Shown piece after piece: positions 1-64,000 of a DNA stretch of 64,000 nt (within the stretch, counting starts at the first letter, position 1; the number at the start of each line of letters is the position of its first letter). The DNA lies in the NCBI RefSeq assembly GCF_000381065.1, contig NZ_KB905847.1, positions 1-64,000 on the forward strand, in the 5' to 3' direction. The stretch comes from Propionispira raffinosivorans DSM 20765 (GTDB lineage Bacteria > Bacillota > Negativicutes > Selenomonadales > Selenomonadaceae). A program made the position numbers and the translations under genes. The notes beneath the pieces are model-generated. The model did no database searches. It had not been told where the DNA came from and was given only the letters and a program-made list of their open reading frames with translations.

Positions 1-1908
1 CAAGCCAAAGGCAGTCAGATTAGTGCTGGTAAAAATCTAGATATTATCGCAACCGGTACGAACAAAAACGATGGTAACGTGACCATTCAAGGTTCAACCG
101 TAACAGGCGATAAAGTCCATATACAAGCCGTAAAAGATATAACCATCGAAAGTGCCGAAAACCAAACAAGCAATCATACACAAACCGATGGAAAATCCTC
201 TGGAATCGGAGCCCAGATCAGTGCCAAAGGTGTTGGTTTCTATGCAGAAACCAGCAAAAACAAAGAACTTGAAAACGGAACCATTTTGACCCATACACCA
301 AGTGTGGTAACGGCTAAAGATACGCTCAAAATTGAAGCAGGACATGATGTAAATATCCTAGGCTCCAAAGCCAGCGGCGATCGTGTCGAAGTAAATGCCG
401 GCAATAATTTAAACCTTGCCAGCCAACAAGATATAGACAACTACAATGAAAAAAGCAGCAACAGCGGCGGCAAAATAGGAACCGCAGGAATCGGTCTGCA
501 AGGCAATGCCAGCAAAGGAAAAATCGATTCGAACTATGAATCCGTAACCACGCAGGCAGAAATCCATGCAGGACAAGGCGGCTTTAACATCGAAGTAGGG
601 AAAAATACCGACCTGAAAGGTGCGGTTATCTCCAGTGATGCAACGCCAGACAAGAATAAGATTAGTACGGATACACTGAGTTATTCGGATATAAAGAATA
701 AAGCGGATTATAGTGCAAGTAGTACAGGAATTGCTTATGAAAAAGGAACTAAAGATGACCAACATAAAAGGCAAGAAGGATGGCGGCCGGAAGTTAGTCC
801 TGTTAGTAAAGGAGAGGCAAGTAGTATCACACAATCAGGCATTGCGGAAGGGACATTGGAGATTCGTGCTGACAAGAACAAAACTGAGAAAGATAAGACT
901 AATCTGGATAGATTAAATCGAAATCCTAGTAGTGATTATCAAGGTTTAACAAAGATATTTGATAAAAATAAAATAAAAGAACAACAAGAATTATCTAGCC
1001 TATTTGCACAAGAGGCATATGAGCAGATAGGAAAAATAGCAAGGGATAATCACTGGGCAGAAGGTTCTACAGAGAAAGTTTTACTACATGGTGCAATAGG
1101 AGCAATAGTTTCGGAATTTGCTGGTGGTAATGTATTGGCAGGAGCTGCAGGATCTTCCGTAAATGAAATTGTAAATGGATATATAGCGAAATGGGAATTT
1201 GAAAATAAAAAAGATATAGATCCGTCTTTGCGACGTGCAATTAGTTTGGCAGTAGGAAATGTAGTAGGGGGACTTGTGGGAGATTCTCAAACTGGTGGAT
1301 CTACGGCTTGGATGGGAACACAATATAACGCCTTGTCATCACAGCCTGTAGAAGTTAAAATAGTTGTGTATGATCAGGACTTACTGCATGGTGAATTTGG
1401 ACATACCTCACTTGTTATTGATAATAAAGAGGTTAACTATGGTAGATATGTGCCTGAAGATCAAGATACGTTAAGGTCGGCAGGAGGTACAATCGGTGAA
1501 GGCGCTGTGGTTGTTGCGGATGATGCAAACCAAAAGATTAATAATGCAAAAGAAAGCGGTGAAACCGTAAATGTTTACACGTTAAATCTTTCAAATTCAG
1601 AATCGGCTAATTTGGTTCAAGCTATAAATGATGAGGTGGATTCAAATGGATGGCATTGGACCGATAAGGAAAATAACGTAGGCGTGGATTCTGCTTATAG
1701 ATTTAATCAAGGGGCGTCTTATCAAAAATATGTTTTGTGGCAGAGAAACTGTACAACTTTTGTTACGGATATGTTGACACGAGCTTTGCCTGAAGGAGAT
1801 ACGCGACTTGGTACATTAAAATTAGTACTTGCTCCGCATGATGCGGCAACTATTTTAGATCAGGATGTGCAGGGCCATGGTGGTGACTTAGTAAAAGAAA
1901 AGTTGTAG
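1..1908 (+). CDS. 3' end of haemagglutinin-repeat exoprotein (CdiA/FHA-like) with papain-fold-like toxin tip
   Basis: The reading frame is open from base 1, so the gene starts upstream and about 635 C-terminal residues are visible. The first ~250 residues are haemagglutinin-type beta-helix repeats (motifs such as GNNLNLASQQDID and GHDVNILGSKASGDRV), the surface filament of two-partner-secreted contact-dependent toxins. Next comes a Gly/Ala-rich hydrophobic segment (HGAIGAIVSEFAGGN..., AVGNVVGGLVGDSQTGG) of the kind that precedes CdiA toxin domains; a VENN motif is not seen. The last ~160 residues contain GHTSLVIDN followed later by NCTTFVTDML. A His before a Cys in this order is typical of circularly permuted NlpC/P60 or papain-like hydrolases. 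A toxin role is inferred from position; catalytic activity is not shown by sequence alone. The downstream gene starts about 12 bases after the stop. Confidence 0.85.
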   Translation, partial: QAKGSQISAGKNLDIIATGTNKNDGNVTIQGSTVTGDKVHIQAVKDITIESAENQTSNHTQTDGKSSGIGAQISAKGVGFYAETSKNKELENGTILTHTPSVVTAKDTLKIEAGHDVNILGSKASGDRVEVNAGNNLNLASQQDIDNYNEKSSNSGGKIGTAGIGLQGNASKGKIDSNYESVTTQAEIHAGQGGFNIEVGKNTDLKGAVISSDATPDKNKISTDTLSYSDIKNKADYSASSTGIAYEKGTKDDQHKRQEGWRPEVSPVSKGEASSITQSGIAEGTLEIRADKNKTEKDKTNLDRLNRNPSSDYQGLTKIFDKNKIKEQQELSSLFAQEAYEQIGKIARDNHWAEGSTEKVLLHGAIGAIVSEFAGGNVLAGAAGSSVNEIVNGYIAKWEFENKKDIDPSLRRAISLAVGNVVGGLVGDSQTGGSTAWMGTQYNALSSQPVEVKIVVYDQDLLHGEFGHTSLVIDNKEVNYGRYVPEDQDTLRSAGGTIGEGAVVVADDANQKINNAKESGETVNVYTLNLSNSESANLVQAINDEVDSNGWHWTDKENNVGVDSAYRFNQGASYQKYVLWQRNCTTFVTDMLTRALPEGDTRLGTLKLVLAPHDAATILDQDVQGHGGDLVKEKL

Positions 1909-1919
1909 AGGTGTTTTTA

Positions 1920-2882
1920 TTGACTAGTAAATGGATTGCCTATTTGTCAGTTTTTGTTAGTGTTTTAATAGTTTTAAGTAGTATGTACTATTACTATAAT
2001 TGGAAGCATGGTGCATATATGGATATTGAGGGCACTCTATTATTGCCAATTAATTATAATGAAAAAACGACAAATAAAAAAGCAGGTATTTATCAGATAT
2101 CCACATTGACAGAAATATCTGATAAACCATACTTTAGTGATGAGAGGTATGAAAAATATGCATATCCTTTTATCATTGGGGGAGATTTTATGTGTGTTGC
2201 TAAGAATAAAGAAACTGGAGATAATGTCTTGCTTAGAGTCGAGAATGGTCATATTAGTGAGATGCTGAATTCTAATAAATCAATTTATTTTCCTGTTGTA
2301 TCTCCTGACTTAAATACGATTTGGTATCTTCAATCTGAGGACAATGATAATAAAACGGCTCGGATAACTTCCCTGTGGAAATATAATCGAATAAATGGAA
2401 TGAAAGAAAAGTTATTTGATGATCGTATTGATTTTTCATCTGGTATATTAGTAGCTCCGGATGAGTCAATCATTCTTGTTCAACAATCCGGTAAACTAGA
2501 TGGGCATTCTGAAATTATTCAGATATCTAATATAGGAGAGAAAAAAGTTTTGCTTTCTAAGGCGCATTTTCCATCATGGTATGAGAAGGGTAAAAGTATT
2601 CTTTTTAAAAGCGGAAATCAAATTAATGTGTTTATTTTAAAAAGTGGAGAAACTACAAGCATGGGAAGCGATGATCAATGGTGGGATTACCCCCCCGTTG
2701 TTAGTCCAGATAAAAAGCATTTGGCGGTAGTTGAATATGCACGAATTCAGTTTTTTGGTGGTGAAAGGGATCATCGGTTGAAAGTAATATCTATTGATGG
2801 AAAGGTTGAACATGAATTAACATTTTTGCAGAATGATGGCATCAAGCCATGGGGAATAAATGTATTTTGGCTAAGTAATTAG
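1920..2882 (+). CDS. membrane-anchored beta-propeller protein, candidate immunity protein
   Basis: The protein has about 320 residues. An N-terminal hydrophobic segment (WIAYLSVFVSVLIVLSSMYYYY) acts as membrane anchor or uncleaved signal. It is followed by TolB/WD40-like propeller blades, visible as repeated FPVVSPDLNTIWYL, LVAPDESIILV, FPSWYEKGKSILF and PPVVSPDKKHLAV. I chose TTG at 1920 because GAGGTG lies six bases upstream; the GTG at 1911 has no ribosome binding site. It lies directly behind the toxin-tipped exoprotein, the usual place for a cognate immunity gene. No immunity family is recognised, so that role is inferred from context. The propeller is predicted to face the cell exterior or periplasm. 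Confidence 0.6.
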   Translation: MTSKWIAYLSVFVSVLIVLSSMYYYYNWKHGAYMDIEGTLLLPINYNEKTTNKKAGIYQISTLTEISDKPYFSDERYEKYAYPFIIGGDFMCVAKNKETGDNVLLRVENGHISEMLNSNKSIYFPVVSPDLNTIWYLQSEDNDNKTARITSLWKYNRINGMKEKLFDDRIDFSSGILVAPDESIILVQQSGKLDGHSEIIQISNIGEKKVLLSKAHFPSWYEKGKSILFKSGNQINVFILKSGETTSMGSDDQWWDYPPVVSPDKKHLAVVEYARIQFFGGERDHRLKVISIDGKVEHELTFLQNDGIKPWGINVFWLSN

Positions 2883-2898
2883 AGATAGGGGTGAAGAC

Positions 2899-4134
2899 GT
2901 GAAACAAATTATGCTAATATTGTTTTTTGTAATTAGTTTATTGTGTAACTATAACATAACTGCGCAAGCACAAGATAATTTTGAAAAGATGCAAGTAGAA
3001 GCAGAAAAAGGAAATTCAGCTGCTCAATTTACGCTAGGATTGGCTTATGCAAATGGAAATGGCATAACTCAGAACAATAAGGAAGCAATAAAATGGTGGA
3101 AACTATCAGCTGCACAAGAAAATCCGGGAGCTGAATTGTATTTGGGGATTGCCTACGCTAGTGGTATGGGTGTTATTAAAGATGAAGGTGAAGCGGCTAA
3201 GTGGTATGCCAAGGCGGCAGAGAAAAAATCAAAAATAGGACAACTGATGATTGCAACTGCCTACTCACAAGGAATAGGAGTAGAAAAAAATCATGAACAA
3301 GCAGCGTTTTGGTATCGAAAGGCTGCAGACCAAGGCGTAGGAGAAGCTCAAGCTAGGCTGGGAGAATTATATGCCACTGGTGACGGGGTCGAAGAAAATC
3401 TACAGGAAGCCATACGATGGTGGAAACTTGCAGCTAATAATGGTGTTGCTAGAACTCAGGTCTATTTAGCAAATTCTTATGCTTTAGGAAAAGGTGTTGG
3501 GACTGATTTAATAGAATCTGCAAAGTGGCAACAACTTGCGGCTGACGGTGGTGACAGTCGTATGCAAACTCAGTTAGGATTTAGTTACTATGAAGGAAAA
3601 GGTGTGCCGAAGAATGATGAATTGGCTATAAAATGGTGGAAAAAGGCTGCTGAACAAGGAGAGCCTTTAGGTCAATATATGATCGGAAAAGCTTATTCAT
3701 CGGGATTTGGTATTGAAAAGAATAGCACAGAAGCAATAGAATGGATAAAGAAAGCAGCAGAGCAAGGCGAGGTAAATGCTATAAGTTGGCTGGGATTTTC
3801 ATATTATTTTGGCCGTGGAGCAGAACAAGATATAGAAGAAGGATTAAAATGGATTCGTAAGGGAGTTGAAAAAGGCGATCCAACATCACAAGCGTTATTG
3901 GGAAATGCAGATTATACGGGACACGGTTTAATAAAAGATTATTCAAAAGCAATTACGCTCTACCGACTATCAGCGGATCAAGGCAATCGTTTTGGTGAAT
4001 TATTTTTAGGCTTTGCTTATTATGAAGGGAATGGGGTTGAGAAAGATCCTGTTGAATCATCTAAATGGTTGCAGAAAGCAGCAGATCAAGGATTAGAGGA
4101 TGCAAAGAGGTTATTACAGAAAATTAATCCATAA
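2899..4134 (+). CDS. secreted Sel1-repeat (TPR-like) protein
   Basis: The protein has 411 residues, starting with GTG behind AGGGGTG. A signal peptide (MLILFFVISLLCNYNITAQAQ) is followed by about ten ~36-residue Sel1 repeats with the signatures AQFTLGLAYANGNGI, EAIKWWKLSAAQ and EAAKWYAKAAE. Sel1 repeats form alpha-solenoids that bind protein partners, and this one should act outside the cytoplasmic membrane. It is 16 bases from the preceding propeller gene and probably co-transcribed. Sel1 proteins occur next to polymorphic toxins and can serve as immunity or accessory factors, but nothing in the sequence proves that here. Unbroken repeats show that the gene is intact. Confidence 0.8.
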   Translation: MKQIMLILFFVISLLCNYNITAQAQDNFEKMQVEAEKGNSAAQFTLGLAYANGNGITQNNKEAIKWWKLSAAQENPGAELYLGIAYASGMGVIKDEGEAAKWYAKAAEKKSKIGQLMIATAYSQGIGVEKNHEQAAFWYRKAADQGVGEAQARLGELYATGDGVEENLQEAIRWWKLAANNGVARTQVYLANSYALGKGVGTDLIESAKWQQLAADGGDSRMQTQLGFSYYEGKGVPKNDELAIKWWKKAAEQGEPLGQYMIGKAYSSGFGIEKNSTEAIEWIKKAAEQGEVNAISWLGFSYYFGRGAEQDIEEGLKWIRKGVEKGDPTSQALLGNADYTGHGLIKDYSKAITLYRLSADQGNRFGELFLGFAYYEGNGVEKDPVESSKWLQKAADQGLEDAKRLLQKINP

Positions 4135-4169
4135 TTTTACAAGCAGAATAGAGACTATCCTGAATTATA

Positions 4170-4290
4170 TGTAAACCATCTATGATGGTTTAAAATAGAG
4201 ATTGATTTTACCCCTTAAGTATATACTTGAAATTCTTCATTTAAAAGCCAGCTCTTATTGAATAGGGCTGGCTTTTATGCGGATATGGGT
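4170..4290 (+). repeat. ~120-bp duplicated block with terminator hairpin (copy 1)
   Basis: This block, which runs from a small GTAAACCATC/GATGGTTT hairpin to GCGGATATGGGTT, recurs at 8231-8347 with few differences. It includes the perfect hairpin AAAAGCCAGC...GCTGGCTTTT (4243-4277), probably a rho-independent terminator. Both copies sit behind an immunity or accessory gene and in front of a scrap of haemagglutinin sequence. That placement suggests it marks the boundary of a toxin cassette copied by recombination. Confidence 0.8.
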
Positions 4291-4297
4291 TAAGAAC

Positions 4298-4779
4298 ACA
4301 ACAGCGAAGTAGGCGATAAACGATTATCGGCTCTCTATGATGTGCAGGCAGTCCAGGCTTTATCGGGGCTTAAAAAATGATGCACAAGGATTATGGAATA
4401 TGTTTGCCAACTTTGACGAGACAATAGATGGCATAAAAAATGCAGCAGGAACAATATATGATTTAGGAAAAGAACAAGGATTTAGAGCAGCAGCAAGATA
4501 CAAAACAGTACCAATGACACTAGACAAGCCAAAGGCAGTCAGATTAGTGCTGGTAAAAATCTAGATATTATCGCAACCGGTACGAATAAAAACGATGGCA
4601 ATGTGATCATTCAAGGTTCAACCGTAACAGGCGATGCTAAAGATATAGAAGGTTTGACGCCGAAGCAGATTCAAGATAAATTTGCTCTGCCGAATACTCC
4701 TAAATATGTATGTGATGTTGAATTAGAAAAAGGTACACACATACGAGTAGGAGAACAACAGGAAACGACGGTAAAAAAG
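4298..4779 (+). pseudogene. mosaic remnant: haemagglutinin scraps plus an orphan toxin tail
   Basis: No single frame is intact. Bases 4306-4375 encode EVGDKRLSALYDVQAVQALSGL, the same stretch as in the module at 5392, and then stop. Bases 4480-4633 repeat the start of this window (QAKGSQISAGKNLDIIATGT...). That frame runs directly into a different tail, IEGLTPKQIQDKFALP then TPKYVCDVELEKGTHIRVGE, which looks like the end of a polymorphic toxin domain. At about 4743 it breaks into another haemagglutinin scrap that matches 5485-5525 and ends at 4779. No promoter or start codon is evident. Confidence 0.7.
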
Positions 4780-4780
4780 T

Positions 4781-6022
4781 AAGCGATAGGTTATGAAGCC
4801 CATAAACACAAAGGCCATAGTGGTGGATTTTCGACGGTGACCACCACGACATTAGATAAACTAGATCAGACGACCAGTATAGGCACAAGCATATCTGGTG
4901 ATCGTGTCAACCTGCAAGCAGGGCAAAATATAGAGATACTGGGAAGCAGTGTCGTTGGAACCAATGATGTTAACCTCGCAGCAAAAGACAATATAACCAT
5001 TGCCGCCGCACAAGAAAATAAAACCGAAAAAAATATGCGGCAAGAAAAAAAATCAGGCCTGATGGGAAGCGGCTTTGGCTTCACAATCGGAACTGAAATG
5101 CAGAAAAATACACTGGATGGAACCGAAACGACACAAGCCAAAAGTACAGTCGGCTCCGTACAGGGTAATGTAAACATAAAAGCCGGAAAAGATGTTACGA
5201 TACAAGCTTCCGATGTTATTAGCGGACAAAACACGAAAATTATCGGAGCCAATGTAAATATAACAGATGGTCTAGAAACATCACACGAAAAACAAAGCTA
5301 TGAATACAGTAAAAGCGGATTAACGGTATACGTAAGCAGTCCGGCCATCGATACGATACAAAGCATCAGCAATAAAGTAGACAGAGCCAGCGAAGTAGGG
5401 GATAAACGATTAGCGGCTCTCTATGCTGTGCAGGCAGTCCAGGCTTTATCTGGGCTTGATAAAAAGATCAATAATACCGTCAATGGAGCCACAACAAATG
5501 ACGGTAAAAAAGTCAGCGATATCAGCCTCAATGTCAGCCTCGGCAGTACCAGCAAGACACAAAACAGTACCAATGACACTACGCAAGCCAAAGGCAGTCA
5601 GATTTCTGGTCTGGAAAAACTAATGGAGTTGGTGGCGCAGAAAAGGCTGCTGAAATTGCAAAATCTCAGGGCGGAACAACGTTGGAATCAATGATTGCAG
5701 AGAAAAAAATAAGTATGCCTGAATGGGATATCAATAATTCAAGTTCGATAAAGGCATGGGAGGATGTATCTGCTGAGTATGCTAAACAGGTAGTCCATAT
5801 GATTTTAATCCTGATGGATTAGTTAAAAATGAGTATCCTGGCACCAAAAATGGTAAGATAATAAAATGGCAAGATCCTCAAACAGGTGCGGGATATGAAT
5901 GGGATGAAGATCCCGCAAATGGAGAGCATTATCATAAGCTTCCCGAAGGCGGTAATGGAAGAGTGCCGGACCCGGACACTGGCAATACCCATTATTATCC
6001 GGGAGATAATGTTCCAGAATAA
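4781..6022 (+). pseudogene. haemagglutinin-repeat module with frameshifted C-terminal toxin
   Basis: A frame open from 4781 to 5694 carries ~300 residues of haemagglutinin repeats (SISGDRVNLQAGQNIEILGS, TTQAKGSQIS). It begins after a stop codon and lacks a convincing start with ribosome binding site. At about 5605 the frame changes. In the next frame (codons from 5610) lies SGKTNGVGGAEKAAEIAKSQ and MPEWD, a toxin-tail pattern. After a second shift near 5797 come residues YDFNPDGLVKNEYPGTKNGK and NGEHYHKLPEGG, ending at the stop at 6020-6022. At least two frameshifts mean the toxin cannot be made as it stands. The immunity-like gene behind it is intact. Confidence 0.75.
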
Positions 6023-6042
6023 AAAAGGGAGATGATGAATAA

Positions 6043-6375
6043 GTGCTGATCGTAAGTGAAAAGTCGAAATTACAGGAAATAAATTTTCATGATGCAGAAG
6101 TAGCGAAAATTATTTGTGATTATTATAATGGAACAGTTGAAATGCCTATAATTATGGATGATATAGGTCCATATAGATACAACGCATTGTTGAAATTCGA
6201 AAATGTGGTACACGTAGAAGTTAATCGAAGGAAACCATGGGGACCGGGGATTAATATTATTTCATTAGATATTGATTCAATTGAAGGAGATTTATTAAAA
6301 GTAGAAATTGTACTAAGCTCTGGAGATGAAATAAATATTACGGCTTCTATAATGATTTATTCGACGGAAGATTAA
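6043..6375 (+). CDS. small protein, candidate immunity protein
   Basis: The protein has 110 residues, starting with GTG behind GGGAGATGA, 20 bases after the broken toxin frame. There is no signal peptide or membrane segment, so it is cytoplasmic. Visible motifs are INFHDAEVAKIICDYYNG near the N-terminus and VEVNRRKPWGPG in the middle, on an alternating strand pattern typical of small immunity folds. I do not recognise a named family with certainty. Its position behind a toxin tail is the main argument for immunity. It is retained intact although its toxin is broken, as expected if it still protects against siblings that carry the intact toxin. Confidence 0.6.
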   Translation: MLIVSEKSKLQEINFHDAEVAKIICDYYNGTVEMPIIMDDIGPYRYNALLKFENVVHVEVNRRKPWGPGINIISLDIDSIEGDLLKVEIVLSSGDEINITASIMIYSTED

Positions 6376-6500
6376 AAAAATGTAGTATAGAAGAAATTTA
6401 CGGGTCAGGGGTTATTTCCTTGACTAAGATGACACTTTCAGAATGGGAAAAGGGCAATTTAAAGTTTGATTTTTGGTTATTAAAGAGACTATTTTGAATT

Positions 6501-6681
6501 ATGCGTACGCTTGATGATTTTAGGAAGCTTGTTGAAGCGAAAGATATGGCTGACCAATCAACGAATTGATTACGAAAAATTATCAAACTTAAAAGGAATT
6601 ACATTGACCGAAGCACTGTCTTTGATTAAAGCGCAACGCCCTGATTGGTATAAGACGTATTCAAATTTGTATCAAATCTAA
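6501..6681 (+). pseudogene. broken small gene in toxin/immunity array
   Basis: Two frames share one degraded protein. ATG 6501 reads MRTLDDFRKLVEAKDMADQSTN and then stops. The next frame continues YEKLSNLKGITLTEALSLIK and AQRPDWYKTYSNLYQI to the stop at 6679-6681. This looks like a small soluble protein, perhaps an immunity gene, broken by a single frameshift. Further bases to about 6760 carry no readable gene. Confidence 0.45.
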
Positions 6682-6764
6682 TTGAATACGTTTGAAGATT
6701 TTAATAAGGAAGAGAAAGAGATATTCAATAGCATGTGATATCATTGCAAAAAGTACGAAGTGAA

Positions 6765-6911
6765 ATGTTTATGCATATACCTAGTGGTAAGACAGGAAAA
6801 TTAGCAGATGGTAGGAATGCAAACGTAAGAGTTGATAGCTCAGATGGTAGACCAACATTGGAAATTATGAATAAAAACGGTACACGTACGAAGGTTCGAT
6901 ACGATGATTAA
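6765..6911 (+). pseudogene. orphan polymorphic-toxin tail
   Basis: A short frame reads GKTGKLADGRNANVRVDSS and then DGRPTLEIMNKNGTRTKVRY before stopping. The pattern GRN.NVR.DSSDGRPTLEI....KVRY is one I associate with C-terminal ends of polymorphic toxin domains. It lacks the upstream catalytic half and any pretoxin region, so it is a displaced cassette end. The candidate immunity frame overlaps its last bases, a normal toxin/immunity spacing. Confidence 0.55.
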
Positions 6912-6927
6912 TGGGGGAATGATTGAA

Positions 6928-7350
6928 TTGATAGAAGAATGGAAAAAGTGGATTCCATCTAAAGAGCTTTCTTTAAAAATGTATATAGAAAAGGTAATCG
7001 ATGACAAAAAAGGATTGCAGCTTTTTTGTCAAAGTAAAGATGAGAAGATTACGATTAAAATTTGTTTCGAAAATTTTGTGTTTTCATATCGAAACACAGA
7101 TGAAGGACGAAGATTAAAAATGTTAAAATTTTTAACTGAAAAATATGGAAAAGAGTTTTATGCTGAGTGGTCATTTTTTAAAGTTATTAATTCGACTTAT
7201 ATTGAATGGTTTAATCAAGAAACTTATAATATGTACTCTGATTATAATATTGAGCATTATGTATTTCTCACATGTGATGATGTTGTAGAAGTACTATCAA
7301 CTTATGCACCACAAATCAGTCTTGATATGAGTGAAAAGAAAACAACATAA
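6928..7350 (+). CDS. small cytoplasmic protein, candidate immunity protein
   Basis: The protein has about 140 residues. The TTG at 6928 lies nine bases behind GGGGGA; ATG codons at 6904 and 6919 are in frame but have no properly spaced ribosome binding site. It has no signal or membrane segment. Visible features are a basic/aromatic centre (FVFSYRNTDEGRRLKMLKFL) and an aromatic-rich second half (EWFNQETYNMYSDYNIEHY). I recognise no family. It directly follows the toxin tail ending at 6911 and ends in a strong terminator, so a cassette immunity role is likely but inferred. Confidence 0.55.
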   Translation: MIEEWKKWIPSKELSLKMYIEKVIDDKKGLQLFCQSKDEKITIKICFENFVFSYRNTDEGRRLKMLKFLTEKYGKEFYAEWSFFKVINSTYIEWFNQETYNMYSDYNIEHYVFLTCDDVVEVLSTYAPQISLDMSEKKTT

Positions 7351-7359
7351 AAGACAAAG

Positions 7360-7394
7360 AGGTCAGCAGACGTAAAAAATCCGCTGACCTTTCT
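7360..7394 (+). terminator. rho-independent terminator
   Basis: AGGTCAGC and GCTGACCT form the stem, followed by TTTCTT. It closes the immunity gene at 6928. Confidence 0.75.
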
Positions 7395-7454
7395 TGTGAG
7401 AGGGCCTACTTTTTTGTGTAAAGCCCAAATATTAGGATGAAATTAATTTAAGTT

Positions 7455-7649
7455 TTACAAAGAAATTTTGACGTGATCACCAACATAAATCATTAGCTTA
7501 TCAAGTATCATTCCCCAATTTCGAATGGACATTTTCCATTTATCAATGATGTTTATGGTTGTTAAATACAGCAACTTCATCAAAGCATTATCCGAAACAA
7601 AGGCACTTTTTGTCTTTGTTGGAATGATTCGTACGGGTGCAGTAGATAC
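7455..7649 (-). mobile_element. IS256-family transposase C-terminal remnant
   Basis: On the minus strand, an open stretch without a start reads PTKTKSAFVSDNALMKLLYL and then TTINIIDKWKMSIRNWGMIL, ending at a stop at 7457-7455. The order K.AF..D.ALMKLLYL.T.NI..KW....RNW is the characteristic C-terminus of IS256/mutator transposases. The catalytic part and inverted repeats are absent, so only the last ~65 codons remain. It sits between two toxin cassettes and shows past IS activity in the array. Confidence 0.75.
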
Positions 7650-7679
7650 CTAGAGTACTGGTGTAATATAGTACCGGAG

Positions 7680-7886
7680 ATACCATAGATGATCTTATTT
7701 ATTGGGCAAAACAGTCAGGATGTTCCATCATGGGCAAAAGGGAATCAGCCGGATGAGGGAGAAAGTGGCAAAGATTTTGCAAAACGTTTAATGGACGAAA
7801 AATATGGTGAGGAAAATTATGATAAAGGACTAGGGTCTGAATATAATAAAATTCGAAAATGGGGAGATAGCGGTTTTAATACGTGA
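7680..7886 (+). pseudogene. orphan polymorphic-toxin tail with internal frameshift
   Basis: The frame ending at 7886 reads VPSWAKGNQPDEGESGKDFA then KRLMDEKYGEENYDKGLGSE and YNKIRKWGDSGF, a typical polymorphic-toxin C-terminal pattern. Just upstream the neighbouring frame reads DDLIYWAKQSG, which fits the same domain, so one frameshift near 7715 splits it. An ATG at 7689 gives only an out-of-frame leader. No catalytic assignment is possible from the piece left. The next gene begins 14 bases later. Confidence 0.65.
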
Positions 7887-7900
7887 AGGGGGAGTTTGCT

Positions 7901-8140
7901 ATGGGAGCAGTATACATTCTTCAACATAGTTATGAAGTTGGGGAAGATGGACAATTTGATGAGATAAAAATGATAGGAGTTTATTCGTCCCGAGAAAGTG
8001 CAGAAAAAACAATAGCTCGTTATAAAATGCTTTCAGGTTTTAAAGATTATCCTATAAGTTGCTTTTATATTAGTAAATATGAAATAGATAAAGATCATTG
8101 GACAGATGGTTTTATTAAAACAGATGAAGCATTATTGTAA
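7901..8140 (+). CDS. DUF7336-like small protein, candidate immunity protein
   Basis: The protein has 79 residues from ATG 7901, behind GGGGGAG; an in-frame GTG at 7883 has no ribosome binding site. The sequence VYILQHSYEV..., IGVYSSRESAEKTIARYKML and GFKDYP..CFYISKYEIDKDHWTDGF fits small DUF7336-type proteins as I recall the family. It is compact, soluble and cytoplasmic. It follows directly on the toxin tail ending at 7886, so it is probably the immunity partner. The partner gene is broken while this gene is whole. Confidence 0.6.
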   Translation: MGAVYILQHSYEVGEDGQFDEIKMIGVYSSRESAEKTIARYKMLSGFKDYPISCFYISKYEIDKDHWTDGFIKTDEALL

Positions 8141-8208
8141 CTCAGGCTACAGTGGCAGAATGGGGTGCTGATTCTGGGGGGCAGTATAAAGTTGCCAATG
8201 TCAATTAA
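8141..8208 (+). pseudogene. very short toxin-tail scrap
   Basis: A start-less frame reads TQATVAEWGADSGGQYKVAN and stops at 8206-8208. EWG.DSGGQYK resembles the extreme end of a secreted toxin domain. It is too short to assign and has no start codon. It abuts the duplicated boundary block that begins at 8231. Confidence 0.35.
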
Positions 8209-8230
8209 CAAATTGATTGCGGACGGCTAT

Positions 8231-8347
8231 TGTAAACCATCTACGATGGTTTACAATAGAGATTGATTTACTCTTTAAGTAGATAGAATTCTTCATTTAA
8301 AAGCCAGCTCTTATTGAATAGGGCTGGCTTTTATGCGGATAGGGGTT
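8231..8347 (+). repeat. ~120-bp duplicated block with terminator hairpin (copy 2)
   Basis: This is the second copy of the block at 4170-4290, with a few substitutions and a short internal deletion. The hairpin AAAAGCCAGC...GCTGGCTTTT is at 8299-8332. As in copy 1, a haemagglutinin scrap follows immediately (GTAGGCGATAAACGCTT, GCGGCTCTCTAT, 8360-8392). Confidence 0.8.
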
Positions 8348-8808
8348 CTAGAATACACCATCGCAGTAGGCGATAAACGCTTCGCGGCTCTCTATATTAG
8401 ATAAAGAAGGTGTAGTTGGTATCAAGTACAACTATTGCATTGGTAGAGTTGATCCATTTTTGTGGAGATAGAGTAAAAGCATTTAAACCAGCTTCTTTTT
8501 TAAACCCGTCGAATTCGACCCCTTTAAAATTAGTATTATGTAGTTGTTCCCACAAACCAACAAGATATAGACAACTACTTGATTTGATCAATATTTTAAA
8601 ATTTAAAAAATTAGGACTTAAGTAAACCAACTTAATCATCGATAAAAATAATGAGATATGGAATTATAAAGCAAGTTGTTAATTTACGATGTAGTAACAG
8701 ATGGATCTGTTATTTAACAATATAAATCATGGAAGATTTAGTTAATATCCTTATATTTAGTGGATTATCTTACATGTAATTGATGAATAATAAGGTTGAT
8801 GAAATGAC
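8348..8808 (+). other. gene-free stretch with haemagglutinin scraps
   Basis: Two pieces are recognisable. Bases 8360-8392 match 4309-4340 and 5395-5426. Bases 8558-8575 (CCAACAAGATATAGACAACT) match 422-441 of the haemagglutinin gene. The rest is AT-rich with frequent stops in all frames, and I see no gene in it. Confidence 0.6.
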
Positions 8809-8868
8809 TCTGGTTACTATTTATAGAATTTTTGAAGATTTTATAAATGAACCAGAGCCGTTTTTTTT
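8809..8868 (+). terminator. long-stem terminator
   Basis: CTCTGGTT pairs with AACCAGAG across an inner ATTTATA/TATAAAT stem, followed by eight T. It lies just ahead of the next gene. Confidence 0.6.
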
Positions 8869-8925
8869 ATGAGCATTTTGTACTACATAACATTACAGTC
8901 AGCCTAAGTTTAAGGAGGAACGAAT

Positions 8926-9407
8926 TTGAAAGGTGCGCTTTTAAGAAGGGGTGAAGAATATTATACCCACATGAGTAAAGTATTTGCTACGATTAAAGAC
9001 GAACAACTGAAATATAACTGGTTAATAACAGATTGTATATGTTATCCTCAAAATGCTAAATATACGGAACTTCTGTCGCAAGAATATGCTTGGATCACAG
9101 GAGAAGAACTGACTCACATGATTGATCGGGAAGACTTTCAATGGATATGGGGTGTTTTATCAGGTTTTATGAAAAACATTACCCTAGAAGAAGTTTTAAA
9201 GTATAAACTACCGTACGCAGATGGTTTTATTGGATTTTGGGGATCAACATTAAATATACAAAATCCTTTGCGGATATTGAAATTGTACCTTGGGACAGTT
9301 CACTTGTCTTAGCAATAAGCAGAAACAATATTGTTATTGATAATTTTATGAACTACTTTCCTTTGGCGCAAGACTTAACCACGTATAATAAGCAGTTTGG
9401 AAAATGA
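8926..9407 (+). pseudogene. unknown small protein interrupted by one frameshift
   Basis: TTG 8926 follows AAGGAGG. The frame reads NWLITDCICYPQNAKYTELL then QEYAWITGEELTHMIDREDF and LPYADGFIGFWGSTLNIQNP, and then stops early at 9312. Adding one base in CCTTTG at about 9266 restores FADIEIVPWDSSLVLAISRN through to a stop at 9405-9407, giving a ~160-residue protein. The restored part is clearly coding in character. I do not recognise the family. Its place in the array suggests another immunity-like gene. Either the strain carries a recent mutation or the base is a sequencing error. Confidence 0.6.
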
Positions 9408-9568
9408 GCATATTAAACTATTTTTTTTGAAAACTTATGGAAATTTATTTTTTGAGCGGCAGATTAGAACATATACAGAAGCGTATTCTTAATAATGATG
9501 AAAAAACAAGACTCTTATTGTGCTTTTGTAAAAAAATTATTGACTCACATATAGAAAGGGATGGTCTA

Positions 9569-10573
9569 GTGAAAGTTAAGTATCTATTATTAGTAATTGT
9601 TTTCGTTTTTACCGTTTGTAGTAGTAATAATGCTGTTTGTGCAGAACTAAAGGATGGTGATCTAATTCCAACTACAGGGGAGACTGTTGGTGTACATGCA
9701 GGGGATACTGCACCAGATTTAACATTATTTGATTTGAATGGTAATCTAAAGAACATTTCATTTAAAAATTCTCCGGCAATCCTAATTTCGCTATATAGGC
9801 TAAATGGTGATAGTAATAAGATACAACAGCTAGTAGATTTATATGCAAAGCGAAAGGATATAAAATTGCTCTTTGTTGTAAGGGACGAGGCCGAATATGT
9901 AAAAGTATCTTTAATGAAGCACGACTTCGACATACCGGTTTATTTTGAACGGAAAAAAGAATTCTCAACTAAGTATAATATCGGTGTACCAACAATGGTT
10001 ATAATTGATAAGAAAGGTATTGTTCGCTACAATAATACCTTTTGGGTCGATGCAAATTCTATGGATAGTTTTATAGAAAATTTAATTTCGGGTAAAGGGA
10101 ATCAAACCCCTAGATTATTATATTCGGCACCGAAAGAAGTTAAAAAGGAAGTACCAAGGCTGATCAATCTTGGTGAAAACGTACCTGTAGATGTTTTTCG
10201 TGACTTGGAAGGGGCTCCCGTCAAGTTAGATTATAAAGGAAAACCAACCGTTATATTTTATTGGATGAGTTTCACAAATGACAAATTTCTTAATCAAATG
10301 ATGCCTGTTATGCAGAGTCTTTATGAAGAAAATGGAAAAAAAGCTAATTTTTATACCATCAACGGCAGTGGCGAACGCCGTTTTACGATGAGTATACTTG
10401 ATCGATATTATAGCAGTTTTCCAACGTTAGTTGGAGGCGACGTGCTTCAATATAGTCGAGTTTTCCCTGCTTTTATAATAATTGATAGCGATGGTGTTTT
10501 GAGATACAGGACAAGTACATTTCCCAATGTTGAAGAGTTAAATACGCTTCTGACTGAGATCATAGATGGGTAA
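9569..10573 (+). CDS. secreted protein with two thioredoxin-like domains lacking CXXC
   Basis: The protein has about 334 residues. GTG 9569 follows GAAAGGGA; the open frame begins at 9437, but only this start gives a signal peptide (YLLLVIVFVFTVCSSNNAVCA). Two AhpC/TSA-TlpA-like domains follow. The first contains GDTAPDLTLFDLNGNLKNIS and VPTMVIIDKKGIVRY; the second contains GENVPVDVFRDLEGAPVKL and FPAFIIIDSDGVLRYR. The cis-Pro loops and strands are those of ResA/TlpA, but the positions where CXXC should stand read LYRLNGD and YWMSFTND. It is therefore probably not a redox enzyme and may be a binding or scaffold protein outside the membrane. Confidence 0.7.
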   Translation: MKVKYLLLVIVFVFTVCSSNNAVCAELKDGDLIPTTGETVGVHAGDTAPDLTLFDLNGNLKNISFKNSPAILISLYRLNGDSNKIQQLVDLYAKRKDIKLLFVVRDEAEYVKVSLMKHDFDIPVYFERKKEFSTKYNIGVPTMVIIDKKGIVRYNNTFWVDANSMDSFIENLISGKGNQTPRLLYSAPKEVKKEVPRLINLGENVPVDVFRDLEGAPVKLDYKGKPTVIFYWMSFTNDKFLNQMMPVMQSLYEENGKKANFYTINGSGERRFTMSILDRYYSSFPTLVGGDVLQYSRVFPAFIIIDSDGVLRYRTSTFPNVEELNTLLTEIIDG

Positions 10574-10688
10574 TAAATGAAATGGATTAGCTGATAAAAG
10601 CCGACTCATTTTGGTGGATAAGAATAGTATCATATGTGATTGGTTTGTGATATTTTGTATAACTAATAAAATTTACTGGAACGGGGTA

Positions 10689-11510
10689 ATGTTTTTGAAA
10701 TTGAAATTTTTAAATAAGCGAATCATACTTGTTTTGTTTTTGGTTATATCACTTCAAGGCATAATGTTTTCGATGGTAAGCGCGTTTTCTTTGCCTGATC
10801 CGACTGGAGAGAAAACAAAGGAGTTTAATAATATGTTTTTCAATAAGCAGCAAGTGTATGCAGTGACAGTTCCTATGGAACGTATTTTTATGAAACAAGC
10901 AATTTCGGAAGCGACAGCTCGGGGGTTTGCTGAAAACCAGGTGCAGTTTGATTTAGCGCGTGTATATAATTCGCGGATTTATGCTGCAAATTTAGGACTG
11001 CATGCCGACACTTTTTCGGTATCAACGAAATCGATTCCGTTGGAAGAGGTATCGGAACAAATTGAGGAACAAGAAATAAATGGGAAAAAATCAAAGTACA
11101 TGACCGTGGTCTTTCGCGAGAAAAAAATTGACAGTAATGCCTTTAATCCATTTATTGAAAAGAAGATAATATCACAGCCTGCTGTTATTAAAAATTTCAA
11201 CTATACGGATGAACATTGGGAGATTGAAGCTGAGGGGTATGGATATTATGAGGGCACGGAGGATATTGATCACAAAGCAAGTATTGCCGGAAGTATGGCA
11301 CGGGCTGCTGTCTTTGATATTGTAACTCAAAAAGCGGTGGAATTAGGGATTATTACTACGGATAACGAACAGGAATTTCGACAGAACCTTGCACAGAAGA
11401 AGCGTTTAGGCGGAATTTATGATCCGATCGGATGCGGGGTATATTTTACGAAACCTATCAGAGTTTGGATTACTGATGATGGTGAAATATTAGATGATTT
11501 GAGATCATAA
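10689..11510 (+). CDS. secreted protein of unknown function
   Basis: The protein has about 273 residues. The open frame starts at 10611, but ATG 10689 (or TTG 10695, better spaced from CGGGG) puts a signal peptide first (RIILVLFLVISLQGIMFSMVSA). The mature part begins SLPDPTGEKTKEFNNMFFNK and shows mixed alpha/beta character, with a late segment KASIAGSMARAAVFDIVTQK. A single Cys near the end (DPIGCGVYF) is the only one in the mature protein. I recognise no family. It follows the double-thioredoxin-fold protein by about 115 bases and may share its envelope location. Confidence 0.6.
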   Translation: MFLKLKFLNKRIILVLFLVISLQGIMFSMVSAFSLPDPTGEKTKEFNNMFFNKQQVYAVTVPMERIFMKQAISEATARGFAENQVQFDLARVYNSRIYAANLGLHADTFSVSTKSIPLEEVSEQIEEQEINGKKSKYMTVVFREKKIDSNAFNPFIEKKIISQPAVIKNFNYTDEHWEIEAEGYGYYEGTEDIDHKASIAGSMARAAVFDIVTQKAVELGIITTDNEQEFRQNLAQKKRLGGIYDPIGCGVYFTKPIRVWITDDGEILDDLRS

Positions 11511-11532
11511 AGAGCACAAGGAGACTCTATTA

Positions 11533-12009
11533 ATGAGGAGGAAGAATGTGGAAGATGAAAAGGCAATAGCAACAAGGATTCGAATAGAAAATGGGTATAA
11601 AAATGGAGCCAGTTGGTTCTATTGGATTGCGGGAATGTCCATTTTAAATGAAATATTTTATCAAACCAACACAGGTTGGATTTTTGCTATAGGACTCGGA
11701 ATAACGCAGGTTACAAATGTGATATTTCAAAATAATGGTATGTCGCTTATAGCGACATTGATTTTATCGGGGATATTCGTATTTTTCGGTAAAATGGCAC
11801 ATAAAGGATATAGGTGGGCTTTTATAACAGGTATGATTTTCTATATTTTGGATGCTATTCTTTTTATTATGGTCAAAGATTACATAGGTTTAGGACTACA
11901 TGGAATTGCAATATTTGGTATATACCGTGGGCTGAGGCTGCATAAGAAACTAATTGAGATAAACAACAACCAAGATTTAAAACCAAGTGAAGAAGGCGCG
12001 CCGGTTTAG
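11533..12009 (+). CDS. four-helix membrane protein, unknown function
   Basis: The protein has 158 residues. ATG 11533 lies nine bases behind AAGGAG; GTG 11548 behind GGAGG is an alternative. Hydrophobic stretches near residues 28-45, 50-65, 72-88 and 98-135 (FITGMIFYILDAILFIMVKD, LGLHGIAIFGIYRGL) predict about four helices. The tail after residue 140 is charged. There is no recognised motif or family. It stands about 20 bases behind the preceding secreted protein and may be in the same operon. Confidence 0.55.
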   Translation: MRRKNVEDEKAIATRIRIENGYKNGASWFYWIAGMSILNEIFYQTNTGWIFAIGLGITQVTNVIFQNNGMSLIATLILSGIFVFFGKMAHKGYRWAFITGMIFYILDAILFIMVKDYIGLGLHGIAIFGIYRGLRLHKKLIEINNNQDLKPSEEGAPV

Positions 12010-12099
12010 CGGTTATGATAATATCTTTCTTATGAGCACACGGCGTTTTGAAACGAATTTTCATAACTTTTTGTGCCTTGAACGCAGCGAAAGGCGTGA

Positions 12100-12576
12100 A
12101 TGTATATGATAGAATTATCTATAAGTTATATAAATAACGAATTGGTAGTATATGGTACAGTAATAGTAATCCTTTATTTGGGAATGAAATTGCATATATC
12201 ATGGATTGATGTAGGTGAGAAGATTACAAGAAAAAGATTTTTTTGTCGATGGATAATGTGTTTACTTATAGATATAATCGTATATTTGATTATTGTATTT
12301 TCAAAACTATTTGAAGTCCATAATATTTTAGTCTATGACTTAATGAGAAATCTTGTGGCAATATTGATAATTTTGTATGAGCTTTTAGCAATTAGTAGTA
12401 TCATACAACGATGCCGTTGTATGATATATTCTAGATTTTTTATGATAGTTATAATGCTATTTTGGGTTTTCAATGATTTTTTTAAAGCTTTCGTTAACCC
12501 TGTTGCATTAATGATAATTTTAGCAATGGGCATGATTCCAAATAAAGATAATACCAAGAAGTATCATCAAAAATAG
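12100..12576 (+). CDS. membrane protein, unknown function
   Basis: The protein has 158 residues with four or five hydrophobic helices (VVYGTVIVILYLGMKL, MCLLIDIIVYLIIVF, NLVAILIILYELLAISSII, FMIVIMLFWVFNDFFKAF). The sequence is highly AT-rich and gives no family signature. A terminator at 12599 follows. It may be an accessory or immunity-type membrane protein of the toxin array; only context supports that. Confidence 0.5.
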   Translation: MYMIELSISYINNELVVYGTVIVILYLGMKLHISWIDVGEKITRKRFFCRWIMCLLIDIIVYLIIVFSKLFEVHNILVYDLMRNLVAILIILYELLAISSIIQRCRCMIYSRFFMIVIMLFWVFNDFFKAFVNPVALMIILAMGMIPNKDNTKKYHQK

Positions 12577-12598
12577 ATTTTATTTTAGCTTGATAAGT

Positions 12599-12634
12599 GA
12601 GGTCAATGGATGTGAAAATCTATTGACCTCGTTT
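12599..12634 (+). terminator. rho-independent terminator
   Basis: GAGGTCAAT and ATTGACCTC form the stem, followed by GTTTCTT. It closes the membrane-protein gene at 12100. Confidence 0.7.
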
Positions 12635-12639
12635 CTTCA

Positions 12640-12845
12640 TCTTTATTCGGGCTCGATAAAAAGATCGATAATATCTTCCATGGAACTACGGGGAAAGACG
12701 GCAATAAGTAAGCGATGTTAGCCGCAATGAATCAAACGGTTGATGAAGCGCATAAACACCAAGAACATGGGGGCGGTTTTTCGACGGTGATCACCACAAC
12801 ATTAGATACGCTGGATCAGACGACCAGTATAGGCACAAGCATATG
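12640..12845 (+). pseudogene. haemagglutinin gene scraps
   Basis: CGGGCTCGATAAAAAGATC matches 5451-5470. The stretch from GCGCATAAACACCA (12748) to AGGCACAAGCATAT (12844) matches 4799-4893, including FSTV.TTTLD.LDQTTSIGTSI. Stops interrupt it and it has no start, so it is non-coding debris. It ends abruptly inside the haemagglutinin sequence, where OmpH-like sequence begins. Confidence 0.75.
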
Positions 12846-13197
12846 TTGCTACATCACCAGTCGGAGTAGCAAACTACCAGAAATTAATTGATCAATATCC
12901 TAATATGGTTCAAGCTAATGAAAATTACAAAGCAGCCGTCAAACAAGCGCAAGATGACTTCAATGCCAAATCAGCAGATATTAATGACCAAGATAAAAAG
13001 CTTTATTTCAGCAACTACAGCAAGAAATCCAGCAAAAACATCAGGAACTATTAAATGTTATTCTTAGTAAAGTAAATGTTGCTGTTAAAGAAGTAGCTGA
13101 TTCCAAAGGGTTAGCCATTGTCGTGGATAAAAGTGTTACCATATATGGCGGTCAAGATATTACGGATGATGTGTTAAAGAAAATAACGGATAAATAA
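12846..13197 (+). pseudogene. OmpH/Skp-family periplasmic chaperone fragment, frameshifted
   Basis: The first frame reads VATSPVGVANYQKLIDQYPN then AAVKQAQDDFNAKSADINDQ. After a one-base shift near 13001 it reads LFQQLQQEIQQKHQELLNVI and GLAIVVDKSVTIYGGQDITD, ending at 13195-13197. This is the body of an OmpH/Skp protein, the periplasmic chaperone of outer membrane biogenesis, with its coiled-coil tentacle and the C-terminal VVDKS...GGQDIT signature. Start and signal peptide are missing because the 5' end is fused to haemagglutinin sequence. It supports an outer-membrane-bearing host. Confidence 0.75.
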
Positions 13198-13218
13198 TCT
13201 AATGACATTCGGAAAGGA

Positions 13219-13584
13219 ATGGTTACAATGTTTCGAGAAATTTTTATAATTAACGGTAGACTTAACCGAAAGAAATTTATTTTATATTGGGTGCTTGCTT
13301 CCGTTTCTCCACTAATAATAATGATGTTACTTTATTCTCTTGAAAAAGCACTTTCACTATCGCAAAGTGTGATTGGACTAATTGTAGCAATTAGTTTACT
13401 AGCTGGTGTGGTAGCGCATATTTGTTTAGCGATTAGGCGATTGCATGATATTGAACGTCATGGAGCGCTGGTAATAGGTTTATTTATCCCAATAATAAAT
13501 ATTATATTGAATTTTTATTTGTTCTTTACTAAAGGCACTGTAGGTTATAACTATTATGGACCTGATCCTTTAGAGTTACACTAG
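13219..13584 (+). CDS. DUF805 family membrane protein
   Basis: The protein has 121 residues, with ATG 13219 behind GGAAAGG. It has a GRLNRKKFILYW start, three or four transmembrane helices, the motif IRRLHDIERHG between helices and the ending GTVGYNYYGPDPL. All are DUF805 (YhaH-type) hallmarks. Members are small inner-membrane proteins of unknown molecular role, often near toxin or transport genes. It is intact and of normal family length. Confidence 0.85.
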   Translation: MVTMFREIFIINGRLNRKKFILYWVLASVSPLIIMMLLYSLEKALSLSQSVIGLIVAISLLAGVVAHICLAIRRLHDIERHGALVIGLFIPIINIILNFYLFFTKGTVGYNYYGPDPLELH

Positions 13585-13744
13585 TGACACCTAATTAACA
13601 GGTGATAAATTCCTATTAATAATACAATTTCCATTATGTGCACAAACGATTGAAACGGCCCATACAATGTAGAGCAATAGTAAGTATGTCCAATTATTTA
13701 AAAATACTATATAACGAAGATAAGCGAGAACGGGGGCATGGATC

Positions 13745-13936
13745 ATGAAGAATGAACAAAATGAATTGGACTCTACTTGTGGTATATCAGATGATGAGCT
13801 TACAAAAAGATTTAGGGAGGCAGTTCGAATTGAAAACGAAATCAAAACAATTAAAGGGCTGCCCATATCAAAATATGACCATGAAAAGAAGGCTCCTTAT
13901 ATACAATACCCTGACGGGAGCAGAGAATATGCATAA
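13745..13936 (+). CDS. small hypothetical protein
   Basis: The protein has 63 residues from ATG 13745 behind CGGGGGC. A predicted amphipathic helix (DDELTKRFREAVRIENEIKT) is followed by KGLPISKYDHEKKAPYIQYP and DGSREYA. The latter resembles a small beta-hairpin seen in short conserved proteins of this lineage; I know no function. An overlapping frame of equal length (13752-13943) is rejected. A terminator follows at 13961, which supports a real gene. Confidence 0.6.
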   Translation: MKNEQNELDSTCGISDDELTKRFREAVRIENEIKTIKGLPISKYDHEKKAPYIQYPDGSREYA

Positions 13937-13960
13937 GTATTAGATAAATCGAAAGATATC

Positions 13961-13996
13961 AAGCCTATTTTCCTTGCAGAAGATAGGCTTTTTTAT
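13961..13996 (+). terminator. rho-independent terminator
   Basis: AAGCCTAT and ATAGGCTT form the stem, followed by TTTTATTTT. Confidence 0.75.
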
Positions 13997-14197
13997 TTTG
14001 TGACATCGTTAAATCCATATATGTTTACTGGCGAGATTCCATATTTTTTGAAATTTTGAATATATTAAAAATTTGGCAGGAATATTAGATTATTTGTGTA
14101 AATGTAACAGTGTAAATAGTAAAAGATAACACAGGGAGTTGTTTTATTTTATTACGGTAAGACGGGTATGATAATCGACTATAAAAAGAGGAGTGTT

Positions 14198-15004
14198 ATG
14201 ATGGAATTTTACACAGGACGTTTACCTGCTGGGTTTAAGTATGTAGGACAAGACAATTACTGCATTTATGATTTGGAAGCTGAAAAGCAAACGCCGTATT
14301 CATACTTATATTCAGATAGTGCTACATCTTGCATTATCGTTATTGCTATCGGCGAAAGTATGAAAAACGGTCACAAGACAGTATGCATGGCTCATTTGAG
14401 CAGACTGCAGCGTTTTGATGCTTTTTTTCAGCTTATGACCAAAACCCTAAAACAGGGAGTTTATTTATATGCTCAGGGCGCTAATCCGGTGAGTGACAGT
14501 ACAACGCAAACTTCTACGCAAAATGTGATCATTTTAATGCAAAATCTTCAGTCAATTATCAATGCCAATAGTGCATACTTTGCAACCCTAAGTATATCTG
14601 TCGGGCAAGGAAATCCTAATTGTGGCTGGGGCACATACGGCGTTAGTGTAGATGCAGCATCAGCAGATTATCTGCAACCGACTAACCGCTATTATGAATT
14701 AAGTAACACGGATCGCTGTACAGCACAAGGGGTACAAACGCTTTTTTGTGTGTATGGTCTTAAAACTATGAATATTCATCCCGAACAGTTATTTATCTTG
14801 CATAATACAGATGAGCTGGAGTTTCCGAAAAATGAGATTAAAACTCTTGTAGATCGGGCAATTGCTGATGATTTTACGCAGATCTGCGACATGACGGATG
14901 ATGAAATTTTAACCAAGTATTCTTCTACACCGCAGTATGAGGCTGCATGGTTCTGTGCGACTATGCGTGAAGCGGCGGAGTTTGCCAATAATTATTATAA
15001 ATAA
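14198..15004 (+). CDS. putative NTAN1/CheD-like cysteine amidase
   Basis: The protein has about 268 residues. ATG 14198/14201 follow GAGGAG; the in-frame ATG at 14168 lacks one. I recognise no family with certainty. SATSCIIVIAI (Cys45) followed by KTVCMAHLSR (His66) recalls the TTCH...HCDG Cys/His arrangement of the N-terminal asparagine amidohydrolase/CheD deamidase fold. That is an inference from the motif. There is no signal peptide, so it is cytoplasmic. It ends nine bases before a second predicted cysteine amidohydrolase, so the two probably form one operon acting on related amide substrates. Confidence 0.5.
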   Translation: MMEFYTGRLPAGFKYVGQDNYCIYDLEAEKQTPYSYLYSDSATSCIIVIAIGESMKNGHKTVCMAHLSRLQRFDAFFQLMTKTLKQGVYLYAQGANPVSDSTTQTSTQNVIILMQNLQSIINANSAYFATLSISVGQGNPNCGWGTYGVSVDAASADYLQPTNRYYELSNTDRCTAQGVQTLFCVYGLKTMNIHPEQLFILHNTDELEFPKNEIKTLVDRAIADDFTQICDMTDDEILTKYSSTPQYEAAWFCATMREAAEFANNYYK

Positions 15005-15016
15005 GGAGGCAAGATG

Positions 15017-15838
15017 ATGTGTACAATTGGTGCAGTATATGACGGGAACTCTATGATTAGTTTTAAACAATGTGATTTGACAGATCCGACTAATTTTTTG
15101 AAACCTGAAATTTTGCAAGGTGAAGACGATATTCAATACGTTAAATTTGGTAGGGAAAATACTAATGGATTATGGGCAGGGCTTAATAATTACGGTGTAT
15201 CTTTTGTGGCTGCTGATTCATATTTGACAGGAATGGATAACCACAGAGGGCATCATACGAGTCCTAAATCGGCATCAGAAGATATTTTTACAAAGTATCG
15301 GGAAATTGTTTCAAACTACAAAACAGCAAAAGAAGCTGCTGATGCAATGGTTGATTTTTATACGAATGAATTTAAAGATCCTGATATTTTATTGATTAGC
15401 GATGCCAGCGAGCGATATTTTATTGAAGCTTATAATGGTGAAGTAATTAACGTTAAGCTTGCTGATACCGATACTGCCAATTATTTTGCGTCAACCAATC
15501 ATTTTCGGTATATCCACGGTGGAACTACTTTTCCAGAAAATCACAGCACATATCTCAGACTGCAGCGGGCGGAAAGCATTTTGCAGCAGAATCCTAGCCA
15601 GGCTGGTGTTGAGAATGTACTGCAAGATCAATATTATGGACAATCAGTGCTTTCAATTTGTAGGGAAAGTACAATATGTCCTCGGGGGGAAGCTGCGTTT
15701 AATACCATGGCATCCGTTATTATGGTTGTACATAATGCGGAAATAAAGTTTGGCTATCAAATTAACGGCAATCCCAGAAACAATGCATATACTTGGGTGA
15801 CATGCCCTTTTAATAATGGTTATGGTGTAAAATTTTGA
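15017..15838 (+). CDS. Ntn-hydrolase, linear amide C-N hydrolase (C45/choloylglycine hydrolase type)
   Basis: The protein has 273 residues. ATG 15017 is preferred over ATG 15014 (both behind AAGGAGG) because it exposes Cys2 after Met removal, the N-terminal nucleophile of this superfamily (MCTIGAVYDG). Other family-like elements are FKQCDL near residue 20, GLWAGLNNYGVSFVAADSYL, an acidic DPDILLISDASERYFIEAYN and YFASTNHF, where the Asn fits the oxyanion residue. Expected chemistry is hydrolysis or transfer of an amide acyl group; the substrate is unknown. It is translationally close to the preceding NTAN1-like gene and closed by a hairpin at 15955. Confidence 0.75.
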   Translation: MCTIGAVYDGNSMISFKQCDLTDPTNFLKPEILQGEDDIQYVKFGRENTNGLWAGLNNYGVSFVAADSYLTGMDNHRGHHTSPKSASEDIFTKYREIVSNYKTAKEAADAMVDFYTNEFKDPDILLISDASERYFIEAYNGEVINVKLADTDTANYFASTNHFRYIHGGTTFPENHSTYLRLQRAESILQQNPSQAGVENVLQDQYYGQSVLSICRESTICPRGEAAFNTMASVIMVVHNAEIKFGYQINGNPRNNAYTWVTCPFNNGYGVKF

Positions 15839-15895
15839 CAGGATGATAGGATTTTTATCGCTTTTGTACGTGAAGTGCAGAAAGAGGGAGCCTAT

Positions 15896-16039
15896 ATGTT
15901 CCTGATTGATATTACGGAAGATTTATTGCTGAAATTTATATATTTTACGAAAAAAACACTTTCATATAGCGGCATGGCCGTACTGGGGGTGTTTTTTTGT
16001 TGCGCAATGTACCTTTTATGGTCATTGTTTAAAGTTTAA
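15896..16039 (+). CDS. possible 47-residue single-pass membrane peptide
   Basis: ATG 15896 has AGAAAGAGGGA at good distance. It encodes MFLIDITEDLLLKFIYFTKK and a hydrophobic tail AVLGVFFCCAMYLLWSLF. The ORF overlaps a terminator-like hairpin (15955-15998) that recurs downstream of potE at 21667, so the hydrophobic run may be a by-product of that hairpin rather than a selected peptide. Low confidence. Confidence 0.3.
   Translation: MFLIDITEDLLLKFIYFTKKTLSYSGMAVLGVFFCCAMYLLWSLFKV
15955..15998 (+). terminator. terminator with G-U paired stem
   Basis: AACACTTTCA pairs over ten positions with TGGGGGTGTT if G-U pairs are allowed, followed by T6. It shares a ~60-base context with the potE terminator at 21667. 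Confidence 0.55.
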
Positions 16040-16115
16040 TTATATGGGATACTTCTATTAGATTTGAGTATTTTATATAAACCAAACATAGGGATTGAAA
16101 TGGAGCATTGATAAT

Positions 16116-16475
16116 ATGAAAATACGCAATGAGTATACATGTCCGTTAGAAATTGTGCATGATATGGTAAAGGGGAAATGGAAGCCAATTCTTATATTTC
16201 AGCTTAGAAATGGAGCCGTAACATTAGCTAATTTGGAACGTCAAATACAGGGTATTAATCAGAAAATGTTAATTGAGCAATTGAAGGAATTAACAGAGTA
16301 TGGCATTGTAAAACGTACAGAATATGAAGGTTATCCGTTGAGGGTAGAATATTCAATAACGCCTGAACGGGGAAAGAAAATGTTAGATGCGGTTTTGATT
16401 ATGCAGGCTATAGGAATTGATTATATGAAAGAAAACGGAATGGCTGATATATTGAAGTGTAAAGGTCTTATATGA
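16116..16475 (+). CDS. HxlR-family winged-helix transcriptional regulator
   Basis: The protein has about 119 residues from ATG 16116. It has CPLEIVHDMVKGKWKPILIF near the N-terminus (the conserved Cys and GKWK of HxlR), then QIQGINQKMLIEQLKELTEY as recognition helix and RTEYEGYPLRVEYSITPERG as wing. HxlR members often sense reactive aldehydes or redox state through that Cys. The next gene, an isochorismatase-like hydrolase 85 bases downstream on the same strand, is the likely target. Confidence 0.85.
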   Translation: MKIRNEYTCPLEIVHDMVKGKWKPILIFQLRNGAVTLANLERQIQGINQKMLIEQLKELTEYGIVKRTEYEGYPLRVEYSITPERGKKMLDAVLIMQAIGIDYMKENGMADILKCKGLI

Positions 16476-16560
16476 GTATACTTACAAAAAAGTGGGTAAT
16501 TTACAGGAAAGAATTCTATCGCTATAATAAAGAAAAATCTACTAGGAGGTAGCGATCGAT

Positions 16561-17097
16561 ATGGAAAATGCTGCATTACTTATCATTGATATTCAGAATA
16601 TTTATTTTCATGAAGGAAAGTTTTACTTACCTGATGCCAAAGCTGCTGTAAATAATGCAAAAAAAATTTTAGATGTATGGCGGGACAATGAAAAAACAGT
16701 AATTCATGTCAAACATCATTTTCACTTAAGTGAGCAAGAGGATTATCTTAATTGTATTAACGAAAAAGTTGCACCATTACAGGATGAATTGGTGATAGAA
16801 AAGAAATATCCAAATTCTTTTTTAGAAACGAATTTATTAAAAAATTTACAACAACGAAAGATAAGTCATGTTGTGATTGTAGGAATGATGTCCAATATGT
16901 GCATTGATACAACGGTAAGGGCATGCCAGAATTATGGAATTAAAGTTACATTAATTCATGATGCATGTGCAGCGAAACCTATTACATTTTATAATGAAGT
17001 GATTACAGCCGATATTGTTCATAAGGTTTTTATGGGGGCACTGGATGGAATGTTTGCAGACGTGATTGATACAAAGAGTGTATTAGCTTATGTGTGA
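16561..17097 (+). CDS. isochorismatase-family cysteine hydrolase
   Basis: The protein has 178 residues, with AGGAGG nine bases before ATG 16561. The catalytic triad is readable: Asp10 in LLIIDIQNIYF, Lys in VIEKKYPNSF and Cys114 in GMMSNMCIDTTVRA. This superfamily includes nicotinamidases and N-carbamoyl amidohydrolases; the substrate cannot be told. It is cytoplasmic and of normal length. It is paired with an HxlR regulator upstream, a common arrangement for stress-induced hydrolases. Confidence 0.85.
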   Translation: MENAALLIIDIQNIYFHEGKFYLPDAKAAVNNAKKILDVWRDNEKTVIHVKHHFHLSEQEDYLNCINEKVAPLQDELVIEKKYPNSFLETNLLKNLQQRKISHVVIVGMMSNMCIDTTVRACQNYGIKVTLIHDACAAKPITFYNEVITADIVHKVFMGALDGMFADVIDTKSVLAYV

Positions 17098-17151
17098 GTA
17101 AATGAATAATGGATAAGAAGGACAGATTTGAATGGGATGGAGAAATAAAAT

Positions 17152-17283
17152 GGTATTTATGAAACAGAACTTGATCCAAGTAAAATTTTATATGCAAAAT
17201 CATTAAAAGTAGCTTCTGAAGGTGATGAAAACGACGTATTAATTGATGTGTATAGTTATGGAAAAAAATGTTGGGTAATATAA
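17152..17283 (+). pseudogene. start-less coding remnant
   Basis: A frame with coding character reads GIYETELDPSKILYAKSLKV then ASEGDENDVLIDVYSYGKKC and stops at 17281-17283. A stop lies immediately upstream and there is no usable start codon. It looks like the tail of a small lost gene. The remainder of 17098-17464 holds two terminators and nothing else I can see. Confidence 0.35.
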
Positions 17284-17323
17284 GAGAGGTCCGTGGAGAT
17301 GAAAAATCCACGGACCTCTCTTG
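17283..17323 (+). terminator. strong terminator hairpin
   Basis: AGAGAGGTCCGTGGA and TCCACGGACCTCTCT form a perfect 15-bp stem, followed by TG and a T-poor tail. Confidence 0.65.
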
Positions 17324-17354
17324 TGCTTTAGGCGTTTTCTGTTACGTATCGATA

Positions 17355-17411
17355 AAACAAGAGCGAGATCAACGGTTATTAAAAAATAGTGTTGGTCTCG
17401 CTCTTGTTTTG
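17355..17411. terminator. bidirectional terminator between convergent genes
   Basis: AAACAAGAGCGAGA and TCTCGCTCTTGTTT form a long stem with A and T runs on both sides. It separates the isochorismatase unit from the XRE gene on the other strand. Confidence 0.7.
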
Positions 17412-17464
17412 GGAGTGTAATGTTTTTTTCAATATATTTATAATTGTGATATTGGTAAGCGGCA

Positions 17465-17842
17465 TTATTTTTTTTGCTCTTTTGTTGGCATGTATTCGGA
17501 AAAAGATTTACGAAATTGAATTTTTGCCCAGATGCGAATTTCAGGATCTGGGTCAGACATTATTTTGTGAAGGACATCATACATTTCTTTTAAATCAAGA
17601 TTTTCTGATAATTCATTTTTGTGTAAAGTAGTTTCTCCTGTTAAAATCCAATCTGCAGATACATCATATTTTTTTGTTATCAATATCAACGTATCATATG
17701 ATGGAGAAATCTTATCTTTTTCCATTTCGCTTAAATTACCTTGAGAAATCTTGATAGATGTAGCAAATTCCTTTTGGGTCAAGTTATGGGTTTTTCTCAA
17801 TAATTTTAATCTTTTTCCAATACTATCAATGATATCAGGCAT
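17465..17842 (-). CDS. XRE-family transcriptional regulator
   Basis: The protein has 125 residues. An N-terminal Cro/cI-type helix-turn-helix is seen in IGKRLKLLRKTHNLTQKEFA then ISQGNLSEMEKDKISPSYDT and YDVSADWILTG, the classic XRE_N module. A ~50-residue charged tail has no recognised effector domain. It is a single gene, divergent from speF with 218 bases between. It could control speF or be a relic of a mobile element; no target site is obvious. Confidence 0.85.
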   Translation of the reverse strand: MPDIIDSIGKRLKLLRKTHNLTQKEFATSIKISQGNLSEMEKDKISPSYDTLILITKKYDVSADWILTGETTLHKNELSENLDLKEMYDVLHKIMSDPDPEIRIWAKIQFRKSFSEYMPTKEQKK

Positions 17843-17892
17843 TAATAGAAGGCCTCCTTTTGTTTAAAAAATCTAATTTAAAGATATTTTTA

Positions 17893-17921
17893 TTGAAATA
17901 TTTAGAATACAGATGTATAAT
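17893..17921 (+). promoter_or_regulatory. sigma-70-type promoter of speF
   Basis: TTGAAA (17893-17898), a 17-base spacer and TATAAT (17916-17921) form a near-ideal promoter. The ~130-base leader to the speF start contains a GC-rich hairpin (CCCTACCGGCCGGAGGG, 17966-17982), unusual in this AT-rich context and possibly regulatory. Confidence 0.75.
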
Positions 17922-18059
17922 AAAGATGTAAGTTGAATAGTTACGTTAATAAATTTATAAAAACCCTACCGGCCGGAGGGTGAAGAGAACTTAAGACTTA
18001 CCAAAAACTGCATAATACTTTTTTAGAAACTACTTCATTCAAATATTAGGAGGAAGCAA

Positions 18060-20216
18060 ATGAAACATTTCAAAATTGCTTATGGACCTGAAGCTAAAAA
18101 GTATTTTACTACGGAACGGGATTTGGTAGAGGCAGGGCAGACGGATTATACCGATGTGGCTGCCATTGTTCTTACGAGTGAAGAAACAAGCTATGCCAAG
18201 GCCGTTCAGGATACGAAGTTTGGTATTCCACTCTTTATCGTACTGGTCAAAGATGTTCCCTTGGAAGAAGCTTTCGTGGGAAGGGTTTATCATGTGATGG
18301 ATACGACGCATTTTGATCTGCGTCTTTACAGCCGTCAGATTGAAGCGGCGGCTGTTTTATATGAAGAAAAAGTATTACCGCCTTTTTTCAAGGCGTTGAG
18401 TGAATATGTAGAAAGCGGCAATGCGGCGTTTGACTGTCCAGGTCATCAAGGCGGGCAGTTTTTCCGCAAACATCCGGCAGGACGTTATCTTTACGAGTTT
18501 TATGGCGAAAACCTATTTCGATCCGATATCTGCAATGCAGATGTGAAACTGGGCGACCTTTTGATTCATGAAGGATTTGCCTGCGAAGCCCAAAAGCAAG
18601 CCGCACAAGTATTTAATGCGGATAAGACATATTTTGTTTTAAATGGCACGTCAGCCTCCAATAAGGTTGTAACCAATGCCTTGCTCTCTCCGGGCGATTT
18701 GGTTTTATTTGATCGCAATAATCATAAATCCATCCATCAGGGAGCTTTGACACAAGCGGGTGCTATACCGATTTATCTGGAAACAGCACGAAATCCGTTT
18801 GGCTTTATCGGCGGGATTGACAGCCACTGCTTTGATGAAACGTATTTGCGTGAGCAGATTGCCAAAGTTGCGCCACGCAAAACAAAAGAAAAACGACCTT
18901 TCCGCTTGGCGGTTATCCAGCTCGGCACGTATGATGGAACGATTTATAACGCCCGACAGGTCGTCGATAAAATCGGTTCTCTATGCGATTATATTTTGTT
19001 TGATTCAGCCTGGGTCGGCTATGAACAGTTTATTCCTATGATGAAAGACTGCTCACCACTTTTATTGACGCTGACAAAAGATGATCCGGGTATTATTGTA
19101 ACACAATCCGTTCATAAACAGCAGGCCGGATTTTCGCAGGCCTCACAGATTCATAAGAAAGACAGCCATATAAAAGGGCAGAAACGATACTGCGACCACA
19201 AGCGCTTTAACAATGCGTTTATGCTTCATGCCTCGACGAGCCCATTCTATCCGCTTTTTGCAACCTTAGATGTGAATGCGAAGATTCACGCTGGTGAAGC
19301 TGGGCGCAAACTATGGATGAGCTGTGTAAAAATGGGGATTGAAGCGAGAAAAGCATTATTAAAGAATTGTTCGATGATTCAGCCGTTTATTCCTTTAATG
19401 GTAAACGGGAAAAAATGGCAGGATTATGATACCGATGAAATGGCAAATGATTTGGAGTTCTTTAACTTTCACCCTGGTGAAAAATGGCATTCGTTTGAAG
19501 GCTATGCAGAAAATCAATATTTTGTCGATCCCTGCAAATTAATGCTGACGACACCAGGGATTAAGGTTGATACCGGGGAATATGATACGTTCGGTATTCC
19601 GGCGACCATCTTAGCGAATTATTTGCGTGAAAACGGGATTATTCCGGAAAAATGCGATTTGAATTCCATTTTATTTTTACTGACACCAGCAGAAACTTCG
19701 ACGAAATTGCAAAACCTTGTATCGCAAATTGCTCGTTTTGAAATTGCTATTAAGGAAGATTTGCCGCTGAGTGAAGTATTGCCAACCGTTTATAAAAATA
19801 ATATGGATCGGTATGCAGGCTATACAATCCGTGCTTTATGTCAGGAAATGCATGATTTTTATAAGGAAAACAATGTAAAGAATTTGCAACGGGATTTATT
19901 CCGCAGTAAAACGTTACCACGGACAGCAATCAGCGCCCAGGAAGCACAATGGGCTTTAATTCGCAATGAAGCGGAACTTGTACCATTGACGCATATTGTG
20001 GATCGTGTTGCCTTGGAAGGAGCTCTACCATATCCGCCAGGCATTATCTGCGTTGTACCGGGTGAACGCTGGAATAAAACGGCACAGCATTATTTCTTGA
20101 CGCTGGAAGCCGGAATTAATGACTTCCCAGGGTTTGCGCCTGAAATTCAAGGGGTCTATCTGCAACAAGCTGGAAATCTGATTAAAGGGTATGGCTATGT
20201 ATTGAAAAAGGATTGA
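18060..20216 (+). CDS. speF: ornithine decarboxylase, inducible type
   Basis: The protein has 718 residues, with AGGAGG before ATG 18060. It is a PLP-dependent group III decarboxylase with an N-terminal wing (1-110), a large core with FDCPGHQGGQFFRKHPAG, VLNGTSASNKVV, FDSAWVGYEQF and the PLP lysine K353 in QSVHKQQAGFSQ, then a C-terminal domain ending in PFPPG-like YPPGIICVVPGERW. Wording and length match SpeF rather than lysine or arginine decarboxylases. It makes putrescine plus CO2 from ornithine, consuming a proton. With potE downstream it forms an acid-resistance and putrescine export system. The protein is strikingly close to enterobacterial SpeF. Confidence 0.93.
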   Translation: MKHFKIAYGPEAKKYFTTERDLVEAGQTDYTDVAAIVLTSEETSYAKAVQDTKFGIPLFIVLVKDVPLEEAFVGRVYHVMDTTHFDLRLYSRQIEAAAVLYEEKVLPPFFKALSEYVESGNAAFDCPGHQGGQFFRKHPAGRYLYEFYGENLFRSDICNADVKLGDLLIHEGFACEAQKQAAQVFNADKTYFVLNGTSASNKVVTNALLSPGDLVLFDRNNHKSIHQGALTQAGAIPIYLETARNPFGFIGGIDSHCFDETYLREQIAKVAPRKTKEKRPFRLAVIQLGTYDGTIYNARQVVDKIGSLCDYILFDSAWVGYEQFIPMMKDCSPLLLTLTKDDPGIIVTQSVHKQQAGFSQASQIHKKDSHIKGQKRYCDHKRFNNAFMLHASTSPFYPLFATLDVNAKIHAGEAGRKLWMSCVKMGIEARKALLKNCSMIQPFIPLMVNGKKWQDYDTDEMANDLEFFNFHPGEKWHSFEGYAENQYFVDPCKLMLTTPGIKVDTGEYDTFGIPATILANYLRENGIIPEKCDLNSILFLLTPAETSTKLQNLVSQIARFEIAIKEDLPLSEVLPTVYKNNMDRYAGYTIRALCQEMHDFYKENNVKNLQRDLFRSKTLPRTAISAQEAQWALIRNEAELVPLTHIVDRVALEGALPYPPGIICVVPGERWNKTAQHYFLTLEAGINDFPGFAPEIQGVYLQQAGNLIKGYGYVLKKD

Positions 20217-20217
20217 T

Positions 20218-20263
20218 CTGACAGACGGCTTTTAGTCTGTCAGGTTCGTCTAAAAGCCGTCTG
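20218..20263 (+). promoter_or_regulatory. mutually exclusive hairpins between speF and potE
   Basis: CTGACAGAC (20218-20226) can pair with GTCTGTCAG (20235-20243). Overlapping CAGACGGCTTTTAG (20222-20235) can instead pair perfectly with CTAAAAGCCGTCTG (20250-20263). Both cannot form together. No T run follows, so this is not a plain terminator. It may set the speF:potE ratio by attenuation or RNA processing. Confidence 0.6.
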
Positions 20264-20297
20264 ATATTTGTATCACCAGAAGAAAGGGTGAATCACA

Positions 20298-21626
20298 ATG
20301 TCTGAAAAAAACAATAAAATGAGTGTTATGCAGCTCACTTTTTTAACGGCAATCAATATGATGGGTTCCGGCATTATTATGTTACCGACCAAACTGGCGG
20401 AAGTGGGGACGATTTCGATTGTTTCCTGGCTGGTGACGGCAACGGGTTCCATGGCACTGGCGTATGCTTTTGCCAAATGTGGGATGTTCAGTAAAAAGTC
20501 CGGCGGAATGGGTGGTTATGCAGAACATTCTTTTGGTAAAGCTGGAAATTTTATGGCGAATTATACGTATGGAATTTCTTTGGTTATTGCCAATACAGCA
20601 ATTGCTATTTCGGCGGTAGGCTATGGGGCAGAACTTTTTGATGTGACGCTTTCACCGTTTACCGTGAGTCTATGGACCATTTTTACCTTGTGGCTGGCAA
20701 CCGTGCTGAATTTTGGCGGAGCCAGAATTACGGGGCAAATCAGTTCCTTCACGATTTTAGGCGTTATTATTCCAGTGGTCATATTAAGCATTTTTGGCTG
20801 GTTCTGGTTTGACAGCAGTTTATATATCGCTTCCTGGAATCCGCATGATTATCCGCAGTTTGAAGCAATCAGCATGTCGATTTCCATGACCTTATGGGCG
20901 TTTCTGGGGCTTGAATCGGCCTGTGCAAATACGGACGCCGTCGACAATCCAGAAAAGAACATCCCGATTGCCGTTTTAGGCGGTACATTGGGTGCAGGTG
21001 TTATTTATATTCTTTCCACCAATGTTATGGCAGGTATCGTACCAAACGCAATTATGGCTGAATCAACCGCACCGTTTGGCCTTGTATTTGCAGCGATGTT
21101 TAATGATACAATCGGTAAAATTGTCATGGGCCTCATGGTGATGTCCTGCTTTGGCTCTTTGCTGGGCTGGCAGTTTACGATTGCACAGGTGTTTAAAAGT
21201 TCAGCAGTAGAAGGTTACTTTCCCAAACTTTTCAGCAAGGTAACAAAATCCGACGTACCGTTGACGGCTATGCTGATTATTACAGCCGTTCAGACAGGTC
21301 TGGCCTTGTCGACCATGAGCCCTTCGTTGAACAAACAGTTTAATATTCTGGTCGATTTGGCGGTTGTGACCAATATCATTCCATATCTCCTTTCAATGGC
21401 ATCCGTGTCCGTCATTCAAGAAACCGCGGGCGTCCCTTTCGGGAAAAGCCGTTGGGTAAATTTTGTTGCCTTCGTGGGATCGTTGTACAGTCTTTATGCG
21501 TTGTATGCCTGCGGCTTTACAGCGATGATGTATGGTGCAATGATTACCTTCGCCGGATGGACCTTATATGGATTTGTTTCCAAACGCTTTGATTTAATCT
21601 CCTCGGTTACAGATCGACATATTTAA
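20298..21626 (+). CDS. potE: putrescine:ornithine antiporter
   Basis: The protein has 442 residues, with AGAAAGGG before ATG 20298. It is an APC-superfamily permease with about 12 helices. NMMGSGIIMLPTKLAEVGTI, FAKCGMFSKKSGGMGGYAEH, FGGARITGQISS, WAFLGLESACANTD and GSLLGWQFTIAQVFKSS agree closely with PotE. It exchanges cytoplasmic putrescine for external ornithine across the inner membrane. It lies 81 bases behind speF in one operon and has its own terminator. A 68-bp piece of this gene (21210-21278) recurs at 25184-25251. Confidence 0.93.
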   Translation: MSEKNNKMSVMQLTFLTAINMMGSGIIMLPTKLAEVGTISIVSWLVTATGSMALAYAFAKCGMFSKKSGGMGGYAEHSFGKAGNFMANYTYGISLVIANTAIAISAVGYGAELFDVTLSPFTVSLWTIFTLWLATVLNFGGARITGQISSFTILGVIIPVVILSIFGWFWFDSSLYIASWNPHDYPQFEAISMSISMTLWAFLGLESACANTDAVDNPEKNIPIAVLGGTLGAGVIYILSTNVMAGIVPNAIMAESTAPFGLVFAAMFNDTIGKIVMGLMVMSCFGSLLGWQFTIAQVFKSSAVEGYFPKLFSKVTKSDVPLTAMLIITAVQTGLALSTMSPSLNKQFNILVDLAVVTNIIPYLLSMASVSVIQETAGVPFGKSRWVNFVAFVGSLYSLYALYACGFTAMMYGAMITFAGWTLYGFVSKRFDLISSVTDRHI

Positions 21627-21666
21627 ATTAGCTTACCAACCATATGTTTATATATTTTACCGAAAA

Positions 21667-21711
21667 AACACTTTCAGATAGCGGTAGTTCCGTGCTGAAA
21701 GTGTTTTTTTG
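21667..21711 (+). terminator. rho-independent terminator of speF-potE
   Basis: AACACTTTCAG and CTGAAAGTGTT form an 11-bp stem, followed by T5. Confidence 0.85.
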
Positions 21712-21767
21712 CTATCTAATAGAGACGATAGATGTAGAAAAAAAGATTGTTAATAATATAAAATGAA

Positions 21768-21796
21768 TTTTGTCCCTAATATTGATTTTTTGTCCC
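21768..21796 (+). promoter_or_regulatory. direct repeats TTTTGTCCC, candidate operator
   Basis: TTTTGTCCC occurs at 21768-21776 and again at 21788-21796, a spacing of 20 bases (two helical turns), just upstream of the AAA+ gene. The first gene product has a C-terminal helix-turn-helix and could bind here. That link is inferred. Confidence 0.4.
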
Positions 21797-21829
21797 AGGT
21801 GTGGTAGTCTATATTTGGAGGTGATTATA

Positions 21830-22867
21830 ATGAAAAAAAAGAATGTTTTAAACTTAATAAAATATTATGCCGAAAAAAATGATGCCGCTTTTAGAAATGA
21901 AGCATATGAAATAGCAAGATATTTTGATGAAATAAATAATTATCAACTTTCTGAGTATATTATGGCGCTTTTGTCAGACACAAACACGTTTTCTCCGCAA
22001 ATGGATGAGACTAAACATATATTTTTTAACCGAATAGATATTAACACGGATTCGCTTCCCTTACCGGATCGTATAAAAGATAGTGTTTTAGGCATTGTAA
22101 ATGCAGTTAGTCGTAATGCAGGAGTCAACAAGTTTTTGTTTGAAGGACCTCCAGGAACCGGAAAAACAGAGACTGCAAAACAAATAGCACGCATACTTGA
22201 AAGAGAGTTATTTGTAGTTGATTTTGATTCGGTTATCGATAGCAAACTTGGACAAACATCTAAAAATATAGCAAGTCTTTTCGATGAAATTCGTAATGTA
22301 TCACATCCAGAAAAAGTTATAGTTTTGTTTGATGAGATAGATGCTATAGCTATTGACAGAATTAATTCGAATGATTTGCGTGAAATGGGTAGAGCCACTT
22401 CTTCAGTATTAAAAGGGTTAGACAGCTTAAATGATAATATAGTGTTAATTGCAACTACTAATTTATATAAGTCGTTTGATAAAGCATTAATAAGAAGATT
22501 TGATTCTGTCATAGATTTCAGCAGCTATACTCAAGACGATTTAATGGATATTGGCGAGATCATATTAAATGAATTATTAATAAAATTCAAATCTGCTGGT
22601 AGGAATATAAGGCTGTTCAGAAAAATCCTTAGTTGTATGAGTCAAATTCCTTATCCTGGTGAGTTGAAAAATCTTATAAAAACTTCATTAGCTTTTAGTG
22701 CTCCTAATAATGAGTATGACTACCTAAAAAGGTTCTATCATGCTGTAAATAAACATATTGCAGAAACTGATTTAAAGGATATGCAAAATAGAGGCTTTAC
22801 AGTTAGAGAAATTGAAATTTTAACGGGTGTTTCTAAAAGTCAGGTATCTCGAGAATTAAAGGAGTAA
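21830..22867 (+). CDS. AAA+ ATPase with C-terminal helix-turn-helix
   Basis: The protein has 345 residues. ATG 21830 follows GGAGGTGA; the in-frame ATG at 21770 has no ribosome binding site. A helical N-terminal part (1-90) is followed by an AAA+ core: Walker A GPPGTGKT (106-113), Walker B VIVLFDEIDA with Asp168/Glu169, sensor-1 NIVLIATTN and arginine-finger-like LIRRFD. The last ~35 residues read GFTVREIEILTGVSKSQVSR, a helix-turn-helix unusual for this class. The gene is AT-rich relative to speF-potE. The stop overlaps the ribosome binding site of the protease gene, so the two are coupled. It probably remodels or delivers substrates to the protease. Confidence 0.85.
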   Translation: MKKKNVLNLIKYYAEKNDAAFRNEAYEIARYFDEINNYQLSEYIMALLSDTNTFSPQMDETKHIFFNRIDINTDSLPLPDRIKDSVLGIVNAVSRNAGVNKFLFEGPPGTGKTETAKQIARILERELFVVDFDSVIDSKLGQTSKNIASLFDEIRNVSHPEKVIVLFDEIDAIAIDRINSNDLREMGRATSSVLKGLDSLNDNIVLIATTNLYKSFDKALIRRFDSVIDFSSYTQDDLMDIGEIILNELLIKFKSAGRNIRLFRKILSCMSQIPYPGELKNLIKTSLAFSAPNNEYDYLKRFYHAVNKHIAETDLKDMQNRGFTVREIEILTGVSKSQVSRELKE

Positions 22868-22873
22868 TTGCAA

Positions 22874-25123
22874 ATGAATAATTTATTACAACTAAAGGGA
22901 ACCTTTGAACAAGCCTCAAGTGATTCAAGACCAGGCGCATCGAATCTACCATCTGGAAAATCTGTTAAATTTTCACAATTAGAACAACTTAAAAAAAATT
23001 TAGAGGAATTAAAAATTTTTTGGTCAAAGGAAAATATATTTTCTGGAGCATTGATTAGCGTGTACTATAATAAAGTTGCAGCTAAAAGCAATAGGATACA
23101 AGGTTTATTATCGAAAAGTAGTATTACCGCAAATAGCTCTATTGTTGGTGCAAGATTTACAAATGTTGAATCTCCAAAACACATAATTACACATTATGTT
23201 TCTATGGAAATAATAGATGAGTCAATTGAGCGCTTAAATATATGTATTAACATATTAAATGAAAATTTTGATGGGACAATAACCTACGATATAATAAAAA
23301 AAATAAACTCAAATCAAAGGTCCTTTGTTTCATCAAAGATTGCAAAAACAAAGTTTCTTAAAGTGATAGTAGATGCTTTTTATGTTGAAAAATTCGATGT
23401 ATTAGTTGATGATATAGATTTAAAAGATAAATCCATTATCACTATATATAAAACAGATGTTAAAACAAAAGAACTTATGGAAAAATTGGGCATCAGTTTA
23501 CAGTTTACTAGAGTTATGGACGATACGACTATTTTATTGCGACCAGATGAATTTGCTCTTTTAAAACAAAAAGCACCATATTTAATATCTATGGCGGTTA
23601 GTGACATAACACAATTAAGTAAAGTTGATTTTGACTTTTGTGATAATGCTGTAATCTCTATTCCTTCCCCTGGAAATGAACCTACTATAGGTGTAATCGA
23701 TACTATGTTTGATGAAAATGTTTATTTTTCCGAATGGGTTAAATTTACAAATGTCTTGTCTGAAGACATTCCACTATCACCAAGCGACTATAAACATGGA
23801 ACCGCGGTATCATCTATTATAGTAGATGGTCCGTCATCTAATCCTCATATGGATGATGGCTGCGGTAGATTTCGTGTAAGACATTTTGGTGTTGCTGCCG
23901 GAAATCAGTTTAGTTCATTTACAATTTTAAGAAATATAGATGAAATAATATCGTCAAACAAAGATATTAAAGTTTGGAATTTATCACTTGGATCTAAATT
24001 GGAGATAAATCCGAATTTTATTTCACCTGAAGCGGCAATGTTAGACAAAATTCAATATGAAAATGAGGTGATATTTATTATTGCCGGAACTAATAATAAT
24101 GCAACAGAAAAAGAACCTAAAGCTATTGGCGCTCCGGCGGACTCTATCAATTCTTTGGTTGTTAATTCTGTTAATTTTGACAATCAACCTGCCTCATATA
24201 CCCGAAAGGGGCCAGTATTATCATTTTTCACAAAACCTGATATTAGCTATTATGGTGGGGATGGAAAGAATCTTATGAGCGTTTGCACTCCAACAGGTGA
24301 AGCTTTTGTGAAAGGAACTTCTTTTTCAGCTCCATGGATATCAAGGAAAATGTCTTACTTAATCGATATTTTAGGTTTAAGTAGAGAAGTATCAAAAGCA
24401 TTAATAATTAATTCAGCAACTGGTTGGGAAAAACAGAAAATAGATATTTCGCTTATCGGGCATGGCATAGTTCCTCTGAAAATAGATGATGTCGTTCGTT
24501 GTCCAGATGATGAAATACAATTTGTTTTATCGGGTGTTTCAGAAAAGTATGATACTTATAACTATAATATTCCGGTACCGGTAAGTAAGGATAAACATCC
24601 ATTTGTCGCAAAAGCCACTTTATGCTATTTCCCCTGTTGTTCTCGAAACCAAGGTGTTGATTACACGAACACAGAACTTGATATATCGTTTGGCAGATTA
24701 AATAAAGATGGAATAAAATCAATAAATAATAATTATCAAAGTGCTAAAACGGAATGTTTTACATGGGAAGAAGACGCTAGAAAATTGTTCCGAAAATGGG
24801 ATAATATAAAACATATTCGTGAAGTATTTACACAAAAAAATCGTCCAAAGACTGCTTATGATAAAGGTCTTTGGGGAATAAGTTTAAAAACAAAAGAACG
24901 CTTGGATAAAAAATATGGAGCAGGTATAAAGTTTGGCATCGTAGTAACTTTAAAAGAAATAAATGGTGTTAATCGAATTGATGATTTTATAAAAAATTGT
25001 TCGCTTAGGGGTTGGCTTGTAAATAAAATTGATGTCGAAAATAGAATTGATATTTATAATATTGCTGAAGAAAAAATTAATTTTAACGATTTTGATGCTA
25101 TGCCAAGAAAAAGCACAAACTAG
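22874..25123 (+). CDS. subtilisin-like (S8) serine protease, AAA-coupled
   Basis: The protein has 749 residues. ATG 22874 lies nine bases behind AAAGGAG, which sits in the end of the AAA gene. There is no signal peptide, so the protease is cytoplasmic. Residues 1-270 are an unrecognised helical/mixed region, perhaps inhibitory or substrate-binding. The S8 core follows: Asp276 in TIGVIDT, His308 in KHGTAVSSI, oxyanion Asn near 407 in AGTNNN and Ser483 in GTSFSAPW. The whole triad is present. A ~230-residue C-terminal part is unassigned. AAA+/subtilase pairs are seen in accessory islands and are suspected of a conflict or defence role; that is an inference here. Confidence 0.85.
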   Translation: MNNLLQLKGTFEQASSDSRPGASNLPSGKSVKFSQLEQLKKNLEELKIFWSKENIFSGALISVYYNKVAAKSNRIQGLLSKSSITANSSIVGARFTNVESPKHIITHYVSMEIIDESIERLNICINILNENFDGTITYDIIKKINSNQRSFVSSKIAKTKFLKVIVDAFYVEKFDVLVDDIDLKDKSIITIYKTDVKTKELMEKLGISLQFTRVMDDTTILLRPDEFALLKQKAPYLISMAVSDITQLSKVDFDFCDNAVISIPSPGNEPTIGVIDTMFDENVYFSEWVKFTNVLSEDIPLSPSDYKHGTAVSSIIVDGPSSNPHMDDGCGRFRVRHFGVAAGNQFSSFTILRNIDEIISSNKDIKVWNLSLGSKLEINPNFISPEAAMLDKIQYENEVIFIIAGTNNNATEKEPKAIGAPADSINSLVVNSVNFDNQPASYTRKGPVLSFFTKPDISYYGGDGKNLMSVCTPTGEAFVKGTSFSAPWISRKMSYLIDILGLSREVSKALIINSATGWEKQKIDISLIGHGIVPLKIDDVVRCPDDEIQFVLSGVSEKYDTYNYNIPVPVSKDKHPFVAKATLCYFPCCSRNQGVDYTNTELDISFGRLNKDGIKSINNNYQSAKTECFTWEEDARKLFRKWDNIKHIREVFTQKNRPKTAYDKGLWGISLKTKERLDKKYGAGIKFGIVVTLKEINGVNRIDDFIKNCSLRGWLVNKIDVENRIDIYNIAEEKINFNDFDAMPRKSTN

Positions 25124-25183
25124 ACAGAGTATCCATTGAATGGTAACCGTTTCATAAGGTAGTGGATAGCAACCTTCTATTTA

Positions 25184-25251
25184 GAAGGCTGCTTCCTAAA
25201 CTTTTCAGCAAGGTAATAAAATCCGCTGTACCGTTGACGGCTATGCTGATT
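25184..25251 (+). repeat. 68-bp fragment of potE
   Basis: The segment from GAAGGCTGCTTCCTAAAC to GACGGCTATGCTGATT matches potE 21210-21278 with one gap and a handful of substitutions. No reading frame uses it. Together with potE it brackets the AAA/protease module. Its end provides TTGACG, the -35 box of the next promoter. Confidence 0.85.
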
Positions 25252-25262
25252 CTTGATATAAT
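25234..25262 (+). promoter_or_regulatory. sigma-70-type promoter of the fluoride operon
   Basis: TTGACG (25234-25239), a 17-base spacer and TATAAT (25257-25262) form an excellent promoter. The -35 box lies inside the potE-derived fragment; the -10 lies outside it. Confidence 0.8.
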
Positions 25263-25275
25263 CAATTCAATCTCT

Positions 25276-25333
25276 TATAGGCGATGGAGTTCGCCATAAA
25301 TTTGTTCGGTGAACAATGATGACTCCTACCATT
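25276..25333 (+). ncRNA. fluoride riboswitch (crcB motif)
   Basis: GGCGATGGAGTTCGCC, then ATAAA, and finally TGATGACTCCTACC fit the conserved elements of the crcB/fluoride aptamer in the right order and spacing. It lies about 14 bases after the -10 box and ahead of DUF190 and crcB genes, the standard target. The 3' aptamer strand GACTCCTACC is also the 5' arm of the terminator that follows, so fluoride binding should block termination. Confidence 0.88.
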
Positions 25334-25361
25334 TTTCTAAATGGTAGGAGTCTATTTTTTT
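25321..25361 (+). terminator. riboswitch-controlled terminator
   Basis: GACTCCTACCATTT and AAATGGTAGGAGTC form a perfect 14-bp stem, then CTATTTTTTTT. It overlaps the aptamer's 3' strand as an expression platform. Confidence 0.88.
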
Positions 25362-25470
25362 TATCGGAGAATGTGTTTAAACGATTATGGGGATAGAATA
25401 CGTGGCGTGAATATCTCATGGAAGTATGACATAATAGGAGATAAGAAATTTTAGTATAGGAGGGACTTTT

Positions 25471-25806
25471 ATGGCTGCTATTAAAAAATGTGCGAAACGG
25501 TTACGGATTTATATCGGTGAAACCGATCATTATGACCGCATTGTAAAAAAAGCCAAGGAGCTTGATATGGCAGGGGTTACGGTTTTTCGTGGGATTATGG
25601 GTTATGGTGAAAACAATCGGCAAATTCGGTCGGCAAAGTTGGTGGAGCTATCCTGTGATTTGCCAATTGTGATTGAAATTATCGACAGTGAGGAATATAT
25701 TGATAAATTCATGCCGCATTTGGATACGCTTGTGCAAAAAGGTATGATTACGATTGATGATGTTAAAGTTTTAAAATATGGGAAGCAACTTCCTGGGCAT
25801 GAATAA
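25471..25806 (+). CDS. DUF190 family protein of the fluoride operon
   Basis: The protein has 111 residues, with AGGAGGG before ATG 25471. RLRIYIGETDHYDRIVKKAK, GVTVFRGIMGYGEN and LPIVIEIIDSEEYIDKFMPH are the DUF190 signature, a PII-like ferredoxin fold often coupled to crcB. It is cytoplasmic and possibly a regulatory subunit of the fluoride channel. It ends two bases before the crcB ribosome binding site, so the two are one operon under the fluoride riboswitch. Confidence 0.88.
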   Translation: MAAIKKCAKRLRIYIGETDHYDRIVKKAKELDMAGVTVFRGIMGYGENNRQIRSAKLVELSCDLPIVIEIIDSEEYIDKFMPHLDTLVQKGMITIDDVKVLKYGKQLPGHE

Positions 25807-25820
25807 AGGTGGGGTCAGTG

Positions 25821-26204
25821 GTGTTTAGTATCGATCAGATTTTAATTGTTTTATTTGGCGGGGGCTGCGGTGCGGTGGCACGTTATGTTTTAACAACGTG
25901 GATTGCCAGTAAATATGGGGCATATTTTCCGTTTGGTACCTTGTTTGTTAATGTAGCGGGATGTTTTGTTATGGGCTTTTTTATGATGCTGACGACGGAT
26001 CGTTTTACAGTGTCGACCAATCTGAGACTTTTGGTTACGGTTGGATTTTTGGGTGGGTTAACAACGTTTTCTTCTTTTGGTTACGAAACGATGCAGTTTT
26101 TACGCGAGGGTGATTTAGTGAACGCGTTTATGAATATGGGAGCCAATTTATGTATCGGCTTACTTGCTCTGTGGCTGGGAATTCTCACGGCGAAGTTCAT
26201 ATGA
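25821..26204 (+). CDS. crcB: fluoride ion channel CrcB/Fluc
   Basis: The protein has 127 residues. GTG 25821 is best spaced from GGTGGGG; GTG 25809 and 25818 are in frame but poorly placed. Four helices carry the family marks GGGCGAVARY, FPFGTLFVNVAGCFVMGF and GFLGGLTTFSSFGYE, the last with the Phe/Ser/Thr residues of the pore. It acts as a dual-topology dimer exporting fluoride passively across the inner membrane. The riboswitch upstream confirms the ligand. Confidence 0.93.
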   Translation: MFSIDQILIVLFGGGCGAVARYVLTTWIASKYGAYFPFGTLFVNVAGCFVMGFFMMLTTDRFTVSTNLRLLVTVGFLGGLTTFSSFGYETMQFLREGDLVNAFMNMGANLCIGLLALWLGILTAKFI

Positions 26205-26328
26205 AGTTTTTTATAAATGAAGATACGCACTTGATTATCTTGCAGCATCGTAAAAGTTTTGCCAAAAACTTTTTTCTGTGCTAGAGTAAAGATTAGTTGA
26301 GAAAAACCACGTCGTAGGAGCGAATGAT

Positions 26329-27018
26329 ATGAAGTTGGAGATTTCAGAAAAGAAGAAGTATGAATCGATACGTGAATATGCTTTGCGAATCATGAATAAA
26401 AATTTGTTGAACATGAATCTCGCCCCCGGCATGGCTTTGTCAGAACAGGAAATAGCCAATGAACTGGAGATAAGCCGGACTCCTGTTAGGGAGGCGTTTA
26501 TTCGCTTGGCTCATGATAACTTATTGGATATTTTGCCGCAAAAGGGTACGTATGTAGCAAAGATAGATTTGGGACAGGTTGCTGAGTCTATTTTTTTGCG
26601 GGAAACAATGGAACATGCCATTATGCAAGCCGCTTGTAAAACTTTTTCGGGAAGTAGTCTGCAAAAATTGCAGTCTTGTTTGGATTTGCAGGAACTTTGT
26701 GTGAAAAGGGATGACTTTCCACGCTTTTTTGAAATGGATGGAACGTTTCATGGAATCATCTTTGCTGCGTGTGATAAAACTCGGATTTGGCAAATGATTG
26801 AGCAGATGAGTTTGAACTATAATAGAGTTCGCATGCTGAATTTGGTGAATGGGTATTATGAAATGCCAAAGCTGTTTGGTCAGCATGAGGATATTTTTAT
26901 GGCAATTGAGCAGTCCAATTGGGAAAAAGGCGAGAAAGTTATAGGCGAGCATATTAATAAAGTGTTAAAAGATACAGAAGATTTAAAAGAGAAATATCCA
27001 TTGTATTTCAAAGACTAA
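26329..27018 (+). CDS. GntR-family (FadR/FCD type) regulator of the uronate genes
   Basis: The protein has 229 residues. An N-terminal winged helix (SEQEIANELEISRTPVREAF, QKGTYVAKI) is followed by an FCD ligand domain with FLRETMEHAIMQAACKTF, FHGIIFAACD and GQHEDIFMAIEQSNWEKGEK, where the His residues coordinate a metal as in UxuR/ExuR relatives. It sits just upstream of uxuA on the same strand. The palindrome at 27287-27304 over the uxuA promoter is the likely operator. The effector is presumably a hexuronate intermediate. Confidence 0.87.
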   Translation: MKLEISEKKKYESIREYALRIMNKNLLNMNLAPGMALSEQEIANELEISRTPVREAFIRLAHDNLLDILPQKGTYVAKIDLGQVAESIFLRETMEHAIMQAACKTFSGSSLQKLQSCLDLQELCVKRDDFPRFFEMDGTFHGIIFAACDKTRIWQMIEQMSLNYNRVRMLNLVNGYYEMPKLFGQHEDIFMAIEQSNWEKGEKVIGEHINKVLKDTEDLKEKYPLYFKD

Positions 27019-27090
27019 GAGATAGTATCCCTTGCAGAATATTTATTTTGCCGGGGATATTTTTATATAAGAAATTAAAAGTATGGTGTG

Positions 27091-27176
27091 CTATATGGAG
27101 CGCATTAAAGAAATTACATCCAGTTTATCAGTCTGTCAGGAATAGTATATAAAAATAGTTAATGCAACTTATATAG
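27091..27176 (+). repeat. small dispersed repeat element (copy 1, complete)
   Basis: This 86-bp intergenic element is bounded by CTATATGGAGCGCATTAA and TTAATGCAACTTATATAG, which are imperfect inverted ends. The core reads ACATCCAG...GTCTGTCAGGAATAG. Related copies lie at 38325 (rearranged), 46205 (opposite orientation) and 57475 (one end only). Confidence 0.7.
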
Positions 27177-27275
27177 ATAAAAGTCAGATTATTTATAAAA
27201 CTTCAATATGTGGAGAGAATAGAAGAAAATTAAAGATAATAAATGGTAATTATAATAAAATGAATGAAAATAAAA

Positions 27276-27304
27276 TTGTTATTGAAATACTAGTATGGTA
27301 GTAT
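27276..27304 (+). promoter_or_regulatory. uxuA promoter with palindromic operator
   Basis: TTGTTA (27276-27281), 17 bases and TAGTAT (27299-27304) make a plausible promoter. The palindrome ATACTA-N6-TAGTAT (27287-27304) covers its spacer and -10, as expected for repression by the adjacent GntR protein. Confidence 0.5.
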
Positions 27305-27338
27305 ATCTATAACAATTATAGAGCTGGAGGAATTTAAA

Positions 27339-28418
27339 ATGAAGATGACATTCCGTTGGTATGGGAAAGATGAAGATAAAATTACATTGCAGCAAATTCG
27401 GCAAATTCCAGGTATGGATGGTGTTGTTGGTGCATTATTTGATGTGCCGGTAGGTGACGTTTGGCCGTTAGATAAAATTATGTGTCTTAAAAAAGAGATT
27501 GAAGATAATGGTCTTGCTTTTGAAACGGTAGAAAGTGTTAATGTACATGAAGATATTAAACTTGGGTTACCAAGCCGAGATAAATATCTTGAAAATTATA
27601 TTGAATCTTTAAAAAATCTTAGCAAAGCCGGCGTTACGGTTGTTTGTTATAATTTTATGCCGGTTTTTGATTGGACTCGTACGGAGCTTGCAAAACCGCT
27701 TTATGATGGGTCTACGGCATTAGCCTTTGACTATCATTTAATTGAGGGAAAAGATCCTCAGACGATGGTGAAAGAAATTCAGGCAAGTAGTAACGGGTTT
27801 TCTTTGCCTGGCTGGGAGCCGGAACGTTTGAAAGAATTGACGCATTTATTTGAGCAATACAGCGATGTTGATGAAGAAAAATTATTTGAAAATCTTGGCT
27901 ATTTTCTTAAAGCAGTTGTGCCATATGCAGAAAAATATGGGATTCAACTAGCGATCCATCCGGATGATCCACCTTGCAGCGTGTTTGGCTTACCGCGTAT
28001 TGTGACAAGCGAGAAGAATTTAGCACGTATTGTGGACTTGGTAGACAGCCCAAGCAATGCACTGACAATTTGCAGTGGGTCACTCGGCGCAAATCGGGAA
28101 AATGATATTCCACAAATTATTCGGCATTTTGGGAAAATGAATCGTTTAGCTTTTGCGCATATAAGAAATGTTCAAGTGCATGAACCATGGGTGTTTAATG
28201 AAGTTGCCCATAAATCAAAATTTGGTTCGCTTGATGTGTATGAAATGATGCGTGCCTTGTACGATGTTAATTTCACTGGACCAGTTCGTCCGGATCATGG
28301 CAGAATGATCTGGGGAGAGGTTGGACGCCCAGGTTATGGACTTTTTGATCGAGCACTTGGTGCGAACTATTTATGCGGCTTGTGGGATGCCATTTGTCGG
28401 GAAAATAGCAGAAAATAG
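27339..28418 (+). CDS. uxuA: mannonate dehydratase
   Basis: The protein has 359 residues, with GGAGG before ATG 27339. MKMTFRWYGKDEDKITLQQI RQIPG at the N-terminus, VCYNFMPVFDWTRT, LAIHPDDPP, ICSGSLGAN and RPDHGRMIWGE are signature stretches of UxuA, a TIM-barrel metal enzyme (His, Cys and Asp ligands) that dehydrates D-mannonate to 2-keto-3-deoxygluconate. It is cytoplasmic and a step of glucuronate breakdown. uxuB follows 18 bases later in the same operon. Confidence 0.95.
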   Translation: MKMTFRWYGKDEDKITLQQIRQIPGMDGVVGALFDVPVGDVWPLDKIMCLKKEIEDNGLAFETVESVNVHEDIKLGLPSRDKYLENYIESLKNLSKAGVTVVCYNFMPVFDWTRTELAKPLYDGSTALAFDYHLIEGKDPQTMVKEIQASSNGFSLPGWEPERLKELTHLFEQYSDVDEEKLFENLGYFLKAVVPYAEKYGIQLAIHPDDPPCSVFGLPRIVTSEKNLARIVDLVDSPSNALTICSGSLGANRENDIPQIIRHFGKMNRLAFAHIRNVQVHEPWVFNEVAHKSKFGSLDVYEMMRALYDVNFTGPVRPDHGRMIWGEVGRPGYGLFDRALGANYLCGLWDAICRENSRK

Positions 28419-28436
28419 TAGAAAGAAGGATATAAG

Positions 28437-30044
28437 ATGAAACTCAATGTGGAAAGTCTGCAGGATGCATTTACTTGGGAAAGTAAAGGGATAGCATTGC
28501 CAGAGTTTGATCGCAGCAAAATGCTGCAGGAAACCGCAAAAAATCCAAGCTGGCTGCATTTTGGACCGGGAAATATATTTCGTGCTTTTATTGCTTCCTT
28601 ACAGCAGAATTTGCTCAATCAAGGGGCTGTGAACACGGGAATCATAGTAGCCGCAACGAATACTCGCGAAATCATTGAAAGAATTTATCAGCCACATGAT
28701 AATTTGAACTTATTGGTTACATTGTATCCAGATCAGAGTATTCGCAAAACTGTAATTGGCAGCATTGCAGAAAGCTTGACTTGCCGTACGGAAGAAAAAG
28801 CTGACTGGAAGCGGCTGCAAGAAATTCTGCGTAATCCATCGCTTCAGATTATCAGTTTTACGATTACCGAAAAAGGGTACAAGGTTAAAACGAAGGACGG
28901 TACTTACTTACCTGATATTGCTGCAGATCTGGTAGCTGGACCCAAAGCACCGCAAAGCTTTTTAGCAAGGGTAGTTTCGTTACTCTATGAACGTTATATA
29001 GCAGGTGCTTGTCCAGTAACGCTTTTAAGTCTGGATAATTGTTCACAAAATGGTCTGGTTTTGAAAAATGCGGTACAAGAGATTGCTCAGGTTTGGGAAC
29101 AAACAGGTCTTGTCAAAGCAGGCTTTTTGGAATATCTAAGGCAACAAGTCGCTTATCCGTGCAGTATGATTGATAAAATAACACCGCGCCCGTCAGAAGC
29201 CATACAAAAAGAACTTTTGGAAGACGGATTTACGGATATGGAGTTTATTTCTAGCCAACGTGGTGGCTGTTATGCTCCTTTTGTCAATGCGGAAAAGACC
29301 GAATATTTGGTCGTAGAAGATACATTCCTTAATGGAAGGCCGCCTCTCGAAAAAGCTGGTGTGATTTTCACGAACCGCCAGACGGTTGATTGTGTGGAAA
29401 AAATGAAGGTTTGTACGTGTTTGAATCCACTGCATACAGCATTGGCGGTTTTTGGTTGTTTGTTAGGTTATACATTAATTGCCGATGAAATGAAAAATCC
29501 GTTGCTCTATAAGCTTGTTGAAAACATTGGTTATCAAGAAGGTATGAAAGTTGTCGCTGACCCAGGGGTATTAAATCCACAAGATTTTATACGGGAATGT
29601 TTGACAGAACGTTTTCCAAATCCCGCAATACCGGATACGCCACAGCGTATAGCTTGTGATACTTCACAAAAACTTGGCATTCGATTTGGTGAAACGATTA
29701 AAGCGTACCAAAAATCACCAGACTTAGATGTGAGCACGCTTACCTACATTCCGTTGACGATTGCGGGCTGGTGTCGTTATTTGCTGGGCCTTGATGATTC
29801 TGGCAATCCATTTACGGTGAGTCCCGATCCATTATTGGCAGAGCTGCAGGGTCATTTGACCGATGTACATTTTGGTTCAAACATCGATGTCCATGCTGCA
29901 TTAAAACCGATTCTCAGCGATTCAACTATTTTTGGGTTGAATTTATATAAAATTGGGCTAGGGGATCGGATTGAAGTCTATTTTAAAGAAATGATTACTG
30001 GACCGGAAGCTGTTCAGAAAACTTTGCAAAAATATTTAGGCTGA
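28437..30044 (+). CDS. uxuB: D-mannonate oxidoreductase (fructuronate reductase)
   Basis: The protein has 535 residues of the long-chain mannitol dehydrogenase family. An N-terminal WLHFGPGNIFRAFIASLQQN nucleotide-binding segment and VTLLSLDNCSQNG, CSMIDKITPRP and CLNPLHTALAVFGC catalytic-domain motifs (with the conserved Lys of the DKITPRP region) identify it. It interconverts D-fructuronate and D-mannonate with NAD(H), feeding UxuA. It is coupled to uxuA with 18 bases between. Imperfect hairpin AGATCTGAAA...TTTCAGGTCT (30049-30089) lies behind it without a clear T run. Confidence 0.93.
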   Translation: MKLNVESLQDAFTWESKGIALPEFDRSKMLQETAKNPSWLHFGPGNIFRAFIASLQQNLLNQGAVNTGIIVAATNTREIIERIYQPHDNLNLLVTLYPDQSIRKTVIGSIAESLTCRTEEKADWKRLQEILRNPSLQIISFTITEKGYKVKTKDGTYLPDIAADLVAGPKAPQSFLARVVSLLYERYIAGACPVTLLSLDNCSQNGLVLKNAVQEIAQVWEQTGLVKAGFLEYLRQQVAYPCSMIDKITPRPSEAIQKELLEDGFTDMEFISSQRGGCYAPFVNAEKTEYLVVEDTFLNGRPPLEKAGVIFTNRQTVDCVEKMKVCTCLNPLHTALAVFGCLLGYTLIADEMKNPLLYKLVENIGYQEGMKVVADPGVLNPQDFIRECLTERFPNPAIPDTPQRIACDTSQKLGIRFGETIKAYQKSPDLDVSTLTYIPLTIAGWCRYLLGLDDSGNPFTVSPDPLLAELQGHLTDVHFGSNIDVHAALKPILSDSTIFGLNLYKIGLGDRIEVYFKEMITGPEAVQKTLQKYLG

Positions 30045-30175
30045 AACGTGAGATCTGAAAGGGTGCTATGAAAGTTCCATTTCAGGTCTTACCATTTAAA
30101 CGTATTACAGAAATAATTATCAGAATATATAAAAAATACAAGCGACTTTCAATTTAGAATATAGGAGGAATTCAT

Positions 30176-31966
30176 ATGACTGCGAAAAACAGAAAAATTA
30201 CAATTCCGATTGGCATTGGCTATGGATTAACTGATTTAATGGGTGGCGGTGCATTTACCATTATCGGGGCATGGATGCTTTTCTTTTATACAACCTATGC
30301 AGGCTTAACACCGGTTCAGGCGGCTTCCATAGTCGGAATTGCTCGGATCGTTGATGCGGTTGTCAGCCTGGCGATTGGCAGTATATCCGATAACTTTTTC
30401 AAGAATAGCCTGGGCAAACGGTTCGGACGCCGCCGGTTTTTCTTACTGATTGGGTCACCCCTTATGCTGGTTTATGCTTTGCTTTGGCTTACCGGCATGA
30501 GTTATTGGTATTATCTAACCTGTTATTTAGCTTTTGAAATTATTGCGGCGATGGTATTGATACCTTGGGAAACTTTACCATCAGAGATGACAACCGATTT
30601 TAATTCTCGGACCAAGCTGTCGACCTGTCGTATGTTTATATCCTCTACGGGTGTTTTTTTAGCTACGTTTGTTCCATCCATCTTAATTCGTTATTTTGGT
30701 GAAAATAATGCGTATGCCTATACGTTAAATGGTACGATCTTTGCGGTATTGTTTGCTATCTGTCTCTTTATTAGCTATAAAGTGACTTGGGAAAGAGATC
30801 TTACTGCGAAAATGAAAGAAGAACTTCTTCAAGCTGAAGTGCCACAAAGTTTTGCGCAAAGGTGTTCAAGTATTGTCTATATTGCCCAAGAATATTGGTC
30901 TACTTTGAAGGTTAAAGCTTTTCGTCAGCATTTATTGATCTATATTTGTTCTTTTACGGGAAAAGATGTTTTTAATACAATCTTTATTTTCTTTGCTGTA
31001 TTTTGTCTGGATCTTCCATCAGCAAATGCCGCAGATATACTTTCACTTAGTCTTATTGGAATACCGACAACAATTGCGGGTGGTTTCTTAATGATTAAAT
31101 TTGGTCCGCGCAATTTGTTTAAAATTTCGTATATAACAATGATTGCCTGCTTGTTTGGCTTTTTTGCCGTATATCTGTATGATCCCGCTTCAAAATTAGC
31201 TATTTTATATGCACTTGGTTTTTTCTATCAAATTGGCCGCCAGCTTCTCGAATTTACACCCTGGAATGTTTTTCCTTTTATTCCGGATGTAGATGAAATT
31301 ATATCACAGAAAAGAAGAGAAGGTTTGTTTGCGGCGGTCATGACCTTTGCCAGAAAAACTACAGTAGCAATTGCTACCATTATTGTAGGTTTTGTTATGC
31401 AGGAAGGCGGTTTTGTTAAAGGGCAGTTGGTTCAGTCACCAGAAGCGATTCATACGATTGCGAATACATTATTGATTGGAACAGCTGGTCTGATTGGTAT
31501 TGCCTTGTATTTTGCTTGGCACTTTAAGCTAAATAAACAGACCCATGCTGTGTTGATTCAAGAAATTGATCGTTTAAAAGCTGGGGGAAGTAAAGCGGAT
31601 GTCAGTATTGAAGCAAGGGCGATTACAGAAGAGTTAACAGGGTATAAATATGAAGAACTTTGGAGTCAGCCAAATGAAGTAGAATATCCACAAGGAGTGG
31701 AAGCGGATCAACTGGTTTTGGCAAATGCAATTTTGAAAAATGTTGGTGGTGCCTATAATATCGATTATTATACATATTGCGCTACCCGTCTCAGAATTAC
31801 ATTATCCGATAATACAGCGGCAAACTGCGAAGTTTTAAAAAATTTAGATGGTGTTAAAGATGCTGTTATCGTTGGTGAACAGCTCCAAGTAGCCTTGGAG
31901 AAAAAAGTAAATCGTGCTTATAATGCTTTACAAAGCGTAATTGGCATAAAAAATAAAAAGAAATAA
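30176..31966 (+). CDS. GPH-type sugar symporter fused to a PTS EIIB domain
   Basis: The protein has 596 residues, with AGGAGG before ATG 30176. Residues ~10-465 form a glycoside-pentoside-hexuronide:cation symporter with 12 helices (GYGLTDLMGGGAF, GSISDNFFKNSLGKRFGRRR, ETLPSEMTTDFNSRT). Residues ~510-585 are a glucose-type EIIB domain: NAILKNVGGAYNIDYYTYCA then TRLRITL, with phospho-acceptor Cys535 in CATRLR. LacS of streptococci carries EIIA in the equivalent place; an EIIB tail is unusual. PTS phosphorylation probably tunes transport. Context points to hexuronide or an alpha-glycoside as substrate. Confidence 0.85.
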   Translation: MTAKNRKITIPIGIGYGLTDLMGGGAFTIIGAWMLFFYTTYAGLTPVQAASIVGIARIVDAVVSLAIGSISDNFFKNSLGKRFGRRRFFLLIGSPLMLVYALLWLTGMSYWYYLTCYLAFEIIAAMVLIPWETLPSEMTTDFNSRTKLSTCRMFISSTGVFLATFVPSILIRYFGENNAYAYTLNGTIFAVLFAICLFISYKVTWERDLTAKMKEELLQAEVPQSFAQRCSSIVYIAQEYWSTLKVKAFRQHLLIYICSFTGKDVFNTIFIFFAVFCLDLPSANAADILSLSLIGIPTTIAGGFLMIKFGPRNLFKISYITMIACLFGFFAVYLYDPASKLAILYALGFFYQIGRQLLEFTPWNVFPFIPDVDEIISQKRREGLFAAVMTFARKTTVAIATIIVGFVMQEGGFVKGQLVQSPEAIHTIANTLLIGTAGLIGIALYFAWHFKLNKQTHAVLIQEIDRLKAGGSKADVSIEARAITEELTGYKYEELWSQPNEVEYPQGVEADQLVLANAILKNVGGAYNIDYYTYCATRLRITLSDNTAANCEVLKNLDGVKDAVIVGEQLQVALEKKVNRAYNALQSVIGIKNKKK

Positions 31967-31983
31967 CTGTCTGGGAGTATTGC

Positions 31984-32013
31984 ATTTGAAGCGGTTATGA
32001 AACCGCTTCAAAT
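31984..32013 (+). terminator. hairpin between symporter and GH31 gene
   Basis: TTTGAAGCGGTT and AACCGCTTCAAA form a perfect 12-bp stem with a 4-base loop but only a weak T tail. It may be a partial terminator or an mRNA-stability element. Confidence 0.5.
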
Positions 32014-32060
32014 TCATTTTATCCGTTCATGAATTTTTATGTTAAAGGAGTGCTGCTGCT

Positions 32061-34571
32061 TTGATTTGTGCAACAAAAGTTACAAACAGCAAAAAAATCG
32101 AAAATGGTTATTTGATAGAAACGGATGGACCATTTATAAAGCTTATTTTTTTAACGAAAGATATTATTAGAATAAGGACATCATTTGATAAAAAATTTAT
32201 TGAAGAATCTTATGTACTAACTTTAACCGCCTGGGAAGATCGATTTGATAACTTTCTAGGCAAAGAAAGAAAACGCATCAAAGCGATTGATGTTTCCTAT
32301 ACGGAAGATAAACAAAAAATGATCTTTAAAACGAGCAGTTTAATACTCGAGTTATATAAAGAACCATTTGGCTTCAAATTGTATGATCATACGAAAGTGC
32401 TGTTGTATTCCGATTTGATAGGCAGATCTTTTGTCAAAGACCAGTTAGGCAGAAGATATCATTATAATGCGATTGATTTAGATGAAGATCATTTTTATGG
32501 GTTTGGTGAAAAAACGGGAAACTTAGATAAAAAAGGACAGCGGATGATGATGAGTCCTAAAGATGCGATTGGACATGATCCTGAAAATGGCGATCCTTTG
32601 TACAAACATATTCCGTTTTATATTCGCATCAATGAAACCAGCAAAAAGGCAGTGGGGCTGTTTTACCATAACTCATATGATGCCGTTTTTGATATGGGTC
32701 GTGAAATTAGTGGTTATTGGCCACGCTATAGTTATTATATGACAGATGGTGGTGATATTGATTTATTCTTGATTCATGGACCAAAAGTTAAAGATGTAGT
32801 GACGAAATATACAGATTTAACAGGTAAGCAAGCGTTTCCACCTAAGCAATCATTAGGGTATACGGCTTCGACCATGTATTATGCTGAGTTAAAAGAAAAC
32901 TGTGATCAAGAAATTTACAACGTGATTGATAAACATAGCAAAGAGGACATACCAATTGATAATTTTTGGCTGGCATCAGGATATTCGTCTGGTGAAGAAG
33001 ATAATTTACGTTATACCTTTAACTGGAATCATAAAAAATTTCCTAGCGTAAATGAATTTTTTCGAAGTATGAATGATAAGGGAATTAATGTTATACCAAA
33101 CTTAAAACCGGGTGTACTAAAAAACCATCCTTATGCTACATATTATGAAGAACAGTCGGCTTTTATTAAAGATGCAGACAATAAAGAAGACTGCTTGGGA
33201 AACTGGTGGGGTGGACTCGGGAAATTTATTGATTTTAGCAAACCAAGCGGTAGAAATGCATGGAAGAAATTGCTAAAGGAAAACATTTTGACAAAGGGAA
33301 CCAGTACCGTATGGAACGATAATTGTGAATATGATGGAATTACGAATAAAGAAGCTATTTGTGATTTTGATGGCGGCTTAGGGACTATGGCGCAGCTGAA
33401 AAGTTTGCAGAGTAATTTAATGGCACATGCTGGCCGAGAGGCAATTGCCGAAGTCTATCCAGAGGCTCGTCCTTATATCATTAGCCGAGCCGGGTTTGCC
33501 GGGATTCAAAGATATGCACAAACTTGGGCAGGCGATAATTTGACAGATTGGCGTACGCCTAAGTTTAATATAAATACAATTATCGGTATGGGCCTGTCTG
33601 GTGTAGCGAATAATGGGTGTGATATTGGCGGCTTTGCGGGAAAAGCACCTGAGGCTGAACTATTATTACGCTGGATTCAAAACGGCATTTTTCAACCTAG
33701 ATTTGTTATAAATTCGGCAAATAATGATAATACAGTGACGGAACCATGGATGTATGCTGAAAATATTGAATTCGTCAGAGCAGCCTATAAATTAAGATAT
33801 AAATTATTGCCATATATGTACTCCTTAATGTATGAAGCTTGCAGTGAAGGTACACCGATTATTAGACCGTTGTTTTTGGAATTTCAAGACGATACAAGAT
33901 GTTTGACGGATGATAACTTTACGTTTATGTTTGGATCCAGCATATTAGTAGCGAATGTTTTTGATAAGGGGGCTGTATCCAGAAAGTTATACTTGCCGGC
34001 CGGATCAGCTTGGTATTACTGGGAAACAATGGAGAAATTTGATGGTGGTCAAGAGATTGAAATACCGATATCTTTAGCATCAATTCCAATGTTTTTTCGA
34101 GATACTGCTATTGTGCCAATGACCGAGGACATATCAAATATCAGTAAAGATCAAGTTGAAAAATTAGAATTGGTTATTGCGACGGATAGGGACAGCAAAT
34201 TTACATTTTATGAAGATGATGGAAAAACGAATGAATATTTAAATGGTACATATTTAAAAACTATGATTACGGTAAAAAATAAAATAAGATCAGAAATTAT
34301 TTTTCACAAAGAGGGTAAATTTGTTTCAAGTATTGAAAGCATATTTTTACAGGTAATTAATAAAGAAAAAGGGGCTTATTGGGTTACTGTTAATGAGAAG
34401 CAGCTAAAACAGTATTTACATGTTGATACCTTCGCCAAAGCAGTTGAAGGGTGGCATTATAATCCTTCAAGGGGAGTTGTATGCATAAAATATAAAAATA
34501 TTCCAATTGATTACAAAGTCGTGGTCAGTTTTGAAAAATTCGATTTAATTGGCATGGAAGATGAATTGTAA
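32061..34571 (+). CDS. glycoside hydrolase family 31 (alpha-glucosidase-like), copy 1
   Basis: The protein has 836 residues. TTG 32061 lies ten bases behind AAAGGAG. The GH31 layout is an N-terminal beta-sandwich (1-230), a TIM barrel with nucleophile Asp in STVWNDNCEYDG and acid/base Asp in YAQTWAGDNLTDW, and C-terminal beta domains (FEDDGKTN-type YEDDGKTNEYLNG). There is no signal peptide, so it is intracellular. It hydrolyses alpha-linked glycosides brought in by the symporter upstream. It shares long identical stretches with the next gene, so the two are a tandem duplicate. Confidence 0.9.
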   Translation: MICATKVTNSKKIENGYLIETDGPFIKLIFLTKDIIRIRTSFDKKFIEESYVLTLTAWEDRFDNFLGKERKRIKAIDVSYTEDKQKMIFKTSSLILELYKEPFGFKLYDHTKVLLYSDLIGRSFVKDQLGRRYHYNAIDLDEDHFYGFGEKTGNLDKKGQRMMMSPKDAIGHDPENGDPLYKHIPFYIRINETSKKAVGLFYHNSYDAVFDMGREISGYWPRYSYYMTDGGDIDLFLIHGPKVKDVVTKYTDLTGKQAFPPKQSLGYTASTMYYAELKENCDQEIYNVIDKHSKEDIPIDNFWLASGYSSGEEDNLRYTFNWNHKKFPSVNEFFRSMNDKGINVIPNLKPGVLKNHPYATYYEEQSAFIKDADNKEDCLGNWWGGLGKFIDFSKPSGRNAWKKLLKENILTKGTSTVWNDNCEYDGITNKEAICDFDGGLGTMAQLKSLQSNLMAHAGREAIAEVYPEARPYIISRAGFAGIQRYAQTWAGDNLTDWRTPKFNINTIIGMGLSGVANNGCDIGGFAGKAPEAELLLRWIQNGIFQPRFVINSANNDNTVTEPWMYAENIEFVRAAYKLRYKLLPYMYSLMYEACSEGTPIIRPLFLEFQDDTRCLTDDNFTFMFGSSILVANVFDKGAVSRKLYLPAGSAWYYWETMEKFDGGQEIEIPISLASIPMFFRDTAIVPMTEDISNISKDQVEKLELVIATDRDSKFTFYEDDGKTNEYLNGTYLKTMITVKNKIRSEIIFHKEGKFVSSIESIFLQVINKEKGAYWVTVNEKQLKQYLHVDTFAKAVEGWHYNPSRGVVCIKYKNIPIDYKVVVSFEKFDLIGMEDEL

Positions 34572-34652
34572 ATATATGATATTGCATGAATTAAAAATTG
34601 CGACAGCTAGGGGTATTATACAAAATAAAGATTATCGAGGGAGGCCTTGCTT

Positions 34653-37142
34653 ATGAAAGTGAGCAGAAAAGTTGTAAAAATAGAGAACCACCATACTTAT
34701 TTAGATATAGAGACAGATGCGGGCAAGTATCGATTGATCTTGTTAAATGACGATATTGTACGGATTCGCTGTACGTTTGCAGCTGAATTCAAACCAGAGG
34801 CTTCCTATGCACTGGTCCTGACAGCTTGGCAAGATCATATGGACGAGCTGCTGCAAGGTGAAAGAAAAAGAGTAGAAGCCATTGCCGTGGCTTATCAAGA
34901 TTGTGATACTTATATTTTATGGGCTGCTAAAAAATTGAATATCAAAATTTACAAAAATCCTTTTGCAATAGAGATTTCAGATAAAAACGGAAATATATTG
35001 CATTCTGATTTACAAGAAAAAGCCAGTGTTCAAGATGACTTAGGGAGAATTTATCATTATTCCTGTATGGATGATGATGATTATTTTTATGGGTTTGGTG
35101 AAAAAGCAGGGGACTTAAATAAGAAGAAACGTCGAATGAGAATGCATAATGTTGATACGCTTGGCTATGATTCTGAATTGACAGATCCGCTGTATAAGCA
35201 TATTCCGTTTTATATTAAGCTAAATAGCAAAAACAATATAGCGAGCGGTTTATTCTATAACAACTCCTACGATTCTGTTTTCGATATGGGTTGTGAAAGA
35301 AGTGGGTATTGGAATAAGTATAGCTATTTTTGCGCAGATGGAGGAGAGTTAGATGTATTCTTTATTTGTGGGCCGAAAATAAAAAATGTCATAAAAAATT
35401 ATACAGATTTAACAGGGAAAACAATCTTTCCCGCAAAATATTCCTTGGGTTATATGGGATCTACAATGTATTATACGGAATTGGATGTTTCTGCTGACAA
35501 GGCTATTCTACAATTTTTGGACAAATGCAAAGAAGAAGAAATTCCGTGCGATGGATTTTTCTTGTCTTCAGGTTATACTGCAGGGGTGGATGGAAAAAGA
35601 TATGTATTTAACTGGAACTATGACCGCTTTACGAATCCTCAAGGCTTTGTAGAAGAAATGAAGGAAAAGGGTGCGGCATTAGCACCTAATATCAAACCGG
35701 GCATGTTAACGACGCATCCGTTATATAAAGAGTTTGCTGCGGCCGGAGCCTATATAAAAGATGACAGTGATGAGAAACCGCAAACTGACAGGTATTGGGG
35801 GGGACAAGCTTCTTTTGTTGATTTTACAAATCCTAAAGGTCGTGAACTCTGGAAAAAGTATTTGCAAGAAGCGATTGTTTCCCTTGGAATTACCTCAATA
35901 TGGAATGATAATAATGAATATGAAATGAATGATTTAGCATCAATTTGTCACTATGAGGGATTGAAGGAAAATGTGAGTGCCTTGCGTCCCCTTATGCCAA
36001 ATCTTATGGCCTTTATGGCTAAAGAAACCGTTTTAGAGACGTATCCTAATATTAGGCCTTATATTGTCAGCAGGGCTGGGTTTGCCGGTATTCAACGTTA
36101 TGCCCAAACCTGGGCGGGGGATAATAATACAAGTTGGAAAAGTTTGAAATTTAACATTCCGGTGATACTCGGTATGGGTTTGTCTGGGGTAGCGAATCAG
36201 GGCTGTGATATTGGAGGATTTTTTGGGCCGGCCCCTGAACCGGAACTCTTTGTCCGATGGGTACAAAATGGAATTTTCCAACCGAGATTTTCAATTCATT
36301 CTTGCAATACGGACAATACTGTTACGGAACCGTGGATGTTCCCTTCGTATACAAAATATATCAAGGCGGCTATTCAATTGAGGTATCGCTTAGTTCCTTA
36401 TTTGTATTCATTGCTTGTGGAGGCGGCTACCGAAGGTTCACCGATTATGAGACCCTTAATATATGAATTCCAAAATGATCACAATGTACTGGAAGAAAGT
36501 TTTGATTTTATGTTAGGTAGTTCCTTGTTGATTGCTAATATCTTAGATAAGGGTGCAAAAACAAGGCGGGTTTATTTGCCAGCAGGAGCAGAATGGTTTG
36601 ACTGGTACACTAAGAAGCGTTACGAGGGCGGGCAAACAATTGAAGTAGAAGTATCACTGGGCTCCATTCCAATGTTTCTTAGAAGTGGTGCTATTATACC
36701 GATGAGCGAAGAATTAACGAATATTCATAAGGATGTAGTCGAAACACTGCACCTGCTTGTGGAAGTCTCAAGAGAGGCGGAATTTAGTTTATATGAAGAT
36801 GATGGTATTACAAATAACTATAAGCACGGCGATTATTTAAAAACAAAAGTTAATATCAACAAAAGTAATGGCACGAAAATTACCTTTACGCCAGAAGGCA
36901 GCTTTTTGACACCCGTTAAAGTAGTGCAGTTAGACTTAATCTGCCATGATATCGCACCAATTCAAATTAGATTGCAGGGCAGGAAACTCCCGATGTTTCT
37001 AAATCAACGAGAATGGCAAGCAAGTACTGCCGGCTGGTACTATGATATGGAACAAAAAATAGCTAAAATTAAATATAATAATATAAATGAAACCTACACC
37101 ATACATGCCGATTTTGCTGTTAAAGATTTAATTTCGGTGTAA
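34653..37142 (+). CDS. glycoside hydrolase family 31 (alpha-glucosidase-like), copy 2
   Basis: The protein has 829 residues from ATG 34653 behind GGGAGG. It has the same architecture as the preceding gene, with nucleophile Asp in TSIWNDNNEYEM, acid/base Asp in YAQTWAGDNNTSW and the shared run YIVSRAGFAGIQRYAQTW. It is cytoplasmic. Divergence is concentrated in loops around the catalytic site (SSGYTAGVDGKRY against SGYSSGEEDNLRY), which suggests different linkage or aglycone preference. A strong terminator follows at 37155. Confidence 0.9.
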   Translation: MKVSRKVVKIENHHTYLDIETDAGKYRLILLNDDIVRIRCTFAAEFKPEASYALVLTAWQDHMDELLQGERKRVEAIAVAYQDCDTYILWAAKKLNIKIYKNPFAIEISDKNGNILHSDLQEKASVQDDLGRIYHYSCMDDDDYFYGFGEKAGDLNKKKRRMRMHNVDTLGYDSELTDPLYKHIPFYIKLNSKNNIASGLFYNNSYDSVFDMGCERSGYWNKYSYFCADGGELDVFFICGPKIKNVIKNYTDLTGKTIFPAKYSLGYMGSTMYYTELDVSADKAILQFLDKCKEEEIPCDGFFLSSGYTAGVDGKRYVFNWNYDRFTNPQGFVEEMKEKGAALAPNIKPGMLTTHPLYKEFAAAGAYIKDDSDEKPQTDRYWGGQASFVDFTNPKGRELWKKYLQEAIVSLGITSIWNDNNEYEMNDLASICHYEGLKENVSALRPLMPNLMAFMAKETVLETYPNIRPYIVSRAGFAGIQRYAQTWAGDNNTSWKSLKFNIPVILGMGLSGVANQGCDIGGFFGPAPEPELFVRWVQNGIFQPRFSIHSCNTDNTVTEPWMFPSYTKYIKAAIQLRYRLVPYLYSLLVEAATEGSPIMRPLIYEFQNDHNVLEESFDFMLGSSLLIANILDKGAKTRRVYLPAGAEWFDWYTKKRYEGGQTIEVEVSLGSIPMFLRSGAIIPMSEELTNIHKDVVETLHLLVEVSREAEFSLYEDDGITNNYKHGDYLKTKVNINKSNGTKITFTPEGSFLTPVKVVQLDLICHDIAPIQIRLQGRKLPMFLNQREWQASTAGWYYDMEQKIAKIKYNNINETYTIHADFAVKDLISV

Positions 37143-37154
37143 GCAATGCAAACA

Positions 37155-37196
37155 ATAAGGACAAGGGGAGACGAATCCCTCTTGTCCTTATTTTTA
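37155..37196 (+). terminator. rho-independent terminator
   Basis: AATAAGGACAAGGG and CCCTCTTGTCCTTATT form the stem with one bulge, followed by TTT. It ends the uxu-GH31 unit and faces the convergent dehydrogenase gene. Confidence 0.8.
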
Positions 37197-37244
37197 TAAG
37201 TGTGTTTTAAATTTTGCTGATCAATTTTATATGAAATGACAGTG

Positions 37245-38261
37245 TTAAAATGTAAGCACTATTTTACAAACTTCAGCTGGATTTGTATCCATAAAGGTAA
37301 AAGCTTTTTTGGCATCATAAACACGAAAGGTATGAGTAAGAACTTTTTCTGGTTGCAGCAAGCCTTTGTCAAACCATTCAATTACTTGAGGAAACTTGCC
37401 TCTGTTAAGGCGAGTCCCGATAATCTCAAGTTCGCGGCTCATAATTGCGACTTGTGGTATTTGTACCAGTTCTGTGCTGAAACCCAGAACGACAACTCTG
37501 CCGGCAGGGGAGGCAATTTTAGTAATACATGTTTCAAGTACCTTAATATTGCCGGTTGCCTCATAAATAAGACTGGCACCTTCTTGATTGGTAAACGTCA
37601 TCATTTCTTCCGTCACATCGCTGCTAGAGGCATCAATAACTAGATCTGCTCCCATTTCTTTGGCACGATTCAGTCTTGTCGCAAGTACATCCATAATAGC
37701 AGCTTTGGCACCAACCATTTTAACCGCTTGCAAAATAATTAAGCCAATCGGTCCTGCACCACAAATTAGAACCTGATCATCTGCTGTTAGTCGTCCTCGT
37801 TCTAAGACTTGTGCCGCAATCGTATAAGGTTCAATCAGTGAAGCAATTTCCCATGAAATATGTTGAGGAATTTTATAGACATTTTCACTTTTTACAGCTA
37901 TATATTCTTGATAGCCGCCATCTTGATGTACGCCTAGAACCTTGAGGTTTTTACAGACATTATGTCGGCCGATACGGCAGGCATAACAATGCCCACAAGC
38001 CATAACGGGATCAACGGCAACTCGATCACCCACTTGCAGCTTTTTTACATTCACACCGATTGTGATGATTTCTCCCACAAATTCATGACCAACAATACGC
38101 GGATATGTTGCAAAGGCATTTTTTCCATGATAAATATGAACATCAGAACCGCAAATTCCAGCAGCTTTCACTTTTATCAAAACTTCATTTTCTCCACAGG
38201 CAGGAATTGGACGTTCTACAATTGTGATTTCGTCAGGTTTTAGCACTTCAATTGCTTTCAT
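37245..38261 (-). CDS. zinc-dependent alcohol dehydrogenase, sugar-acid type (LgoD-like)
   Basis: The protein has 338 residues. ATG 38261 follows GAGG; the upstream ATG gives only a short unlikely extension. It is a medium-chain dehydrogenase: catalytic zinc site GICGSDVH and GHEFVGEI, structural zinc CGHCYACRIGRHNVC and nucleotide motif VLICGAGPIGLIILQAVK. GVHQDGGYQEYI resembles L-galactonate dehydrogenase LgoD of E. coli. It probably oxidises a sugar acid or polyol to its keto form with NAD+, feeding the hexuronate pathway; the substrate is inferred from neighbours. Confidence 0.8.
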   Translation of the reverse strand: MKAIEVLKPDEITIVERPIPACGENEVLIKVKAAGICGSDVHIYHGKNAFATYPRIVGHEFVGEIITIGVNVKKLQVGDRVAVDPVMACGHCYACRIGRHNVCKNLKVLGVHQDGGYQEYIAVKSENVYKIPQHISWEIASLIEPYTIAAQVLERGRLTADDQVLICGAGPIGLIILQAVKMVGAKAAIMDVLATRLNRAKEMGADLVIDASSSDVTEEMMTFTNQEGASLIYEATGNIKVLETCITKIASPAGRVVVLGFSTELVQIPQVAIMSRELEIIGTRLNRGKFPQVIEWFDKGLLQPEKVLTHTFRVYDAKKAFTFMDTNPAEVCKIVLTF

Positions 38262-38324
38262 AAGCTGCAGCCTCATTTCTTATATCTTTAGACAAATTTA
38301 ACATTGAAGAAAAAATATCTTCTA

Positions 38325-38456
38325 TTATAAGTTGCATTAAATATTATATATGGCAATCGTCAGGAATGGATATGGGGTTGAGTGGCGTTACGGAGGAAGC
38401 AAACGATGCCCTATATCCATTCCTGGCAGCCTAATAGGTTAGATGCAATATATAGA
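38325..38456. repeat. small dispersed repeat element (copy 2, rearranged)
   Basis: One end reads TTATAAGTTGCATTAA; the other, read on the minus strand, starts CTATATATTGCATCTAACCT. The two arms contain long inverted sequences (GTCAGGAATGGATATGG against CCTATATCCATTCCTGGC) around a unique ~45-base centre. It is related to the elements at 27091, 46205 and 57475. Confidence 0.65.
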
Positions 38457-38483
38457 TAAACTAGAGCGGCAAAAGGCCAGAAT

Positions 38484-38972
38484 TTATTTCCGGTTCTTTG
38501 GTGATGAATTGGATAATTTTATTTTTACAACAACTTTGCGGATTTTATCAACAGAACCGGTAGAACAGCCCGGACGATGAACATCATTGGGATAAACAAC
38601 CGCATAATTGCCGGCTGCTAGTTTTACATTGATTTCATCCACGGTGTTTTTATAAAAAATGACATCCTGCTTGGCTAGTAAATCTTCCAAAACTTCATTT
38701 TTGTCAGATAAAAAACTGCAGCCAAGGAATTCTTCGCCCGAATGAACATATTGAATGTCAATGTATTCCTGGTGGGCTTCTGCGCGCCGCATCGCCTTGC
38801 TTTCTGGCAGATAGTCTGAGACAACAGCGAACATTGTATCACCGTCTATTACATGCTTACCCGGAGATAATTTCGCAATGTCTGTAGTTTTTAAATACTC
38901 TAATCCTTTTTGAATCATGGGTGAAAAAGCACTTTTTTCCTGTTCTAGATTTTTTATGCAACCATAAATCAT
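38484..38972 (-). CDS. YhcH/YjgK/YiaL family sugar-processing protein
   Basis: The protein has about 162 residues. ATG 38972 is best spaced from AAAGGA. It is a cupin-like family with HQEYIDIQYVHSGEEFLGCS, KNTVDEINVKLAAGNYAVVY and PNDVHRPGCS, whose His and Glu residues bind a metal. Relatives open or epimerise sugars (anomerase-like) and occur in ulosonate, sialate and uronate operons. It is cytoplasmic and lies 32 bases behind the YiaK-like reductase on the same strand. Confidence 0.85.
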   Translation of the reverse strand: MIYGCIKNLEQEKSAFSPMIQKGLEYLKTTDIAKLSPGKHVIDGDTMFAVVSDYLPESKAMRRAEAHQEYIDIQYVHSGEEFLGCSFLSDKNEVLEDLLAKQDVIFYKNTVDEINVKLAAGNYAVVYPNDVHRPGCSTGSVDKIRKVVVKIKLSNSSPKNRK

Positions 38973-39012
38973 CATAATCATCCTTTGTTTATTTAGTTTT
39001 AGTCAAAAATAT

Positions 39013-40017
39013 TTATAGTTTGAGTATTTCCTGCCATACATTTTCATCTGCGGGAATTCCTTGTTCCATATTCTCACGGCGTGTTTTTGCAGCTAATTCG
39101 CCAGGAAAGTAAATTTCTCCGTCTTCTTTTACGGGTTCAGAAGCTTTTATATAGTCAACCGTTTCATTTAAAGTTTGTTCGACAAAAGTCTTTGTCCCAG
39201 CGGCATAAGGATCAATAACGATGAAAATTTGACTGCAGCCGCCGCAGCTTCCTTCCTGGATCTTATCAATCCCAGAAGTAGCTAGACCATTCGATAAAAT
39301 CGCAGCTACGGTATCAAGTAAAATAGCAAATCCAGACCCCTTCCAATAACCTGTAGGCAAAATTCGCATCGATTCCTCAATAAGACCAGGGACACTGGTT
39401 AAGTTACCGTCTTTATCATAGCCACCTGGTACGGGTAAAAGCTCATTTTTCAGTCTTGTCACTTGCAGTTTACCATAAGAAAATTGTGACATAGCCATGT
39501 CTAGGACAATATTTCCCTCAGTTCGCGGCAGCGCCATTACAAAAGGATTATTGCCAACTCGGGTATTTTTTGCGCCCCAGGTCGGCATGCAAGATTCTGT
39601 ATTGGTCCAGCAAATCCCCACATAGCCTTGATTGGCTGCATCCCAGCCATATGTACCGCCGCGCATCCAGTGCGTGGTGTTGCGTAAAGTAACAAGGCTA
39701 ATACCAAATTTTTTGGAGATTTCAATGGCACGATTCATAGCAAATTTTGCATTCAGGATGCCAGGGCCACGATTCCCATCATAGTTTTCGATAGCCCCTG
39801 CACTTAAAAATAAAGTAGGTTCAGCATTTATATCAACCCAGCCTTTTTGTACGTAATCAACAAATCGAGCTACACGATTTAGACCATGGGAATATACCCC
39901 GTCGCGACTTGACTCTGTATGGACTTGCGCACAGACCTCCGCCTTTTCTTCCGACATTCCGACTTTCAAGAAAACTCGCTTTACTTCTGCCTTCATTGTT
40001 TCAAAAGGTATTCTCAT
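39013..40017 (-). CDS. 2,3-diketo-L-gulonate reductase-like (YiaK/Ldh2 family)
   Basis: The protein has 334 residues. ATG 40017 follows TGGAGG. It is a malate/lactate dehydrogenase (Ldh_2) fold enzyme: DGVYSHGLNRVARFVDYVQK, LRNTTHWMRGGTYGWDAANQ, GICWTNTESCMPTWGAKN and ILPTGYWKGSGFAILLD match E. coli YiaK closely, including the catalytic His of NTTHW. It would reduce a diketo or keto sugar acid with NAD(P)H. It is the first gene of a two-gene unit with YhcH/YiaL, as in the yia operon, and divergent from the AraC regulator. Confidence 0.87.
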   Translation of the reverse strand: MRIPFETMKAEVKRVFLKVGMSEEKAEVCAQVHTESSRDGVYSHGLNRVARFVDYVQKGWVDINAEPTLFLSAGAIENYDGNRGPGILNAKFAMNRAIEISKKFGISLVTLRNTTHWMRGGTYGWDAANQGYVGICWTNTESCMPTWGAKNTRVGNNPFVMALPRTEGNIVLDMAMSQFSYGKLQVTRLKNELLPVPGGYDKDGNLTSVPGLIEESMRILPTGYWKGSGFAILLDTVAAILSNGLATSGIDKIQEGSCGGCSQIFIVIDPYAAGTKTFVEQTLNETVDYIKASEPVKEDGEIYFPGELAAKTRRENMEQGIPADENVWQEILKL

Positions 40018-40249
40018 TTTATTTTCCTCCACTCGTAATTTGATTTAATAAATTAAAATTTTTCTCTGTATATTGCTGGGTATTTATTTATCTAATATAA
40101 CTGTTTTATTTTTGTGAATAATCTAATAATTTAATCTCTGTACACAAAATATCAATCATTAGACTACTATTAATCTACATCTTATAGAATGTTTTGAACA
40201 TATATTATATAATTATATTTGTACTATCTCACTATTTATGGAGGTGCTT

Positions 40250-41077
40250 ATGTCTGATTTATCGCCTGAATATTTATTAGAAAACATGTTTCTCCAAATT
40301 ACGTATGCCGCGGAACGAAAATGTACTCCCGATTGGAAGCTCGAGGGAAAAACCATTTATGACAGACATAATTTAATTTTAGTTTATGATGGTGAAGCCA
40401 AGCTGGTTTGTAATCAAAAAAGTTATAATGTTAAAAAAGGAGATTTGGTCTATTATCGTCCGGAAGATTATCGATTAGGGAGTACCAGTTCCCCAAATTT
40501 GATGAAATGTTTTACCGTCGATTTCTTTTACACGCATCCAATTTTTAGTGATAATCAGTGGATTCAGACAGATAATCCTCTTCCATTTTGCACGGTAGAA
40601 AACATTGCCGATCATTTTTTATACTCCCGCATCGCCGAATTGTTTTCCAGTTTCATAAAAACATGGTTTTTTAGCGATTATAATCGAATGATACGGGCTA
40701 AAGCTATTTTTATGGAAATTTTGTCGCTGCTGCTCTATTGGAAAACAACCACAAATTTCAGTTATGACCACATAAGGAAAATAGAAACTTTACTTCATTT
40801 TATGTCCAAAAACTATTGCAGCAAAATTACATTGAAGGATCTTGCTGATAAAATTAATATTAGCCCAACCTATCTAGAAAATATTTTCAAAAAGATCACA
40901 GGGAAATCACCAATTAACTATCTAATCCATTTGCGGATTCAAAAAGCCAAAGAACTTTTACTTGATGGTCACACGATTTCTGTTGCCGCTGAAAAGGTTG
41001 GATTCAGTGATGTTTTTTATTTCAGTAAATGTTTTAAAAAATGTGAAGGATTTGCCCCTTCACATTTTTTAAAATGA
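40250..41077 (+). CDS. AraC-family transcriptional regulator
   Basis: The protein has 275 residues. ATG 40250 lies behind GGAGGTG. An N-terminal cupin-like sensing domain (LILVYDGEAKLVCNQKSYNV KKGDLVYYRPEDYR) is joined to a C-terminal double helix-turn-helix (LADKINISPTYLENIFKKIT then VAAEKVGFSDVFYFSKCFKK). It is divergent from the YiaK-like gene with 230 AT-rich bases between, so it probably activates that unit in response to a sugar acid. Confidence 0.9.
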   Translation: MSDLSPEYLLENMFLQITYAAERKCTPDWKLEGKTIYDRHNLILVYDGEAKLVCNQKSYNVKKGDLVYYRPEDYRLGSTSSPNLMKCFTVDFFYTHPIFSDNQWIQTDNPLPFCTVENIADHFLYSRIAELFSSFIKTWFFSDYNRMIRAKAIFMEILSLLLYWKTTTNFSYDHIRKIETLLHFMSKNYCSKITLKDLADKINISPTYLENIFKKITGKSPINYLIHLRIQKAKELLLDGHTISVAAEKVGFSDVFYFSKCFKKCEGFAPSHFLK

Positions 41078-41102
41078 TAGGGATATGAATTTAATGCAAA
41101 AA

Positions 41103-41144
41103 AATAAGGGTAAGGGGAGTGCGAAATCCCCTTGCCCTTATTTT
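41103..41144. terminator. bidirectional terminator
   Basis: AATAAGGGTAAGGGGA and TCCCCTTGCCCTTATT form a near-perfect 16-bp stem flanked by A and T runs. It serves the convergent AraC and acyl-CoA ligase genes. Confidence 0.85.
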
Positions 41145-42492
41145 ATAAGAGTGCTTTTAATTTTTTCCGGTCAACTTTACCGGAATCGTTTAGTGGTATT
41201 TCATGGATGAAGATAAATCTTTTTGGTATCTCGACTGCCATCAGAGTTTCTTTTATCATGGAGCGGATAGAATCTTTTTTGACCTTACCGTCGGTAACAA
41301 GAAACGCAGCTGCTTCATTGCCCCTTTTATCATCCTGATAGGCAATGACGGCAATGTTCTTGATGCCGGGTATTTTTTTGAGTGCCTCTTCGATTTTTAC
41401 ACAGCTTATTTTGAAGCCGCCTTTGTTGATCACATCTTCTTGTCTGCCTAAAAATATTAAGTGCTGATTTTCAGCAAAATAACCTCGATCATACACCGTA
41501 TACGGCAAGGTGATCCCTTCGATATGATACGGTGTATCAACATAGATAAATCCTTCTTTGATCGATACGGTTACGCCGGGAAATGGCTTTCCTACGCTGA
41601 GTGGGTTTGTTAGTAGATCACTATATTCGAGATAGGTAATGTAATTTAATTCGCTGGCGCCATAATAGAGAATGATGTTGGTATTGATGAATTTTTCTTT
41701 TAAGGTACGGGCCATTGAAGAAAATAAGAGCTGCGAACCGGTGAAAATCATCGTTACGCTTTTATTTGGTTCATGGATGAACTTGATGAATGCTTTTAAT
41801 TTGGCTGGCACAAGGTAAATCGTCGTTACTTCAAATTCGTTTATTTCGTTCAGCCAGGTTTTGCAGTGGAACACATCGGTTAATACGATTGAGCCGCCTG
41901 CATATAAAACAGAAAGAATGGCATTGAGATTTCCGGTAAAACTTAAACTGCCATGCATAAATAAAATGCTTGAGGCGTCTATGCCAAAAATTTTATTTTG
42001 CGTAGGAAAAAATCCGGCCCAGCTTTCATAGGAACGAAAGAGGACTTTAGGGACATCGGTTGATCCAGAGCTTAATACTCCCATACAAATAGTAGACGTG
42101 GTACTTTGTTCTTCTTCAACCTCGGTCGTTAATAAAAAAGCTTCGGGCATCGTTTCAACCTTGACAAGAAAATCAAAATTCGGGTTTTGATCTGATAGGA
42201 TATATTTTATCTGATTTTTAATTATCATTTTTTTTAATGACTCAATAGGGAGACTGTAATGCGACAAAATGGGAATATTCCCGGATTTCATGGCCGCAAA
42301 AAAAGCGGTGACTTGAAAAAGTAAATTGTTAGAATAGATAAGCACAACAGAGTGTCTTAGTTGTATTTGATCACCTAAGCAATTTGCTGCAAAAAATAGA
42401 TCTTCATAAGAATAATTGTTTTGATTGAGCCTTACAAACAGCTTAGTTTTGTTTTTATATGACAGTTCTTTCAATAATGTAAAATAATTCAT
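41143..42492 (-). CDS. AMP-forming acyl-CoA synthetase (YhfT-like)
   Basis: The protein has 449 residues. ATG 42492 overlaps the thiolase stop by one base (TAATG), so translation is coupled. It is an ANL enzyme: P-loop-like GVLSSGSTDVPKVLF, YGASELNYI, DRGYF, GRQEDVINKGGFKIS and C-terminal catalytic Lys in SGKVDRKK. It should activate a carboxylic acid to its CoA ester in the cytoplasm. With bioY and a thiolase under a BirA operator, the layout equals Bacillus subtilis yhfU-yhfS-yhfT, whose function is unresolved; supply of a biotin precursor is a reasonable guess. Confidence 0.85.
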   Translation of the reverse strand: MNYFTLLKELSYKNKTKLFVRLNQNNYSYEDLFFAANCLGDQIQLRHSVVLIYSNNLLFQVTAFFAAMKSGNIPILSHYSLPIESLKKMIIKNQIKYILSDQNPNFDFLVKVETMPEAFLLTTEVEEEQSTTSTICMGVLSSGSTDVPKVLFRSYESWAGFFPTQNKIFGIDASSILFMHGSLSFTGNLNAILSVLYAGGSIVLTDVFHCKTWLNEINEFEVTTIYLVPAKLKAFIKFIHEPNKSVTMIFTGSQLLFSSMARTLKEKFINTNIILYYGASELNYITYLEYSDLLTNPLSVGKPFPGVTVSIKEGFIYVDTPYHIEGITLPYTVYDRGYFAENQHLIFLGRQEDVINKGGFKISCVKIEEALKKIPGIKNIAVIAYQDDKRGNEAAAFLVTDGKVKKDSIRSMIKETLMAVEIPKRFIFIHEIPLNDSGKVDRKKLKALL

Positions 42493-43634
42493 TACGCTTT
42501 CGTCCTCTTGATTAAAATTGCTGAACCTAGTCCGCCTGCTCCGGCAATCGAGCAAACGCCATAAAGTCCCTTTGTATATTCTAGGGCTTTTAATAGATGA
42601 AGCATAATGATTCCTCCAGAGGCTCCATAGGGATGCCCGTACGCTAATGCGCCGCCCAATATATTATAACGGTCAACAAGCTTTGGATAGGCACGTTCAA
42701 ATAATACATCAATAACAGCAAAGGCTTCATTGAATTCAAAATTTGCAATATCGTCGTATTTCAAATTGGCACTTGTTAGGAGTTTATCCACTGCTTTCAT
42801 TGCTGACAGCGGGCTGTATAAAGGGTTGGTTCCGATGGAGCAGGTGTGCAAAATTTGTGCGAGGGGAGTTTGTCCATTTTGCTTAAGAAATTTTTCGGAA
42901 GCGAGGACAATAAAAGCTGCTCCGTCGTTGATCAGACATGAATTTCCAGCGGTTATGAGCGTATTTTCCCCGAGCAGTAAGGGCAGGCGGTCTAATAATT
43001 TTTGGCTCATTCGTTCGCGAATACCTTCATCTTTGGTGCTGCCATATAGAGGCAGGATCACATCGGCAAGTTGGTTTTGATTTTTGGCAGCTTTGGCACG
43101 GATATGACTTTCTAACGACCAAAAATCAAGTTCGGCTTTTGTTATTTTTTCTTTTTGTATGACTCGCTGTGCACCTTCGAGCATGGCAAGGTCACTGTTT
43201 TCGTTTGGTGAGAATTGTGCCACCATATACTGGGCATGACCATCGCTATAACGACTGTCATTTTTTACGTAGCTGCGAAGTGGCTGGAGGGAACTGCTCT
43301 CCATGCCGCCGGCGATAATCAAATCACATTGTCCGCTTTGGATTTTGGCGAAGGCAACATCGATGCTCATGCAAGCTGACGAGCATTGCATATCAATTGT
43401 AAAAGCAGGGACTTCTTCGCTAATACCTGCTTTTAATGCCATTAAACGGGTAATATTTCCGCCTGTTCCAACGGCATTGCCGCCAATGATTTGGTCGATG
43501 GTGTCGAGTTGATATTTTTTGATCAATTCTTTTAAGAGGTCAGCTGCTAAGTCTTCCGGCTGTACATTTTTAAATATACCATTTTTGAGTCCGATATGGC
43601 TTCGCATACCACCTAGAATATAAACATTTTCCAT
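42492..43634 (-). CDS. thiolase / acetyl-CoA C-acyltransferase (YhfS-like)
   Basis: The protein has 380 residues of the thiolase family: nucleophile Cys in DMQCSSACMSIDVA, GGMESSS, NEAFAV, GHPYGASGGIIM and second Cys in GVCSIAGAGGLG. It would join or split acyl chains as CoA thioesters. It stands between bioY (five bases upstream) and the acyl-CoA ligase (overlapping) in a biotin-regulated unit, so it probably shapes a dicarboxylic or fatty acyl chain linked to biotin synthesis; this is inferred from operon structure. Confidence 0.88.
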   Translation of the reverse strand: MENVYILGGMRSHIGLKNGIFKNVQPEDLAADLLKELIKKYQLDTIDQIIGGNAVGTGGNITRLMALKAGISEEVPAFTIDMQCSSACMSIDVAFAKIQSGQCDLIIAGGMESSSLQPLRSYVKNDSRYSDGHAQYMVAQFSPNENSDLAMLEGAQRVIQKEKITKAELDFWSLESHIRAKAAKNQNQLADVILPLYGSTKDEGIRERMSQKLLDRLPLLLGENTLITAGNSCLINDGAAFIVLASEKFLKQNGQTPLAQILHTCSIGTNPLYSPLSAMKAVDKLLTSANLKYDDIANFEFNEAFAVIDVLFERAYPKLVDRYNILGGALAYGHPYGASGGIIMLHLLKALEYTKGLYGVCSIAGAGGLGSAILIKRTKA

Positions 43635-43639
43635 TTTAT

Positions 43640-44173
43640 TTATCCTCTTTGACTTGCAAAAATTTTATTCAACTTAACTCCTAAATAGGCAGCAATTCCA
43701 GATTTGACGATATCACCGATAATGAAAGGAAAAACTGCCACCACCAGTGTAGAAAAGATATCTAAATTTTGCACGAGACACATTGAAATGGAACCACCTA
43801 TATAAATAACAGGCATTCCGATAAAAACAGCAACCGCCATATAGCGTTTGAAATCAGGGGTTTTTCCTTTTAAGAGACTCATTAAAGGTACGGCTAAAAG
43901 ATAGCCGAAAATAAAACCACCAGTCGGTCCGAATAATTTACCAGGGCCGCCCATTCCTCCTACGAAAATAGGCAGACCAGCTGTTCCAAGTAAGATATAT
44001 ACGGCAAGGGTCAGAAAGGCTTGTTTTGGCGTTAACACAAATGCGACCAGGTTTACTACGACCGTTAATGCGGTCAGCATAGCGGCGGTAAACGGCAATG
44101 GAATGGATATGTAAGCGGATACGCTTAAGAGTGCTACACAGATTGCTATTTTGGTTAAAACTCTTGTATTCAT
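43640..44173 (-). CDS. bioY: biotin transporter S component BioY
   Basis: The protein has 177 residues. ATG 44173 lies ten bases behind GGAG. Six helices carry BioY marks IPLPFTAAMLTALTVVVNLV, GTAGLPIFVGGMGGPGKLFG, PTGGFIFGYLLAVPLMS and FIIGDIVKSGIAAYLG. It is the membrane-embedded substrate-binding unit of an ECF-type importer that captures biotin. The BirA box at 44286-44314 lies in its leader and should shut the operon when biotin is plentiful. Confidence 0.92.
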   Translation of the reverse strand: MNTRVLTKIAICVALLSVSAYISIPLPFTAAMLTALTVVVNLVAFVLTPKQAFLTLAVYILLGTAGLPIFVGGMGGPGKLFGPTGGFIFGYLLAVPLMSLLKGKTPDFKRYMAVAVFIGMPVIYIGGSISMCLVQNLDIFSTLVVAVFPFIIGDIVKSGIAAYLGVKLNKIFASQRG

Positions 44174-44285
44174 GGTAATCAAGCTCCTACTTTTTTATTT
44201 TGGAATGTAAATAATTTTTGCGATTTGGCATTAGGGCTTTTGGTCGTTTATGCTATTCTTCATTATACCTATGTCCGGTTAAATC

Positions 44286-44314
44286 GTCAACCAAGTTAGA
44301 TTCTGATGGTTGAC
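44286..44314 (-). promoter_or_regulatory. BirA operator upstream of bioY
   Basis: GTCAACC-N15-GGTTGAC is a perfect inverted repeat with the arm sequence and 15-base spacing typical of Firmicute BirA boxes (consensus TTGTTAACC-N15-GGTTAACAA). Confidence 0.8.
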
Positions 44315-44376
44315 AAATTTATTTTGCTGCTTATTGGTTTATGATAAAAAAGGGACATTCATTTTTCCTTCATAAA

Positions 44377-44397
44377 GTGTTATAGTGTAGATAACAC
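44377..44397 (+). promoter_or_regulatory. inverted repeat upstream of GH13 gene
   Basis: GTGTTAT-N7-ATAACAC is a perfect palindrome 57 bases before the GH13 start, where an operator would lie. The cognate regulator is not evident in the window. Confidence 0.45.
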
Positions 44398-44454
44398 AAG
44401 AACAGTATTTATTGAAATAATATCCCACGAATAATGCAGTGAGGAGCTGGTATC

Positions 44455-46137
44455 ATGGAAAAAACATGGTGGAAAGAAAGTGTAGTTTATCAGATTTATC
44501 CGCGCAGTTTTTATGACAGCAATGGTGACGGCATTGGTGATTTGCGGGGGATTTATGAAAAACTTGATTATTTAAAGGATCTAGGGGTTGATGTACTATG
44601 GCTGTCACCGGTATATCAGTCACCAAATGATGATAATGGGTATGATGTCAGTGATTATCAGGCGATTATGCAAGATTTTGGTACGATGGTCGATTGGGAT
44701 GTTTTAGCAAAAGGAATTCATGATCGTGGCATGAAGATTGTTATGGATTTAGTGGTAAACCATAGTTCTGATGAACATAAATGGTTTATTGAATCTGCAT
44801 CATCCAAAGACAATCCAAAACGTGATTATTATATTTGGCGTTCAGCAAAAAATGGAAGGGAACCAAATAATTGGGAGTCATTTTTTGGTGGGTCAGCCTG
44901 GCAATATGATTTAAAAACGGATGCTTATTATTTACATTTGTTTTCGAAAAAACAACCGGATTTAAATTGGGAGAATCCAGCTTTGCGTAAGGAAATTTAC
45001 ACTATCATGAACTGGTGGCTGGCAAAAGGAGTTGATGGCTTTCGGATGGATGTCATTAATTTCCTCTCAAAAGTACAATCTTTGCCAGATGCTTCAATAG
45101 TAGCTGGACGAGCTTACCAGGCAGGCGGGCAGTTTTTTATCAACGGGCCGAGAATTCATGAATTTTTACAGGAAATGCATGCAAACGTATTGACGAATTA
45201 TGATATCTTAACGGTTGGTGAGATGCCAGGAGCGAGTGTTGAAGATGCTATATTATATACAGGCCAAGATCGACATGAACTGAACATGATTTTTCAGTTT
45301 GAGCATATGGATTTGGATCGTGCCGATGAGGACAAATGGCACTCTAAACCATGGAACTTTTTGGAACTGAAACGGATTATCAGTAAGTGGCAGATCGGTT
45401 TGGCAGATCGAGGCTGGAATAGTTTATATTTGAATAATCATGATACGCCGCGTATGGTCAGCCGCTTTGGCAATGATAAAATTTATCGGGTGGAGTCGGC
45501 AAAAATGCTGGCAACGTTTAATCATATGCTTCAAGGGACACCATATATCTATCAGGGGGAAGAACTTGGCATGACCAATGTGAAATTCTCGTCGATTGAG
45601 GATTATCGTGATATTGAAATTTTGAATATGTATCAGGAAAAAGTAATAGAATGTGGTGAGGATAAAGAAGCTGTTATGGAAGCTATTTATCGCAGTGGCC
45701 GGGATAATGCGCGGACGCCATTTCAATGGAATCAGGAAGAAAATGCCGGATTTACAAAGGGAAAACCATGGATTGGTGTGAATTCGAACTATAAAGAAAT
45801 CAATGCGGAAGCTGCTAAACGTGATGAGAATTCCATTTATTATTATTATAAGCAATTGATTGAATTGCGGAAAACACATGAAATTATTGTTTACGGATCG
45901 TATCGACTTCTTTTGGAAAACGATGGGAAAATTTACGCGTTTATGCGCGAATTTGGAAAAACAAGATGGTTGGTCGTTTTAAACTTTTTTGCTCATGCTG
46001 TGACTTTCCATTTACCAGAGGATATTTCGTATACGAAAGCTGAATTTGTGATTGGTAATTATAAGGATGATATACAAGAAAATATCGATCGGATTTGCTT
46101 GAAGCCATATGAAGCCTGTGTGTATAATCTGCTGTAA
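44455..46137 (+). CDS. GH13 oligo-1,6-glucosidase / alpha-glucosidase
   Basis: The protein has 560 residues, with GAGGAGC before ATG 44455. It has the full GH13 set: DLGVDVLWLSPVYQSPNDDN (region I), DLVVNH, nucleophile Asp in GVDGFRMDVINF, acid/base Glu in LTVGEMPG and transition-state Asp in LNNHDTPR. There is no signal peptide. The QPDLNWENP segment and Val after the nucleophile (MDVI) fit the oligo-1,6-glucosidase subfamily (MalL/TreC type) acting on isomaltose-like or sucrose-like sugars in the cytoplasm. Confidence 0.92.
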   Translation: MEKTWWKESVVYQIYPRSFYDSNGDGIGDLRGIYEKLDYLKDLGVDVLWLSPVYQSPNDDNGYDVSDYQAIMQDFGTMVDWDVLAKGIHDRGMKIVMDLVVNHSSDEHKWFIESASSKDNPKRDYYIWRSAKNGREPNNWESFFGGSAWQYDLKTDAYYLHLFSKKQPDLNWENPALRKEIYTIMNWWLAKGVDGFRMDVINFLSKVQSLPDASIVAGRAYQAGGQFFINGPRIHEFLQEMHANVLTNYDILTVGEMPGASVEDAILYTGQDRHELNMIFQFEHMDLDRADEDKWHSKPWNFLELKRIISKWQIGLADRGWNSLYLNNHDTPRMVSRFGNDKIYRVESAKMLATFNHMLQGTPYIYQGEELGMTNVKFSSIEDYRDIEILNMYQEKVIECGEDKEAVMEAIYRSGRDNARTPFQWNQEENAGFTKGKPWIGVNSNYKEINAEAAKRDENSIYYYYKQLIELRKTHEIIVYGSYRLLLENDGKIYAFMREFGKTRWLVVLNFFAHAVTFHLPEDISYTKAEFVIGNYKDDIQENIDRICLKPYEACVYNLL

Positions 46138-46204
46138 ATAAAAAAATATTTGCCTGTATTTTCCAAAATCAAAGAGAGATCAAAGAAATGAATTGTAAAA
46201 TATA

Positions 46205-46279
46205 CTATATAAGTTGTATTAAATATTTTATATGACAGACGAATAGGCTGGATGTCATTTATTTAATGCGTATCTATAA
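46205..46279 (-). repeat. small dispersed repeat element (copy 3, opposite orientation)
   Basis: Read on the minus strand it runs from TAGATACGCATTAAATAAAT through GACATCCAGCCTATTCGTCTG to TTAATACAACTTATATAG, matching 27091-27176 along nearly its whole length with a ~10-base deletion. Confidence 0.7.
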
Positions 46280-46300
46280 AATAAATTATGAGTGGAGATC

Positions 46301-46414
46301 ATGTATATGAAAATTATAGCAATGTTAATGTTTTTTAGCATGCTGCTTACTTTTACAAGTATATCGAGAAGTATGAAACTGAGTGAAGTGCCTGCGGTTA
46401 TCAAAAAGAAATAA
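46301..46414 (+). CDS. 37-residue secreted or membrane peptide
   Basis: ATG 46301 has GTGGAG upstream. It encodes KIIAMLMFFSMLLTFTSISR followed by MKLSEVPAVIKKK, a hydrophobic N-terminal segment with a short basic tail. A strong terminator starts 16 bases later, which supports a transcribed small gene. I know no homologue; a signal-peptide-only pseudogene remnant is the alternative. Confidence 0.4.
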   Translation: MYMKIIAMLMFFSMLLTFTSISRSMKLSEVPAVIKKK

Positions 46415-46429
46415 TTGGATGAATCGTTA

Positions 46430-46482
46430 AAACATCCTATAAAAAGACATGTTTTATGTCTTTTTTATAGGATGTTTTTTTT
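46430..46482 (+). terminator. rho-independent terminator
   Basis: AAACATCCTATAAAA-type arm and TTTTTTATAGGATGTTT form a 20-bp stem, followed by T5. Confidence 0.85.
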
Positions 46483-46555
46483 CGAGCATTTTTGCATACG
46501 ATCTGTTAAAATAAAAAGATATTCTGTAATGGTCATAGCAAAGGAGACAATGTAC

Positions 46556-48184
46556 TTGAAAAAAGTGAAGTTTTTGGTGAATATATGTATTATTTTCGGT
46601 CTATTGTCCTGGGTGGCTTTTTACTCAAATACAATGTGGCCCGAAAAACAGAGTTCGGGAATTTTTCAAGTTGTCGCGCAAGATGGGACAGATGCAGTGA
46701 TGCAGGATGATGTACAAAAAACGGCGGATCTATTTAATCAGGTTTTGCAGGCAGATATGAAGGTTACATTAAATAGGGACATCAAGATTTTCATCTGTCC
46801 AACCAAGGAGCAGTATGCATCTGTTTTGCAAAAAGAATTTCATATGAAAGAGAAAAATATTGATCGAGAAGCGCAAGTAACCGGCGGTATGGCGAATGCC
46901 GACCTGAAAGTCGTTGCGCTAAATGGTTATTCGAATAATATGCGTTTGTCACAAAATCGCGTAGCTACCATGGGACATGAACTATTTCATCAGCTACAGG
47001 CACAATTATCACATGATAAAGGTGATAAAGCTTTGCGCTGGCTGACGGAAGGTACGGCTGATTATATGGGTGCTCGTATGGCTGAGAAAAGTGGCTATTT
47101 ACCGATGCGGCAATTTCCGGTCGAGCGCATCAATGCTTTGCGCAGTAAAAGCGACCAATTAAATCCAGGCGAGGTGTTTCATGCAAACAAGGATCAATGG
47201 GTAAAACTTATGGAAAAGGACGAATCATCCTATCGTATCGCGGATTTGATGGTGTTTTATCTGCTTGCTTCTGTACCAGATAATCAAAAATATGAATTAA
47301 TTGCTGCATATTTTCGGGAAGTAGGTCAACTGGGAAATGGTGAAAAAGCATTTGAAAAGGTTTTTCAAAAAAAACCAGATGTATTTTTAAGTGATTTTGA
47401 AGCATGGTTTTCTAATCAGCTGTCTGAGCCAACCACGCTGCAAATTGTTCGACAAGATGGTGTATCGGCTGCTTATTATGAGGATGTTGAAAATAGTGTT
47501 ATGCTGACGCGGCAGTTTTTAAAAAATCAGTGGGGCAGTGATCTGCGTGCTTCCCAAAAAATCATCCTTACAAATGAAGCAGGATATCGAATGACGCTGC
47601 AACGTGAATTGGGTTTGAGCCTGGCAGAGGCTGAAAAACGGGCAGGCAAAAGCCTTTATTATAATTATGGGCATACCGTTGTTTTAAATATGACGAGTTT
47701 ATCTCATAAAGAGCAGCGTGTTTTTGTGCCGGCTATGATCTTGATTAGTTATTTTCAAGAACAAACCGCTTCACAAGAACAGTTAGCAAAGCTGACCTGG
47801 TTTAGTAATGGAAGTATCTATGTTACAGCGGCTTACACCGTTGAGTCAGCAGGTCTGGCCAATTTGAATATGTATAAAAAAACATGGTTTCGCCTATTGG
47901 CAAAAGCAGATACAAGACCAAGTTTGCTAGAATTGGAAACGGCTGATGGCTGGGAAAATGCCGTAAAAACCTATGGCGAAGGTACGGTTGATGAAGTCGC
48001 TGAATTGGCCGCTTGTTACTTAGTGGATATGTATGGTGTGGCTTCAATTCATAATTGGACACAACAGGTTCAAGCTACAGGTGATGCTGAAAAAGCTTTT
48101 ACTGAAGTATATGGTATGACACCGACAGAATTTGATGTTGTGTTTGAGGCATATTTAGCGAAATATTTATCAAGGAACAAGTAA
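46556..48184 (+). CDS. secreted gluzincin-type metallopeptidase with degenerate second copy
   Basis: The protein has about 542 residues. TTG 46556 is best spaced from AAAGGAGA; ATG 46550 is too close. A signal anchor (FLVNICIIFGLLSWVAFYSN) is followed by two related ~260-residue halves. The first has zinc motif HELFH (His141, Glu142, His145) and Glu165 in LTEGTADYMG, as in peptidase-MA/gluzincin enzymes. In the second half the same places read PAMILISYFQ and SNGSIYVTAA, so the metal ligands are lost. The result is an active-looking peptidase domain plus a pseudo-domain, probably acting outside the membrane. Confidence 0.75.
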   Translation: MKKVKFLVNICIIFGLLSWVAFYSNTMWPEKQSSGIFQVVAQDGTDAVMQDDVQKTADLFNQVLQADMKVTLNRDIKIFICPTKEQYASVLQKEFHMKEKNIDREAQVTGGMANADLKVVALNGYSNNMRLSQNRVATMGHELFHQLQAQLSHDKGDKALRWLTEGTADYMGARMAEKSGYLPMRQFPVERINALRSKSDQLNPGEVFHANKDQWVKLMEKDESSYRIADLMVFYLLASVPDNQKYELIAAYFREVGQLGNGEKAFEKVFQKKPDVFLSDFEAWFSNQLSEPTTLQIVRQDGVSAAYYEDVENSVMLTRQFLKNQWGSDLRASQKIILTNEAGYRMTLQRELGLSLAEAEKRAGKSLYYNYGHTVVLNMTSLSHKEQRVFVPAMILISYFQEQTASQEQLAKLTWFSNGSIYVTAAYTVESAGLANLNMYKKTWFRLLAKADTRPSLLELETADGWENAVKTYGEGTVDEVAELAACYLVDMYGVASIHNWTQQVQATGDAEKAFTEVYGMTPTEFDVVFEAYLAKYLSRNK

Positions 48185-48286
48185 GCGGAGCCGGTTTATT
48201 TTCTTTTGTGTGACCGTACTGGTATTATGGGGACAAACCATATATAATAGAATATATATAATCACAGGGAAAAGTGAGGGTAATGT

Positions 48287-49075
48287 ATGAAAAAAGCGAT
48301 TTTCTTTGATGTGGATGGCACATTGATTGATATAAGCAAAGGCATGATGACGATGAGCGCTAAAACAAAAAAAACCATTCGTCAGCTGCAGGATGCGGGG
48401 CATTATACTTTTATTGCTTCAGGCAGACCATTTGCTTTTTTAGATAAAGAAATCACTGAATTTGGCTTTGATGGATATGTATTGATGAATGGTGCAGCCG
48501 TTATCATGGGAGATCAGGTGCTTTATAAAAAACCACTGGATAAAGCTTATGTAGCAAGCACTTGTAAAAAGTGTGATGACCATCAAGTGGAATATATATT
48601 GCAAGGGACGAAACATGTTTATTTAAAGCCGGAATTCAAACAGCTGGACGATTTTTATGAAGATATTGAAATAGCAAAAAATCGGTTTGTGTATGATTTT
48701 GATGCGAGAAATTTAGATGTTTATAAAATGGAATTTATTTCGAAGAATGAGCAAGGATTGGATGTATGTATGTCGTTTGTGAATGATAAAATGGAATTCA
48801 TGACCGATCCACGTCATAAGCTGAACTTTGAACTTTATGCGAAAGCACAAACAAAAGCGACGGGCATTCAGCGGGCTTTGCAGGCTTTGGATATTCCGCT
48901 GGAAAACAGTTATGCCTTTGGCGATGGTAAAAATGACAAGGAAATGCTGGCGGCTGTAGGGTACGGTTTTGCTATGGATAATGCGGATGCTTCACTGAAG
49001 AAGATTGCGGATTATACAGTAGATTCTGTGCATCATGATGGTGTAGCACAAGGCATATTAGAATATATACTCTAA
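48287..49075 (+). CDS. HAD-superfamily Cof-type phosphatase
   Basis: The protein has 262 residues, with GAGGG before ATG 48287. The motifs are FFDVDGTLI (nucleophile and acid/base Asp), FIASGRP, a C2-type cap (~85-185), Lys in AKAQTKATGI and GDGKNDKEML. This is the sugar-phosphate/FMN phosphatase group (YidA/Cof). It is cytoplasmic; the substrate is not predictable. It is a single gene closed by a hairpin. Confidence 0.9.
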   Translation: MKKAIFFDVDGTLIDISKGMMTMSAKTKKTIRQLQDAGHYTFIASGRPFAFLDKEITEFGFDGYVLMNGAAVIMGDQVLYKKPLDKAYVASTCKKCDDHQVEYILQGTKHVYLKPEFKQLDDFYEDIEIAKNRFVYDFDARNLDVYKMEFISKNEQGLDVCMSFVNDKMEFMTDPRHKLNFELYAKAQTKATGIQRALQALDIPLENSYAFGDGKNDKEMLAAVGYGFAMDNADASLKKIADYTVDSVHHDGVAQGILEYIL

Positions 49076-49093
49076 AAAAATATTGATTCAGCA

Positions 49094-49128
49094 GGCGGCG
49101 AAAATGAATTTTTTGTCGCTTTTTTTTA
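49094..49128 (+). terminator. rho-independent terminator
   Basis: GGCGGCGAAAA and TTTTTTGTCGC pair with one G-U, followed by T8. Confidence 0.65.
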
Positions 49129-49258
49129 TGCGTTTATTTGGTCTATAATCTTTACAATAATATAACAAAATCATAACCATTTCTAGTACGTAACAGCGTA
49201 TGATGAAAATTAGTACCATCGTAGTCCAGTTTAAATATAATTGGAGGGAAATGGAAAT

Positions 49259-50761
49259 ATGAAAACAAAAAAAAGGATTTTGACAGCGGCCATTTTTGCG
49301 GCGATAAGTTTGGGAACTTTGACTAGTTTTGCAGCTACGGAACATTGGAATGATGCTTCATTAACACCACAAGCTGTGACAAAAACGCAAGTGTCTGCAG
49401 ATACAGATTGGCAAGCTTGGAAAGCTGCCTGGGATGATACAAAAACAAATCATGAGCAGGTTTCCCTGTCTCCCGGGAGTGATGCGAGCCAGCTGAATTT
49501 TGCCTGGTATTCGAAAATGGACGGGGCGCAGGTTCGTGTGGCGAAAGATGTTTCGATGAAGAATGCAAAAGAATTTTCAGGAACATCCGAGACTGGGTCC
49601 GTTGTAGAAGGCATTCAATATTATGCGAATAAAGTTGTTGCTGACGGATTTAAGGCGAATCAGACCTACTGGTATCAAGTGAAGATTGATGGAACTTGGC
49701 AGAAACCGCAAGAGTATAAGACAAAAAGCTTGTCTGATTTTTCTTTTTTGTTTGTTGGTGATCCACAGATCGGTGCTTCGACAGGGCAGGTTCCTGTAGG
49801 CAGTGATCAAAAACAGAATTCGGAGTTAGCTGCGCGAAATGATGCTTATAACTGGAACAAAACATTAAATGCAGCGCTTACACAGCATCCTGAAATCAGT
49901 TTTATGATTTCGGCGGGTGATCAAATTAATGAAGTGGCAAAAAATAATACACCGGATGAGATCAAGCAGCAAGAATACCAATATTCCGGATACTTGTCAG
50001 CTGCGGCACTTCGTTCTTTACCAGTTTCCACAACGATTGGTAATCATGATTCTTTGACAAGAGGGTATCAGAACCATTTTAATACACCGAACCCTTTTAA
50101 AGAAGAACAGAGTCCAACTGCAGCTGGACATGGCTATTATTATAGTTACGGCAATGCCTTGTTCATTGTCCTTAATACAAACAATTATAATGCAGCCGAC
50201 CATAAAGCTCTTATCGAAAAGGCTATTGCCGCTAATCCGAAGGCTAAATGGCGTATTGTGATGATTCATCAAGACATTTATGGTTCAGGGCTTGATCATT
50301 CGGATTCAGATGGAATCATTCTTCGTACGCAGCTTACCCCAATATTTGATGCAAATCATATTGATGCTGTTTTGCAGGGACATGATCATACTTATGCAAG
50401 AACGTATCAGTTAACGGGGGACAGCAAACAACATCAGGCCTTTGACAAGACGGTGGATTTAAAAAATGAGCAGACACGGGCGGATTTTTTAACACAAAAT
50501 AATTGCTACAATATTGCTGATATGCGTCAGGGAAAAGTTACAAATCCTAAGGGTGTTTTCTATATGACAGCCAACTCTGCTACGGGATCGAAATATTATG
50601 AGCTATTGCCAATCCAGCAGGATTATATCGCAGCTCGTAATCAGAGCTGGCGCCCAACGTATTCAGTGGTAAATATTACCGCAGATACATTCGCCATTAC
50701 AACGTATGATGTAGGAACCGGTAAGGCAATTGACGATACGTACAGTATCGTAAAAAAATAA
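49259..50761 (+). CDS. secreted purple-acid-phosphatase-like metallophosphatase
   Basis: The protein has 500 residues. ATG 49259 lies behind GGAGGG. A signal peptide (RILTAAIFAAISLGTLTSFA) is followed by a fibronectin-III-like N-terminal domain (~60-155) and a calcineurin-like phosphoesterase domain with FLFVGDPQIG, MISAGDQINE, TIGNHDS, VMIHQDIYG and LQGHDHTYARTY, i.e. all metal-binding motifs. It acts outside the cell or in the periplasm on phosphate esters. It is a single gene with its own terminator; length and order fit bacterial purple acid phosphatases. Confidence 0.9.
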   Translation: MKTKKRILTAAIFAAISLGTLTSFAATEHWNDASLTPQAVTKTQVSADTDWQAWKAAWDDTKTNHEQVSLSPGSDASQLNFAWYSKMDGAQVRVAKDVSMKNAKEFSGTSETGSVVEGIQYYANKVVADGFKANQTYWYQVKIDGTWQKPQEYKTKSLSDFSFLFVGDPQIGASTGQVPVGSDQKQNSELAARNDAYNWNKTLNAALTQHPEISFMISAGDQINEVAKNNTPDEIKQQEYQYSGYLSAAALRSLPVSTTIGNHDSLTRGYQNHFNTPNPFKEEQSPTAAGHGYYYSYGNALFIVLNTNNYNAADHKALIEKAIAANPKAKWRIVMIHQDIYGSGLDHSDSDGIILRTQLTPIFDANHIDAVLQGHDHTYARTYQLTGDSKQHQAFDKTVDLKNEQTRADFLTQNNCYNIADMRQGKVTNPKGVFYMTANSATGSKYYELLPIQQDYIAARNQSWRPTYSVVNITADTFAITTYDVGTGKAIDDTYSIVKK

Positions 50762-50783
50762 AAAATGTTATTTTAGGTAAGCG

Positions 50784-50824
50784 AAGCTGCGGTAAAGTGA
50801 TGAAACTTTATCGCAGCTTTTTGG
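50784..50824 (+). terminator. rho-independent terminator
   Basis: AAGCTGCGGTAAAG and CTTTATCGCAGCTT form a 14-bp stem with one G-U pair, followed by TTT. Confidence 0.85.
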
Positions 50825-50851
50825 AAATTCAGGAGATAGGATCGATGGCAG

Positions 50852-51991
50852 ATGAGATTTAGCAGATTAAAGCATAAACGTATTTATGTATGGCTGGGAA
50901 CGATCGCTATATTGGTTGGCTTGGCAACTTTTTTATATATTTTTCAGCAAGTGGAAAAACCGGTTTTAGTGAATACGGGCGGACGAACGTTTGAAAATGC
51001 GACGGTATTGGATATTCTGGAAGATAATATGCAGGAAAATGGCATGCGAATCGGGGATCAGAAAGTAAGGCTTCAGATCGATAGTGGTGTGCTATCGGGT
51101 AAAACGGTTGAAGCGACAAGTGCCAATGGTTTTTTGTTTGGTGCAGCCTGCACTGTGGGCGGGAAAGTCGTTGCCATCGTTAGTTTAGCCGGAGATAGCC
51201 AAATGGTTACAGTTTATAGTGTAAATCGTGCTTTGCCAATTTATGCTTTTATTGGTTTTTTCCTTTTGTCACTTTGTGTGATCGGTGGGAAAAAAGGTAT
51301 GAAATCAGCGGGGGCTTTGATTTTCACGATGGTTTGTATCGTATATCTGTTTTTACCAATGCTGGTTCGAGGTATTTCTCCGTTCTTGGCAGCCAGTATA
51401 ACTGCTGTGGTTACAGTAACTGTGAGTCTGAGCTTGATTGGCGGCTTGAATCGTAAGACGCTAGCGGCAATCCTTGGTACATTTTTTGGTGTTGTCATTG
51501 CCGGAACCTCAGCCGCTGTTTTTGGTTATTTTGCCAGTATTTCAGGCTATAATGTTTCTAATATTGAAGCATTGCTTTTTGTGGGGCAAAATACGAAAAT
51601 CGATATTGGTGGATTGTTGTTTGCGGGTGTCTTAATTGCGACATTGGGGGCGGTAATGGATATAGCTATGGATATTGCGGCAGCGGTCAGTGAAGTACAT
51701 GATAAGACACCTCAGCTTACCAGACGGCAGCTTTTTGAAAGCGGTATGAATGTAGGGCGTGACATCATGGGAACGATGGCGACCACCTTGATTTTGGCAT
51801 TTACGGGAAGTTCATTAGGTATTCTAGTCCTGAATTATGTTTATGATCTACCATATCGACAGGTCCTTAATTCAAATTCGATGGGCATTGAAATTATGCA
51901 GGGGATTTCCGGCAGTCTGGGCGTTGTTTTCACTGTACCGATGGTGGCTGTGATGGCCGCACTTTTATTGAAAAAGGCCAGTGCAGAATAA
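50852..51991 (+). CDS. YibE/F family multi-pass membrane protein
   Basis: The protein has 379 residues. An N-terminal helix (YVWLGTIAILVGLATFLYIF), an extracellular ~100-residue beta domain, then about seven helices are seen. GATLGAVMDIAMDIAAAVSE-type sequence (TLGAVMDIAMDIAAAVSEV), GRDIMGTMATTLILAFTGSS and NSNSMGIEIMQGISGSLGV are YibE/F hallmarks. The family is of unknown transport or assembly function in the cytoplasmic membrane. The gene stands alone and ends in a strong terminator. Confidence 0.88.
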   Translation: MRFSRLKHKRIYVWLGTIAILVGLATFLYIFQQVEKPVLVNTGGRTFENATVLDILEDNMQENGMRIGDQKVRLQIDSGVLSGKTVEATSANGFLFGAACTVGGKVVAIVSLAGDSQMVTVYSVNRALPIYAFIGFFLLSLCVIGGKKGMKSAGALIFTMVCIVYLFLPMLVRGISPFLAASITAVVTVTVSLSLIGGLNRKTLAAILGTFFGVVIAGTSAAVFGYFASISGYNVSNIEALLFVGQNTKIDIGGLLFAGVLIATLGAVMDIAMDIAAAVSEVHDKTPQLTRRQLFESGMNVGRDIMGTMATTLILAFTGSSLGILVLNYVYDLPYRQVLNSNSMGIEIMQGISGSLGVVFTVPMVAVMAALLLKKASAE

Positions 51992-51999
51992 AGAAAAAT

Positions 52000-52057
52000 A
52001 AAAGTCAATTGTAAACCACTTTAAATAAAAGGTTTACAATTGACTTTTACAATTTTT
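52000..52057 (+). terminator. rho-independent terminator
   Basis: AAAAGTCAATTGTAAACC and GGTTTACAATTGACTTTT form a perfect 18-bp stem; T6 follows after a few bases. Confidence 0.85.
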
Positions 52058-52144
52058 TCTTTTATAATTCAGATTGGTAGACTCAAGGTTGCTAATTTCG
52101 TAAGGGTGATCATGGAGCTAATTAGAGTATCTATAATTATAATA

Positions 52145-52182
52145 TACTGGTCAACCTTGTTTTAAAATAAGGTTGACCAGTA
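52145..52182 (+). promoter_or_regulatory. BirA-type operator of the bioW operon
   Basis: TACTGGTCAACC-N14-GGTTGACCAGTA is a perfect 12-bp inverted repeat with the same GTCAACC/GGTTGAC core as the box at 44286. It lies just downstream of TATAAT-like sequence (52138-52143) and 20 bases before the first gene. The spacer is 14 rather than 15. Confidence 0.75.
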
Positions 52183-52201
52183 TAAGGGGGGGGATGTTTT
52201 T

Positions 52202-52687
52202 ATGAGCCTAAGAAATATGACTACCACTGCGTTACTTGCGGCACTTATTGCAATTTCAGGTTCGTTCAAGATCCCAGGGTTTATTCCTGGAACTGAATTT
52301 CAACTATCGGCGCCTTTAGCTGTAGCGATTTGTGCAGCTTATGGGTTTCAACGGTATTTTATTGCGGGTGTTATAGCTAGTACGCTTGTTCTTCTGTTGG
52401 GGACACAAACTGTTTTAAATGTGGCCATTGCATTATTGTTTCGGGTTGTTATTGGAATCGTTTTCTATTTGGGGGGGACATCGTTGTTTGTTATTGTTAT
52501 TGCGGGCCCGATCGCTTCCTTTATCGCTCGTTTAGCTTTTATAGGCATTATAGGGCAGGCCGGTTGGGTTGTTATTTTTGCAGCTATTCCCGGCATGATT
52601 TATACAGCTTTGGCAGCTTGGCCACTTACGTTGGTATTACGTCGAGTTCGACAAACCGCAGAAAGGATGCTTACAAATGTTGTATAG
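52202..52687 (+). CDS. ECF S-component-like membrane protein of the biotin operon
   Basis: The protein has 161 residues, with GGGGGGGA before ATG 52202. About five helices are visible (TTTALLAALIAISGSFKIPG, APLAVAICAAYGFQRYF, IAGVIASTLVLLLGTQTVLN). The small size and N-terminal layout recall ECF substrate-capture units, but the VPxTxQ and GGP motifs of BioY are missing. A standard bioY exists at 43640. It is the first gene after a BirA box and overlaps bioW, so uptake of pimelate or another biotin precursor is a plausible role, inferred from context. Confidence 0.6.
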   Translation: MSLRNMTTTALLAALIAISGSFKIPGFIPGTEFQLSAPLAVAICAAYGFQRYFIAGVIASTLVLLLGTQTVLNVAIALLFRVVIGIVFYLGGTSLFVIVIAGPIASFIARLAFIGIIGQAGWVVIFAAIPGMIYTALAAWPLTLVLRRVRQTAERMLTNVV

Positions 52688-53459
52688 CGTTAAAATGCGT
52701 TCAGCGAAAGGTGGAGCACATGAATTGGGTGGAAAACATATTTCTGGTGCGGAACGTATTGTAAATCAAGAAGAAATTGCAAGAAGTGTCCAAGCCATGA
52801 TCGAAAGAGCATTTCAACATGATCGTGGCTGCGCTGATTTTATTAATTTAAAAATTGAACAAATTGTGCCGCAGAATATTGTTTATATTAGGCAGCTGGC
52901 AATCTCCACGCTTGCAGCGGATACGATGTTATCAGGGCGCAATGCTGCAGTGGAAAAACTTATAAGTTCGGGGGTAACGAAAGCGGCAGCGCTATCGGGG
53001 ATAGAACAATTAGCTGGACTCAGTGAAAGTATGCATGGAGCGATGCTGTTATCTTCAACGACCGGGCAACGGCTGGACGCAGCGGCACAACGAGGAATTC
53101 GAGTCAGTAATATGGATGTTGCAGATTTGCCTGCCTATAAAATGGTGCTTAGAAATTGTGGCTTGTTGGATATGCATGTTCGTGAGGCTGTAGTTTTGGC
53201 TTCTAAAGTTCAATCTGCAGCAGGTGTTATGGCGGAACTTTGCTGGTCGGACGATTTGACTTATACAACAGGCTACGTAGCCAATCAATCGGGGTATTAT
53301 AGAATTCCACATTTAAAATTGTTGAATAGTCCAAATGGCGGACGGGCATTTTTTATTAAACCAGATACGAATATTGAAGCATTGGTTTCTTATTTAGAAA
53401 ACACACCTGTTTTAATTAGACCACAAGCGAAAGCAGGCTGTGATCCATGCAAAAATTAA
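52677..53459 (+). CDS. bioW: 6-carboxyhexanoate-CoA ligase (pimeloyl-CoA synthetase)
   Basis: The protein has 260 residues, starting inside the preceding gene (11-base overlap). LYSVKMRSAKGG, GGKHISGAERIV, INLKIEQI, GVTKAAALSGIEQL, MHGAMLLSSTTGQRL and RGIRVSNMD are characteristic of BioW, which has its own fold unrelated to ANL ligases. It converts pimelate plus CoA plus ATP into pimeloyl-CoA in the cytoplasm, the substrate of the overlapping bioF. Length is normal. Confidence 0.93.
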   Translation: MLYSVKMRSAKGGAHELGGKHISGAERIVNQEEIARSVQAMIERAFQHDRGCADFINLKIEQIVPQNIVYIRQLAISTLAADTMLSGRNAAVEKLISSGVTKAAALSGIEQLAGLSESMHGAMLLSSTTGQRLDAAAQRGIRVSNMDVADLPAYKMVLRNCGLLDMHVREAVVLASKVQSAAGVMAELCWSDDLTYTTGYVANQSGYYRIPHLKLLNSPNGGRAFFIKPDTNIEALVSYLENTPVLIRPQAKAGCDPCKN

Positions 53460-54640
53460 CACAGATAAAAACGCAGCTGCTTTCCATGCATGCAGAAGCT
53501 GTTTTACGTCAACTTCATGAATTCCATTTTGCTGATCCCGTGCATGTTTACATAAAAAATGAAAAATATCTATTGATGGCATCCAATAATTACTTGGGAT
53601 TGACGCATCATCCGGCGGTTAAAGCAGCGGCAGCTGCTGCTATAGAGGAATATGGTACAGGTTCAGGTGGATCTAGATTGACGAGTGGTAACCATCCGCT
53701 TTACGGACGATTGGAAAAGGATATCGCCCAGTTTAAACAGACGGAAGCTGCTTTAATATTTAATTCTGGATATATGTCGAATATCGGAACCATTAGTGCT
53801 TTAGCCAATACAGCAGCAGATGTTATTTTTAGTGATGCTTTAAATCACGCGAGCATTATTGATGGTTGTCGTTTAGCGAGAGCAAAAACGGTTATCTATC
53901 CACATAGTAATATGGCAGCGCTGGCAGATTTGCTTCAAAATATACCTTGCAGCGGGCAGCGTTTTATTATAACGGATGGTGTATTTAGTATGGATGGGGA
54001 TATTGCTTGTCTGGATAAAATCGTTTATTTAGCAGAAAAATATGATGGTTTTGTGATCGTAGATGATGCACACGCTACTGGCGTTATTGGCAGTGGGGGC
54101 CGGGGATCAGCAGCTTATTATGGACTTAACGGGAGGGTTTCGCTGGAACTTGGCACATTGAGTAAGGCTTTGGCTTCTGAAGGAGGCTTTGCAGCGGGCA
54201 GTCAATTGGTTATTGACTATCTGATTAATAAAGCCAGAAGCTTTATTTTTTCAACCGCTTTGTCCCCAGCAACGCTTGCTGCAGCTAGTGCTGCATTGCA
54301 GATTTTGCTAACAGAGCCATACCGAGTGGAAAAATTGGCTGTGAAAGCTGCTATAATGAAAGATGAATTAAGGCTGGCTGGTGTTCCCTTACTGAAAAGT
54401 GAGACACCGATTCTTCCAATTCTAATTGGCACTGCTTCACAGGCTATGGACTTTGCCGAAAAACTTTATGCTGAAAAATTGATTGTATCAGCGATTCGTC
54501 CGCCGACGGTTCCCGTTGGGAGCAGCCGATTGCGCTTGACGATAACAGGGGCGCATTCAGTGGCAGATATAGATAAAGCCAGTGATCTTATAATTCATAC
54601 TGCGATAAAAATGGGATTGGTGAAACCTTTTGCCCGATAG
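53447..54640 (+). CDS. bioF: 8-amino-7-oxononanoate synthase
   Basis: The protein has 397 residues, overlapping bioW by 13 bases. It is an alpha-oxoamine synthase: MASNNYLGLTHHPAVKAAA, GTGSGGSRLTSGNHPLYGRL, DALNHASIIDG, VDDAHATGVIG and PLP lysine in LGTLSKALASEGG. It condenses pimeloyl-CoA with L-alanine. The remaining genes bioA, bioD and bioB are not in this window. Confidence 0.94.
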   Translation: MQKLTQIKTQLLSMHAEAVLRQLHEFHFADPVHVYIKNEKYLLMASNNYLGLTHHPAVKAAAAAAIEEYGTGSGGSRLTSGNHPLYGRLEKDIAQFKQTEAALIFNSGYMSNIGTISALANTAADVIFSDALNHASIIDGCRLARAKTVIYPHSNMAALADLLQNIPCSGQRFIITDGVFSMDGDIACLDKIVYLAEKYDGFVIVDDAHATGVIGSGGRGSAAYYGLNGRVSLELGTLSKALASEGGFAAGSQLVIDYLINKARSFIFSTALSPATLAAASAALQILLTEPYRVEKLAVKAAIMKDELRLAGVPLLKSETPILPILIGTASQAMDFAEKLYAEKLIVSAIRPPTVPVGSSRLRLTITGAHSVADIDKASDLIIHTAIKMGLVKPFAR

Positions 54641-54667
54641 GGCTCTTACAAAAATGAAAATAAATCT

Positions 54668-54700
54668 CTAGTGATACGAGTTGTCACTAGAATTTTTTTT
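54668..54700 (+). terminator. rho-independent terminator of the bioW operon
   Basis: CTAGTGA and TCACTAG form the stem, followed by AATTTTTTTT. Confidence 0.8.
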
Positions 54701-54880
54701 GCTTTTTTTAGTTACAAAAAAAGCAAAAACACAAACAAGGGACTTTGTTCCTATTAATAAAAAGACTTGAATTTTATATACTTAACTATATTGTTTCAAA
54801 AATATCATGGAATAACAGTTAATTTGTCTTAACATTCAGAAATGAACAATAGGACTTATGTATAAATAGGAGGGGTTTAT

Positions 54881-56602
54881 TTGAAGTTGTTGAATGATCT
54901 AAATGTAGCAAAAAAACTGGCATTACTGATTTCGATTTTTATGGTTGGTCTGGTTGCAGTATGGATTACGGGGTATGTTTCTTTAAACAAAACGAATGAA
55001 AATATGGAATCCATGTATAGCAAGAATTTTGCGGCCGTTAATTTATTAACAGAAAATCGCAATCATGCTCGTGCAATTGAGTCAAATATGTTTGCTATGA
55101 TTTTGGCAAAAGAGCCACAGGATATCCAAAAATTGCAGGCTGATATTACAAAGCGTGGTCAACAGTTTGATGAAAATTTAAGTGCATATGAAAAACTTGG
55201 CTTATCGGGTGATGAACAGATGAGTTTGAAGAATGTACGTGAAGATCTAGTGAAATATCGCGAAGTTCGCAAAAAAGTTTTAGAACTTGCAGCTCAAAAT
55301 AAAGACGAGGATGCATATCGTTTATATCAACAGCAGGGAGATCCATTATCGAAAAAATTTAGTCAGGATCTTTTAGCGATGAGTGATAAGGCGAAACAAC
55401 AAGCGGCGGCAACGAATGAAGATAGTAAAAAAGATTTTACGGGAGCGAATGTTACCTTTAGTATTATCGTGCTGTGCTCTATTTTCTTAGGACTTATTTT
55501 GGGCATTGTTATTGCTAAACGTATTGCAATGCGCCTAAAGCAAGCGGTAGGGTTTTTAGAAGAAATTGCCCAAGGTGATTTTTCTCGTGACGTTCCAGCT
55601 GATAGTTTAGCTGATAAAAGTGAATTTGGTGTTTTATCAGCAGCCGTGGATCGTATGAATAAAAATGTTAGGGCCTTGATTCAAAAATTAGCGCAGGCCT
55701 CGGAACAACTCGCAGCTTCTTCGGAAGAACTGACAGCCAATGCAGAACAGTCGGCTCAGGCGTCCAATCAGGTAGCTGGAGCTGTAACAGCAGTAGCGCA
55801 AGGTGCTGAGCAGCAATTGCATTTGGCCAATGAAGCCAATACAGCGGTCGAAAATATAGCAAAAGCAATTAATCAGGTTTCTGATAATACGCTAGTGGTT
55901 TCTACTTCATCAGAAAAAACAGCAGAAACGGCTAATAAAGGCGGCGAAGCAATTCGCAAAGCAGTTCAGCAGATGTCAATTATTGAAGAAAAAACAAAAA
56001 GTACATCGGGTGTTATCGGTGAACTGGAAGCTAAATCCAAGCAAATTGGCCAAATTGTTGAAGTGATTGCAAGTATTGCCAGCCAAACGAATCTTTTGGC
56101 TTTAAATGCAGCCATTGAAGCAGCTCGAGCTGGTGAGGCTGGTCGCGGCTTTGCTGTTGTGGCGGAAGAGGTTCGAAAATTAGCTGAGCAATCGCAGGAA
56201 GCGGCGAAGCAAATCACGGGATTGATCAATGAAGTACAAGAAAAAACGGATAATGCTGTTACCTATATGAGTGACAGTCAAAATGAAGTCAATCGAGGTG
56301 CGGAAGTCGTTAAGGCAGCTGGTGATAATTTCAGTGCAATTTTGCTGATGGTTAGTGAAATGACAAAAGAAATTCATGAAATTTCCGCATCCCTGCAAGA
56401 AGTTACCAGTGGCACGCAGCATGTTGTAACTTCTGTAGAAAATATTGATAAGGAAAGTCAGAAAACGTCTGAACAGACACAGAATATATCAGCGGCGACC
56501 GAAGAACAATCGGCAACCGTTGAAGAAATTGCCTCGGCCAGTGAACATCTGGCACAGATGGCAGAAGAATTACAACATTCGATCCGAACGTTTAAAGTTT
56601 AA
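54881..56602 (+). CDS. methyl-accepting chemotaxis protein
   Basis: The protein has 573 residues. TTG 54881 lies behind AGGAGGGG. Order: helix 1 ([20 protein letters not shown]), four-helix-bundle sensor (~35-190), helix 2 ([18 protein letters not shown]), HAMP (~214-265) and cytoplasmic signalling coiled coil with the hairpin tip [20 protein letters not shown] then [20 protein letters not shown]. The ligand is unknown; the sensor is of the common 4HB_MCP type. The cell is probably motile. Confidence 0.95.
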
Positions 56603-56620
56603 GTACAGATTGATTTTTTT

Positions 56621-56656
56621 ACCGTGCAGTCATATTGTCTGCACGGTGTTTTTATA
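56621..56656 (+). terminator. rho-independent terminator
   Basis: ACCGTGCAG and CTGCACGGT form a 9-bp stem, followed by GTTTTT. Confidence 0.8.
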
Positions 56657-56769
56657 AGTATCATGGTATCATTTTTGATACTATGGCACTTTAGAGTGTC
56701 TACTTCCCATAAGGGGCTAATTGGGTTATCATTGTATTTATAAGATAGAAATAGATAATAAAGGAGCTT

Positions 56770-57411
56770 ATGAATATGAAAATTGCAATTATTGGCGCGA
56801 GTGGTAAGCAGGGAAATATGATTTTAAAAGAAGCCAGCACAAGAGGTTTTGAGGTTACGGCAATTGTTCGAGATAAAACTAAAATTACAGATGCAGTAAC
56901 GACAGTAGAAAAGGATTTATTTCAGCTAACGGCAGCCGATTTAAAACAGTATGATGTTGTCGTTGATGCTTTTAATGCACCACCTGGAAAAGAAGAACTT
57001 CATCAAAGCGCATTGGCTCATCTGACGAAAATTTTTGAAGAATTACCGTCGGTGAGGCTTATCGTTGTTGGTGGAGCGGCGAGTTTGTTTGTTGATCCAG
57101 ATAAGAAAGTTCGTTTACTGGATACAGAAAATTTCCCGAAAGAATATTATCCAACGGCATCGAATATGGCGGAAGCTTTTAAAAAATTACAACAAAGCAG
57201 TATTCAGTGGACGTTTTTGAGTCCGGCCGCATATTTTGATTATGCAGGAAACCGCACTGGATCTTACAAGCTGGGGGCAGACAATTTGATTGAAAATGCA
57301 GCGGGTGAAAGTTATATATCCTATGCGGATTATGCGATTGCTCTTGTTGATGAAGTTGAAAAGAAAGCTCATATTCGTAAACGGTTTACGGTTGTTGGTG
57401 AAAAAGCATAA
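56770..57411 (+). CDS. NAD(P)-binding epimerase-like oxidoreductase (YwnB/NmrA type)
   Basis: The protein has 213 residues, with AAGGAGC before ATG 56770. It is an atypical short-chain dehydrogenase: IAIIGASGKQGNMIL (Rossmann), VVDAFNAPPGK, LIVVGGAASLFVDPDKK and WTFLSPAAYFDYAGNRTGSY. No catalytic Tyr-x3-Lys pair is evident. It belongs to the small NAD(P)-binding YwnB/YhfK-like group; the role is probably redox sensing or quinone reduction but unproven. Confidence 0.82.
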   Translation: MNMKIAIIGASGKQGNMILKEASTRGFEVTAIVRDKTKITDAVTTVEKDLFQLTAADLKQYDVVVDAFNAPPGKEELHQSALAHLTKIFEELPSVRLIVVGGAASLFVDPDKKVRLLDTENFPKEYYPTASNMAEAFKKLQQSSIQWTFLSPAAYFDYAGNRTGSYKLGADNLIENAAGESYISYADYAIALVDEVEKKAHIRKRFTVVGEKA

Positions 57412-57420
57412 AAAACAAAA

Positions 57421-57467
57421 AGGTCTCCTGTTATCAATATAAAGATGATAACAGGAGATCTTTTTAT
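57421..57467 (+). terminator. rho-independent terminator
   Basis: AGGTCTCCTGTTATCA and TGATAACAGGAGATCT form a 16-bp stem with one G-U pair, followed by T5. Confidence 0.85.
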
Positions 57468-57474
57468 TTTTTTG

Positions 57475-57529
57475 TTATATATAATGCATTAAAGAAATTG
57501 CATCTAGACTATTAGGCTGCCAGAAATAG
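57475..57529 (+). repeat. small dispersed repeat element (copy 4, one end)
   Basis: TTATATATAATGCATTAAAG then AAATTGCATCTAGACTATTA and GGCTGCCAGAAATAG match the first half of the 27091 element and the inner arm of the 38325 element. The other end is missing. Confidence 0.65.
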
Positions 57530-57534
57530 AGTTG

Positions 57535-58425
57535 TTAGTTTATTCTTTTTGACCAAATATTCATATTTTCAAATTGCCCGCAGATATGGCAATTGTTTAT
57601 CAGGCAGCCATAGTAGTTATACATATTATGAAAAAAAACGCTGTTCATTCCAATGGAACTAGCACGCGCTATAGAATACAATGTTATAAGTTGTAGTTGT
57701 TTGGCCTCGCTTTCGAGGCTTTTGACTAAATGTGACATCAGACCTTTGCCGGAATGCTTTTTAATAGTAGCACAGTCAGTAAGTTCAGCACTGCTGGTTC
57801 GTTGGTCTACATCAATTGATGCAGCACTAATGATTTTATTTTGATACAGCATTATCTTAAAAATAGAAGTTTTTTGCATGATTTTTTCTAGATAGGTATG
57901 GTCATTCATTGGTGATGGATACGTTGAAAAAACACTGGTATATAAATTGGAAAGTTCAGGAATTGAGACGGGGTCAGCTGTTTTAATGCTATATTCAGAT
58001 GGTAAATCTCTGCTTGTGTGAGGGCTTTCTTGGACTTTTTTCAATAAAGCTTTTTCAATCAGGCGATGATTCGATTCCTGTCTTTCTATATTGGTGAATT
58101 TTGCTAAGTGAAAGCCGGGTTCACCCTTAAAAAAAGATGGGTGAAGTGCTTCCAGCAAAAAATCGCGAACAAATAAAGCTTCCCAATCTTTTTGTTTTGC
58201 AACGATAATGATTTTGTATAAATTGTGTTTTTGGGCAGTTGTTTCTAAGAATCCAACAAAATCATCATAGTTTTCACAGGTATAGTCTTCGATTTTTAGT
58301 CTATTGTTTACAAAATCTATAAAGAAGAGAACTTTAAAGGTGTCCGTTTCTTTGGTTGCGTGGTAGCTTAGCTGATGGGCTTCATCTAAAAGTTTATCGA
58401 TGGGTTCTTTTTGTGTTAAAATCAT
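57535..58425 (-). CDS. ablB: beta-lysine N-acetyltransferase
   Basis: The protein has 296 residues. ATG 58425 overlaps the ablA stop by four bases (ATGA). The C-terminal half is a GNAT domain (ELTDCATIKKHSGKGLMSHL VKSLESEAK, with the acetyl-CoA loop KHSGKGL). The N-terminal half (FVGFLETTAQKHNLYKIIIV) is typical of AblB. It acetylates beta-lysine, made by AblA, to N-epsilon-acetyl-beta-lysine, a compatible solute. It is translation-coupled to ablA. Confidence 0.9.
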   Translation of the reverse strand: MILTQKEPIDKLLDEAHQLSYHATKETDTFKVLFFIDFVNNRLKIEDYTCENYDDFVGFLETTAQKHNLYKIIIVAKQKDWEALFVRDFLLEALHPSFFKGEPGFHLAKFTNIERQESNHRLIEKALLKKVQESPHTSRDLPSEYSIKTADPVSIPELSNLYTSVFSTYPSPMNDHTYLEKIMQKTSIFKIMLYQNKIISAASIDVDQRTSSAELTDCATIKKHSGKGLMSHLVKSLESEAKQLQLITLYSIARASSIGMNSVFFHNMYNYYGCLINNCHICGQFENMNIWSKRIN

Positions 58426-59717
58426 AATTTTTCTCCTTTTCGTTTAAACTGAGAAAAAGATTTTCGGCGTTTTTCACGGTTGTTGTCGGTAGGAATCAGA
58501 CTGATTTTTTTATCAGAAAATAATTTGCCGATGCCGATTTTGCTGCTTTTGCTTTTATATTCTTCACAGAGTCCGCATTCGTGGCACTTGCTTTGTTTAT
58601 GAGTTGATTCTGCATAGGTGGAAATAATACCCTCATAATTACGTAGTATTACTTTTTTTTCGGATCGGGATATTACATATTGTGGTCCAACCGGGATTTT
58701 TCCACCTCCACCAGGTGCATCTATTACATAAGTCGGTACAGCAAAACCTGAGGTATGTCCGCGCAGCATTTCCATAATTTCAATTCCTTTGGAGACAGAT
58801 GTACGAAAATGATCAATACCGTTTGATAAATCACATTGATATAGATAGTAGGGACGAACACGCATTTGCACTAATAAATGTACCAGCTTTTTCTGTATAT
58901 AAGAACAATCATTTACACCACGCAGCAGGACGGTTTGATTTCCTATAGGAATACCGGCATCAGCAAGCTTTTCACAAGCAGCAGTGGATTCAGCAGTTAC
59001 TTCATTTGGATGGTTAAAATGAGTGTTAACCCAAATTGGATGATATTTTTTTAGCATATTGCATAGTTTATCGGTAATTCGTTGTGGCATTACAACAGGG
59101 GTACGTGTTCCAAAACGAATAATTTCTACATGGGGGATTTTGCGAAGCCGTATTAATAGAGATTCAATAAATTCGTCACTTAGCAGAAACGGATCTCCGC
59201 CGGATATTAAAACATCACGAATTACAGGTGTTTTGGCAATATAGTCGATAGCCGCAGTGATTTGGGCAGGGCTTCTTGCCTGATCTGTAGTACCGGCAAA
59301 CCGTCTTCTTGTACAATGACGACAATACATAGCACATTGACTTGTAACTAAAAATAATACGCGGTCTGGATACCGATGGGTTATTCCGGGAACCGGAGAA
59401 TCGGCATCTTCCGACAAAGGATCGTCCAAATCGTAGACCGTGTTGACTAATTCGTCCATTGTCGGGATGGATTGTTTCCGAATGGGACAGTCGGGATTGG
59501 CAGTATCAATTAAAGATGCATAATAAGGCGTAATCGCCATACGCAGAGTTTTCAAACAATTATTAACACCTTTTTCTTCACTGGGAGTCAAATCTATTTT
59601 AGTTTTTAAGGAAGTTACGTCTGTAATTCTGTTTTTTACCTGCCAGTGCCAATCATTCCAGTCTTGATTTGGCACATCTTGCCATGCTGATATAAGTTTT
59701 TCTTTACGTAAATACAT
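58422..59717 (-). CDS. ablA: lysine 2,3-aminomutase
   Basis: The protein has 431 residues. ATG 59717 starts MYLRKEKLISAWQDVPNQDW; the frame is open to 59825, but that part spans the promoter. It is a radical-SAM enzyme with the CxxxCxxC cluster motif in CAMYCRHCTRRRFAG, ISGGDPFLLSDEFI, PLP-binding region PTYVIDAPGGGGKIPV and a C-terminal zinc-type CHECGLCEEY. It converts L-lysine to L-beta-lysine. Coupling with ablB makes osmolyte synthesis more likely than lysine fermentation. Confidence 0.93.
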   Translation of the reverse strand: MYLRKEKLISAWQDVPNQDWNDWHWQVKNRITDVTSLKTKIDLTPSEEKGVNNCLKTLRMAITPYYASLIDTANPDCPIRKQSIPTMDELVNTVYDLDDPLSEDADSPVPGITHRYPDRVLFLVTSQCAMYCRHCTRRRFAGTTDQARSPAQITAAIDYIAKTPVIRDVLISGGDPFLLSDEFIESLLIRLRKIPHVEIIRFGTRTPVVMPQRITDKLCNMLKKYHPIWVNTHFNHPNEVTAESTAACEKLADAGIPIGNQTVLLRGVNDCSYIQKKLVHLLVQMRVRPYYLYQCDLSNGIDHFRTSVSKGIEIMEMLRGHTSGFAVPTYVIDAPGGGGKIPVGPQYVISRSEKKVILRNYEGIISTYAESTHKQSKCHECGLCEEYKSKSSKIGIGKLFSDKKISLIPTDNNREKRRKSFSQFKRKGEKL

Positions 59718-59802
59718 TTTACAACGCATCCTTTCGTCAAATCCTTTTTTTGATAAAAGTTGCGTTGAAATTCTAGATTGATTCATCTGGATAATTCCAA
59801 CG

Positions 59803-59845
59803 CAACTAACAACTCTATAATACATTAAAAGCTGTTAGTTGTCAA
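59803..59845 (-). promoter_or_regulatory. ablA promoter inside a bipartite inverted repeat
   Basis: On the minus strand TTGACA (59845-59840), 17 bases and TATTAT (59822-59817) form a good promoter. It is straddled by CAACTAACA (59803-59811) and TGTTAGTTG (59833-59841), a perfect 9-bp inverted repeat with a 21-base gap. Widely spaced half-sites like this suit a tetrameric regulator of the BusR type, encoded at 61844. Confidence 0.65.
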
Positions 59846-59880
59846 TTTTAGCTCTTATAAAGCCGTAAAGATTATTTACA

Positions 59881-59918
59881 TAACTAGCACTTTATGATAA
59901 TATTTAGGTTGTTAGTTT
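59881..59918 (+). promoter_or_regulatory. related bipartite site in the PBP gene promoter
   Basis: TAACTAGCA-N20-TGTTAGTTT imperfectly repeats the ablA site with nearly the same spacing. It lies over TTTACA (59875) and the AT-rich -10 region (GATAAT, 59896) ahead of the penicillin-binding protein gene. Confidence 0.4.
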
Positions 59919-59935
59919 AGAGGGGAGACCCGTTT

Positions 59936-61741
59936 ATGAAAGATTCAATGCAAGTTCGTTTTCGAGAAGCTATGATCCAAAAACGTTTAATGATTGTACA
60001 ATGGATCGTTGTAAGTATAATTTTTCTGTTATTGGGACGTGTTGCTTTTTTACAGATTATTACAGGTCAATATTATGAAGGCTTGTCGGAAACGAATCGC
60101 ATTCGGACTGTATCAATAGAGGCTCCGCGCGGTAAGTTTTTAGATGCAAATGGCAGTCTTTTAGTTTCGAATCGGCCGAGCTTTGTGGTTTCTGCGTGGT
60201 TGTTCCCACGTAATATTTCTGCAGATGAAATACAAAGATTAGCTGACATATTGCATATGGACTCGCTAGAAATTCAGGAAAAGATCCAACAGCCGCATAG
60301 TTTGCCATTTCTTCCAGTTAAGATAAAAGAAGATGTTGATTTGACAACGATTACGCAGATTGAAGCAAAGAAAGAAGAGTTTCCGCAGATTGTTATAAAA
60401 ACGGAGCCCATCCGAAATTACTTGTATGGTAATTTTGCCGCGCAAATATTTGGCTATACAGGAGAAATCAGCCAAAATGAATTAGCGAAAAATCCTACTG
60501 AGTATAAGAGCGGGGATCTTATTGGTAAATTAGGTCTTGAAAAAACATATGATGCATATATTCGGGGTAAAGCTGGAGCGGATCGAGTCGAAGTGGATGC
60601 TGGGGGACAAATGGTAAAACTCTTGCATCGGGTTTTACCGGTTCCGGGAAATAATTTGGTTTTGACAATAGATGCATCTGTCCAAAAAGCAGCCGAAGAA
60701 GCGGTAGATACGCAGCTGAAACTGCTTCAGACGCAGCATAAAACAAAAGCACAAGGCGCAGCCGTTGTAGTTATGAATCCGAATACAGGAGCAATTATTG
60801 CGATGGTAAGCAAACCGGATTTTAATCCGAATTTATTTAACGGAGGCATCTCTAAAAAAGCTTGGGATGTTATAATAAATAATCCATTTAATCCAATCGA
60901 AAATAGGGCGATTTCGGGCGAATATTCACCGGGATCTACGTTTAAGATTGTTACAGGCACGGCTGCTTTAGAACTTGGCAAAGTCACGACCGAAGAAAAA
61001 ATATTAGATACAGGCAAGCATTGGCTGATACCAAAGGGGAATGCGGATGGTGAGGCTTTGGGGTGGATCAGTTTCCAAGAAGCATTAGCAAAATCGGATA
61101 ATGTGTATTTTTATGAGATGGGAAATCGTGTAGGTATTGATAATTTAGCTCAATATGCTTATTTATATGGCTTAGGGAAACCAACTGGTATTGATCTGGC
61201 GGGTGAAGCGAGTGGGATTGTAGCTAGTCAGGAATATAAAGAGAAAACATACGATGAACCATGGTATCTTGCTGAAACGTTTGATGCGGCAATCGGACAG
61301 GGTTTTCAATTAGTGACACCACTGCAGATTGCAATGCTGATGAGTGAAATTGCCAATGGCGGTGATCGTTATAAACCGTTTTTGGTCGATAAAATTGTTT
61401 CGGATCAAGGGGAGATTGTGAAGCAGTTTTCTCCTGAAAAAACAGGACAGATTACCATACAACCATCTACGCTCACGGCTATTCGTAATGCTTTGCATGA
61501 TGTAGCCATGTCCGGCGGGACGGCATCTACGGTTTTTCAGGGATTCCCGATTCCAATTGCGAGTAAAACAGGAACAGTAGAAAATTCGCAGGGCGATGAC
61601 CATGGATGGTTTGTTGCTTATGCACCATTTGATAAACCAGAGGTTGTTGTGGCAGTTCTCGTTGAGCATGGTGGATATGGTACAGCATCCGCAGCACCGA
61701 TTGTCAGAAAAATATTAGAAGCTTATTTTAAAATACAATAA
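59936..61741 (+). CDS. penicillin-binding protein 2 (class B transpeptidase)
   Basis: The protein has 601 residues, with AGGGGAG before the ATG. One N-terminal helix (LMIVQWIVVSIIFLLLGRVA) is followed by a pedestal domain with IEAPRGKFLDANGSLLVSNR and a transpeptidase domain with Ser334 in GSTFK, KSDN (386-389) and KTG (544-546). It crosslinks septal or lateral-wall peptidoglycan in the periplasm; order and motifs fit PBP2/MrdA better than FtsI. It stands alone, away from mre or rod genes, so its role may be specialised, for example envelope stress. Confidence 0.9.
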   Translation: MKDSMQVRFREAMIQKRLMIVQWIVVSIIFLLLGRVAFLQIITGQYYEGLSETNRIRTVSIEAPRGKFLDANGSLLVSNRPSFVVSAWLFPRNISADEIQRLADILHMDSLEIQEKIQQPHSLPFLPVKIKEDVDLTTITQIEAKKEEFPQIVIKTEPIRNYLYGNFAAQIFGYTGEISQNELAKNPTEYKSGDLIGKLGLEKTYDAYIRGKAGADRVEVDAGGQMVKLLHRVLPVPGNNLVLTIDASVQKAAEEAVDTQLKLLQTQHKTKAQGAAVVVMNPNTGAIIAMVSKPDFNPNLFNGGISKKAWDVIINNPFNPIENRAISGEYSPGSTFKIVTGTAALELGKVTTEEKILDTGKHWLIPKGNADGEALGWISFQEALAKSDNVYFYEMGNRVGIDNLAQYAYLYGLGKPTGIDLAGEASGIVASQEYKEKTYDEPWYLAETFDAAIGQGFQLVTPLQIAMLMSEIANGGDRYKPFLVDKIVSDQGEIVKQFSPEKTGQITIQPSTLTAIRNALHDVAMSGGTASTVFQGFPIPIASKTGTVENSQGDDHGWFVAYAPFDKPEVVVAVLVEHGGYGTASAAPIVRKILEAYFKIQ

Positions 61742-61756
61742 AATTTTTCGTTAGAA

Positions 61757-61815
61757 AAAGGGAAGACGAATTTAGCTGTTATCAAAATCAGCCCAATTTG
61801 TCTTCCCTTTTATAG
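61757..61815 (+). terminator. rho-independent terminator
   Basis: AAAGGGAAGAC and GTCTTCCCTTT form an 11-bp stem with a long loop, followed by TATAG; it also faces the convergent regulator gene. Confidence 0.7.
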
Positions 61816-61843
61816 TTTCATTTTTTATGATCGATGGTATTTT

Positions 61844-62449
61844 TTAGTTAATAAAAGTTGTAACCGTGTTTAATTTGTCCAATGTTCCGATTACTACAAG
61901 CCGATCTTCTTTTTCGAGAATATCATCAGGACCAGGTGCGATTAAAACTTGCGTGCCGCGGCGAATTGCGATGATTAGAGTTCCTGTTGATTGCCTTAGG
62001 TTTAGTTCACGTAGTGATTTACCAATTGCTGCGGAATGGGGAGCTATTTGGATTTCAATTGGATTATACGGCGTGATGTTTTCTAGCCGATCAGAGTAAT
62101 GCATAATCTCATTGGTTACTTTATGAAATCTTTTATCAATGGCTTCTTTTTCTTTGATCAATCGTTCTAATTCTTGTTTTAAAGAATAAGCTGCATCTAT
62201 TTCCTGATGGTGGTCTAGAAGATGAGCGGCTTGTTGCGTGGAAATCACAAGCACTTCTTTTCCCTGCGAGACAGAGACAATATTATTTTCTTTTAATATG
62301 TAAATTGCTTTGCGAATCGTTTCCGGTGATACCTTATATTGACTGGCCAATAAGGTTCTACCTGATATCTTAGTGCCTGCTAAGAATTCTTGATTGACGA
62401 TCCTTTTAGCGATATCAAGTGCGATAGCTCGATATACTGGTAAATCCAT
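61844..62449 (-). CDS. GntR-HTH plus RCK_C regulator, BusR-like
   Basis: The protein has 201 residues. An N-terminal winged helix (GTKISGRTLLASQYKVSPET IRKAIYILKENNI) is followed by a coiled coil (ELERLIKEKEAIDKRFHKVT) and a C-terminal RCK_C/TrkA-C domain (GKSLRELNLRQSTGTLIIAI, DDILEKEDRLVVIGT). This is exactly the layout of BusR, the c-di-AMP-responsive repressor of osmolyte uptake in lactic acid bacteria. Here no transporter is adjacent, but ablA-ablB is 2 kb away with a bipartite operator. c-di-AMP binding is inferred from the family. Confidence 0.85.
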   Translation of the reverse strand: MDLPVYRAIALDIAKRIVNQEFLAGTKISGRTLLASQYKVSPETIRKAIYILKENNIVSVSQGKEVLVISTQQAAHLLDHHQEIDAAYSLKQELERLIKEKEAIDKRFHKVTNEIMHYSDRLENITPYNPIEIQIAPHSAAIGKSLRELNLRQSTGTLIIAIRRGTQVLIAPGPDDILEKEDRLVVIGTLDKLNTVTTFIN

Positions 62450-62731
62450 TTATGATGCCTCCATATAAAAAATAATTTTAATAAAAAATGCCGTTGTTGA
62501 AACAATTTTTATTATACATTATTTTAAAACAAAATCACAGAACTAAAAACTTAAAAATATGTTGAGATTGTTAGAACGAGGAGAATCATTGCCAATAAAG
62601 TCTTTTGTTCAATATAGTAAAATTTAGATAGGCTATTTTACTTAATTTTTATATAATAACAATAGACCCTCCGTTAGAAGGGTATTCAGAAATTTATTAC
62701 GGTGAATTTTGGCGAATAAAAAGGAGTTTTT

Positions 62732-63613
62732 ATGAGTATGAAGAGAAAAGACATTTTATTGGCTTTGCTTGTTGTGACTGCTTGGGGGGTGAATTTTATT
62801 GCCATTAAAGTTGGCTTGCTTGTTTTACCCCCGCTGCTTTTAGGGGCGTTACGTTTTTTATTGGCGGTTGTGCCCATTATTTTTTTCTTGCCACGACCAC
62901 CTGTTGCTTGGAAATGGCTGCTTACATTAGGACTTTGCATCAATGTTGGTCAGTTTGCTTTCTTATTTTATGGTATGAAGGTTGGAATGCCAGCGGGACT
63001 TGCTTCTTTGGTGCTGCAGTCACAGGCATTTTTCACTTTATTTTTTGCAATCGCCTGGTTTCATGAATCCTGGTGCTGGAACCATATTGCAGGGCTGTTG
63101 ATTGCCGTTGGGGGTATGAGTGTGATTGGGATGAATCAAGATGGAAATATGACAATGGCAGGTTTTGTTTTTACGCTTGCGGCGGCGGTGAGCTGGGGGC
63201 TTGGTAATGTTGTGATGCGTCGTACGACACTTAACCTGCCGCCTTTTTCGATGCTGTCACTTGCTGTTTGGGCGAGCGCTGTCGCAATCGTGCCGCTTTT
63301 CATTTTATCTTATTGTGTCGAGGGGATTGCTTCTTGGCGAACTGCTTATCAAAATTTTGATGGGGTAACACTTTGTGCAGTTTTATATCTTTCCTACATT
63401 GCCACTTTAGGCGGATATGGTCTTTGGGGTAGACTGATGTCGCGATACCCGGCTACGGTGGTTGCCCCTTGGGCATTATTAGTGCCAATTGTTGGTATGA
63501 GTAGTGCGTCCTTTTTTTTAGGGGAGACTTTTTCTCTTTGGCAGGGGCTTGGCTCTCTTGGTGTGATGGCAGGCCTTTTAGTGCATGTTTTCGGTCAGCG
63601 ATGGAAATTATAA
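62732..63613 (+). CDS. EamA/DMT-family transporter
   Basis: The protein has 293 residues, with AAAAAGGAG before ATG 62732. Ten helices form two EamA repeats. VVTAWGVNFIAIKVGLLVLP at the start and LAAAVSWGLGNVVMRRTTLN at the second repeat are typical. Members such as RhtA/YdcZ-like exporters move amino acids or metabolites out across the inner membrane; the substrate is unknown. It is a single gene with its own terminator. Confidence 0.9.
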   Translation: MSMKRKDILLALLVVTAWGVNFIAIKVGLLVLPPLLLGALRFLLAVVPIIFFLPRPPVAWKWLLTLGLCINVGQFAFLFYGMKVGMPAGLASLVLQSQAFFTLFFAIAWFHESWCWNHIAGLLIAVGGMSVIGMNQDGNMTMAGFVFTLAAAVSWGLGNVVMRRTTLNLPPFSMLSLAVWASAVAIVPLFILSYCVEGIASWRTAYQNFDGVTLCAVLYLSYIATLGGYGLWGRLMSRYPATVVAPWALLVPIVGMSSASFFLGETFSLWQGLGSLGVMAGLLVHVFGQRWKL

Positions 63614-63618
63614 AAAAT

Positions 63619-63658
63619 AGCCTATGGCAGTTTAAACTGTACCATAGGCTGTTTTTGT
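63619..63658 (+). terminator. rho-independent terminator
   Basis: AGCCTATGG and CCATAGGCT form the stem, followed by GTTTTTG. Confidence 0.8.
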
Positions 63659-63692
63659 TGTTAGATGTAGTTTTATGTATGCGGGGAGGTGC

Positions 63693-64000
63693 TTAGCAAG
63701 GCTGATCTTGAGGATCAACCAGATTCGTTGCAATCAATAAATTACGATTACTGAGGATGTCTTGCGGTAAACCTTCAGCTGTGATTTCATGATCATCACC
63801 TAATACAATAACTCGATCCGCTATTTCGGGAACGAAGTTAAGCTGATGGGTTGCTAGAATAATCGTTTTTCCTTGCCGATTTAGGTCATTTATCGTATTC
63901 AAAATCCAGCGTTGTGATTTTGGATCGAGCCCATTTGTTGGTTCGTCAAAGATTAATACATCGGGATTGCTGGCCAAAACAGCGGCAATGGCGACTTTTT
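63693..64000 (-). CDS. ABC/ECF transporter ATPase, C-terminal part
   Basis: The frame runs off the window at base 64000; about 102 C-terminal residues are visible. KVAIAAVLASNPDVLIFDEP is the end of the signature region and Walker B, followed by TNGLDP (D-loop) and the H-loop His in ILATHQ. DRVIVLGDDHEITAEG and short tail resemble CbiO/NikO-type ATPases of cobalt and nickel ECF importers. It is cytoplasmic and drives import by ATP hydrolysis. The partner genes lie beyond the window. Confidence 0.8.
   Translation of the reverse strand, partial: KVAIAAVLASNPDVLIFDEPTNGLDPKSQRWILNTINDLNRQGKTIILATHQLNFVPEIADRVIVLGDDHEITAEGLPQDILSNRNLLIATNLVDPQDQPC

What the first reader, a model, noticed from the sequence alone, without database searches (positions are those of the whole stretch)
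21768..25123. AT-rich AAA+ ATPase / subtilisin-like protease module, a candidate defence or protein-quality system
Seen: a complete AAA+ core with an added C-terminal helix-turn-helix, coupled to a cytoplasmic 749-residue S8 protease with a full Asp-His-Ser triad, large unassigned N- and C-terminal parts and direct repeats TTTTGTCCC upstream. Base composition differs from speF-potE and potE sequence occurs on both sides. Inference: a horizontally acquired module in which a DNA-binding ATPase controls a protease, plausibly abortive defence. I know of no characterised system with exactly this arrangement.
Basis: partly seen in the sequence, partly recalled or inferred. Interest (0 to 1): 0.72.

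Follow-up and report, generated by a model that had tools for sequence, protein, structure and literature searches.

The report
IetAS toxin–antitoxin/phage-defence pair with own operator
This is a mobile two-gene toxin–antitoxin/anti-phage cassette of a known family (IetAS: an ATPase and an intracellular protease), and comparing it with relatives suggests something apparently unreported: the ATPase carries a DNA-binding tail matched to repeated DNA words at its own promoter, so it probably switches its own genes.

Summary
ietA is window 21830-22867 (ATG with a good ribosome-binding site, not the upstream TTG) and ietS is 22874-25123. Both match the IetAS family (PADLOC IetA E=1e-43, IetS E=1.5e-61). 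IetAS is known: a toxin–antitoxin pair on pTiC58 (2009), SGI1 and in mycoplasmas, later listed as anti-phage. The pair is a mobile cassette: a same-genus genome has other genes exactly there, and all 25 close relatives from several phyla keep ietS directly behind ietA.

The new part came from the TTTTGTCCC repeats. In 33 of 37 members of this clade two TGTCCC words lie 20-21 bp apart at the ietA promoter (background: 1 hit in 696 kb). The exact pair occurs once in the host genome. Other IetA branches with a C-terminal helix-turn-helix often have different promoter repeats, mostly at about 21 or 10 bp, and these follow the recognition helix rather than overall relatedness. Best reading: IetA is antitoxin for the S8 protease and autoregulator of its operon. 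Protease target, trigger and regulatory sign are unknown. The locus is a new member of a known kind; the operator/HTH covariation is the interesting result.

The parts
21768..21776 (+). First operator-like repeat TTTTGTCCC, just upstream of the -35-like TTGATT (21782-21787)
   Evidence: exact TTGTCCC-N13-TTGTCCC pair occurs once in the 4.13 Mb genome
21788..21796 (+). Second operator-like repeat TTTTGTCCC, 20 bp from the first, inside the -35/-10 spacer
21782..21810 (+). Probable ietA promoter (TTGATT, 17 bp, TAGTCT; weak by consensus, inferred from alignment with relatives whose -35/-10 are TTGAC/TATAAT)
   Evidence: the consensus scan did not list it
21830..22867 (+). ietA: AAA+ ATPase, 345 aa, putative antitoxin and autoregulator
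   Evidence: PADLOC IetA E=1.3e-43, residues 6-344; Pfam AAA E=3e-26; AlphaFold pLDDT 85
22145..22168 (+). Walker A GPPGTGKT of IetA
   Evidence: nearly invariant in A1
22331..22336 (+). Walker B Asp168-Glu169 of IetA
   Evidence: invariant in A1
22772..22861 (+). C-terminal helix-turn-helix of IetA (GFTVREIEILTGVSKSQVSRELKE)
   Evidence: weak HTH_23/MarR_2 matches only
22874..25123 (+). ietS: intracellular S8 protease, 749 aa, putative toxin/effector
   Evidence: PADLOC IetS E=1.5e-61; Pfam Peptidase_S8 E=4.5e-32; fold like KP-43 and other subtilases
23699..23701 (+). Catalytic Asp276 of IetS
23795..23797 (+). Catalytic His308 of IetS
24320..24322 (+). Catalytic Ser483 of IetS (GTSFSAP)
21713..25226 (.). 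Cassette extent: stretch absent from same-genus genome G001, which has 2.28 kb of unrelated genes between the same flanks

Best explanation
The locus is an IetAS operon. IetS is an intracellular subtilisin-like protease that is toxic when free. IetA is an AAA+ ATPase that restrains it (antitoxin) and also binds two TGTCCC words 20 bp apart around the -35 box of its own promoter through its C-terminal helix-turn-helix, holding the operon down. When infection, or loss of the genes, lowers free IetA or alters its state, the promoter is released and IetS cleaves cell or phage proteins, giving growth arrest or death: abortive defence and self-maintenance. Shown here: gene pair, family, conserved catalytic residues, mobility, and comparative evidence for HTH/operator pairing. 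Shown by others for relatives: protease toxin, ATPase antitoxin. Inferred: DNA binding, its sign (repression), trigger and targets.
For: Family matches, nearly full length for IetA. ietS directly behind ietA in all 25 relatives, 63-90% IetA identity, from Bacillota, Campylobacterota, Elusimicrobiota, Patescibacteria, Methanosphaera and others. TGTCCC pair at 20-21 bp with at most 2 mismatches in 33/37 promoters; background 1 in 696 kb; unique in own genome. Nonredundant set: 20/21-bp repeat at p<0.05 in 23/40 HTH-bearing against 4/17 HTH-less IetA (Fisher p=0.023, Mann-Whitney p=0.002). At least two TGTCC words in 13/19 IetA with a KS recognition helix, 0/38 others (p=1e-8). L124 (PKS, TGTCCA) and L122 (HS, TGTACGA) are 50% identical yet differ in word; L124 and the window are 28% identical yet share TGTCC and KS. 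Fresh relatives fetched afterwards mostly repeated their subfamily's word and spacing (L174, L176-L178, L181). TA function of relatives: PMC5006074, PMC8562856.
Against: No DNA binding, repression, toxicity or phage protection has been tested for this locus. Sequences within a clade are related, so p-values overstate independence; the KS/TGTCC rule rests on three deep branches. Subfamily words were found by inspection after the pattern was noticed. 4 of 17 HTH-less promoters also reach p<0.05. Some HTH-bearing IetA show no clear repeat (L120, L014, L180, L182); L044-L046 lost the TGTCCC pair although their HTH is only slightly changed. Arrays upstream of -35 in the TAACG branch fit activation as well as repression.
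Confidence: 0.68

Rival explanations
1. Plain IetAS in which the HTH is not an autoregulator but a sensor: IetA binds phage or plasmid DNA through it and switches IetS on; the promoter repeats serve another, host regulator.
For: IetAS is listed among anti-phage systems; HTH proteins can act as DNA sensors (general knowledge).
Against: The words travel with the operon across phyla and follow the recognition helix of IetA; HTH-less or HTH-broken members (L050-L053) lack them. A host regulator is unlikely to be shared by Patescibacteria, Campylobacterota and Bacillota.
Confidence: 0.15
2. Addiction module only: ietAS stabilises the mobile segment (as pTiC58 IetAS and SGI1 SgiAT do) and has no role against phages in this host.
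For: TA function is the directly demonstrated activity in relatives (PMC5006074, PMC8562856); relatives sit on plasmids and prophages.
Against: The window copy is a small chromosomal cassette without integrase or plasmid genes inside it; family members are placed among anti-phage systems and neighbours of relatives include defence genes. The two roles are not exclusive.
Confidence: 0.2
3. Housekeeping protein quality control: the AAA+ feeds misfolded substrates to the protease, as in proteasome- or Clp-like machines.
For: Fold search matches proteasomal ATPases, TRIP13 and Vps4-like AAA proteins.
Against: Patchy, mobile distribution: one close orthologue in 120 related genomes and replacement at the locus in the same genus. 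AAA fold similarity is generic.
Confidence: 0.04

Closest known systems
IetAS (PADLOC/NCBIfam anti-phage family; first described as pTiC58 toxin-antitoxin, Yamamoto 2009)
   Same: Gene order AAA+ then S8 protease, sizes, both family profiles, mobile context
   Different: Far below the NCBIfam equivalog cut-offs (IteA 122/510 bits, IteS 146/900 bits), so a distant member; HTH tail with matched TGTCCC operator
SgiAT of Salmonella Genomic Island 1 (PMC5006074)
   Same: AAA+ antitoxin and subtilase toxin, two-gene operon
   Different: Its authors infer that its own promoter needs positive activation; an HTH-less Klebsiella family member (L053) lacks the repeats
Mycoplasma T133/A132 toxin-antitoxin (PMC8562856)
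   Same: AAA+ antitoxin neutralises S8 protease toxin in E. coli and M. capricolum; the M. hyorhinis member L051 has 48% IetA identity to the window
   Different: In L051 the HTH is degenerate and the operator absent
Antitoxins that autorepress through a DNA-binding domain (type II TA; AbiEi) and RptR, which represses a defence island through direct repeats (PMC12255303)
   Same: Defence/TA operon controlled through repeats at its promoter
   Different: Here the DNA-binding part is fused to an AAA+ ATPase and the repeats are one or two helical turns apart; binding not yet shown

Membership tests
IetAS | AAA+ ATPase matching IetA profiles | tested here: met
   PDLC02196 E=1.3e-43 over 6-344; NCBIfam IteA best hit but below equivalog cut-off
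IetAS | Adjacent S8 protease matching IetS profiles | tested here: met
   PDLC02197 E=1.5e-61; adjacency in all 25 relatives
IetAS | Intact Walker motifs and Asp-His-Ser triad | tested here: met
NCBIfam IteA/IteS equivalog group | Score above the equivalog cut-offs | tested here: not met
   121.7 of 510 bits and 146.4 of 900 bits: a distant IetAS member, not of this equivalog group
IetAS | Protection against phages | not testable with these tools
   needs plaque assays
Type II toxin-antitoxin | Toxin neutralised by protein antitoxin | not testable with these tools
   shown for relatives only (PMC5006074, PMC8562856)
Type II toxin-antitoxin | Antitoxin has DNA-binding domain and operator at own promoter | tested here: inconclusive
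   HTH and conserved covarying repeats; binding not tested
Housekeeping AAA+ protease | Conserved core-genome position | tested here: not met

The most novel reading that the evidence does not exclude
Across the IetAS family, IetA with a C-terminal helix-turn-helix is a self-regulating AAA+ antitoxin: each branch has its own operator word repeated about one or two helical turns apart at its promoter, read by the matching recognition helix (KS: TGTCC; H[ST]: TGTACG; RQVRN/LRK: AACG or ACGT; STV[NH]HH: TTCGA), while HTH-less members rely on other control. The protease brake and the transcription switch are then the same protein, so whatever disturbs IetA would both free the protease and derepress the operon.
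Probability: 0.6. Interest if true: 0.62.

Novelty: new member of a known kind. Interest (0 to 1): 0.5.

Why it matters
How IetAS works is described as unknown in recent papers (PMC11878078, PMC9958689). If the ATPase is both brake on the protease and reader of its own promoter, the trigger question becomes testable with a simple reporter: what lifts IetA off the operator is a candidate for what frees the protease. The matched set of recognition helices and words is also a natural experiment on how a helix-turn-helix changes specificity.

Tried and rejected
Simple target-site duplication by potE: rejected, G001 has part of the scrap without ietAS. Inhibitor_I9-like propeptide before the IetS catalytic domain: suggested by the strand/helix order at 187-243 in a modest model (pLDDT 69), but Pfam gives no match, so not claimed. 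A viral-contig pattern search with a wrong spacing found nothing, and the first own-genome pattern was also mis-spaced. L054- and L124-type viral scans gave no useful relatives. PADLOC family search over 648 genomes rings in nearly all because FtsH-like AAA proteins match; only full-length, strong hits were used. Defence-island enrichment was only tallied, without a matched control. The primary papers of 2009 and 2020 are not in the library. That the anti-phage listing goes back to a 2020 screen is from my own knowledge.

Full report
WHAT IS THERE. Two + strand genes lie between potE and a DUF190-crcB operon. The first starts at ATG 21830 behind GGAGGTGAT; the TTG start that an ORF list gives at 21770 would place the promoter repeats inside the gene and is not supported by relatives. 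It encodes a 345-residue AAA+ ATPase. The second runs from ATG 22874 to 25123 and encodes a 749-residue S8 protease. G+C falls from about 0.44 to about 0.31 across the pair.

WHICH FAMILY. PADLOC calls them IetA (E=1.3e-43, residues 6-344) and IetS (E=1.5e-61). NCBIfam's anti-phage IteA and IteS are the best hits but far below their equivalog cut-offs: this is a distant member of the family. Walker A/B, sensor and arginine residues, and Asp276-His308-Ser483 are invariant or nearly so in relatives. IetA models well (pLDDT 85) with a C-terminal helix-turn-helix and an AAA core like proteasomal ATPases, Vps4, katanin and TRIP13. IetS models less well (69) with a subtilase fold close to KP-43.

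WHAT THE LITERATURE SAYS. SgiAT of SGI1 and the mycoplasma pair T133/A132 are relatives in which the S8 protease is toxic and the AAA protein neutralises it (also 107). The family is now listed as anti-phage, with unknown mechanism. That the anti-phage listing stems from a 2020 screen is from my own knowledge.

MOBILITY. In 25 genome loci IetA is 63-90% identical and ietS is directly downstream in all, in hosts from Bacillota to Campylobacterota, Elusimicrobiota, Patescibacteria and the archaeon Methanosphaera. Only one of 120 related genomes has a close orthologue (G061, 55%). In G001, same genus, synteny is 96% up to 21712 and 94% from 25227, with 2.28 kb of unrelated genes in between. Plasmid, prophage and phage-encoded members exist. 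Neighbours in related loci include restriction-modification, Schlafen helicase, RloB, Fic, integrase and resolvase genes; no matched control was run.

THE REPEATS. They sit 20 bp apart around the -35-like box. In 37 members of the clade, 33 have two TGTCCC words 20-21 bp apart with at most two mismatches within 150 bp of the start (25 exact); the same pattern with at most one mismatch occurs once in 696 kb (both strands) of the rest of the 25 genome loci. The exact pair is unique in the 4.13 Mb genome. The four exceptions are L041 (Methanosphaera, one clear word only) and the sister group L044-L046.

OTHER BRANCHES. A nonredundant set of 57 IetA was split by whether the protein has the C-terminal HTH. 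A 20/21-bp direct repeat is significant against dinucleotide shuffles in 23 of 40 HTH-bearing and 4 of 17 HTH-less members (Fisher p=0.023). By inspection the words differ by branch: TAACG at 21 bp, up to four exact copies (L113-L118); ACGT at 20-21 bp (L119, L144, L148; in L147 a single copy with a GACGAT partner); TGTACGA at 10 bp (L121, L122); TGTCCA at 10 bp (L124); GTTCT three times at 21 bp (L143); TTCGA with inverted copies (phage Yyerffej L056, L126, L132). Relatives fetched afterwards repeat the word and spacing of their branch: TAAC[AG] in L176-L178 and L181, the TTCGA layout in L174, ACGTTT in L179; Hymenobacter L184 has AGAAACG at 21 bp and Sphingopyxis L183 has AGCCTGACCA at 20 bp, while L180 and L182 show none.

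WORD FOLLOWS HELIX. At least two TGTCC words are found in 13 of 19 promoters of IetA with a KS recognition helix and in 0 of 38 others. L124 (PKS) shares TGTCC with the window although the proteins are 28% identical, and differs from its 50%-identical cousin L122 (HS; TGTACGA). IetA that lost or never had the HTH (L050-L053) lack the TGTCCC pair. This is what an autoregulator would leave; relatedness within clades means the p-values are only a guide.

MECHANISM. Most likely IetA holds the protease and, through its tail, the promoter; disturbing IetA frees both. Shown: anatomy, family, mobility, comparative pairing of helix and word. Known for relatives: toxin and antitoxin roles. Inferred: DNA binding, repression rather than activation, trigger, protease targets.

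VERDICT. The locus is a distant but ordinary member of IetAS. What lifts it above ordinary is the family-wide operator/HTH pairing, which I found in no paper that I could search and which standard assays can test.

Noticed in passing
25182-25262: A 74-bp potE-derived scrap (66/74 identical) supplies the -35 (TTGACG) of an 11/12 sigma-70-like promoter in front of the fluoride riboswitch: a promoter element apparently made from duplicated coding sequence, partly shared with G001.
   Followed up: partly
25271-25335: Fluoride riboswitch (Rfam RF01734, 43.5 bits) ahead of a DUF190/crcB operon (25471-26204).
   Followed up: yes
L050:6001-7005, L052:5001-6005: Ligilactobacillus salivarius plasmids carry a nearly full-length IetA (44-45% identity) without IetS, with truncated HTH and no operator: orphan antitoxin, possibly an anti-addiction or anti-defence gene.
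   Followed up: partly
L056:2638-6050: Paenibacillus phage Yyerffej has an IetA-like ATPase gene followed by a peptidase gene behind its lysis cassette, with TTCGA promoter words.
   Followed up: partly
L044-L046 upstream of ietA: Sister group lost the TGTCCC pair; L044 and L045 show an inverted TGTCAATA...TATTGACA around the promoter.
   Followed up: no
L112 (G000:C2:262000-270000): A second copy of the potE 3' end (300 bp, 92%) lies next to a copy of window 19538-19650 elsewhere in the host genome.
   Followed up: no
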